From positions 1 through 34,427 of the forward strand of contig DYPD01000034.1 in the NCBI GenBank assembly GCA_020720115.1: a DNA stretch of 34,427 bases. Direction: 5' to 3'. Below the pieces are notes generated by a model that did not search any database, was not told the DNA's origin, and saw only the letters and a program-made list of their open reading frames with translations. Within the stretch, counting starts at the first letter, position 1; each line of letters opens with the position of its first letter. Shown in pieces: positions 1-34,427 of the stretch. Made by a program: the position numbers and the translations under genes. The DNA is from Thiomargarita sp. Lineage in GTDB: Bacteria > Pseudomonadota > Gammaproteobacteria > Beggiatoales > Beggiatoaceae.

Positions 1-79
1 TGCCGCGAACCATCGGGCCGAAATCAGCACGGCTGTATTCCGGTCTCAATTCGTCTGTGTCCCGCTCAACCTTGCTCAT
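1..79 (-). CDS. BrnA-like antitoxin, partial (runs off window start)
   Basis: Only the first 26 codons are in the window. The start ATG lies on the minus strand at 79-77, overlapping the end of the brnT-like gene by 14 nt. The visible peptide has the D-E-L-R-P-E-Y motif followed by a V-R-G motif, common at the N-terminus of small antitoxins paired with BrnT toxins. The toxin-first order with overlapping frames is the usual BrnTA arrangement. In that family the antitoxin neutralises the toxin and represses the operon through a C-terminal ribbon-helix-helix domain; that part lies outside the window, so the family call rests on context plus the N-terminal motif. Confidence 0.6.
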   Translation of the reverse strand, partial: MSKVERDTDELRPEYSRADFGPMVRG

Positions 80-338
80 AAATTTTCATTTCCGGTTTAT
101 TTGCCATACGGCAACTGATAATACGAATAACCTCGCCTTCTTCAATGTGGGATACCACTAAAAGACGCTGTTGGTTTGACATGCCAAAGGTAATGAACCC
201 GTCTTCTTCACTTGAATGATCGGGATCATAGCCTGCCATTGACAAGGGGTCACGTAAAGCGGTGCTTGCTTCTTCAAAGGAAACACCGTGTTTACGGATG
301 TTTGTCGCGGCTTTTTGCCGATCCCAGATAAATTTCAT
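66..338 (-). CDS. brnT: BrnT family type II toxin
   Basis: This 90-residue protein matches the BrnT family in length and pattern: an N-terminal F-x-W-D, then N-x-x-K-H-G-V-S-F-E-E-A (residues about 13-24), and a C-terminal I-R-I-I-S-C-R-M-A block followed by an E-x-x-x-Y-E end. BrnT toxins have a RelE-like ribonuclease fold and inhibit translation; that activity is known for the family, not shown here. The downstream overlapping frame is the antitoxin. A 93-bp MITE-like element ends 15 bp upstream of the start codon, so the promoter probably lies in or was altered by that element. Confidence 0.85.
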   Translation of the reverse strand: MKFIWDRQKAATNIRKHGVSFEEASTALRDPLSMAGYDPDHSSEEDGFITFGMSNQQRLLVVSHIEEGEVIRIISCRMANKPEMKIYEQG

Positions 339-353
339 GGTTCAAACCTGTTT

Positions 354-446
354 TATAGTCGGATTACTGAATCTTTAAAATAAAAGATATATAAAATCAT
401 ATGCTTAATAATTATAAAAATATAATTATTGAGTAATCCTACTATA
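354..446. mobile_element. 93-bp MITE-like element, copy 1
   Basis: The element is AT-rich and bounded by 15-bp terminal inverted repeats (tatagtcggattact at the left; the complement of the right end is tatagtaggattact, one mismatch). Both ends are TA dinucleotides, as expected for IS630/Tc1-mariner type insertion into TA. It contains an internal perfect 10-bp palindrome (aataattata / tataattatt, loop aaaa) and no ORF. Copy 2 at 12605-12697 is inverted and identical at 92 of 93 positions, the difference being position 388. The length, ends and lack of coding capacity fit a non-autonomous element mobilised in trans. No transposase gene is visible in this window. Confidence 0.85.
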
Positions 447-454
447 AATTCGGA

Positions 455-476
455 GTGCCAAGCCGCAGCTTGGCAC
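455..476. repeat. Perfect hairpin (9-bp stem, 4-nt loop)
   Basis: Stem gtgccaagc pairs perfectly with gcttggcac around loop cgca. It lies nine bases from MITE copy 1 and 40 bp from the end of the degraded gene on the minus strand. There is no T-tract in either direction, so it resembles a dispersed palindromic repeat more than a classical terminator. Confidence 0.55.
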
Positions 477-517
477 ACGGCGCATCAGCACCAAATCCTG
501 CCGCGCCGAGGGCTCCG

Positions 518-869
518 TTAGGGTTTCAGCCGCTCGCGCACTGCGTCTTCCGTCCAGCGCAGGCGTTGTTCTAAGCCTTTGTGAAAGGGCGCGTGTAAGG
601 TTTGCAGAATCTGCAAATCCTCCCACTCGCCTTTGACTTCCAGCGTCACCAGCGCGGTGTCGAGGGCGCGGTAGAGGGCTTGATAATAAAAGGGTTCGGT
701 TTGCGCTTGTGCCTGTTCAAATGCTGTGGCGAGGTGTGTTGCACGGTGCTGGCGTTGGCGTAAAAGCCCAAGCCCGTCCATGCGCCGAGGCGGACGTTGT
801 AAAACGGGTGTTTGAGTAAGTTTAGCCCTTCGTGGCAGTCGAGGCGGGCGAGGGTGTGGGCGATTTCGG
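518..869 (-). pseudogene. Frameshifted C-terminal remnant of an unidentified gene
   Basis: Two overlapping minus-strand frames give protein-like sequence joined by a frameshift. The upstream part (about 869-740) reads through E-I-A-H-T-L-A-R-L-D-C-H-E-G-L and N-V-R-L-G-A-W-T-G-L-G-F-Y. The downstream part (about 735-518) is helical (A-T-H-L-A-T-A-F-E-Q-A-Q ... R-W-T-E-D-A-V-R-E-R-L-K-P) and ends at a stop at 518. The ATG at 781 is inside the remnant and probably not a real start. The 5' part of the gene is missing and abuts the end of the XRE regulator. I do not recognise the family. Confidence 0.5.
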
Positions 870-1286
870 TTTCTTCTGTTTTTCTGGCGATTGTTTTAGT
901 AGACGATTAATTTCCTCCAGTTGCACAATCTGTTTTTTCAAACTTTCGACTTCGTTCTGCAATGCCTGTTGTACCAGCATGGATTTTTCTAGTTGGTGTT
1001 GTAGTTCTTTTTCCTTATCAATGGAGGAAACAATATAGCCATTTTGACAGCCTGTATTATTATTGAAATGAAATACATTTCTTTCATCTAATCCAACTAA
1101 TTCAGTCACATCCATATCGTAAATATGTGCAATTCGCACCAAACGGGTAAATGAAATATCGCAGTCGCCACGCTCAATATCGCCGTATCCGGTCGGCGAC
1201 AGTTCCAATTTATCTGCTACATCCTCCTGTGTCCAGCCTTTGTAGTTGTCGTAGAAACTTAAATTTTTCACGCAGTTGCATAACAC
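822..1286 (-). CDS. XRE-family helix-turn-helix regulator with C-terminal coiled coil
   Basis: The N-terminal third is a Cro/C1-type HTH: K-G-W-T-Q-E-D-V-A-D-K-L, then G-Y-G-D-I-E-R-G and a third-helix region ending around D-V-T-E-L. The C-terminal half (about residues 90-135) is a long charged coiled coil (K-E-K-E-L-Q-H-Q-L-E ... Q-L-E-E-I-N-R-L-L-K), likely for dimerisation. The last 20 residues are Pro/Ser/Thr rich and overlap the neighbouring remnant in another frame, so the native stop may have been lost. The 5' end is doubtful: another frame starting at ATG 1277 gives M-Q-L-R-E-K and would join this frame with one indel in an A5 tract, giving a more family-like N-terminus. DNA-binding regulator; target unknown. 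Confidence 0.65.
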   Translation of the reverse strand: MLCNCVKNLSFYDNYKGWTQEDVADKLELSPTGYGDIERGDCDISFTRLVRIAHIYDMDVTELVGLDERNVFHFNNNTGCQNGYIVSSIDKEKELQHQLEKSMLVQQALQNEVESLKKQIVQLEEINRLLKQSPEKQKKPKSPTPSPASTATKG

Positions 1287-1457
1287 ATCGGCCTCGCTGG
1301 TGAATTATCGGTTTTGGCGACGAACTATCAAGTGGCACCGTTAGACAGTATCGGGATATTGTAGCAGAATTTTATCAGGCTTAAGAGAAGGTGTTGTGTT
1401 TCACCGTCTATACAACTTTACGTTGATTTTTCTCACTTTTTAACCGGAGAGTTACCG

Positions 1458-2006
1458 ATGAAAACCTTGTGGAAAAAACTGATTATTGGAACAATGGCTT
1501 CAGTACTGGCGTTTGGCGCAAACGCGTCCTTTGCAGGCGATCCGAGCGGGACGGGCGATGTTGTGGGGCGCGACATGGCTGTGCGGGGATTGGGTGTGCT
1601 GGGCCATGTCGGCATGTGGGATGGCAGTAAGGTGCTAGAAGTGCTGAATGAATCTACCGTCATTCAGAAAAATACCTTGGCAAACTTTAAAGGACGTGTC
1701 ACCAATTACTGGGGCGCACGCTATGGCAAAGGCAATAGCCCTTATAAAGCCGTCAATTTTGGCTGGGATCAGCGCAACTATAGCCCATCGTATAAATGGA
1801 CGGCCACGTACCAAGTAGGAAAGTGGGTGACGAAGTCGGTATGGGATAGCAGCAAACGTAAGTATGTGCAGAAGCGAGTGATGCAAACTGCCCAGTATCG
1901 TTGTGATACGTTTGTTTATGCCTCTTATCTGCACGGAGATGGGACGAAATTGGTAACTCTCACTACGCCCGGCAACGTCTATAACTCCATGCCTAAGTCC
2001 CGCTAA
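1458..2006 (+). CDS. Exported YiiX/NlpC-P60-like papain-fold protein
   Basis: This 182-residue protein has a clear Sec signal peptide (basic start K-T-L-W-K-K, hydrophobic core, A-N-A-S-F-A cleavage region near residue 26). The mature part has the order seen in circularly permuted NlpC/P60 (YaeF/YiiX-like) enzymes: G-D-V-V-G-R-D, then the His-containing motif G-H-V-G-M-W-D, and near the C-terminus Y-R-C-D-T-F-V-Y-A-S with the candidate catalytic Cys. Such proteins are predicted periplasmic amidases or thioesterases. A ggaga ribosome-binding site lies 7-8 nt before the ATG. A strong terminator follows. Substrate is not inferable, and a peptidoglycan role is only one possibility. Confidence 0.6.
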   Translation: MKTLWKKLIIGTMASVLAFGANASFAGDPSGTGDVVGRDMAVRGLGVLGHVGMWDGSKVLEVLNESTVIQKNTLANFKGRVTNYWGARYGKGNSPYKAVNFGWDQRNYSPSYKWTATYQVGKWVTKSVWDSSKRKYVQKRVMQTAQYRCDTFVYASYLHGDGTKLVTLTTPGNVYNSMPKSR

Positions 2007-2038
2007 TAACTTCGTGATAACGGCTTAACGGTGTAACC

Positions 2039-2073
2039 CTGGCAGATTTTTAAAATCTGCCAGTGGTTTTTTT
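2039..2073 (+). terminator. Rho-independent terminator
   Basis: A perfect inverted repeat (ctggcagatttt pairing with aaaatctgccag, nearly loopless) is followed by a run of seven T residues. It lies 33 bp after the stop of the papain-fold gene and 34 bp before the next start. The palindrome itself resembles dispersed hairpin repeats, so it may be a co-opted repeat. Confidence 0.8.
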
Positions 2074-2106
2074 AGGTAAATCACTATCATTTATGGTGCG
2101 CTAACA

Positions 2107-3447
2107 ATGAGTAAAAAGCGGCTGTCACTTCTGACTATAACGGCAACAATATTAGTTGCCGCTTTATTATATATTTCATTTACAGAAGAGTCTGTGACGG
2201 AAGATTCTGATAAGATTAACAATGCATCTATAAATAAGCCATCTCCGAAGCAAACAAGTAGAGATGCCATTATTCTAAAGACACCCGATTTCTTTAACAT
2301 AAAGCCAGTAGATTCAATTGCACACAATACAACGGCTAATGTAGGACAGCCAGTTCGGTTAAATTTATTGCCAGGAGATACAGTGTCTATACTATCTAAT
2401 ATAGAAAATCTACTTTCGGCAGGAACACCATCAGAACAATTGGATCAGGCTCTTATCGAGTTATTAGAAAACCCTAATATATCGAGATTGGATAAAATAT
2501 ATCCATTATGGAATTTGATTATAAAAACCGGGCTGGATACAGAAAATGGTAACTACGTTCTGGAATATCTTAGCGCATTACAACCAATAGAACTCACTGA
2601 AGACATGATAAACGCATTTAATTCCGGTGTGTCTGATAAAACCAAAGGCTTGTTACTGGACATTTTACAAGCATCCGCTGGTATAGCGAATCCTGAACAA
2701 CAGACTGAAGAACAACTCAATTTTATTGGAATGCAATCTGAACGCATACAAAATTTTTTCCTGGATCAGATTTATACCTCAGATAACGATAAAATTTTCA
2801 AGAAAGCATTTATGATATATCCATCTATAGTGCCAACAGAACAGGCTATATCAGTTATTACGGATATAATTAAAAATAAAGATCATAAAAAACTCGACCT
2901 TTCAGAAAGTGAGATTGTTTCTTTATCCGCACAAGTTGCTTTATCTACATATGAAGCCCAATCAGCCCTGCTACCAGGGTTGCTTGAGTCATTTTCGCGT
3001 GGGAATAATTCATTAGAGTCTCAGGCTTCATTTAATGATAATCTATATTCTGCGCTAAATAGCACTGATACTTCTTTCCTTGCAGACAATATAAAACCAC
3101 AGGTTTCATCCTACATTAGAACACAGGAACCTCCATTATCTTCCGCGTCTCCGGTAGAATTTGAAAACTTGAGCAGCTATTATGCATGGGCAAAGGCTTA
3201 TGTTGCCACTTCAAATACCGATCCGGTAACACGAAATCAGGCATTGGCAGTGACAGCCATTGAATCTTCTGATCCAACAAAGGCTTCCGCAGTAATATTA
3301 TTATCGGAACCAGATGTAATACAATATATCAAACAATCAGGTTCATATGCAGAACTAAAGAAATCTATGGAGTCTGCTTTGACAAATACATCCATATCAG
3401 AAGATTCTAAGAGAATTGTAAGCGATGCGCTAGAACAGCTAAAATAG
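2107..3447 (+). CDS. Membrane-anchored hypothetical protein, AT-rich
   Basis: The 446-residue protein starts M-S-K-K-R and has one hydrophobic segment (about residues 7-24), indicating a signal anchor with the rest in the periplasm. The remainder is Ser/Asn/Leu-rich and predicted almost all helical, with repeated amphipathic helices suggestive of a HEAT/TPR-like solenoid; no catalytic motif was seen. Base composition is clearly more AT-rich than the flanking genes, with many ata, aat and tta codons, suggesting horizontal acquisition. Its stop at 3447 coincides almost exactly with the point where the STAND remnant on the other strand ends, so this gene sits at a rearrangement junction. I do not recognise the family. 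Confidence 0.7.
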   Translation: MSKKRLSLLTITATILVAALLYISFTEESVTEDSDKINNASINKPSPKQTSRDAIILKTPDFFNIKPVDSIAHNTTANVGQPVRLNLLPGDTVSILSNIENLLSAGTPSEQLDQALIELLENPNISRLDKIYPLWNLIIKTGLDTENGNYVLEYLSALQPIELTEDMINAFNSGVSDKTKGLLLDILQASAGIANPEQQTEEQLNFIGMQSERIQNFFLDQIYTSDNDKIFKKAFMIYPSIVPTEQAISVITDIIKNKDHKKLDLSESEIVSLSAQVALSTYEAQSALLPGLLESFSRGNNSLESQASFNDNLYSALNSTDTSFLADNIKPQVSSYIRTQEPPLSSASPVEFENLSSYYAWAKAYVATSNTDPVTRNQALAVTAIESSDPTKASAVILLSEPDVIQYIKQSGSYAELKKSMESALTNTSISEDSKRIVSDALEQLK

Positions 3448-4174
3448 CAAATCACCGCGCAGCGCGGCTTCCAGGCCATAGCGCTCGGCTTGCTCGCGGC
3501 GGCTGAGATCGTCCAGCACTTCCTCCAGCAGGCCGTTCTCGAACGCGAAATCAAAGCCTTGTAGCGATCTTGCCAGCGCCGCCGCACGGTGGAGTTTTTC
3601 CAGCCGGTAAAAATTGTCAAACAGCCCCGGCAAAACCGCTTTGAAGGCATTGAGTTCCAGCGCAAAATCCTCGCGCATGGACAGCACAAAGTGTGCGCCA
3701 AACTGCCGATCCTGCACGGTGTCGGCAAATTCGCGGATAAATTCCCCAAACGCGGGCTTAAAACGCTGATAATTAAAAAATTCTTCAAATTGATCCAGAA
3801 TCAACACCGGCGGATCGTCGCAAAACACCGTGTAGCGCCGCAAAAATTCACGCAACGGCAACGCCAGCACCACCTCATGCGCCGCCGGTAATAAACCCTG
3901 CACGCGCAATTCCTCGACAATCGCCTGTTTTAACGCAGTCAGCGGCTGGTCTACCCAACTGTTGAAATAAAACACCCGCCCCCGCCAGCTTGAGCATGAT
4001 TCCGGCTTGCAGCAACGAACTTTTGCCCACGCCACTCGCTGCAAACAGCAAGGTTAGGCGGTTGGCAAGAATTTTATCCAGTAAAATCTGCGTGTCGCCG
4101 TCGCGCCCAAAAAATAAGGCGCTGTCGTCGCGGGTGTAGGGGCGGAGGCCGATGTAGGGAGTGGTGTTGGTCAT
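3439..4174 (-). pseudogene. Frameshifted and truncated nSTAND1-type NTPase
   Basis: The start at 4174 gives Y-I-G-L-R-P-Y, F-F-G-R-D-G-D and a P-loop A-S-G-V-G-K-S-S-L-L-Q-A-G, the classic opening of bacterial nSTAND1 (AAA+/NACHT-like) ATPases. Near 3975-3990, in a G-rich run, the coding sense moves to another frame: R-V-F-Y-F-N-S-W-V-D-Q-P-L, then Walker B P-P-V-L-I-L-D-Q-F-E-E-F and the sensor region F-V-L-S-M-R-E-D-F. It stops at 3439 after G-D-L-L-F, before the rest of the STAND domain and any C-terminal repeats. So one frameshift plus loss of the 3' portion. Intact homologues act as signalling or defence switches. Confidence 0.85.
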
Positions 4175-4402
4175 TTAAGTTGCAAAGATGAAAGATGTAG
4201 GGAATCCAATCAATGAATTTCACTGTATTCTCTCGTCTTCCGTGCGTCAAGGGTGACCCGCTGGCGTTGCGGCGTTTGCAGGTGGCTCTGCATGATGAAA
4301 GTTATTACCTCAACAGGCTGTGCTGTAGCTTGCGTAAGTACATAAAGAGGATTAGTATAGGCGGTTTTTTCGGCTTTTGATGAATTTGCACCGAGGTTTG
4401 CC
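4175..4402. other. Intergenic region upstream of rpmE
   Basis: These 228 bp separate the minus-strand STAND remnant from rpmE. Frames on either strand look random. The only element I can propose is a promoter for rpmE at 4330-4358. Confidence 0.5.
4330..4358 (+). promoter_or_regulatory. Putative sigma-70 promoter of rpmE
   Basis: A ttgcgt hexamer and a tagtat hexamer are separated by 17 bp, 44 bp before the rpmE start. The match to consensus is moderate (3/6 and 4/6), so this is a prediction only. Confidence 0.35.
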
Positions 4403-4606
4403 ATGCGCACGAATATCCACCCTAAATACGAAGAAGTAACAGTGACCTGTAGCTGCGGCAACAGTTTTAAGACTCGCTCTACCGCGTGCAGAAGCCTGCA
4501 TGTGGATGTTTGCTCTGCCTGTCATCCGTTTTATACCGGACAACAGCGCATTGTGGATACCGCTGGGCGGGTTGATAAATTCCGTCGTAAATACGGTATG
4601 AAATAA
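4403..4606 (+). CDS. rpmE: 50S ribosomal protein L31 (zinc-binding type A)
   Basis: The 67-residue sequence matches bacterial L31 over its full length: an [16 protein letters not shown] start, [12 protein letters not shown] in the middle and a [11 protein letters not shown] end. Four cysteines (C16, C18, C37, C40) mark the zinc-containing C+ form, in contrast to the zinc-independent paralogue used in zinc limitation. L31 bridges the 50S and 30S subunits. It is monocistronic here, followed by a bidirectional terminator. Confidence 0.97.
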
Positions 4607-4628
4607 AGTTTGCAAAAACTTAAATCGC

Positions 4629-4661
4629 AAAAAAAGCACCTTTTTTCAGGTGCTTTTTTTT
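4629..4661. terminator. Bidirectional rho-independent terminator
   Basis: The stem agcacct / aggtgct with a 6-nt loop is flanked by an A-tract on the left and a T-tract on the right. It can serve rpmE on the plus strand and the convergent ampD gene on the minus strand. Confidence 0.85.
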
Positions 4662-4687
4662 GTGCGGTTGGACGCGACTCATGTCTT

Positions 4688-5284
4688 TTAGTCGTTTAGC
4701 AGACGATAGAGTAATGCCCAGTCAAAAGCGGCGCCTGGATCGGTTTTGCGCCCTGGAGCAATCGCACTATGTCCTACTAGGCGGTCATCGGTTAGATGTG
4801 GATAGAGTTTGCGTAGTGCCCAGATAACTGATGCAAGCTGCTGATATTGAATGATTTCATAGGGTGTGTCATCAGCGCCTTCGAGTTCAATACCAATGGC
4901 AAAATCATTACAATTGGGGCGCTCTTGGAAGCTGGACATGCCTGCGTGCCAAGCGCGTTCCTGCATAGGCACATATTGCACCAGTTCGCCATTGCGCCGA
5001 ATTAGCAGATGTGCCGAAACCTGCAAGCCCTGTAATTGGGCGAAAAAGGGGTGCGCTTGCACGTCAAGGCGGTTGGTAAATAGCTGGTCAATGTATTCGC
5101 CGCCAAATTCTCCAGGCGGTAAGCTGATGTTGTGTATGACCACTAGCTCTATGTCTGTATTGGACGGGCGCTGGTTAAAATTTGCTGAAACGCAACGCCG
5201 CACGCCAGTCAGCCAGCCGTCAGGCAAGAGCGCCACGCAGGGCGGGGATGGCGGCACAAATTCACTACACTTAAATGAGGACAT
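4688..5284 (-). CDS. ampD: 1,6-anhydro-N-acetylmuramyl-L-alanine amidase AmpD
   Basis: AmpD is a cytoplasmic zinc amidase that removes the peptide from anhydro-muropeptides during peptidoglycan recycling. The Amidase_2 fold is clear: V-V-I-H-N-I-S-L-P-P-G-E-F-G-G with zinc ligand H51, an S-A-H-L-L-I-R-R-N-G strand, R-A-W-H-A-G, G-I-E-L-E-G, and the distal ligands H172 (V-G-H-S-A-I-A-P) and D182 (R-K-T-D-P-G). Starting at 5284 gives 198 residues, near the family length; the frame stays open to 5350, but that would overlap the divergent OsmC gene. No good ribosome-binding site is visible, so the start is uncertain. The 3-bp gap to the divergent start means each promoter must lie inside the other gene. 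Confidence 0.95.
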   Translation of the reverse strand: MSSFKCSEFVPPSPPCVALLPDGWLTGVRRCVSANFNQRPSNTDIELVVIHNISLPPGEFGGEYIDQLFTNRLDVQAHPFFAQLQGLQVSAHLLIRRNGELVQYVPMQERAWHAGMSSFQERPNCNDFAIGIELEGADDTPYEIIQYQQLASVIWALRKLYPHLTDDRLVGHSAIAPGRKTDPGAAFDWALLYRLLND

Positions 5285-5287
5285 GGT

Positions 5288-5704
5288 ATGCAAGCAAGGA
5301 TTAAATGGATTGAGGGGATGGCGTGGTTGGCGGAAGCCGACAGTGGACACGCACTGGTGCTAGATGGTGCGCCGGATATTGGCGGGCGCAATGTGGGCGT
5401 GCGTCCAATGGAAGCGGTGCTGATGGGATTGGGCGGCTGTACAGCGATTGATGTGAAGTTGATTTTGCAAAAAAGTCAGCAGCAAGTAACTGATTGTATA
5501 ATTGAAATCGAAGCGGCACGCGCTGATACTGAACCCAAGGTATTCACTAAAATTCATTTGCATTTCATTGTGAGCGGTCATGAGTTAAATGAAAAGCATG
5601 TCAAACGTGCGATTGATTTGTCCGCCGAAAAATATTGTTCGGTGTCGCATATGCTGAATAAAACGGCTGAAATCACGCATGATTACACCATTCGATCCGC
5701 GTAA
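5288..5704 (+). CDS. OsmC family protein (YhfA-like)
   Basis: The 138-residue protein has the OsmC/Ohr redox-cysteine arrangement: C51 in G-L-G-G-C-T-A-I-D-V and C117 in E-K-Y-C-S-V-S. The short N-terminus and the G-V-R-P-M-E-A-V-L-M-G motif resemble the YhfA subgroup rather than the Ohr hydroperoxide reductases. Ohr/OsmC enzymes reduce organic peroxides; the YhfA subgroup has no established substrate. A gagg ribosome-binding site precedes the ATG. The stop codon directly abuts the ATG of the ABC ATPase gene, so the two are probably co-translated. Confidence 0.88.
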   Translation: MQARIKWIEGMAWLAEADSGHALVLDGAPDIGGRNVGVRPMEAVLMGLGGCTAIDVKLILQKSQQQVTDCIIEIEAARADTEPKVFTKIHLHFIVSGHELNEKHVKRAIDLSAEKYCSVSHMLNKTAEITHDYTIRSA

Positions 5705-6313
5705 ATGGCGCATTTACAACTGAAAAACTTTGTCTATTGGCGCAATGGTCCGTTGAGTTTGCACCTACATCCAGGCGAATGCGTCAGTCTAAGCGGCGCT
5801 TCGGGCAGTGGCAAAAGCCTGCTGCTACGCGCCATTGCCGACCTTGATCCGCATAGCGGGGCGCTGCTGCTTGATGGCGAGAACAGTCAGCAGATGCCGG
5901 CGCATCTGTGGCGGCGCAAAATCGCCTTGTTGCCAGCGGAAAGCCATTGGTGGCTGGAGCGGGTGGAGCAGCATTTTGCGCCAACCACCCCAGTGGCGCT
6001 GCCGCCGCTGTTAGCTGCCTTAAACTTGCCGCTGGACATTCTGCATTGGCCGGTTGCTCGTTTATCCAGCGGTGAGCGCCAACGTCTAGGGCTGGTGCGG
6101 GCGCTGGCACAGCAGCCCAGCGTTCTGTTGTTGGATGAGCCAACGGCAAATCTTGATCCCGATAATGCGCAAAAAGTTGAGCAATTGCTGTGCAATCATC
6201 GTCAGCAGCAGATTGCTTTACTGTGGGTAAGCCACGATGCTGCACAGCGACAACGTGTTGCACAACGGCATCTGCTATTGCACGAGGGCAATTTGCATAG
6301 CCTAAGTGCCTGA
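5705..6313 (+). CDS. Orphan ABC transporter ATP-binding protein (FetA/YbbL-like)
   Basis: A short 202-residue ABC ATPase with Walker A G-A-S-G-S-G-K-S at residues 31-38, signature L-S-S-G-E-R-Q-R, Walker B S-V-L-L-L-D-E-P-T-A-N-L-D and switch His in W-V-S-H-D. The compact size, with a shortened helical region, resembles FetA/YbbL-type ATPases, which normally pair with a FetB/YbbM permease. No permease gene is adjacent: recJ follows on the opposite strand after 126 bp with nothing recognisable. It starts immediately at the OsmC stop. Partner and substrate are unknown; a membrane partner encoded elsewhere is the simplest idea. Confidence 0.85.
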   Translation: MAHLQLKNFVYWRNGPLSLHLHPGECVSLSGASGSGKSLLLRAIADLDPHSGALLLDGENSQQMPAHLWRRKIALLPAESHWWLERVEQHFAPTTPVALPPLLAALNLPLDILHWPVARLSSGERQRLGLVRALAQQPSVLLLDEPTANLDPDNAQKVEQLLCNHRQQQIALLWVSHDAAQRQRVAQRHLLLHEGNLHSLSA

Positions 6314-6439
6314 CAACACTGCAAGAGTCACTGCTTAGACGAACTGGCTTTTGCTTCTACTGTCGCTGTCTTCATCTTCAAAATGCAGCAGTTTATACAA
6401 TACATCGCTGAAGATTTGATTCCTCATTTATTCGTTAGA

Positions 6440-8173
6440 CTATCCCACCACTGCTAAATGTTCAATGCGCAGTTGTAGGGTTTTGCTGCTGCGAAACAAA
6501 TTGACCTCTAAACGATAAGCAAGCTGGAGTTGTCGGGCGTGTGGCGACCAGTCAGTATCTTGCGTATTGAATGCAATGGCTTCTACCAGCAACTCGCTGT
6601 CTATGGGTTTAAGCAATAGCTTTAAGTGGCGGTCTTTTAACAGACGTTTTTCTACTAGAACAAAGCGCCCGTCAAATAGGGGTTCAGGAAAATGCTGTCC
6701 CCAAGGCGCAAAATTGCGCAATAGTTCGGCAAATTCTAGGTTGAATTCTGCCGCCGTTAATTCACCGTCGCTGTGAATCACGCCCTGTAAATCGTCGGCG
6801 CTTAAATGCCGCCGCACTTGTGCGTCAAAGGCTTGTTGAAACGCGGGTAAATGCGCTTTGGGTAAACTCAGCCCAGCCGCCATTGCGTGACCGCCGAATT
6901 TTGTCACCATGTCGGGGTGGGCAGTGGCGATGGCGTCTAGCACGTCACGGATATGTACGCCTGCCACTGAACGCGCTGACCCTTTGATTTCTTGAGGATT
7001 TTCTGTGTTTAGCGTAAATACGATGACAGGGCGATGCCATTGATCTTTGACCCGTGAGGCGAGAATGCCGATGACGCCTTGATGCCAATTTTCTTCGTAC
7101 AGGCATAAGCCAAAGGGCAGTTGGTCTTGGCTATCTATTTGTAAACGCTGCAAAATAGCTTTGGCTTCGGCTTTCATGTCGTCTTCAACAAAGCGGCGTT
7201 CTTGATTCAGTGCGTCTAGTTCTTCGGCCTGTACTTGTGCGCTTTGGAGGTCGTCATTGAGTAAGCATTCAATGCCGTAGGACATATTTTCCATGCGTCC
7301 GGCGGCGTTGAGGCGGGGTCCTAGGTAAAAGGCTAAATCGCTGCTGACGAGCTGTTCGGGGTCGCGTCCGGCGACTTTGATCAGGGCTTGAATGCCGGCG
7401 CAGGCGGCTTGGCTACGCATTCGCGCTAAACCTTGTGCGACTAAAATGCGGTTGTTGTAGTCCAAAGGCACAACGTCGGCAACTGTACCTAATGCCACTA
7501 AATCCAATAGGTTAGCTAAATTTGGCTGGGGGCGTTGCGGATGAAACCAGCCGCGCTCACGCAGCCGCGCCCGCAATGCCATCATGAGATAAAAAATCAC
7601 GCCGACGCCTGCCAGATGCTTGCTTGGAAAGCTGTCGCCGATTTGGTTGGGATTAACGATGGCGTCGGCGGCGGGCAATTCGCGCCCAGGCAAGTGATGA
7701 TCTGTGACCAGCACGCGCATTCCCGCCGTTTTAGCGGCTTGCACACCGCTGAAGCTGGCGATGCCGTTGTCCACCGTAATCAGCAATTGTGCTTGCAAAG
7801 GCGCGGCAAGTTGCACAATCGCGGGGGTTAAGCCGTAACCGTGTTTGATGCGATCCGGCACTAGATAATCCACCCGCGCCGCGCCCATTGCCCGCAATGC
7901 CCGCACGCCGACCGCGCAACTGGTAGCACCGTCGGCGTCAAAGTCTGCCACAATCAAAATGCGCCATTGGGCTTCTAGGGCTTGCACTAACAAATCCACT
8001 GCCGCCGTTATGCCTTTGAGCTGTTGCGGCGCGACGAGCTTGTTCAAGGCGTAATCCAGTTGCTCAACGGACAACAGCCCGCGACTGCTGAGGATGCGTT
8101 GTAGCACTGGATGCAGATCAGCGGGTAATTGATGAGGCACAGCGGGACGGCGTTGGATGCGGGTATGATTCAT
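6440..8173 (-). CDS. recJ: Single-stranded-DNA-specific exonuclease RecJ
   Basis: RecJ is the 5'-3' ssDNA exonuclease of the RecFOR recombination and mismatch repair pathways. The 577 residues match the family length. DHH-superfamily motifs are visible: I-V-A-D-F-D-A-D-G-A-T-S (D77, D79, D81), L-I-T-V-D-N-G (D135), T-D-H-H-L-P-G (D158, H159, H160), and the DHHA1 motif G-G-H-A-M-A-A-G-L-S-L in the C-terminal half, followed by the RecJ OB domain. The start at 8173 (M-N-H-T-R-I-Q-R-R-P) puts the conserved L-P-A-D-L-H-P-V-L-Q-R-I-L region at about residue 20. It is probably monocistronic. Confidence 0.97.
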   Translation of the reverse strand: MNHTRIQRRPAVPHQLPADLHPVLQRILSSRGLLSVEQLDYALNKLVAPQQLKGITAAVDLLVQALEAQWRILIVADFDADGATSCAVGVRALRAMGAARVDYLVPDRIKHGYGLTPAIVQLAAPLQAQLLITVDNGIASFSGVQAAKTAGMRVLVTDHHLPGRELPAADAIVNPNQIGDSFPSKHLAGVGVIFYLMMALRARLRERGWFHPQRPQPNLANLLDLVALGTVADVVPLDYNNRILVAQGLARMRSQAACAGIQALIKVAGRDPEQLVSSDLAFYLGPRLNAAGRMENMSYGIECLLNDDLQSAQVQAEELDALNQERRFVEDDMKAEAKAILQRLQIDSQDQLPFGLCLYEENWHQGVIGILASRVKDQWHRPVIVFTLNTENPQEIKGSARSVAGVHIRDVLDAIATAHPDMVTKFGGHAMAAGLSLPKAHLPAFQQAFDAQVRRHLSADDLQGVIHSDGELTAAEFNLEFAELLRNFAPWGQHFPEPLFDGRFVLVEKRLLKDRHLKLLLKPIDSELLVEAIAFNTQDTDWSPHARQLQLAYRLEVNLFRSSKTLQLRIEHLAVVG

Positions 8174-8252
8174 GAAACAAACGACGGCTTGGCAACAAGC
8201 ACGGGGTTTTTATAGAAATAAAGCACTGGCGGGAAATTCCTTACATAAAACT

Positions 8253-8290
8253 ACCAAAGTTTCCAAGTTTTGCGACCTGAACACTTTGGT
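8253..8290 (-). other. Weak hairpin after the lysozyme gene
   Basis: An 8-bp stem (accaaagt / actttggt) with a 22-nt loop lies just past the 3' end of the minus-strand lysozyme gene. There is no T-tract on that strand, so a termination role is only possible. Confidence 0.25.
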
Positions 8291-8310
8291 TAGAAAGCCT
8301 TGGTGTTTGT

Positions 8311-8994
8311 TTACCAACCTTGCAATTGAAACCAACCTGCGCGATTAAGCACGTCTTTAGAATAATCGCGTCCAGTGGTTTTGCAATCCACATCGCTGCC
8401 CGCCGAAATGCAGCCATAGGTAGCAGTTGCGCCTGCGTTGTAAGCCGCAATAATGGCACGCAGCATTTGCGTAGCAGGTACATTGCGCTGTTCAAAAAAG
8501 CTGCGGGCGCTGTTGAGCACGGTGCAGGCATATAACAGATTAGCGCGTTCATTTTGCCAGTTACCCGTGCGAGCAAATTCGTGCCAATCGTAATCAATTT
8601 GCATCAGTCCGCGCCCGTAACCCGGTCCGTCGTTGGGTTCGAGACCGGTACGCGCACCGCGTAGCGGGCGCTTGGCGAAATCCCCACGTCCGCCCGGACC
8701 TGGCGGCGTGAGGGCTAATCCCCAGTGCGATTCCCGCGAACCTATGCCGCAAATAATCGCAGCCGGCAAGTTGGTTTTCTGTGCTGCTTCGAGAATAATG
8801 GAACGGTATTTGTTGGCTTGCTGCAATTGGCGCAACATGGTCGAATCATTGATTGCCAGGGTAGTGGCGAAGCGTTGCTCGCCAGTGGTGTTGCTGCCGC
8901 CGCCACCGCTGACAATAATGCCACCGCCGCCGGCTGAATATTGGTTGGTGGTTTTACTGCCAAATAATGAGCCGAAAAAGCTGAATAATCCCAT
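8311..8994 (-). CDS. Goose-type lysozyme-like protein
   Basis: This 227-residue protein has a lysozyme-superfamily (GH23) domain in its C-terminal two-thirds. The catalytic-type Glu is E88 in G-I-G-S-R-E-S-H-W-G, followed by G-Y-G-R-G-L-M-Q-I-D (125-134) and A-A-Y-N-A-G (183-188), which is the goose-type order. The N-terminus (M-G-L-F-S-F-F-G-S-L-F-G-S) and a Gly-rich linker (22-33) replace a normal signal peptide, so export, if any, would be non-classical or phage/secretion-linked. The start is supported by a strong aaggagaac ribosome-binding site. A toxin or effector hydrolase is an alternative to housekeeping muramidase; no immunity gene is recognisable nearby. Confidence 0.8.
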   Translation of the reverse strand: MGLFSFFGSLFGSKTTNQYSAGGGGIIVSGGGGSNTTGEQRFATTLAINDSTMLRQLQQANKYRSIILEAAQKTNLPAAIICGIGSRESHWGLALTPPGPGGRGDFAKRPLRGARTGLEPNDGPGYGRGLMQIDYDWHEFARTGNWQNERANLLYACTVLNSARSFFEQRNVPATQMLRAIIAAYNAGATATYGCISAGSDVDCKTTGRDYSKDVLNRAGWFQLQGW

Positions 8995-9191
8995 GTTGTT
9001 CTCCTTGTCATGCCTTAGCCCTTATCCTAGACTGAATGCCGCTCATGCGGCGTTCAATCCCGTTTAATCGCCTCAGATGAATATCATCTGTTTGATCTAA
9101 AAAGCCTTTTAGGCGTATAAAAAGCCTGTTTTGGTTGCCAATTGGCATAGAATCCCAGAAAAAACCTATTTATGCAATGGAGCTTGCACTG

Positions 9192-11162
9192 ATGAATTCC
9201 CTTAAGAAGTTGACGATTTTATGTTTATTTTTCCTCCCTTACCCACTGTCTGCACAACTCCAAAACCCGTCGCTGGAAGCCCAGCGCCAACTGTTTCTAA
9301 CTGCGCAGAATGCTTTAGAAAATCAAGATATTGAAGGCTTCCAAGCCAGCCTGCAAAAGCTTGGCGATTACCCGCTGAGCTATTATTTACACTACCAATA
9401 CCTTGCCCCGCGCCTGCATATGGTTGGCACTCAGCCGCTTAAAGATTTTTTTCGTGCTTATCCCAACGCGCCTTTGAGCAACAGCTTGCGTTACGACTGG
9501 CTCAAGCATTTAGCCCGCGAAGCCCGTTGGGAGCAATTCATCAGCGATTACAGTCCGCAACTGAAAAATCCTGATCTGCATTGTCACTATGTTGCCGCTC
9601 GCTTGCAGCGGGGCGATAACGACAAAACGCTACAGGAAGAGGCGCGGCAGCTTTGGTTAAACGGGCGTTCACAGCCGAAAGCGTGCGATGCGGTGTTTGA
9701 TTATTTGTATAGCCAGCAAATGAACGATGACTTGCTTTGGCAACGTTTGCGTTTGGCAATGCTGGAGAAAAACTTTCCGTTAGCTAAATTTTTAGGCAAA
9801 AAACTCAGCGACACTGGCTTGCAAAGACACCTGGCGCTGTGGCTGCAAATGGTGAGTAACCCATTATCAACACTAGAAAATTTGACTGAATCCGATAGCC
9901 AAAATGTACGCGAAATCCTGCTTCAAGGGCTGCACCGCCTGGCACGCAAGGATGTCAGCAACGCCCAGCGTTTGTGGCAAAATCTTAAGGATAAATATGC
10001 CTTTAGCGCGGACGAGCGCGATGCCATGCAACGCGAACTGGTGTTGCGGGTCGTTTTGAGCGAACAACCGACCGCTTGGCAGCAGCTTAAAACCTTGACC
10101 TCTCAGCAATTTGATCCCAGCTTGCAACAACTTTTTTTACAATACGCACTGCAAGCACAGGATTGGAAAGCTATTGTTGACGTAATCCAGCGATTTTCGC
10201 AGGATACCCAAGATCAACCCCAATGGCGTTATTGGGAAGCCCGCGCTTTGGAACTGGGCGGCAAAGCCAGCATCGCCAAAGACCTGTACAAAGATTTAGC
10301 CAAAGAACGAGATTTTTATGGTTTTTTAGCCGCTAACAAGGTCAATCTGCCTTACGTTTTTAACCATCAAAAGACGCCACTACCTGACACTGATGTGCAG
10401 GAACTTTATAAAAAACATCCCGGATTAGCGCGAGCACAGGAGTTTTTTGCGCTGGGTATGGTTTTGGAAGCGCAGCGTGAATGGCAAGCAGAAATGGCGT
10501 ATCTCAATCAAGCGGAAATGATTCAAGCGGCTGCCTTAGCGCGGCAATGGAATTGGTATGATCGCGCCATTTTTACCGCTGCTAAAGCTGAGTATTACGA
10601 CGATTTAGACATGCGCTTTCCGCTGGCGTTTTTAGAACAACTGAGCGTGGGCGCAAGCGAACAGGGCGTGGATTTGGCGTGGGCTTACGGCATTATGCGC
10701 CAAGAAAGCGCCTTCCGAGCGGATATTAGCTCCCCAGCCGGAGCGATGGGCTTAATGCAACTGATGCCCGCTACTGGTCGCGCAATGGCAGACAGCATTG
10801 GCTTAAGCCTTGAAAATACGCAGGATATTTATCAAGTCGAGACGAATATCCGCCTTGGCACTACTTATCTGCGGCACATGTTAGACCGCTTTAACGGTAA
10901 CTACACGCTGGCGACAGCCGCCTACAATGCCGGACCCGGACGCGCTGCACAATGGGCAGACCGATATGCCTGTTTGCCAGCGGATATTTGGGCAGAACTC
11001 ATTCCTTTCCGCGAAACCCGCACCTATGTGCAACGTGTGCTGACTTATGCGGTGATTTTCGATGCCCGTTTACAAGAGCGCGGCTTAGTCGAAAAAATCC
11101 GCCCGCTGCGTTTGCAAGCGGTGAGCGGTGAAAACTGTGTGCCGCTCACGGCGCAAAATTAG
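9192..11162 (+). CDS. slt: Soluble lytic murein transglycosylase
   Basis: Slt cleaves peptidoglycan glycan strands to 1,6-anhydro-muropeptides in the periplasm, the substrates later recycled through AmpD. The 656-residue protein from the ATG at 9192 begins with a good signal peptide (N-S-L-K-K-L-T then a hydrophobic stretch ending P-L-S-A). A long alpha-superhelical region fills residues 30-470. The catalytic SLT domain follows: I-M-R-Q-E-S-A-F with E505, then S-S-P-A-G-A-M-G-L-M-Q-L-M-P and A-T-A-A-Y-N-A-G-P-G. The frame is open to 9135, but the ggag site and signal peptide favour 9192. Confidence 0.95.
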   Translation: MNSLKKLTILCLFFLPYPLSAQLQNPSLEAQRQLFLTAQNALENQDIEGFQASLQKLGDYPLSYYLHYQYLAPRLHMVGTQPLKDFFRAYPNAPLSNSLRYDWLKHLAREARWEQFISDYSPQLKNPDLHCHYVAARLQRGDNDKTLQEEARQLWLNGRSQPKACDAVFDYLYSQQMNDDLLWQRLRLAMLEKNFPLAKFLGKKLSDTGLQRHLALWLQMVSNPLSTLENLTESDSQNVREILLQGLHRLARKDVSNAQRLWQNLKDKYAFSADERDAMQRELVLRVVLSEQPTAWQQLKTLTSQQFDPSLQQLFLQYALQAQDWKAIVDVIQRFSQDTQDQPQWRYWEARALELGGKASIAKDLYKDLAKERDFYGFLAANKVNLPYVFNHQKTPLPDTDVQELYKKHPGLARAQEFFALGMVLEAQREWQAEMAYLNQAEMIQAAALARQWNWYDRAIFTAAKAEYYDDLDMRFPLAFLEQLSVGASEQGVDLAWAYGIMRQESAFRADISSPAGAMGLMQLMPATGRAMADSIGLSLENTQDIYQVETNIRLGTTYLRHMLDRFNGNYTLATAAYNAGPGRAAQWADRYACLPADIWAELIPFRETRTYVQRVLTYAVIFDARLQERGLVEKIRPLRLQAVSGENCVPLTAQN

Positions 11163-11290
11163 ACTGGTTGCGCTGGGTATTGATTGGCTAACGCCTACTT
11201 GCCGTTGTCTCGCTGTGCGCTTCGACAAGCTCAGCAAGCGACGGCAGATTTACCAACAACTTCTATCGCCAAAGTTCATCATTTGTATGA

Positions 11291-11329
11291 TTAAGACCTT
11301 CCAGGTTTTTGAAACCTGGAAGGTCTTAA
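11291..11329. repeat. Perfect 18-bp-stem palindrome
   Basis: Two 18-nt arms (beginning ttaagaccttccaggttt) are perfectly complementary around loop ttg. It sits between convergent slt and the REC-kinase gene, with no T-tract. It could act as a terminator or mRNA-end stabiliser, or be a member of a dispersed palindromic repeat family. An imperfect inverted repeat lies just upstream at about 11202-11246. The rest of 11163-11376 holds nothing else I can identify. Confidence 0.75.
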
Positions 11330-11376
11330 CTCACATTTATCTTGCAACTGATACATTTTCGCTATAGGTGTGCTTA

Positions 11377-12564
11377 TTATTTTTCCACCACTTTGCTATT
11401 CCAGTATTGGCTGAATTGTTGTCCTTGCTCCTGGTCTTCTATGAAATCGAGCACTTCAGGCAAGCTGAAATAAAACAAATTACCCACTGCGCCCAAGGCT
11501 TCAACCCCAGCTACACCGCCGTAATGTTCTGCGATGCGTTGCACAATAGACATGCCTAAGCCTTCTTGTGCGTGTTCTATACTGTTGAATGCAGCAAAAA
11601 CTTGTTTACGTTTGGCTTCACTTAAACCAGGCGCATTGTCTTTAATCCAAAAGCGAATAAAACCGCTGCCGTCGCCATCTGCGCCCAGTTCTAGGCGAGG
11701 CGGGCGACCGCCATTTTTTAAGCCGTTGCTGATGTAATTTTCCCAGACTTTTTCAATCCAAGGTGCATAGCCCCAGGCAGAGGGCCATTGCGCCGGCAAT
11801 TTGAGTTGTCCGTTGTATTTTTTTACTAGGTAATCCAGTCGCTCTAGCACTTTGGTGACAATCTCGCCCATTTTGAGTTCATCCATGCTGCCACTTTCTG
11901 AGCGGACTTCTGCCAGTAATAACAAGTCATCAATGGTAGCGACCATGTCGCGCCGTGATTGTTCTATTTCATGGACGAATTTGGCGGGTTCGGGTTTATC
12001 CAGTTTTTCTAAATCACTGAGGAGGATTTTAGTTAAGCCCGATAAGCGTATCAGGGGTTTTTTTAAGTCGCGGGCAACAATGCGGGCGTAAGCTTCTAGG
12101 TCTCTGTTGCGTTGTTCTAGGACTTTATTGTCTTGTTCACGCATTTGAATTTCTTGTTCTAATAAGCGGCGCATTTTGTTGACGCCTAAGTGGGCGTTGA
12201 CCCGCGATAGCACTTCTTCTTGTTGTACGGGTTTGGTAATGTAGTCTACTGCGCCTATTTGAAAGCCTTGCACTTTATCTACTGTTTCAGTCAGGGCGGT
12301 CATGAAAATCACGGGGACATCTTTGGTTTCTGCATTGCTTTTCAAGCGGCGACAGACTTCAAAGCCATCCATATTAGGCATCATGACATCTAATAGAATC
12401 AAATCTGGGCGAGCGTATTGCAGTTGTTCTAAAGCGTCTTCGCCATCTTGTGCAACTCGTACTTTGAAATCATGTTCGCGCAAGTAGGTAAACAACATTT
12501 TTAAGTTATTGGGCACATCATCTACAATCAATAATGTGCCTTTGCTTATTTCTTTTGTATCCAT
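11377..12564 (-). CDS. Response regulator receiver / histidine-kinase-like hybrid lacking the H-box His
   Basis: Residues 8-128 are a complete receiver domain: acidic pair D15/D16, phospho-acceptor D59 in L-I-L-L-D-V-M-M-P-N-M-D-G-F, T/A switch M-T-A and K111 in K-P. A coiled-coil linker (130-160) leads to a DHp-like helix, then a HATPase_c-like domain with N-box N-Y-I-S-N-G-L-K-N-G-G, G1 D-N-A-P-G-L and G2 E-G-L-G-M-S-I-V-Q-R-I. At the H-box, expected V-A-H-D-L-K-N-P-L, the protein reads V-A-R-D-L-K-K-P-L, so the phospho-acceptor His is Arg165. It therefore probably cannot autophosphorylate normally. MITE copy 2 lies 40 bp upstream of the start. Confidence 0.88.
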   Translation of the reverse strand: MDTKEISKGTLLIVDDVPNNLKMLFTYLREHDFKVRVAQDGEDALEQLQYARPDLILLDVMMPNMDGFEVCRRLKSNAETKDVPVIFMTALTETVDKVQGFQIGAVDYITKPVQQEEVLSRVNAHLGVNKMRRLLEQEIQMREQDNKVLEQRNRDLEAYARIVARDLKKPLIRLSGLTKILLSDLEKLDKPEPAKFVHEIEQSRRDMVATIDDLLLLAEVRSESGSMDELKMGEIVTKVLERLDYLVKKYNGQLKLPAQWPSAWGYAPWIEKVWENYISNGLKNGGRPPRLELGADGDGSGFIRFWIKDNAPGLSEAKRKQVFAAFNSIEHAQEGLGMSIVQRIAEHYGGVAGVEALGAVGNLFYFSLPEVLDFIEDQEQGQQFSQYWNSKVVEK

Positions 12565-12604
12565 TGCTTTTTTCCCCTGACTAATTTCATTGGTTATCCA
12601 GTTT

Positions 12605-12697
12605 TATAGTAGGATTACTCAATAATTATATTTTTATAATTATTAAGCATATGATTTTATATGTCTTTTATTTTAAAGATTCAGTAATCCGACTATA
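12605..12697. mobile_element. 93-bp MITE-like element, copy 2 (inverted)
   Basis: The reverse complement matches copy 1 (354-446) at 92 of 93 positions, including both 15-bp terminal inverted repeats, the bounding TA dinucleotides and the internal palindrome. It lies between the recN 3' end and the 5' end of the REC-kinase gene, so it may have altered that gene's promoter. Relative to its downstream gene it is oriented opposite to copy 1. Confidence 0.88.
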
Positions 12698-12698
12698 A

Positions 12699-12731
12699 CA
12701 TTTCTCGCGCAAGTGATTTCAATGCCGCCCA
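12699..12731. repeat. Deletion-bearing duplicate of the recN 3' end
   Basis: This 33-bp stretch, abutting the MITE, repeats 12734-12783 except that 17 internal bases (12747-12763) are missing. The stop codon of recN lies inside it. It appears to be a scar of a short tandem duplication plus deletion. Confidence 0.75.
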
Positions 12732-14380
12732 AGCATTTCTCGCGCATGAGCCAGCGTTTGTGCAGTGATTTCAATGCCGCCCAGCATTCGGGCAATTTCT
12801 TCTACGCGCTCGCTTTGATTTAAACGCACTAAGTCGGTTAAGGTGCGGTCTGCTTGCGCCTGTTTGCGCACCCGTAAATGCTGTTGTCCACAGGCGGCGA
12901 CTTGCGGCAAGTGGGTAATGCAGAGCACTTGCCGTTGTGTGCCTAACGCCGCCAGTTTTTGTCCGACAATTTCCGCTACGCCACCCCCAATACCGACATC
13001 CACTTCATCAAACACCAGCGTCGCTACTTCGCTGCCTTGTGCGGTGATGACTGCAATGGCTAGGCTAATGCGCGACAATTCTCCGCCGGAAGCGACCTTG
13101 TGCAAGGGTTTGGGCGATTGTCCAGGATTGGCGCTGACCAAAAACAGCACTTCATCTGTGCCCACTGCTGCCGGTGGCGCTTCGGGCTGGGCTTGCACTT
13201 CAATCACTAAGCGCCCGCCTGGCATTCCTAACGGCTGCATCTTATCAGTGATAGCCAGAGCCAAAGTGTGCGCCATCTGTTGGCGTTGCTGGGATAATTG
13301 AGCTGCTGCTGCACGATAGGCTTTAAGCGATTGTTTTAGTTCAGTTTCAAGCCGCGCTGCACGTTCTTCATACTGCTCTAATCCGAGCAACTGCTCGCGC
13401 AATTGCACCAGCAAAGCCGGCAGGGCTTCAATCCGCACCTGATGTTTGCGGGCGGTATCCTGTAGCTGCGCCAGCCGTTGTTCTAGCCAATCTAAACGCT
13501 GCGGATCCAGTTCTAAGTGATCCAAGTAATGCTGCAATTCATGCGCGGCTTCTTGCCCTTGAATCAGTGCAGCATCCAGCATGTCCACTATGGGCGCGAG
13601 TTTCGCGTCATGCGCCTGCATATTGGAAAGCTCGCGTAGCGCCAGGCTTAAGCTGGAAAGCGCTGCCGTGCCCTGTTCACCTTCTAGGGCGGTCAAGGCG
13701 ATTTGTCCGCTTTCGAGCAATTGATTGGCGTGAGCTAGGCGCGAATGCTCGGCTTCCAGCGTTTCTAGGCTGGTTTCTGTGAGTTCCAGCGCTTCTAGCT
13801 CTTCGACCTGATAACGCAATAGGGTTAATTGCGCTTGGCGATCTTTGCCATATCCGCCTAACTGTTTCAATTCATTACGCAATTGCTTCCAGTGCGTATA
13901 AGCCTCGGTGACTTCCTGTAACACCGGATTGGGCTTGGTCATGCCATCCAATAATTGGCGCTGCGCATCTACGCGCAACAAGGCTTGATGGGCGTGCTGG
14001 CTATGAATGTCTACCAGGGTTTCGCCCAGCGCGCTGAGGTTTTGCACGGTAATGCTGTGCCCGTTTAGGAAGGCGCGGGAGCGTCCGTTGCGGCTGACCA
14101 GGCGGCGAATCACGCACGGTTCGGTGACGGGTAATTGCTGCGCTTCTAGCCAAGCACGGGCGCTGGGCGTTAAATCAAAGCATCCGCTGATTTCGGTGTG
14201 TTCGCAGCCCTCGCGCACCACGCTGCTGTCGGCGCGTTCACCCAGTAACAAACCCAGCGCGTCAATGATGATAGATTTGCCCGCGCCCGTTTCGCCGGTA
14301 ATGACCGTCAAACCCGCGTCTAAGTCTAGGCTTAGGGTTTGAATAATGACAAAATCTTGCAAACTGATATTTCGCAGCAT
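12719..14380 (-). CDS. recN: DNA repair protein RecN
   Basis: RecN is an SMC-like ATPase acting in recombinational double-strand break repair. Starting at 14380 gives M-L-R-N-I-S-L-Q-D-F and 553 residues, the usual length. Walker A G-E-T-G-A-G-K-S lies at 29-36. A long coiled coil occupies about residues 150-350. The C-terminal head has the ABC-like signature L-H-K-V-A-S-G-G-E-L-S-R-I, Walker B T-L-V-F-D-E-V-D-V-G-I-G-G and the C-I-T-H-L-P-Q-V-A-A switch. The frame is open to 14395, but the internal Met matches the family start. The final residues come from the small duplicated scar at the MITE junction, and the conserved part is intact. Confidence 0.96.
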   Translation of the reverse strand: MLRNISLQDFVIIQTLSLDLDAGLTVITGETGAGKSIIIDALGLLLGERADSSVVREGCEHTEISGCFDLTPSARAWLEAQQLPVTEPCVIRRLVSRNGRSRAFLNGHSITVQNLSALGETLVDIHSQHAHQALLRVDAQRQLLDGMTKPNPVLQEVTEAYTHWKQLRNELKQLGGYGKDRQAQLTLLRYQVEELEALELTETSLETLEAEHSRLAHANQLLESGQIALTALEGEQGTAALSSLSLALRELSNMQAHDAKLAPIVDMLDAALIQGQEAAHELQHYLDHLELDPQRLDWLEQRLAQLQDTARKHQVRIEALPALLVQLREQLLGLEQYEERAARLETELKQSLKAYRAAAAQLSQQRQQMAHTLALAITDKMQPLGMPGGRLVIEVQAQPEAPPAAVGTDEVLFLVSANPGQSPKPLHKVASGGELSRISLAIAVITAQGSEVATLVFDEVDVGIGGGVAEIVGQKLAALGTQRQVLCITHLPQVAACGQQHLRVRKQAQADRTLTDLVRLNQSERVEEIARMLGGIEITAQTLAHAREMLGRH

Positions 14381-14457
14381 AGCGCGCAAGTGCATCTGAA
14401 GTTGTAGAATAAAAAAGAGAAAATCGCTTTTGTGCGGGCTTTTTTTAGTACGGCATT

Positions 14458-15258
14458 TTAAGGCGCGGCGCGGCGCTTTGATACTTTATCATGCAAGTGT
14501 AGCAACGCCTGCAACAAGCCTTCGTCATCGCTTTGGGGGGCAATTGCTGCTGCGCCTTGCACGCCGGCTTGACGCAGCTTATCCAGTAAACGCGGGCTGA
14601 TCAGCGCCCAGCTTTTATCTTGTAACCAAGGCGGATTGCCGAGCAATTGCAATAGATTTTGCAGCCCTTCACCACTGCTGATAACAATGCTGTCAATTTC
14701 GCCTTGCACCAACCAGGGATGTGCGTTTTTATCCAACACGGGCACACAGCGGCGATACACTGCGACTGTGTCCAGTTGCGCTCCACGCTCGCGTAAGGTT
14801 TCCGCCAGCAGTTCGCGCCCGCCTTCGCCGCGCAAAATCAGCACCCGTTTGCCCTGCATCTGTTGTAATTCGGGTAATGCCAGCAAACCTTCACTGTTGA
14901 ATTGCGCCGGCAACCAATGCGGCGCACAACCCAAGGCTTGCATCGCCGCAGCCGTGCCCTTGCCAACAGCCGCCAGTTGCAATTGAGCTGGCAAAGCACC
15001 GTTTTCTAGCAATTTGGGCAGGGCGTAATGCACGGCGTTGGCGCTGATGAAAATCGCCAGTGCGTACTGTTCTAGCCTGTTCCGACAGCGTTCCAAGGCG
15101 CTGTCGTCTGCTACGGGCTGTATATCAAGCACAGGAAACACCCAAGGGATGCCGCCGCAAGCGCGAATAAGCGCACAAAGCGGCTGGGCTTGATGCGCTG
15201 GACGGGTCACGAGAATGCGCTGTTGCGCTAAAGCCTGGGCAGAAAGCGGCAGTTTCAT
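14458..15258 (-). CDS. hemD: Uroporphyrinogen-III synthase
   Basis: HemD cyclises and inverts hydroxymethylbilane to uroporphyrinogen III in heme, siroheme and cobalamin synthesis. The 266-residue protein shows the usual weakly conserved pattern: [10 protein letters not shown] near residue 15, [31 protein letters not shown] and [10 protein letters not shown]. The ATG overlaps the hemC stop by 4 nt (ATGA), indicating translational coupling. The call is strengthened by this neighbour, since HemD sequences diverge greatly. Confidence 0.94.
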
Positions 15259-16181
15259 GCTTGCACTTGCGCCAACAATTCACCAGCGCCCTGCGCCAGC
15301 AAATCTGCCGCCAAGAGTTCGCCAAGCGCCTCGCCTTCTTCGATTGCGCCGCGAATTTCGCCCTGGATAATGCGGCTGCCGTCGGGACTGCCGACCAGTC
15401 CGCGTAGGAAAAGTTCCGCGTTTTCTAATTCTGCAAAACCCGCGATAGGGGTTTGGCAACTGCCCTCCAAACGGCGATTGAAGGCGCGTTCTGCGGCGAC
15501 GCAATAGTGCGTATCACTGTCGTTCAAAGTGGAAATGAATTCAATGACGCGCAGATCAGCTAAACGGCACTCAAGACCGATAGCACCTTGTCCTATTGCG
15601 GGTAACAAGAAATCGCTGGGTAATAATTGACGAATGCGCTCAGTGAGTCCTAAACGCAACAAGCCCGCTGCCGCGAGAATGATGGCATCATAATCGCCTT
15701 CATCCAGCTTGCGTAAGCGCGTACCCAGGTTGCCGCGCAGGGTTTTAATCTGTAAATCAGGACGTTTAGCGAGCAGTTGGCACTGACGACGCAGGCTGGA
15801 AGTGCCAACAACCGCCGCTTCAGGCAAGCTTTCTAAGCTTGCATACTGGTTAGAAACGAAAGCATCGGTTGGGGTTTCTCGCGCTAAAATCACCGGTAAA
15901 GATAAGCCTTCCGGCAATTCTACTGGCACATCTTTCATGGAATGCACGGCGATGTCGGCACGCCCTTCCAATAATCCCTGTTCCAATTCTTTTACAAACA
16001 AGCCTTTACCACCAATTTTAGCCAAGGAGGTATCGAGCAGTTGGTCGCCTTGCGTGGTCATTTCCACCAGTTCAATCCGCAAGCGCGAATAGGAGCGCGT
16101 CAAGCACCCTTTTACATGATTGGCTTGCCACAAAGCCAAAGGACTGTTGCGTGTGGCGATTTTCAGCAGTATGTCAGTCAT
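15255..16181 (-). CDS. hemC: Porphobilinogen deaminase (hydroxymethylbilane synthase)
   Basis: HemC polymerises four porphobilinogens into hydroxymethylbilane using a covalently attached dipyrromethane cofactor. The 308-residue protein is full length: [12 protein letters not shown] at the start, [10 protein letters not shown], the catalytic Asp D84 in [20 protein letters not shown] and the cofactor cysteine C242 in [10 protein letters not shown]. It forms the first gene of hemCD. The 222-bp gap to the divergent folC start should hold both promoters; a short inverted repeat (aaattcc / ggaattt) lies within it. Confidence 0.97.
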
Positions 16182-16403
16182 GTTTTTTCTTATTTAAAGT
16201 CAAGTTGTTAATCTTAAATTTCGGTTTTGTAAACGGGCAATGAGTCTATTTATACTGCTTTCACTGAGAAATTCCACTCAGGAATTTTCACATAAACTAT
16301 GATTATCAATGAGTTATGTTTATTTTAGGCGACACAGCAGACGTTTTTGGTGGCTTTGAATAGTGTAAGCCTAGCGATGGTGACAAATAAAGGACTGAAT
16401 AGG

Positions 16404-17687
16404 ATGAATTTTAAGACGGTTAGCGCCTGGTTAACCTGGTTTGCACAAGCGCACCCCAAAGCCATTGATTTAGGGCTAGAGCGTGTCCGCGCCGTTGCCG
16501 CACGACTGAATTTGCTGCATCCAGAGTGCGCCATTATCAGCGTTGCTGGCACCAATGGCAAAGGCTCAAGCGTAAACTATTTGGAACATATTTACCGCGC
16601 CGCAGGTTATCGCACGGGCTGTTACGCCACACCGCATTTGTTGAGCTACAACGAGCGCATTCGCTGTAACGGACACTTGGTGACGGACGCCGCATTGTGC
16701 CAAGCCTTTGCCACTATTGATGCAGCCCGCCAAAGCATTGGTTTAACTGAATTTGAATTTGGCACTTTGGCAGCAATGCTGTTGTTTCAACAAGAAAAGG
16801 TAGATATTGCGCTGCTTGAAGTGGGACTTGGCGGACGGCTGGATGCGGTGAATCTGTGGGATGCTGACTGTGCGCTGATTACTGCCATTGGTATTGATCA
16901 CTGCGAATATTTGGGACACACCCGCGAACACATTGCTGTGGAAAAAGCCGGTATTTTGCGCCCGCAGCGCCCAGCGGTGTGCTCTGATCCGCAACCGCCG
17001 CACAGCCTGCTGGCTTATGCACAACAGCAACAAACGCCCTTGGCGTGCGTGGGACGCGATTTCCATTATCAGCGCGACGCGCAAGGCTGGCATTGGTATG
17101 ATGGAGAAGGATCGCAAGCGTCCTTTTACGCGAATTTGCCGTCCCTGCATCCAGATGCCAACTATGCTTATCGCAACGCCGCTGGCGTGCTGCAAAGCGT
17201 GCAGCTTATGCAGGAACTCCTACCCGTGCCCGCTACTGCAATCCGAGAAGGCTTGCAAAACATGCGCTTAGCTGGACGTTTTCAAACCTTGGCAAACGCG
17301 CCTGTGCCCTGCATTGTGGATGTGGCGCACAATCCGCTGGGCGCGGCGGCGTTGCGCGAAGCCCTGCAACAACAGCCTTGTAGTGGTCAAACCCATCTTT
17401 TGCTCGGCATGATGCAAGATAAAGACATCGCCGGCACGCTGAAAGAATTGCAAGCAGTGGTAGCGGTTTGGCATTTGGTGGATTTACCCGGTATTGCCCG
17501 TGCCGCAACCGCCGCCACGCTACAAGCGCAAGTGCTGGCGTTAGGCGCGACCAATAGCCAAGTTTATCCCGATGTAGCCAGCGCCTACACGCAACTCCAG
17601 ACGCATTGGCAAGCTCAGGATCGTTTAGTAGTGTGCGGGTCTTTCCATACGGTCGCAGCGTTGCTGGCGTTTTTGCCGCAAGCCTGA
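16404..17687 (+). CDS. folC: Folylpolyglutamate synthase / dihydrofolate synthase
   Basis: FolC adds glutamate to dihydropteroate and extends folate polyglutamate tails. The Mur-ligase-like ATPase is recognised by the P-loop A-G-T-N-G-K-G-S-S (49-56), E-R-I-R-C-N-G, the E-V-G-L-G-G-R-L-D-A-V-N block, the I-D-H-C-E-Y-L-G-H-T motif, and the C-terminal D-V-A-H-N-P-L-G-A and G-M-M-Q-D-K-D. The internal ATG at 16404, with an aaagga site nine bases upstream, gives 427 residues and the family-typical N-terminus; the frame is open back to 16347. The usual downstream partner accD or dedD is not nearby. Confidence 0.96.
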   Translation: MNFKTVSAWLTWFAQAHPKAIDLGLERVRAVAARLNLLHPECAIISVAGTNGKGSSVNYLEHIYRAAGYRTGCYATPHLLSYNERIRCNGHLVTDAALCQAFATIDAARQSIGLTEFEFGTLAAMLLFQQEKVDIALLEVGLGGRLDAVNLWDADCALITAIGIDHCEYLGHTREHIAVEKAGILRPQRPAVCSDPQPPHSLLAYAQQQQTPLACVGRDFHYQRDAQGWHWYDGEGSQASFYANLPSLHPDANYAYRNAAGVLQSVQLMQELLPVPATAIREGLQNMRLAGRFQTLANAPVPCIVDVAHNPLGAAALREALQQQPCSGQTHLLLGMMQDKDIAGTLKELQAVVAVWHLVDLPGIARAATAATLQAQVLALGATNSQVYPDVASAYTQLQTHWQAQDRLVVCGSFHTVAALLAFLPQA

Positions 17688-17741
17688 TACCTTCCCGCGC
17701 TTTTCTCCTATACTATCGGTTTACCTAAAAGTGGGACGGTG

Positions 17742-18644
17742 ATGGCAGAGAAAGACCTTATCTCTAAGCAACTGCTGAAACAAATTGCCATTGATATGGC
17801 GAAATATTTGTTTAAACTCGACATTACTGACGCAGAATTGCTGGATACTGAATTTCAACGGATTGAAAATCGGCGCGTGGATTTGCTGTTGCAAGTCAGT
17901 GCGCCAGAACACTATGTGCTCCACATTGAAGTGCAAAACGACAATCATCCGCACATGGCGTTGCGCATGTTGCGCTACTGGACTGATATTGCGCTGGCGT
18001 ACACCGAACAACCTATCCGGCAATATGTGGTGTACATCGGCAGCCAGCCGTTGCGCATGAAAGCTCGGCTAGAAACGCCTGATTGGAGCTACTGCTATCA
18101 CATGATTGATATGCGTCAGATTGACTGCAAACTCTTTTTGCAGCAAGGTGAACCTGACGCCTTAGTTTTAGCGATTTTATGCGATTTCAAAGAGCAAGAT
18201 GCGCGTTTGGTCGTGCGCCACATTGTGCAGCGTTTGCACGACAAACTGGCAAACGATGCACATGGCTTGGGCAACTATTTGCGTATGCTGGAAATTATTT
18301 CCAGTAATCGGAATTTACAGCAGTTGGTAGCAGAGGAAATAACTATGTTAAGCGCGATTAGACTCTCAGATTTACCTTCTTATCAAGCCGGCAAACAGGC
18401 GGGACTCCAAGAAGGCATTGAACAAGGACTGGAACGGGGACTGGAACGGGGACTTGAACGGGGACTTGAACAGGGTCTAGAAAATTCAAGGCATCTCTTG
18501 TTAATGCTATTACACGAAAAATTTGGCATTCTACCTCAACATACGCAGCAACGCATTCAACAAGCAAGTACAGAAGAACTTATGCAGTGGACGCAAAGAT
18601 TTATCCAGTTCAATACCTTAGAAGAAATCTTCAACCACAAATAA
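17742..18644 (+). CDS. Rpn family PD-(D/E)XK nuclease-like protein
   Basis: The 300-residue protein has an N-terminal Rpn (transposase_31-like) restriction-fold domain with candidate catalytic residues D47 in R-R-V-D-L-L-L-Q and E63-x-Q65 in H-I-E-V-Q-N-D. Rpn relatives are recombination-promoting nucleases that lack transposase ends. Before the C-terminal helical tail is a run of 12-nt repeats coding for G-L-E-R / G-L-E-Q units (about residues 228-245). The tail ends L-E-E-I-F-N-H-K. The segment coding the C-terminal third is tandemly duplicated just downstream. The start at 17742 follows a weak gggacg site. Confidence 0.8.
   Translation: MAEKDLISKQLLKQIAIDMAKYLFKLDITDAELLDTEFQRIENRRVDLLLQVSAPEHYVLHIEVQNDNHPHMALRMLRYWTDIALAYTEQPIRQYVVYIGSQPLRMKARLETPDWSYCYHMIDMRQIDCKLFLQQGEPDALVLAILCDFKEQDARLVVRHIVQRLHDKLANDAHGLGNYLRMLEIISSNRNLQQLVAEEITMLSAIRLSDLPSYQAGKQAGLQEGIEQGLERGLERGLERGLEQGLENSRHLLLMLLHEKFGILPQHTQQRIQQASTEELMQWTQRFIQFNTLEEIFNHK
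18426..18480 (+). repeat. 12-nt coding minisatellite (G-L-E-R/Q)
   Basis: About four to five near-perfect copies of a 12-nt unit (ggactggaacgg and ggacttgaacgg variants) encode consecutive G-L-E-R units in the Rpn protein. The second duplication unit at about 18786-18828 has one copy fewer, so copy number varies by slippage without changing the frame. Confidence 0.85.
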
Positions 18645-18653
18645 GGATACATC

Positions 18654-18689
18654 ATGTTTGAATTCATCAAAGCCGGTGGCTTTTTTGGG
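18654..18689 (+). pseudogene. Truncated duplicate of the exbB start
   Basis: The first 11 codons of exbB (M-F-E-F-I-K-A-G-G-F-F) recur here with the same upstream spacing, then the frame reads one more codon and stops where the next duplication unit begins. It retains a ribosome-binding context and could be translated as a leader peptide of 12 residues. Confidence 0.75.
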
Positions 18690-18706
18690 TAGCAGAGGAA
18701 ATAACT

Positions 18707-18994
18707 ATGTTAAGCGCGATTAGACTCTCAGATTTACCTTCTTATCAAGCCGGCAAACAGGCGGGACTCCAAGAAGGCATTGAACAAGGACTGGAACAAG
18801 GACTGGAACGGGGACTTGAACAAGGTCTGGACAGTTCAAGACGTTTATTATTGGTGCTATTGCACAAAAAATTCGGCATTCTGCCTCAACATACGCAACA
18901 ACGCATTCAACAAGCAACAACAGAAGAACTCATGCAGTGGACCGAAAAATTTGTTCACGCCAATACCTTAGAAGAAATCTTCAACCTCAAATAA
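18707..18994 (+). pseudogene. Orphan C-terminal copy of the Rpn protein
   Basis: This 95-residue frame starts at the methionine equivalent to the internal M-L-S-A-I-R-L-S-D-L-P of the Rpn protein and repeats its G-L-E-R/Q tract and helical tail to L-E-E-I-F-N-L-K. It lacks the nuclease domain. The frame is intact and the substitutions are mostly conservative, so it may be expressed as a small regulatory or oligomerisation partner rather than being dead. It ends 9 bp before exbB. Called a partial duplicate; function unknown. Confidence 0.7.
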
Positions 18995-19003
18995 GGACGC
19001 ATC

Positions 19004-19651
19004 ATGTTTGAATTCATCAAAGCCGGTGGCTTTTTAATGTACCCCATTCTACTTTGTTCTCTGGTTGCAATGGCTATCATTGCCGAGCGTTTCTGGAGCT
19101 TGCAGCGCAAGCGCATCATCCCGCCTGGCTTGGTTGGACAAGTGTGGAATTGGGTCAAAAGCGGCAAATTGGATCGCCAGCACATTGACGCGCTACGCAG
19201 TGGATCACCGCTGGGAAAAATTCTCGCGGCTGGATTGGTCAATCGCCATCGTGGGCGCGATGTCATGAAAGAAAGCATTGAAGAAGTCGGTGCTCATGTT
19301 GTACATGAATTAGGTAAATACCTCAATATGCTAGGGGTTATTGCCTCCATTTCACCGCTGCTCGGCTTACTTGGTACAGTCATGGGCATGATTGAAGTCT
19401 TCGCTACCATCAGCGGTCAAGGCGTTGGCAACGCAGGTGCTCTGGCAGGGGGGATTTCCAAAGCCCTATTCACCACCGCCGCCGGTTTAAGCGTGGCGAT
19501 TCCTGCGCTGTTTTTCTATCGCTACTTGCGTGGGCGTGTGGATGAACTGGTGATTGGCATGGAACAAGAAGCCATCAAACTGATAGATGTAGTGCAGGGT
19601 ACACGCGACAAATCCAGCCCTAACAGCAACAATGGAAACACTAATTCATGA
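19004..19651 (+). CDS. exbB: MotA/TolQ/ExbB proton channel family protein
   Basis: The 215-residue inner membrane protein has the ExbB/TolQ topology: TM1 at about 9-30 (F-L-M-Y-P-I-L-L-C-S-L-V), a cytoplasmic loop with charged helices, TM2 in I-S-P-L-L-G-L-L-G-T-V-M-G-M-I and TM3 in A-L-F-T-T-A-A-G-L-S-V-A-I-P. With ExbD it forms the proton-driven motor energising TonB-dependent uptake or Tol-Pal function. The 4-nt ATGA overlap with the ExbD gene shows coupling. No tonB or tol genes are adjacent, so the partner system is not determined; exbB is chosen over tolQ by the lack of tol neighbours. Confidence 0.88.
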   Translation: MFEFIKAGGFLMYPILLCSLVAMAIIAERFWSLQRKRIIPPGLVGQVWNWVKSGKLDRQHIDALRSGSPLGKILAAGLVNRHRGRDVMKESIEEVGAHVVHELGKYLNMLGVIASISPLLGLLGTVMGMIEVFATISGQGVGNAGALAGGISKALFTTAAGLSVAIPALFFYRYLRGRVDELVIGMEQEAIKLIDVVQGTRDKSSPNSNNGNTNS

Positions 19652-20088
19652 ACTTGCACCGTAATTTACCCTCAGATCAAGACGATAACCTGATCGATCT
19701 TGCACCGCTCATAGACGTGGTATTTATCCTGCTGATTTTCTTCATGGTTTCCACCACTTTTATGCGTGAATCCGAACTCGAAGTCACGCTACCTGAAGCC
19801 AGTGGCAAAGCATCCGAAACCAAACCCAGCACCATCACCATCACAGTAGATGAACTAGGGCGCTACGCGATAGACGGCAAGGTATTGATTAATAACCAAA
19901 CTGACACCTTAAAGCGTGCTTTGCAGCGCGAAATGCAGAAATACGAAAAACCCAGCCTACTGATTCAAGCTGACGGCGCAGCCCAGCACAGCGCCGTTGT
20001 CACCGTCATGGATGTCGCCCAGCAGCTTGGCTTATATCGCATGGGCATTGCCACACGGGTTGAAGAAAAAGCCAACACCGAGGAATAG
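19648..20088 (+). CDS. exbD: ExbD/TolR family biopolymer transporter
   Basis: A 146-residue single-pass protein. The TM segment (about 18-38) contains the conserved proton-path aspartate D23 in L-I-D-V-V-F-I-L-L-I-F-F-M-V. The periplasmic domain follows (I-T-I-T-V-D-E-L-G-R-Y-A-I-D-G ... L-L-I-Q-A-D-G-A-A-Q-H ... V-M-D-V-A-Q-Q-L-G). The start overlaps the exbB stop by four bases. It partners with ExbB in the membrane motor. Confidence 0.92.
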   Translation: MNLHRNLPSDQDDNLIDLAPLIDVVFILLIFFMVSTTFMRESELEVTLPEASGKASETKPSTITITVDELGRYAIDGKVLINNQTDTLKRALQREMQKYEKPSLLIQADGAAQHSAVVTVMDVAQQLGLYRMGIATRVEEKANTEE

Positions 20089-20137
20089 CGTTTCACTATC
20101 CTATTGAATTTGCTGCATTTAGACGCCACTACCCAAC

Positions 20138-21472
20138 ATGATCCGCCGCTTACTCTTTCATAACTTTCGTACCGTTTACCGTGTTGACCAGTGGTTTCGC
20201 CAGCGTTTTACCAAACCGGGCACCCTGGTTTTTGGTGCGCTGGTAGCGGCAGCGGTATTTGGCATTGACACCCGTAAAACCCTGGCATATCAGCTTTTTA
20301 GCTTAACTGCTGCGCTGTTGCTGATGAGTCTATTAGCCAGTCTGTGGTTTCGTGTCCGTTTCAGCTTTAAGCGCGAATTACCGCCTTTTGGTAGCGTAGG
20401 CAAGCCGTTGCCTTATCAGGTGGTGTTGCACAACCACAGCAAACGGGCGCAAGTTGGGCTGTTTTTGCAGGAGGCGCTGGAAGGCGATGACATCAGTTTT
20501 GCTGATTTTTCTCATGCAGTAGCGCCGACTACAAGCCGCAATTGGTTTGATAATTATGTGGGGTATCCGCGTTGGGTGTGGTTGCTACGGCATAAGCGCG
20601 GTGCGTACACGGACTGGCAAGCCTTGCCAACACTGCCAGCACAACAGGCGCTCAAGGTGCGTGTGCAGATTTTGCCGCAACGTCGTGGTTATGTGCACTT
20701 TCGCCGATTACTGATTGCTTGCCCTGATCCACTGGGGTTGTTTCGTGCGCTACAAACAGTGGTACAGGCAGACTCAGTGCTGATTTTGCCCCAGCGTTAC
20801 CCCATACCGCAGGTGAATTTACCTGGCTCGCGTCGCTACCAAGCCGGCGGCGTGAATCTCGCCATGTCGGTGGGGGATGCGGTGGAATTTGTCGCATTGC
20901 GCGAATATCGCCCTGGCGATGCGTTGCGCAACATTCACTGGAAAAGCTGGGCGCGGCAGGGCAAGCCCATTGTGAAAGAATTTCAAGACGAATTTTTTGT
21001 GCGCCATGCGCTGGTATTGGATACCTTTGTCAACGCCAAGCAGCGGGAAGCCTTTGAAGCAGCGGTCTCGGTTGCGGCATCCTTTGTCGGGCATCTCACC
21101 ACGCAAGACACTTTGCTGGATTTAATGTTTGTCGGCACTCAAACCTATCGCGTGACGGGCGGGCGCGGTTTGGGGCATGTGGAAAAAATGCTGGAAATCC
21201 TAGCGTGTGTTGAACCCTGTGTGGACAAAGGTTTTGACAGTCTAGCGTCCTTAGTGTTACAGCACGCGCACGAGTTGAGCGGCTGTATTTTTGTGCTGTT
21301 GGCTTGGGACGAACCGCGACAAACCTTGCTGAAAAATCTACAGCAGTACGGCTTGCCTTTGTTAGTGCTGATTGTCAGCGAGACGGAAACCCTGCCGGCG
21401 CTACCTGGCTATTGCCACCTGCTACGCATGGGGCAAGTGGCGCAGGACTTGGCGCAATTGCCTTTGGCTTGA
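20138..21472 (+). CDS. DUF58 domain-containing protein
   Basis: The 444-residue protein has two hydrophobic segments near the N-terminus (about 29-45 and 52-70), then a beta-rich region, and the DUF58 motif R-E-Y-R-P-G-D-A-L-R-N-I-H-W-K-S-W-A-R near residue 263. A von Willebrand A-like fold with V-L-D-T-F follows. DUF58 proteins usually accompany MoxR-type AAA+ ATPases and transglutaminase-like proteins; neither is adjacent here. It follows exbBD after 49 bp and could be in the same transcript. Molecular function is unknown. Confidence 0.9.
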   Translation: MIRRLLFHNFRTVYRVDQWFRQRFTKPGTLVFGALVAAAVFGIDTRKTLAYQLFSLTAALLLMSLLASLWFRVRFSFKRELPPFGSVGKPLPYQVVLHNHSKRAQVGLFLQEALEGDDISFADFSHAVAPTTSRNWFDNYVGYPRWVWLLRHKRGAYTDWQALPTLPAQQALKVRVQILPQRRGYVHFRRLLIACPDPLGLFRALQTVVQADSVLILPQRYPIPQVNLPGSRRYQAGGVNLAMSVGDAVEFVALREYRPGDALRNIHWKSWARQGKPIVKEFQDEFFVRHALVLDTFVNAKQREAFEAAVSVAASFVGHLTTQDTLLDLMFVGTQTYRVTGGRGLGHVEKMLEILACVEPCVDKGFDSLASLVLQHAHELSGCIFVLLAWDEPRQTLLKNLQQYGLPLLVLIVSETETLPALPGYCHLLRMGQVAQDLAQLPLA

Positions 21473-21634
21473 AGCCACAATGCTCAAACACATCCAATCG
21501 CTGCCCATCGGGCGCTAGACAGTATTTCTCAGACTTACCTCATTCCCAACCAGGTTAGCGGATTGTAAGGCAACTAAGAGTGCTAAAATACCTGTAAGCT
21601 TTAGCCTAGCAATCTTAACCAATGGAGACTTTTG

Positions 21635-24304
21635 ATGACCGCAAACCTTGATGCAACCCTTGATATTGATCCCCAGGAAACCGCTGAATGGCTGGAAGCC
21701 CTGGCGTCAGTGCTGGATAACGAAGGCGCTGAACGGGCGCATTATTTATTGGAGCGTTTGATTGATAAAACCCGCCGCTCTGGGGCTTATTTACCCTTTT
21801 CTGCGAATACGGCTTATTTGAATACCATTCCAGTACACCTAGAAGAGCATTCGCCGGGCGATCTGGAATTGGAGTGGAAAATCCGCTCTTATGTGCGTTG
21901 GAATGCGGTGGCGATGGTGGTGCAGGCAAATAAGCACAGCTCAGAATTAGGCGGACACATCGCCAGCTTTGCCTCGGCTGCAACTCTGTACGATGTAGGT
22001 TTTAACCACTTTTTCCGCGCACCAACGGCATCACACGGCGGTGATCTGGTGTATTTTCAAGGACATTCCGCACCTGGTGTTTATGCGCGTGCTTTTTTAG
22101 AAGGGCGTTTGACTGAAGAACAGTTGCGCAAATTCCGTCAGGAAGTAGATGGCGGCGGCTTGTCTTCTTACCCGCATCCTTGGCTCATGCCGGATTTCTG
22201 GCAATTTCCAACGGTTTCAATGGGTTTAGGTCCAATTCAAGCGATTTACCAAGCGCGTTTCATGAAGTATTTAAGCGACCGCAAACTGGTGGATAATTCA
22301 GATCGCAAAGTCTGGGCGTTTATGGGCGATGGCGAAATGGATGAGCCTGAATCGTTGGGCGCGATTTCTCTCGGCGGACGCGAAAAACTGGACAATCTGG
22401 TGTTTGTGGTGAATTGCAATTTGCAGCGTTTGGATGGTCCAGTGCGCGGTAATGGCAAGATTATTCAAGAACTTGAAGCAGATTTTCGCGGCGCGGGTTG
22501 GAATGTGATCAAGGTCGTTTGGGGCTCGTATTGGGACCCGCTCCTCGCCACCGATCCCCAGGGTTTGTTACGCAAGCGCATGGAAGAAGCGGTAGACGGC
22601 GAATATCAAAACTTCAAAGCCAAAGGCGGGGCTTATACCCGTGAACATTTCTTTGGCAAATACCCAGAACTCAAGCGCATGGTGGCGAACATGAGCGACC
22701 GCGACATTTGGCGTTTGAATCGCGGCGGACATGATCCGCACAAGGTGTACGCCGCTTACGCTGCCGCGACTAAACATACCGGACAGCCAACGGTGATTTT
22801 GGCAAAAACCGTCAAAGGCTACGGCATGGGCGTAGCGGGTGAAGGACAAAACACCACGCATCAACAGAAAAAAATGGACGAGGGCGCGTTGCGCACTTTC
22901 CGCGACCGCTTCAATATTCCGATTCCCGACGACCAAATTGCCGATGCGCCCTTTTACCGCCCGCCAGAAGACAGCCCAGAAATGCGCTACATGCACGAAC
23001 GGCGCAAGGCATTAGGCGGTTATCTGCCACAACGCAAGCGCAAAGCCGCGCCACTGCATATCCCTGATTTACCAAGCCTATTTGCCACACAATTAAAAGG
23101 CAGCGGCGACCGCGACATTTCCACCACAATGGCGTTTGTGCGCATGTTGTCGCATCTCACCAAAGACAAAGAACTGGGCAAATACATTGTACCCATAGTC
23201 CCCGACGAAGCGCGGACGTTTGGCATGGAAGGCTTATTCAGACAACTGGGCATTTATTCTTCAGTTGGGCAACTGTACGAACCACAGGATGCCGATCAGG
23301 TCATGTACTACCGCGAAGACAAGAGCGGGCAAATTCTTGAAGAAGGCATCAACGAAGCCGGCGCCATGAGTTCCTGGATCGCCGCAGGCACCGCCTACAG
23401 CAATCACGGCGTCAATATGATTCCGTTTTACATTTACTACTCCATGTTCGGCTTCCAACGCATTGGCGACCTCGCCTGGGCAGCCGGCGACATGCAGGCG
23501 CGGGGCTTCTTGCTCGGCGGCACGTCCGGGCGCACCACCTTGGCTGGCGAAGGTTTACAACACCAAGATGGACACAGCCACCTTGCCGCCGCCACCATTC
23601 CCAACTGCGTCAGCTACGACCCCACCTACTGCTACGAACTCGCCGTCATCATCCACGACGGCTTGCGTCGCATGTACGAAAAGCAAGAAAACATCTTTTA
23701 CTACATCAGCGTGATGAATGAAAACTACCATCACCCCGACCTGCCCAAAGGCACAGAAGACGGCATTCTCAAAGGCATGTACCTGCTACGCGAAAGCCCC
23801 ACCCAAGGCGAAAAAGTGCAATTATTGGGTAGCGGCTCAATTTTGCGCGAATGCCTCGAAGCCGCCAGCCTATTAGCACGAGATTTCGGCGTTTCTGCCG
23901 ATGTCTGGAGCGTCACCAGCTTCAACGAACTGCGCCGCGAAGGGCTAGACTGCGACCGCTGGAATTTGCTGCACCCAGAAGCCGCACCGCGCCAATCCTA
24001 CGTCGCTCAAATGCTAAACGGACGTCCAGGACCCAAAATCGCCGCCACCGACTACATCAAAACCTACGCCGACCAAATCCGCAACTGGGTGCCCAGCACC
24101 TATCGCGTGTTGGGAACAGACGGTTTCGGGCGTAGCGACACGCGCAAAAACCTACGCCGTTTCTTTGAAATAGACCGCTACTACATCGCCGTCGCCGCAC
24201 TCAAAGCCCTCGCCGACGAAGGCAAAATACCCGTAGCCAAAGTCAAAGAAGCCCTAGAAGGCTACGCCATAGATGTAAACAAACCCAATCCGCTCAAGGT
24301 ATAG
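21635..24304 (+). CDS. aceE: Pyruvate dehydrogenase E1 component, homodimeric type
   Basis: AceE decarboxylates pyruvate with thiamine diphosphate and transfers the acetyl group to lipoyl-E2. The 889 residues agree with the homodimeric family. The N-terminal L-E-R-L-I-D-K-T-R-R-S-G region, Y-F-Q-G-H-S-A-P-G-V-Y-A-R, the ThDP/Mg motif G-D-G (231-233) through N-C-N (260-262), and the E-G-I-N-E-A-G-A-M-S-S-W region are present. The ATG at 21635 follows a ggag site; an in-frame TTG lies one codon upstream. No aceF or lpd gene follows: the next gene is convergent. Confidence 0.97.
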   Translation: MTANLDATLDIDPQETAEWLEALASVLDNEGAERAHYLLERLIDKTRRSGAYLPFSANTAYLNTIPVHLEEHSPGDLELEWKIRSYVRWNAVAMVVQANKHSSELGGHIASFASAATLYDVGFNHFFRAPTASHGGDLVYFQGHSAPGVYARAFLEGRLTEEQLRKFRQEVDGGGLSSYPHPWLMPDFWQFPTVSMGLGPIQAIYQARFMKYLSDRKLVDNSDRKVWAFMGDGEMDEPESLGAISLGGREKLDNLVFVVNCNLQRLDGPVRGNGKIIQELEADFRGAGWNVIKVVWGSYWDPLLATDPQGLLRKRMEEAVDGEYQNFKAKGGAYTREHFFGKYPELKRMVANMSDRDIWRLNRGGHDPHKVYAAYAAATKHTGQPTVILAKTVKGYGMGVAGEGQNTTHQQKKMDEGALRTFRDRFNIPIPDDQIADAPFYRPPEDSPEMRYMHERRKALGGYLPQRKRKAAPLHIPDLPSLFATQLKGSGDRDISTTMAFVRMLSHLTKDKELGKYIVPIVPDEARTFGMEGLFRQLGIYSSVGQLYEPQDADQVMYYREDKSGQILEEGINEAGAMSSWIAAGTAYSNHGVNMIPFYIYYSMFGFQRIGDLAWAAGDMQARGFLLGGTSGRTTLAGEGLQHQDGHSHLAAATIPNCVSYDPTYCYELAVIIHDGLRRMYEKQENIFYYISVMNENYHHPDLPKGTEDGILKGMYLLRESPTQGEKVQLLGSGSILRECLEAASLLARDFGVSADVWSVTSFNELRREGLDCDRWNLLHPEAAPRQSYVAQMLNGRPGPKIAATDYIKTYADQIRNWVPSTYRVLGTDGFGRSDTRKNLRRFFEIDRYYIAVAALKALADEGKIPVAKVKEALEGYAIDVNKPNPLKV

Positions 24305-24330
24305 CCTGTTCATTTCAGTTTAAGCGCTAT

Positions 24331-24353
24331 CCCCCACAATAATCTTGTGGGGG
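24331..24353 (+). terminator. Hairpin after aceE
   Basis: A perfect 9-bp stem (cccccacaa / ttgtggggg) with a 5-nt loop lies 26 bp after the aceE stop. It lacks a T-tract, so it may be a rho-independent variant, a stabilising hairpin, or a dispersed palindrome. It sits between convergent genes. Confidence 0.5.
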
Positions 24354-24445
24354 CATTACACCGATAACAGCAACAAACCTTCTCTGTAGACCTGAGCAGA
24401 AAAAATTTAGTGTTATCTTTCTTTAAGCAATTTTGCTGCAAGCGT

Positions 24446-25225
24446 CTAAGATTTTGGATGCTTGCGTATTGCATTCAAAAAAGGTAAAGGCAAGGCGTCT
24501 TGAATGACACCGGTTTTTTTATCCACCGCAGAAAAATGATCTTCGCCACCACAGGCTAGGATAAAAAAGGCAAACTGTTCTTGCGTATCTGGATGTTTAG
24601 CAATGAATTGTTCCCAACGCTGTTGATACTCAGGTTTACTTTGTACAATCTTGCTTAAATCCAATTCATCTTCTAGCACTTCTGGCAGCGCAGCGGTATT
24701 CATTGGCTTAAATTCCTTGCCAAACAAATACGCAGGTAAAGCGAGCGCACCGGGTGGCGAGGCTGCAATCATCTCTTGGCGAGCTTGTTTTTGTGCCGCA
24801 GTTTGCGCCTTAGGCAACACCGCTTGCGGCAGTAAAGCTTCAGACAAAACAAAATCTTGCGGGTTTGCGCCTGCATCTTTTGCTTGTTGCTGATTAAGGC
24901 ATACCATCAGGGTGTCGTGATAAACCACCAGCACCGGACGTTGGGCATAGAGCATCCACACCGCCCATGCCAGCGCCACTATTTGCAGCACCGCGACCAA
25001 AGACAGGTCAAACAGGAGTCCAGGTTTGCCTTTTTTGTACAGAATGAGCGTCATCAAAGGACCCAAAACCACATCCACCAAAATCACCGTACCCAGCGCC
25101 CGCCACACGCCGCTGGCATTGGCAAAATAGTGCGGATACCAGACCCACAGGGTCACGGCAATCAGGAGGGAAACCAGGGTTAAACTGGTTAAAAAATGGA
25201 TACCAAAGGCTTTGAATTTAGTCAT
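24446..25225 (-). CDS. TfpX/TfpZ family type IV pilin accessory protein
   Basis: From the ATG at 25225, supported by a ggag site, the product has 259 residues. The N-terminal third carries three TM segments: F-L-T-S-L-T-L-V-S-L-L-I-A-V-T, a segment with V-I-L-V-D-V-V-L-G-P-L-M-T-L-I-L, and L-S-L-V-A-V-L-Q-I-V-A-L-A-W-A-V. These are followed by P-V-L-V-V-Y-H-D and a soluble C-terminal domain. This is the TfpX/TfpZ pattern, inner-membrane proteins that modulate assembly of specific type IV pilins. No pilin gene is adjacent, so this copy is unlinked from its substrate. The open frame extends to 25321 but lacks support. Confidence 0.85.
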   Translation of the reverse strand: MTKFKAFGIHFLTSLTLVSLLIAVTLWVWYPHYFANASGVWRALGTVILVDVVLGPLMTLILYKKGKPGLLFDLSLVAVLQIVALAWAVWMLYAQRPVLVVYHDTLMVCLNQQQAKDAGANPQDFVLSEALLPQAVLPKAQTAAQKQARQEMIAASPPGALALPAYLFGKEFKPMNTAALPEVLEDELDLSKIVQSKPEYQQRWEQFIAKHPDTQEQFAFFILACGGEDHFSAVDKKTGVIQDALPLPFLNAIRKHPKS

Positions 25226-25370
25226 AACAAGTGCTCCAAGCCGTGTGCGTTTGAGGAGGAAAAGTGACCTGCGTAGATATGGTTGTGCTGGGATGTTTTT
25301 AAATACCCGCATTCCCAGCAAAACCTTTTTAACCTCTTGACTTCAGCCACTTAGCACCGCTTTTGCCCAC

Positions 25371-26462
25371 TTACAAATCACTGCAATCAGAGGCTTGACT
25401 ACCAAATACCAAACAACGCACCGTTTTCTCATCCAAAGTCAGCAACGCCATAGAACCCACAGTTGTCACCAACTGCTCCATATTGCTGACAATCTTATCC
25501 ACGCCGCGCAACACCCCCAGATCACGCAAAGTCTGCAACTGTTTTTGCGCCTCGTTGCGCTTAAAACGAATAGTGTCACGCATTTTTTTCGTATTATTTA
25601 ACCAGCTTTCCTGCTGCTTCACCTTGCTCATCACCGTATCCCAAGCTTGCAAACCGATTTCATTGGCTTTCTGCATATGATCATAACTGGCACGCAATTG
25701 ATCCGCATATTCTTTGGTAATGCTTGCCCGTTGCTCGGATTGGGCAATCTCAGATAATTCCTGTGTAATCTCCTGCTGACGGGTTGTGACTTTGGTTTGA
25801 TAATCCTGATACAAACGTTCAATATCCTGCTTACCTTCCAAACCAATTTTATCCAAAATTTCCAACACAATATCAGCCATTTCAAATACATAAGCCGCTT
25901 GTGTAATATACAAATGATTACGGCGATCAATGTTACTTTCTTGTTGTGCTGCTTCAATTAACTTTTGGTTCAAATCCGATAACATTTGCACAGCTAAATT
26001 GACGCTACGAATAGACACATTATTCATCTTCTTTGCTTCCATCAAACGCTGGTATTTTTCTTTTGCATCGCGTGGCAAATAACTCAACTCACCTTCAGCA
26101 AAATTCACAGTGCCGCTGCTGCCGGTTTGCTCTATATCCGTAGCCGCCGCCAAAATGATGGTTTTAATCCGCGTGCGAATCTCACTGATTTGTGCATCCA
26201 CCTGGGCTGGAATATCCTTAAAAGTCACCACCTCAGTGCTAGTGACAAAGCCTTGCAGATTGCGTTCATCAGGAGAATCGGTACTGTTCACAGAATCATA
26301 CAACTTACCAATGCCTTGGCGTACCGCCTCGGTCGCACCTTCAGCAATGGCTTGGTATTTCTTGGTAAATTCAGCAGAAGTTTGCGGCGGCGAAGCAGCA
26401 TAGACCATGCTAATAAGACCGGTATTCAACAGAACAAACACTGTAAACGTCTGGAATTTCAT
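25371..26462 (-). CDS. Exported coiled-coil protein of unknown function
   Basis: The ATG at 26462, preceded by aagggg, gives 363 residues with a Sec signal peptide (M-K-F-Q-T-F-T-V-F-V-L-L-N-T then cleavage near V-Y-A-A). The mature protein is almost entirely helical and Gln/Glu/Lys rich, with long coiled-coil stretches, and ends with two cysteines (C-L-V-F-G-S-Q-A-S-D-C). I do not recognise the family. It is divergent from the DGR target gene across 179 bp, so the two could share a regulatory region, and both products are exported. A functional link is possible but unsupported beyond position. Confidence 0.7.
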   Translation of the reverse strand: MKFQTFTVFVLLNTGLISMVYAASPPQTSAEFTKKYQAIAEGATEAVRQGIGKLYDSVNSTDSPDERNLQGFVTSTEVVTFKDIPAQVDAQISEIRTRIKTIILAAATDIEQTGSSGTVNFAEGELSYLPRDAKEKYQRLMEAKKMNNVSIRSVNLAVQMLSDLNQKLIEAAQQESNIDRRNHLYITQAAYVFEMADIVLEILDKIGLEGKQDIERLYQDYQTKVTTRQQEITQELSEIAQSEQRASITKEYADQLRASYDHMQKANEIGLQAWDTVMSKVKQQESWLNNTKKMRDTIRFKRNEAQKQLQTLRDLGVLRGVDKIVSNMEQLVTTVGSMALLTLDEKTVRCLVFGSQASDCSDL

Positions 26463-26641
26463 ACAATTAAGCCCCTTAAAAGAGTGAAAGTAATACGACT
26501 CAGAAACGGTGATTATCAAAGCAAAAGCTGCACAGGACAAGCAGTTATTACGCGCTGCCAAACCTAGCCATTGGCAGAAAAATTTGCTCTACTATCGGGC
26601 ACACTCTACCCCTACACTTAAGACCGGAGACACATAACAGC

Positions 26642-27619
26642 ATGAACGTAAAAACAAAAATACAGGCAGCCCTGTTACTTTGCCTGACTAGCTACACACT
26701 GCAAGCCGCACCTAATGCGCCAGACAGCAAATACCTCTGCATCCTTAATCCCGAAACCTGCCAAGGCAACCAACAGCCCCCGCCGCCGCCAGGCAAAGGT
26801 TTTACCAACTTCATTGGAATAACCTTTGTTAGCATACCCGCTGGCAGTTTTTACATGGGTAGCCGCAAGCAACTGGAAAAAGACAAGGTACTGCCCGCCG
26901 AAGCTTGGCTCGGTATCGAAGAAGAAAAACTGCCGTCCAACATTCCACTCGATCCTAACGTAAGCGACGATGAATTACCTTTGCACCCGGTCACACTATC
27001 CGCCTTCCAAATGAGCGCCCATGAGATTACCGTCGGGCAATTCAAACAATTTTTGCGTGCTATCGGCACAGAAGCCGCCCTAAAGCAAGGCTTATTGTCA
27101 GAAGCATTTCGCGAATACAACATCTATGGCGATAACGCGCCCGTCACTGTCGTTTCTTGGCAAGATGCCCAAGCCTTCATTGCCTGGCTCAACCAAGCAA
27201 AACCCAGCAGCGACAAACATAGCTACCGCTTACCCACAGAAGCCGAATGGGAATATGCCGCCCGTGCAGGGAGTCAGAAAATTTATGGCTTTGCCGATAC
27301 TGACGGACAACTAGGCGAATACGCCTGGTTTACCGGCAATTCAGGCAGTCAACCCCACCCTGTCGGGCAGAAAAAACCTAATGCCTGGGGGCTGTATGAC
27401 ATCCAGGGCAATGTCTGGGAATGGACCTGCTCTAATTACACCAGCGCCTACGAAGGAAAAGAACAGCGGTGCTCAGAAAACACAAGCGAAAACAAAGTGT
27501 TGCGTGGTTGCGCGTGGCTCAGCAGTGCGGGTTACTGCCGTTTGGCTAACCGTGGCAGCGGCACCTCTTCTTACAGGAACGACAACTACGGGTTTCGCCT
27601 CGTCGCTGTTTCTTCCTAG
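26642..27619 (+). CDS. DGR target: exported FGE-sulfatase/SUMF1-fold variable protein
   Basis: The 325-residue protein has a signal peptide (cleavage near residue 22-23, L-Q-A-A), a Pro-rich linker (46-50) and a formylglycine-generating-enzyme-like domain from about 57 to 322: F-V-S-I-P-A-G-S-F-Y-M-G-S, E-I-T-V-G-Q-F, P-V-T-V-V-S-W-Q-D-A, Y-R-L-P-T-E-A-E-W-E-Y-A-A-R and G-N-V-W-E-W-T. Codons 286-325 form the DGR variable repeat. Residues 293-295, 298, 305-307, 311, 314 and 316 differ from the template. Where FGE enzymes have Y-R-C-A-A-R this protein has C-R-L-A-N-R, so the second active-site Cys is absent and ligand binding is more likely than catalysis. A ggag site precedes the ATG. Confidence 0.93.
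   Translation: MNVKTKIQAALLLCLTSYTLQAAPNAPDSKYLCILNPETCQGNQQPPPPPGKGFTNFIGITFVSIPAGSFYMGSRKQLEKDKVLPAEAWLGIEEEKLPSNIPLDPNVSDDELPLHPVTLSAFQMSAHEITVGQFKQFLRAIGTEAALKQGLLSEAFREYNIYGDNAPVTVVSWQDAQAFIAWLNQAKPSSDKHSYRLPTEAEWEYAARAGSQKIYGFADTDGQLGEYAWFTGNSGSQPHPVGQKKPNAWGLYDIQGNVWEWTCSNYTSAYEGKEQRCSENTSENKVLRGCAWLSSAGYCRLANRGSGTSSYRNDNYGFRLVAVSS
27498..27619 (+). repeat. DGR variable repeat (VR)
   Basis: These 122 bp align without gaps to the TR at 29184-29305. There are 13 mismatches and all lie at TR adenines (8 A-to-G, 4 A-to-T, 1 A-to-C). The base just before, 27497, is g against a in TR and may be a 14th. The VR ends exactly with the target's TAG. The last 28 bases before the final AG contain no adenine and are identical to TR, matching the expected initiation-of-homing zone. 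Confidence 0.97.
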
Positions 27620-27681
27620 AATTCTTTACGCTTTTTGCTTTTACTCTGTTACGCTTTACCCTTTGTCTTTTACCCTTCTAG

Positions 27682-27698
27682 TCCCCCCTTGCGGGGGA
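27682..27698. other. GC-rich hairpin downstream of VR
   Basis: A 6-bp stem (tccccc / ggggga) closes a 5-nt loop, 62 bp past the VR end in the VR-avd gap. Hairpins or cruciforms just after VR aid target recognition in some DGRs, usually closer to the VR. The preceding 62 bases are pyrimidine-rich on the plus strand. A role here is a suggestion. Confidence 0.5.
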
Positions 27699-27763
27699 TC
27701 GCGTTATTTTTGGGCTTTTTAGCAAGTTGCACTAATGCAATAAATAGCTTTTTAAGAGAAAAA

Positions 27764-28108
27764 ATGAAAGAAGAACTCTCAGTTATCCAAAAAACCTATG
27801 ATTTTATTAAATGGTATGTCCCTATACTCAATCGCGTACCGAGAGATCATAAATTCTTATTAAGCGATAGAATAATTGCAGAATTATATACCATGCTGGA
27901 AAATCTAATTAAAGCTAAGTATAGCAAAAACAAGCTAGATTTGCTATTACAAACCAATATTCAATTAGAAATTATTCGTTATCAAACGCGTTTAGTCTAT
28001 GATTTTAACTTAATCAACACTAATCGCTATGAATATATTAACAAACAATTGCTAGAAATTGGTATGGAACTGGGCGGCTGGCTTAAACAACAAAGGCAAA
28101 CCGCATGA
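27764..28108 (+). CDS. avd: DGR accessory variability determinant (Avd), four-helix bundle
   Basis: This 114-residue helical protein matches the Avd family in length and pattern: basic [12 protein letters not shown] near residue 30, M-L-E-N-L-I-K-A, and the C-terminal [12 protein letters not shown]. Avd forms a pentameric barrel that binds the reverse transcriptase and template RNA and is needed for mutagenic cDNA synthesis. The ATG at 27764 with an aagaga site gives the family length; an upstream in-frame start at 27635 would add a non-homologous leader. The stop overlaps the RT start (ATGA), giving translational coupling. Base use is more AT-rich than in the housekeeping genes. Confidence 0.92.
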
Positions 28109-29160
28109 AACGCTATGGGTATTTATGGCAACAGCTAATCAGTTTCGATAATTTATTAAAAGCAGCAAAGCAAGCACAAAAGAGCAAACGCTTTCAACCC
28201 GCAGTGCTAAAATTTAATAGCAATATAGAGCAAGAATTATTGCTAATGCAGCAACAATTACAACAAAAAACCTATCCATTTGGTGAATATACAACCTTTT
28301 ACATCATTGAACCTAAAAAACGTATGATTTCTGCCGCACCTTATCCTGACCGCGTAGTGCATCATGCACTATGCAATATTATACAACCCTTATTTGAACG
28401 TAGCTTTATTCAGCATTCGTATGCCAATCGTGTTGGATTCGGTACACACCGTGCCTTACGCCATTTTACTACACTGGCACGTCAGTATCGCTATGTTTTG
28501 CAATGCGATATTCAAAAATATTTCCCTACCATTGATCACGAAATTTTAAAAAAATTATTATGTCGTAAAATTAAATGCCCAGATACACTATGGTTAATTA
28601 ACACTATTATTGAACACAGTAATATACAACCTGCGCCTACATTATATTTTCCGGGTGATGATTTGTTAACGCCTATTCAAAGGCGCAAGGGTTTGCCTGT
28701 GGGTAATTTAACCAGTCAATTTTTTGCGAATGTGTATTTGAATGGATTTGATCACTTTATTCAAGAGCATTTAGCTCTGCCATACCTGCGCTATGTGGAT
28801 GATTTTGCGTTATTCAGTAATGATAAACAGCAATTACAACAAGCCCGTGTTAGATTAGAAAACTATCTGGTTCAATTACGCTTAAAAATTCATCCTATTA
28901 AAAGCCAGATTTTCAAAACACAGTATGGGGCGAGTTTTTTAGGATTTCGAGTTTTACCTGACCGTATTCGCGTTAGAAATGAGAATGTACGCCGTAGCAA
29001 ACGCCGCTTAAAACAAATGCAGACCGCTTATCAGCAAGGCGATATAACATTAGCCGCTATTCAACATGCCATTCGCAGTTGGATTGCGCATTTAGAGCAT
29101 GGTGATACATGGCGATTACGCGAGAAGTGTTTATCCCTGGTTGCGTTTGTGCCAAAATAA
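28105..29160 (+). CDS. DGR-type reverse transcriptase
   Basis: The 351-residue enzyme has the RT palm and finger motifs: [17 protein letters not shown] (73-89), [12 protein letters not shown] with D135, the DGR-characteristic [10 protein letters not shown] (196-205), active-site Y-V-D-D (230-233) and F-L-G-F (278-281). The S-Q ending of motif 4 is typical of DGR RTs and differs from the S-P common in group II intron and retron enzymes. It has no maturase or endonuclease domain. It copies TR RNA into cDNA with errors at adenines. It overlaps avd by 4 nt, and TR begins 23 nt after its stop. Confidence 0.97.
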
Positions 29161-29183
29161 TCAACGGGGTAGGCAGCGTTAGA

Positions 29184-29305
29184 TGTTGCGTGGTTGCGCG
29201 TGGAACAACAATGCGGGTAACTGCCGTTTGGCTAACCGTAACAACAACACCTCTTCTAACAGGAACAACAACAACGGGTTTCGCCTCGTCGCTGTTTCTT
29301 CCTAG
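29184..29305 (+). repeat. DGR template repeat (TR)
   Basis: The 122-bp TR lies directly after the RT gene on the same strand. Read in the VR frame it encodes 13 Asn (12 AAC, one AAT), an arrangement that makes adenine mutagenesis change exposed residues while keeping the scaffold codons, which are nearly adenine-free. The 28 bases 29276-29303 contain no adenine. Sequence similarity to VR stops after the TAG. It serves as the RNA template and is itself unmutated. Confidence 0.97.
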
Positions 29306-29578
29306 CACTCTTGCAAACCAGAACCAGGAAATGGGAATTTTTTGGGCGTGTGCGTAAAGAGTTCAGACCTACGCCAGTGATAGTTTTTATGATTATCCAA
29401 ATATCAATTTTATACCCAATGGCTGAGTAATTTTTTTGAAAAGCGATTGGGTATTTTTATCTGAGTAAAACCTTTTTAATTTTATAATTTTTTTGCATAA
29501 AAAGAGCAAATTAAGTTTATTAAGGTATTTGCTTTCCTATATCAACTTTCTTAATTAAATGCTGATTGATTTTCTCTT
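29306..29578. other. AT-rich intergenic region after TR
   Basis: These 273 bp hold the candidate terminator at 29412-29460 and, after it, an AT-rich stretch that probably carries the promoter of the STAND-WD40 gene. I cannot pick specific hexamers with confidence, and no Shine-Dalgarno sequence is evident before the ATG at 29579. Confidence 0.5.
29412..29460 (+). terminator. Putative terminator of the avd-RT-TR transcript
   Basis: A 9-bp stem (atacccaat / attgggtat) with a 25-nt loop is followed by a T-rich tract. It lies 106 bp after TR, giving a natural 3' end for the template RNA. The long loop lowers certainty. Confidence 0.5.
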
Positions 29579-32500
29579 ATGCCTACACTGAGTTTGTTTG
29601 TTTCTTCGCCGGGGGATGTGAATGAGGAGCGGGTGATTGCGGCGCGGGTGATTGAGCGCGTGGGGGAGGCGTTTGCTCATCGCGTGCGCCTGGAGCCGAT
29701 TTTCTGGGAGCATGAGCCGATGCTGATGACTGAAACTTTCCAGACGCAAATCCAGCCGCCGTCGGAAACGGATATTTTTGTTGGCATTTTGTGGGCGCGG
29801 ATCGGGACGCGCTTGCCGGCGCATATTACGCGCTCTGATGGTAGCCGTTATGCGTCTGGTACTGAGTTTGAGTTTGAGGATGCGTGGGCGGGTTTTGCGC
29901 GGCAGGGGCGCCCGGAGATTTTGGTTTATCGCAAAACCGCGAAGCCTTTGATAAGTCAGGATATGCCAGATTTTGCGGTGCGTCTGGCGCAAAAGGAGGC
30001 GCTGGATGGGTTTGTGCGCAAGTGGTTTCAAGATGACGATGGCTCTTTTATCGCGGCTTTTAATCCGTTTGAGAATTTGGCGGAGTTTGAGGAGCGCCTG
30101 GAGTCGCATTTGCGCAAGCTGTTGCTGCGGCGTTTTCCTTCGGATGATGCGGATACGCATGTGCGCTACATTACTTGGCGCGAGGGCTCACCGTTTCGCG
30201 GGCTGGCGCTGTTTGAGAGGTCGCAAGCGCCGGTGTTTTTTGGGCGCACGCGGGTGGTGAGTGAGGTGCTGGCGGCGTGGCGTAAAAATGCGCTGGAGGG
30301 GACGCCTTTTATCATGCTGTTAGGCATGAGTGGCAGCGGTAAGTCGTCGTTGGTGCGGGCGGGTGTGTTGCCCCTGTTGATGCAGCCGGGGGTGATTGAG
30401 GGTGTGGCGGCGTGGCGCTTGGCGTTGTTGCGTCCGGGCGATTGTAGCGCGGATTTGTTGGAGGATTTGAGTAAGCTGTTGTTTGCGCAGTTGGGTTTGT
30501 CGGCGGACGCTGATGGGCTGCGGCATAGCGGTAGTTTAAATACGTTACTGCAAGCTTTTTTAGCCGCGCAAGCCTGGCGTGATCAACCTGGGCGGTTGGG
30601 TGAATACGCGGCGTTGGAGCAGGCGATTGTGCAGTTTATTGGCGCTTGTTTGCAGCAAAGTGAGCAGGCGTTGGGCGTGCAGCAGGGGCAGGTGCGTTTG
30701 GTGTTGGTGTTGGATCAGTTGGAGGAGTTATTTACCCTGGAAACGATTGCTTTGCCGATGCGCAAAGCCTTTGTGGAATTGCTGGCGTTGCTGGTGCGTA
30801 GCCAGCACTGTTGGGTGATTGCGACTTTGCGTAGTGATCTTTATTACCGTTGCGCAGAGTTGCCGGTTTTGGCGAAGTTGTTGGAAGGTAATGGGCATTA
30901 TTTGTTGACGCCGCCGACGGTCAGTGAGTTGTTGCAAATGATTCGGCTGCCGGCGTTTGCTGCTGGGCTGCAATTTGAAACCGATGCCAATACGCAGATG
31001 CGCTTGGATGAGGTGATTTTGCAGTCTATGGTGGCAAATCCTGCCAGTTTGTCGCTGATGAGTTTTACGCTGGATGCTTTATATCAGCAGCGCGATGCCA
31101 ATGGTTATCTGACCTTTGCTGCTTATGAGCAATTGGGCGGTATTGAGGGCGCTTTGGCGCAACGCGCCGAGGCGGTTTTTCAGCAGGTCAGTGTGGCGGC
31201 GCAAGCGGCTTTGCCGGCTTTGATGCGCACGCTGGTGACAGTCAGTGCGAAGGATGCAACGCCGATCAGTGGACGGCGTTTTTTATATGGCGATAGAAAA
31301 ACTCCGCCGGCGGTGCAGGAGTTGTTGAATGCCTTTATTGGTGCGGATTTGTTGGTCACTGGGCAGGACACCGACGGGGTGGCAGTTGCCCGCATTGTGC
31401 ACGATGCGTTGCTGCAACATTGGCCGCGTTTGCAGCTTTGGTTGGATGAAAATCAGCATTGGTTGCGCATTCGGGTGCGGCTGAAGGATGCTGCGCAACA
31501 GTGGCTGGAAGAAGGGCATCCACCAGAGCTTTTGCTGCACGAAGGGCTGGCTTTACAGCAAGGTGAAGAACTGCTTGCCCAGTGGCAAGATGCGATTGAT
31601 CCTTATCTGTTTGATTATTTACAGGCTTCTGTGCAAGCCGCGGCACAGCAGCGCATGGCTAAACAGCGTCGGGCGCAACGTCAGTTGCGCCATAGCCGCC
31701 AATTAACGGGCGTATTCGCAGTGTTGGCGGTAGTGGCGGCGGCGGGTGGTTTTTATGGTTATCGCGGGCAAAAAATCGCCGAGCAGCAAGCGCAGGAAAC
31801 GGCAGAATTTGCCATGTTAGCGCAGCAAGAAAAATATCTGGCGTTGCGCACTCAATCGCAATTTTTGGTGTCCTTATCTAATCAGCAGACAGCGACAGGG
31901 GATGCGGGGAACGGGGTGTTGTTGGCGCTGGAAGCTTTGCCGACTGATTTCACTCAGGCGCAACGTCCGTATTTGGTGGAAGCCGAAATTGCGTTGCGCT
32001 ACGCACTGGAAAATCTGCATGAATACAAGGTATTGCGCGGACATACCGATGAGGTGTGGAAGGTTTGCTTTAGCCCCGATGGGCGTTATCTGCTCAGTGC
32101 CGCCGACGATGCCACCGCTCGCTTGTGGGACGCGAACAGCGGTCAGCCGTTGCGGGTGTTGCAAGGGCATCAGAGACAAATCTGGCATGTGGCATTCAGC
32201 CCAGATCAACAGCGGATTGTGACTGCTTCTTTAGATCGCCAAGCGCGAGTTTGGGATACGGCGACGGGGCAAACCTTGCTGGTACTGCAAGGGCATGAAA
32301 GTGAAGTTTATTTTGCCGCTTTCAGTGCTGATGGCAAGCGCATTGTCACTACTTCTTTGGACAAAACTCTGCGCCTGTGGGATGCACACAGCGGCGCTTT
32401 GCTGCATGTTTTGCGCGGGCATACAGCCGCAGTGCGCAACGCTGCCTTTAGCCCAGATGGGCGCTGGTTGGTCAGTGCTTCGCCAGATAGTACAGCGCGG

Positions 32501-34117
32501 CTGTGGGATGTCGAGCAGGGTAGTCTGCGATGGGTGTTGGCGGGGCATACAGCGGGGGTGAATCATGCGATGTTTCACCCAGACGGACAGCGGATTGTGA
32601 CGGATTCCGAGGATAAAACGGCGCGTTTGTGGGATGCGCGTAGCGGTGCTCTGTTGCAAGTCTTTGCCGATCACGCCGAGGGGCTAACGGGCGCTACCAT
32701 CAGCCCCGATGGGCGCTATTTGCTGACTTATTCCAAGGATCAGACCGCCCGTTTGTGGGATTTTCAAGGGCGGCGCTTGCAGGTGTTTTACGGTCACAGG
32801 CACGCCATCACGGATGCCGTGTTTACCGCTGATAGTCATCAAGTCCTGACCGCTGCTAAAGACGGCAGCCTGCGCTTGTGGCAAACCCAAGAGGGTGCAG
32901 AAATTGGCGTTATGGCAGGACATACGGAAGCTGTGTATGCCTTAGCCTTAAGCCCTGATGGTCACCACCTCGCCAGTGCCTCGGCGGATCAAACGGTGCG
33001 TTTGTGGCATTTGCACAGCGCGGAATCCGTTGCAGTGCTAGGCGGGCATGAAAGCGCAGTAAAACAGGTACAGTTTGTAGCGAACGGGCAACGTTTTTTA
33101 ACCCTCTCCGATCAGCAGGCGCAAGTGTGGGACACGCGCACCCAGCGCCTATTGCACAGCGTGACACTGGAAGAAGAAAGGCTGTTAAGTGCCGAACTCA
33201 GCCCTGATGGTGCTCAGTTGCTTGCCAGCGAGAGCGATGGACACCTGTATCTGTGGGCGGTAGACAGCGGCGCATTATTGGCAGCGCCCGTAGTAGGCGG
33301 CGGTTCAGCGCGCCTGTTGCGCTTTAATCATAAAGGCGATCAATGGCTTAGCATTGGGCAAAAGGGCAACGCCTGGCTTTGGCAAGCGCCCCAAGCGACT
33401 GCTCGCGCTTTATCAGAACAGCAGGATTTTTTACCCGTAGCAGCGGCTTTTAGCCCAGACGACAGCCGCTTTGTCACCTTATCGCGCACTGCCACCGCTA
33501 AACTCTGGCGCACTCATGACGTACAGTTGCTGGCGACCTTAAGCGGACATGAAGAGGCTTTAACCTATACCGGTTTTTCGCCCGCCGGAAACCTTGTGTT
33601 GACAGGCGCAGCGGATGGCGAGGTGCGCTTGTGGGACGCACACAGCGGCGCCTTGCACACCCAATTACACGGGCATAGGGGAAAAATCTTTCACGCAGCT
33701 TTTAGCCCCGACGGGCGATTGCTTGCCACTGCTTCGCGGGATAATAGCGTATGTCTATGGAATCTCATCCAGGGTAAACAGGCACTTGTGCTGCAAGGGC
33801 ACCGAGGGGGCGTGCTGTTTGTTGCCTTCAGTCCCGATGGTATGCGCTTGCTCAGCGCCTCCCGCGATGGCTCGGCGCGGCTTTGGGATTTGCCCAGCGG
33901 ACACCCACTTGGCATCATCAACCCGCAAGCCTATAGCCTTGGCGTACCCGCCTACAGTGCTGATGGCGCTTATCTATTAACGGCTGGCAATGACAATACT
34001 GCAACCTTATGGAATGCCTTACCCAACACTCAGGCAGTGATGGAGTACGCACGAAACCTTGTGCCGCGCCAACTGACGCAGAAACAACGCCGTCAATTTT
34101 TCTTGGAAACCGATTAA
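29579..34117 (+). CDS. DUF4062 - nSTAND NTPase - WD40 repeat protein
   Basis: A 1512-residue protein. Residues 1-120 are a DUF4062 domain (L-F-V-S-S-P-G-D-V-N-E-E-R; D-I-F-V-G-I-L-W-A-R-I-G-T-R). The nSTAND module begins near 204 (S-P-F-R-G-L-A-L-F, V-F-F-G-R), with Walker A G-M-S-G-S-G-K-S at 249-256 and Walker B L-V-L-V-L-D-Q-L-E-E with D379. A hydrophobic segment follows at about 709-727. About 16 WD40 units fill 817 to 1490, most with L-x-G-H, S-P-D-G and A-R-L-W-D motifs, enough for two propellers. STAND proteins are ligand-triggered switches; DUF4062 is TIR-like and may be the effector. No good ribosome-binding site is evident. The frame is intact, unlike the STAND remnant at 3439-4174. 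Confidence 0.92.
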   Translation: MPTLSLFVSSPGDVNEERVIAARVIERVGEAFAHRVRLEPIFWEHEPMLMTETFQTQIQPPSETDIFVGILWARIGTRLPAHITRSDGSRYASGTEFEFEDAWAGFARQGRPEILVYRKTAKPLISQDMPDFAVRLAQKEALDGFVRKWFQDDDGSFIAAFNPFENLAEFEERLESHLRKLLLRRFPSDDADTHVRYITWREGSPFRGLALFERSQAPVFFGRTRVVSEVLAAWRKNALEGTPFIMLLGMSGSGKSSLVRAGVLPLLMQPGVIEGVAAWRLALLRPGDCSADLLEDLSKLLFAQLGLSADADGLRHSGSLNTLLQAFLAAQAWRDQPGRLGEYAALEQAIVQFIGACLQQSEQALGVQQGQVRLVLVLDQLEELFTLETIALPMRKAFVELLALLVRSQHCWVIATLRSDLYYRCAELPVLAKLLEGNGHYLLTPPTVSELLQMIRLPAFAAGLQFETDANTQMRLDEVILQSMVANPASLSLMSFTLDALYQQRDANGYLTFAAYEQLGGIEGALAQRAEAVFQQVSVAAQAALPALMRTLVTVSAKDATPISGRRFLYGDRKTPPAVQELLNAFIGADLLVTGQDTDGVAVARIVHDALLQHWPRLQLWLDENQHWLRIRVRLKDAAQQWLEEGHPPELLLHEGLALQQGEELLAQWQDAIDPYLFDYLQASVQAAAQQRMAKQRRAQRQLRHSRQLTGVFAVLAVVAAAGGFYGYRGQKIAEQQAQETAEFAMLAQQEKYLALRTQSQFLVSLSNQQTATGDAGNGVLLALEALPTDFTQAQRPYLVEAEIALRYALENLHEYKVLRGHTDEVWKVCFSPDGRYLLSAADDATARLWDANSGQPLRVLQGHQRQIWHVAFSPDQQRIVTASLDRQARVWDTATGQTLLVLQGHESEVYFAAFSADGKRIVTTSLDKTLRLWDAHSGALLHVLRGHTAAVRNAAFSPDGRWLVSASPDSTARLWDVEQGSLRWVLAGHTAGVNHAMFHPDGQRIVTDSEDKTARLWDARSGALLQVFADHAEGLTGATISPDGRYLLTYSKDQTARLWDFQGRRLQVFYGHRHAITDAVFTADSHQVLTAAKDGSLRLWQTQEGAEIGVMAGHTEAVYALALSPDGHHLASASADQTVRLWHLHSAESVAVLGGHESAVKQVQFVANGQRFLTLSDQQAQVWDTRTQRLLHSVTLEEERLLSAELSPDGAQLLASESDGHLYLWAVDSGALLAAPVVGGGSARLLRFNHKGDQWLSIGQKGNAWLWQAPQATARALSEQQDFLPVAAAFSPDDSRFVTLSRTATAKLWRTHDVQLLATLSGHEEALTYTGFSPAGNLVLTGAADGEVRLWDAHSGALHTQLHGHRGKIFHAAFSPDGRLLATASRDNSVCLWNLIQGKQALVLQGHRGGVLFVAFSPDGMRLLSASRDGSARLWDLPSGHPLGIINPQAYSLGVPAYSADGAYLLTAGNDNTATLWNALPNTQAVMEYARNLVPRQLTQKQRRQFFLETD

Positions 34118-34199
34118 TGCCGCTAATTCAGGCAAATAAATTAATTTATTTTCAATTGGTTAAGCGAGATTTTCCACGTCTTAAAGGATAGCGCAATTC

Positions 34200-34427
34200 A
34201 TGTCTAATGCCACTCAAGCCCGCATCCTCATCGTTGATGACACCGAGGTGAATGTGCAGCTCCTGCGCAATATGTTGCGGCTGCACGCCTATGAAATCAT
34301 GACAGCAGAAAACGGCAAAGTGGCGCTGGAACGTATCAATCAGCAGAAGCCGGACGTGCTGTTGCTGGATATTAATATGCCGGAAATGGACGGTTACGAA
34401 GTCTGCGCCTATTTAAAAGCCCAGCCA
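34200..34427 (+). CDS. Response regulator receiver protein, partial (runs off window end)
   Basis: The 76 visible residues form the front of a CheY-like receiver: I-L-I-V-D-D with D13/D14, then D57 in V-L-L-L-D-I-N-M-P-E-M-D-G-Y as phospho-acceptor. An aaagga site precedes the ATG. It lies 82 bp after the STAND-WD40 gene on the same strand, possibly co-transcribed. The output domain is outside the window, so it may be a stand-alone receiver, a cyclase or a kinase hybrid. Confidence 0.9.
   Translation, partial: MSNATQARILIVDDTEVNVQLLRNMLRLHAYEIMTAENGKVALERINQQKPDVLLLDINMPEMDGYEVCAYLKAQP

Follow-up and report, generated by a model that had tools for sequence, protein, structure and literature searches.

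To our knowledge, the biochemistry of diversity-generating retroelements (DGRs) rests mainly on one phage element. Phage BPP-1, in the available parts of PMC3240598 and PMC12875486, carries a reverse transcriptase (RT), Avd, a template repeat (TR) that lies before the RT, a VR, the IMH/IMH* pair, a hairpin behind the VR and a structured RNA behind the TR; the latter source, to the same extent, has the BPP-1 spacer recruiting RT-Avd and priming cDNA from an internal adenine. In the available text of PMC3240598, Guo and colleagues reported for phage-related DGRs hairpins with 7- to 10-bp GC stems and GRNA loops, located 4 to 34 bp behind the VR and needed for efficient homing, as shown for BPP-1, and predicted similar structures for most chromosomal and plasmid DGRs; a hairpin behind the VR is thus a known feature. 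The TR-RNA of a filamentous cyanobacterium is highly expressed, with flanking regions predicted to be part of the complex (PMC12691664, available part). Cyanobacterial DGRs (clade 5E in PMC10907252; PMC7517822), as far as these sources were accessible, show the order VR-avd-RT-TR, with the TR directly behind the RT and VRs of the C-lectin type. The DGRs of Thiohalocapsa PB-PSB1, described in the same part of PMC10907252, occupy several loci with FGE and STAND genes nearby, and their diversification has been measured in natural samples.

Anatomy and relatives of the element

The window (the whole stretch of DNA analyzed, 34,427 nt) comes from a Thiomargarita draft genome of 3.86 Mb in 185 contigs and contains a chromosomal DGR, a known kind of element. 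A preliminary description had placed a target gene, avd, the RT and the TR within 26642-29305, and the open reading frames and family matches bear out this placement. The features are as follows:

26642..27619, plus strand: cis target gene, 325 aa, FGE-sulfatase (C-type-lectin-type) domain, PF03781 E = 1.1e-49
27498..27619, plus strand: VR1, the 3' end of the target gene, stop codon included
27590..27626, plus strand: IMH, the unchanged 3' end of the VR and seven bases beyond the stop codon
27620..27712, plus strand: 3' target cassette, 93 nt, consisting of the IMH end, a pyrimidine-rich spacer, a hairpin and TCGCGTTATTTTT
27680..27699, plus strand: GC hairpin AGTCCCCCCTTGCGGGGGAT, inside the 3' cassette
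27764..28108, plus strand: avd, 114 aa, NF033474 132.1 bits (cut-off 80), bAvd 73.1 bits
28105..29160, plus strand: DGR reverse transcriptase, 351 aa, RVT_1 E = 2.1e-25, 8ub7 E = 1e-46
29184..29305, plus strand: TR, the ungapped partner of VR1
29276..29312, plus strand: IMH*, the 3' end of the TR, reaching into the first strand of RNA helix 1
29304..29460, plus strand: structured RNA R1, 157 nt, fused 3' to the TR, R1 model 108.7 bits
29412..29454, plus strand: last hairpin of the R1 RNA with a T run behind it, from fold and sequence

Each of the three proteins has an intact reading frame and matches its family clearly, which supports the identification as a DGR, and the locus combines a DGR-type RT, adenine-confined TR/VR differences, Avd, a VR at the end of a C-lectin-type gene, an IMH/IMH* pair and a VR hairpin. 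The RT contains YVDD and LPVGNLTSQ, the latter of which we take to be a mark of DGR RTs; YVDD and P-GNLTSQ are invariant across nine aligned relatives, with the first L and the V variable. The stop codon of avd overlaps the start of the RT gene. The N terminus of the cis target is signal peptide-like (judged by eye), and its best solved relative is Treponema denticola variable protein 1 (TvpA; 2y3c, E = 6.6e-25), which belongs to another element in another host and has the same C-terminal variable domain of the C-lectin fold. From the FGE domain and the putative signal peptide, the targets may be exported binding proteins.

In the RT tree, the window RT groups with Thiomargarita, Thioploca and three further genomes of the same family (86/79, weak). 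This group nests within a clade of 44 rows (100/98) that is cyanobacterial for the most part, with Marinimicrobia, Acidobacteriota and one Bacteroidota among the rest, and the window RT lies among RTs whose loci have TR/VR pairs. A second RT lineage of the host family (G007, G012, G016 and G024) is separate (100/100). The simple reading of the tree would be a transfer of the RT from cyanobacteria; the family of the host holds Thiomargarita and Thioploca. A plasmid origin was rejected, as there was no megablast match in plasmids, and so was a phage origin, with all RT matches in 120 phage records below 60% identity; pyruvate dehydrogenase E1 (aceE), also encoded in the window, counts against both.

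The element thus shares with the cyanobacterial DGRs the RT lineage, the gene order, the position of the TR, the C-lectin-type VR and the post-TR RNA, and differs in its host, a sulfur bacterium, in the remote location of two of its three targets and in its downstream neighbor, an nSTAND1-WD40 protein gene. Genes of the latter kind near DGRs are discussed in the available part of PMC10907252; DUF4062, considered for the first 205 aa of this neighbor, was rejected because no Pfam match was found. FGE and STAND genes are common ground with Thiohalocapsa PB-PSB1, from which the window element, known from sequence alone, differs in that its genome has one RT match. Relative to BPP-1, the component list is the same; the differences include the phage setting and the order of TR and RT.

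Adenine-restricted variation and three targets

Two further VRs (VR2 and VR3) were found on other contigs of the genome (C147:3021-3148 and C142:15986-16113, both on the minus strand), compared with one RT match and one R1 match genome-wide. Both remote target genes encode the FGE domain, so that three targets share the FGE-sulfatase domain. The preliminary description was right about the identity of the element and fell short on its completeness: it overlooked two remote targets, one of them with a broken frame, as well as the RNA structure that follows the TR, the marker formed by IMH and IMH*, and the hairpin cassette 3' of the targets.

Realignment of VR1 and the TR gave the 122 ungapped base pairs described previously, with all 13 mismatches at TR adenines, of which a recount likewise gave 29. 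With the first base and the IMH bases left out of the counts, changes fall on adenines in 13 of 13 cases in VR1, 6 of 6 in VR2 and 15 of 16 in VR3, that is, 34 of 35 overall (21 A to G, 11 A to T and 2 A to C); the one exception, a G to A change in VR3, counts against strict confinement. The match at the first base, at the 5' edge of the 122-bp repeat, is probably due to chance because VR2 and VR3 differ from the TR there. Another seven bases beyond the stop codon belong to the repeat, and in these all three VRs depart from the TR at the same two positions, neither of them an adenine (TR C to VR A at 27620 and C to T at 27622). An IMH in the VR that differs from the IMH* in the TR is expected of a DGR, and these two differences, just beyond the earlier 122 bp, are the IMH/IMH* difference. 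Read in the VR frame, the TR has 13 AAY codons, one ACC and one AGG, and its adenine codons permit about 2.3e16 proteins, none interrupted by a stop.

The probability of such confinement arising by chance is 7e-10 for VR1 (13 of 13, hypergeometric), 1e-4 for VR2 and 2e-10 for VR3, and changes confined to the adenines of one copy call for a template-specific process. Spread of the VRs by ordinary duplication or gene conversion, with point mutation and selection and without reverse transcription, would fit the cassette described below, which is missing from the TR and must have travelled as DNA; however, a DGR RT and Avd adjoin the template, and we regard this explanation as extremely improbable. 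Recent activity of the DGR is likely, judging from the pattern of changes.

The state of the remote genes bears on whether the element still acts. Upstream of its VR, the VR2 gene is broken: the frame changes, and a palindrome of about 92 bp is inserted there. The genome contains this insert in at least 40 copies that are 98-100% identical (one of them at 354-445 of the window). The 5' side of the VR3 gene is cut by a contig end; the state of both genes weakens the case for use in trans. Interruption of the VR2 gene by a multicopy element implies that decay is under way, as expected if the DGR diversified its targets formerly and is silent now. Against such a recent fossil, avd, the RT and the TR are intact, the paired structure of the TR-RNA is kept, and 34 of 35 VR changes still lie on adenines; we consider it unlikely. 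Present activity would be consistent with the preserved sequence of these parts, and action in trans would follow if the remote VRs are served by the single RT.

In the same-genus genome G001, RT matches were weak (best E = 1.5e-14), and the R1 search found no match to the post-TR RNA.

A bounded cassette behind the VRs

The 93 nt past the stop codon are 88-98% identical among the three VRs and 42-44% identical to the TR. Identity among the VRs drops to 40-42% beyond this cassette and is 57-73% in the 150 nt upstream of the VR. Because the cassette is missing from the TR, retrohoming cannot have spread it, and it was moved or kept as DNA. The hairpin 20-mer occurs in exactly three genome copies, each behind a VR; a fourth copy with two mismatches is present on C170. 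Features particular to this hairpin are its distance of 61 nt from the stop codon, its CTTGC loop and the shared tail, TCGCGTTATTTTT, with which the cassette ends; in contrast to the phage hairpins, which lie 4-34 bp behind the VR in the available text of PMC3240598, it is not of the GRNA-loop form.

A similar boundary was seen in other genomes. Among 19 same-locus target pairs (L087, L102, L106 and L151 left out), the scripted hairpin was present in both members of 8, the other 11 not being judgeable for cassette boundaries; median identity for these 8 pairs was 73% upstream, 82% in the core, 89% to the end of the hairpin and T run, and 51% beyond. The exception is L121, with 60% in the cassette and 99% upstream. 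Of 93 VR flanks from the window genome and its relatives, 55 carry a GC hairpin with a T run behind it, as do none of 77 TR flanks, 13 of 528 other open reading frames of the same loci and none of 93 shuffled flanks; the VR flanks are related sequences, so these counts are not independent. The pattern is absent in 38 of the 93 flanks, and the hairpin alone as DNA is no more stable than shuffles (z = -0.87 and -1.16), both of which count against the model preferred below.

The hairpin might be a transcription terminator only, with no part in homing. It sits between the target and avd, a simple terminator scan flags 27681-27699, and a T run follows the hairpin in 55 of the 59 hairpin-bearing VR flanks. 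On the other hand, a terminator does not account for the rarity of the pattern among the other open reading frames of the same loci, nor for the GNA or GNNA loop, on one strand, in 37 of 55 VR hairpins versus 3 of 13 hairpins at other open reading frames; in the window, the T run begins about 9 nt past the stem, and the corresponding hairpin of BPP-1 is needed for efficient homing (PMC3240598, available part). We therefore view an exclusively terminating function as doubtful, though with a substantial chance of being correct. A contribution to homing, which we infer from the BPP-1 hairpin, would be compatible with termination, and the hairpin may serve as terminator and homing element simultaneously.

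A generic TCGCGNNATTTTTT repeat was considered and rejected, with 39 sites in 12 genomes versus 27 for a reversed-pattern control. Thirty TCGCGNNATTTTTT sites were read (9 had no locus), and a strong hairpin adjoins 10 of these. At nine of the 10, a VR or a repeat resembling one lies 79-139 nt upstream; two of the nine (G024) paired only with the TR of another genome, with 11 of 18 and 9 of 15 differences falling on A. The tenth, on C170, is a hairpin and spacer remnant without a VR, 112 nt from the contig start. At the TCGCGNNATTTTTT site L078 in G001, a hairpin with G-T pairs lies 4 nt away.

The RNA behind the TR and its wider reading

The sequence directly 3' of the TR is conserved, and a 157-nt covarying RNA starts where the TR ends. 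In an alignment of 50 loci (A3), 38 pairs were identified, 32 of them with two-sided changes, and 95.4% of the cells pair, versus 78.5% when shuffled and 29-43% when slid; GTCCAGACC and CCAAAAATCAAA are conserved unpaired stretches. A3 comprises 50 of 63 RNAs (L093, L106, L110, L133, L150-L152, L158, L159 and L045-L048 were left out), and six loci had no anchor for it (L086, L156, L162, L163, L010 and L053). A fresh fold of 19 sequences outside the model, cut at R1 coordinates, recovered the same helices, with two-sided changes in 36 of 41 pairs. The window RNA folded alone gives only z = -2.2, and its minimum-energy structure does not follow the consensus in the 5' domain, with better agreement for the centroid; both points count against the model preferred below.

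The R1 search model returned 81 rows in 1.04 Mb of loci, corresponding to 79 distinct places because two pairs are duplicates (L043/L108 and L042/L084); the matches cover 28 loci outside model building. R1 is present at 73 of 80 related RT loci and missing at L088, L104, L119, L147, L155, L160 and L163, seven absences that count against that model. In a tally that includes the window and two L161 matches, R1 follows the RT on the same strand in 66 cases, precedes it in 6 and is encoded on the opposite strand in 3; at the Thioploca locus L108, read by eye, the TR and the RNA both run opposite to the RT. TR/VR pairs were obtained from 65 of the 80 loci, with rows kept at a score of at least 60, length below 170 and distance above 200 (L160, one reverse row of L085 and the L145 rows were dropped, and one retained L151 row is probably VR against VR). 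The TR is known for 63 matches; R1 begins at most 2 nt from its end in 43 of them and at most 15 nt from it in 56. For A3 members these distances arise partly by construction because the anchor of that alignment lay behind the end of the TR; at non-model loci, the start lies within 15 nt in 11 of 13. Thus, the R1 RNA accompanies the TR, not the RT. Across 12 whole genomes, six matched, with seven rows, six of these at RTs of the window's type and the seventh a weak partial match elsewhere (24.9 bits, G017). No R1 match was found in G007, G016 and G024, where the best RTs are 45-48% identical to that of the window.

Comparison with Rfam points to a known family. The window RNA matches RT-14 (RF02921) at 39.4 bits, below the gathering cut-off of 48.1, with model positions 1-144 aligned on the same helix plan and some pairs marked non-standard; by sequence and helix plan, it is a divergent relative of RT-14. 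Among 11 other R1 loci, one passes the cut-off (L101, 49.4 bits), three reach 46.5-47.5, and seven have no RT-14 match up to E = 10; of six loci examined in addition, L152 and L156 match RT-14 below the cut-off at the place of R1. At the gathering cut-off, Rfam finds nothing in the window and no RT-14 in 12 relatives, and RT-14 has no match above the cut-off in 57 genomes, stricter filters missing even the window's own genome. Weak RT-14 matches also occur in 6 of 14 controls, and one directly behind the TR of G007 (29 bits, E = 0.07) is not significant alone.

Phage loci provide reference points. BIP-1 matches Phage_DGR (RF03022) at 104.7 bits, starting 20 nt beyond the scripted TR end, and BalMu-1 matches RT-14 proper at 70.4 bits from position 2834, with the TR ending at 2836; phage DGRs thus already offer a precedent for a structured RNA behind the TR. 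Among the eight phage loci compared, three crAss-like ones have subthreshold RT-17 matches and three have none, and R1 matches only BalMu-1, at the RT-14 place (E = 0.0017). The BPP-1-type RNA is Phage_DGR, to which R1 gives no match (L195), and searching 29100-29560 of the window with Phage_DGR to E = 1 gave nothing. The new step, as far as the model matches indicate, is that RT-14-type RNAs occupy the post-TR place in a broad group of cellular DGRs. The Rfam label of RT-14 does not mention DGRs, and a literature search, whose reach did not extend to the primary 2025 BPP-1 paper, found no paper tying the RT-14 name to them. In this DGR group, RNAs of the RT-14 type probably act as the scaffolds for cDNA priming.

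An alternative is that the post-TR RNA acts in stability, processing or termination, with no role in priming or RT recruitment. In the window, the last RNA hairpin leads into a T run and likely marks the end of the transcript, and the priming function of the BPP-1 spacer comes from the literature (PMC12875486, available part). However, the RNA tracks the TR rather than the RT, being upstream at 6 loci and on the opposite strand at 3, and the conserved unpaired GTCCAGACC and CCAAAAATCAAA exceed a terminator; we consider this alternative distinctly unlikely. In the priming model that we prefer, the TR and the 157-nt RNA would be transcribed as a single RNA, the fold of which would recruit RT and Avd and fix priming at the TR end; cDNA synthesis would proceed with errors opposite adenines, and the cDNA would enter any target ending in an IMH-hairpin cassette, so that one RT, Avd and TR-RNA would serve all three targets.

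The anatomy supports a functional DGR with one template unit for three targets, as far as sequence can indicate. It is highly probable that the window holds a complete DGR, chromosomal and of cyanobacterial type, in which, partly by inference, one RT, Avd and TR-RNA act on one cis and two trans targets. The kind of element is not unusual; the interest lies in its RNA and in the cassette. With some reservation, we favor the broader reading that RT-14 and R1 form one superfamily, the priming and RT-Avd scaffold of a DGR group spanning cyanobacteria, sulfur bacteria and others, combined with movable template and cassette units. If so, the TR with its RNA would be a self-contained movable template, indifferent to its place and strand relative to the RT, a cassette of roughly 90 nt (IMH, spacer, hairpin and T run) would mark genes as targets, and new targets could be gained genome-wide through receipt of the cassette. 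At 14 of 80 loci no pair was retained by the TR/VR script, and there the R1 search model points to templates; R1 also hints at what RNAs of the Rfam family RT-14 may do. The strongly covarying RNA offers a structural handle on priming in a large cellular DGR group, and the bounded 3' cassette provides a testable rule for how one RT may serve several genes.

A second RT lineage and a cassette piece without a VR

Within the same family, a separate second lineage of diversity-generating retroelement (DGR) reverse transcriptases (RTs) was identified at four loci (L045-L048, in the relatives' genomes G012, G016, G024, and G007). These loci carry their own conserved sequence 3' of the template repeat (TR), to which the search with R1, the covariance model of the 157-nt structured RNA 3' of the TR, gave no match. 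Some variable repeats (VRs) of this second lineage nevertheless carry the same hairpin-TCGCG-T-run tail as the target cassette of the window's DGR. In the Thiomargarita genome of the window, part of the target cassette was also found without a VR:

C170:94-126 (L040, L079), hairpin, spacer, and TCGCGTTATTTTTT, near the contig start

This piece is either a remnant or a truncated target.

Genes and repeats around the DGR

Directly behind the DGR, the window encodes a protein with nSTAND1 and WD40 repeats, and the genome contains at least 40 copies (98-100% identity) of a MITE-like palindromic element of about 92 bp, one of which interrupts the target gene of the remote VR2:

Window 29579-34117, nSTAND1-WD40 protein, 1512 aa
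Window 354-445, palindromic element
C147:3607-3706, palindromic element (at least 38 further places in addition to these two)

Searched against PADLOC, the nSTAND1-WD40 protein matched HEAT-ARM_XIII (E = 1.3e-33) and PDC-S60 (E = 4.4e-10); its N-terminal 205 aa had no match in the Pfam search.

RNAs at other DGR loci

On a Thioploca contig (L108, 2716-2983), the TR and RNA, read by eye, lie on the strand opposite to the RT and, as judged by eye, behind an apparent VR end. A HEARO RNA (154 bits; L100, 2901-3117) is located about 3 kb from a DGR RT of Fischerella. Three DGRs of crAss-like phages (L193, L194, and L198) contain a subthreshold match to Rfam RT-17 between the TR and the RT; RT-17, another RT-numbered RNA, may be a DGR spacer.
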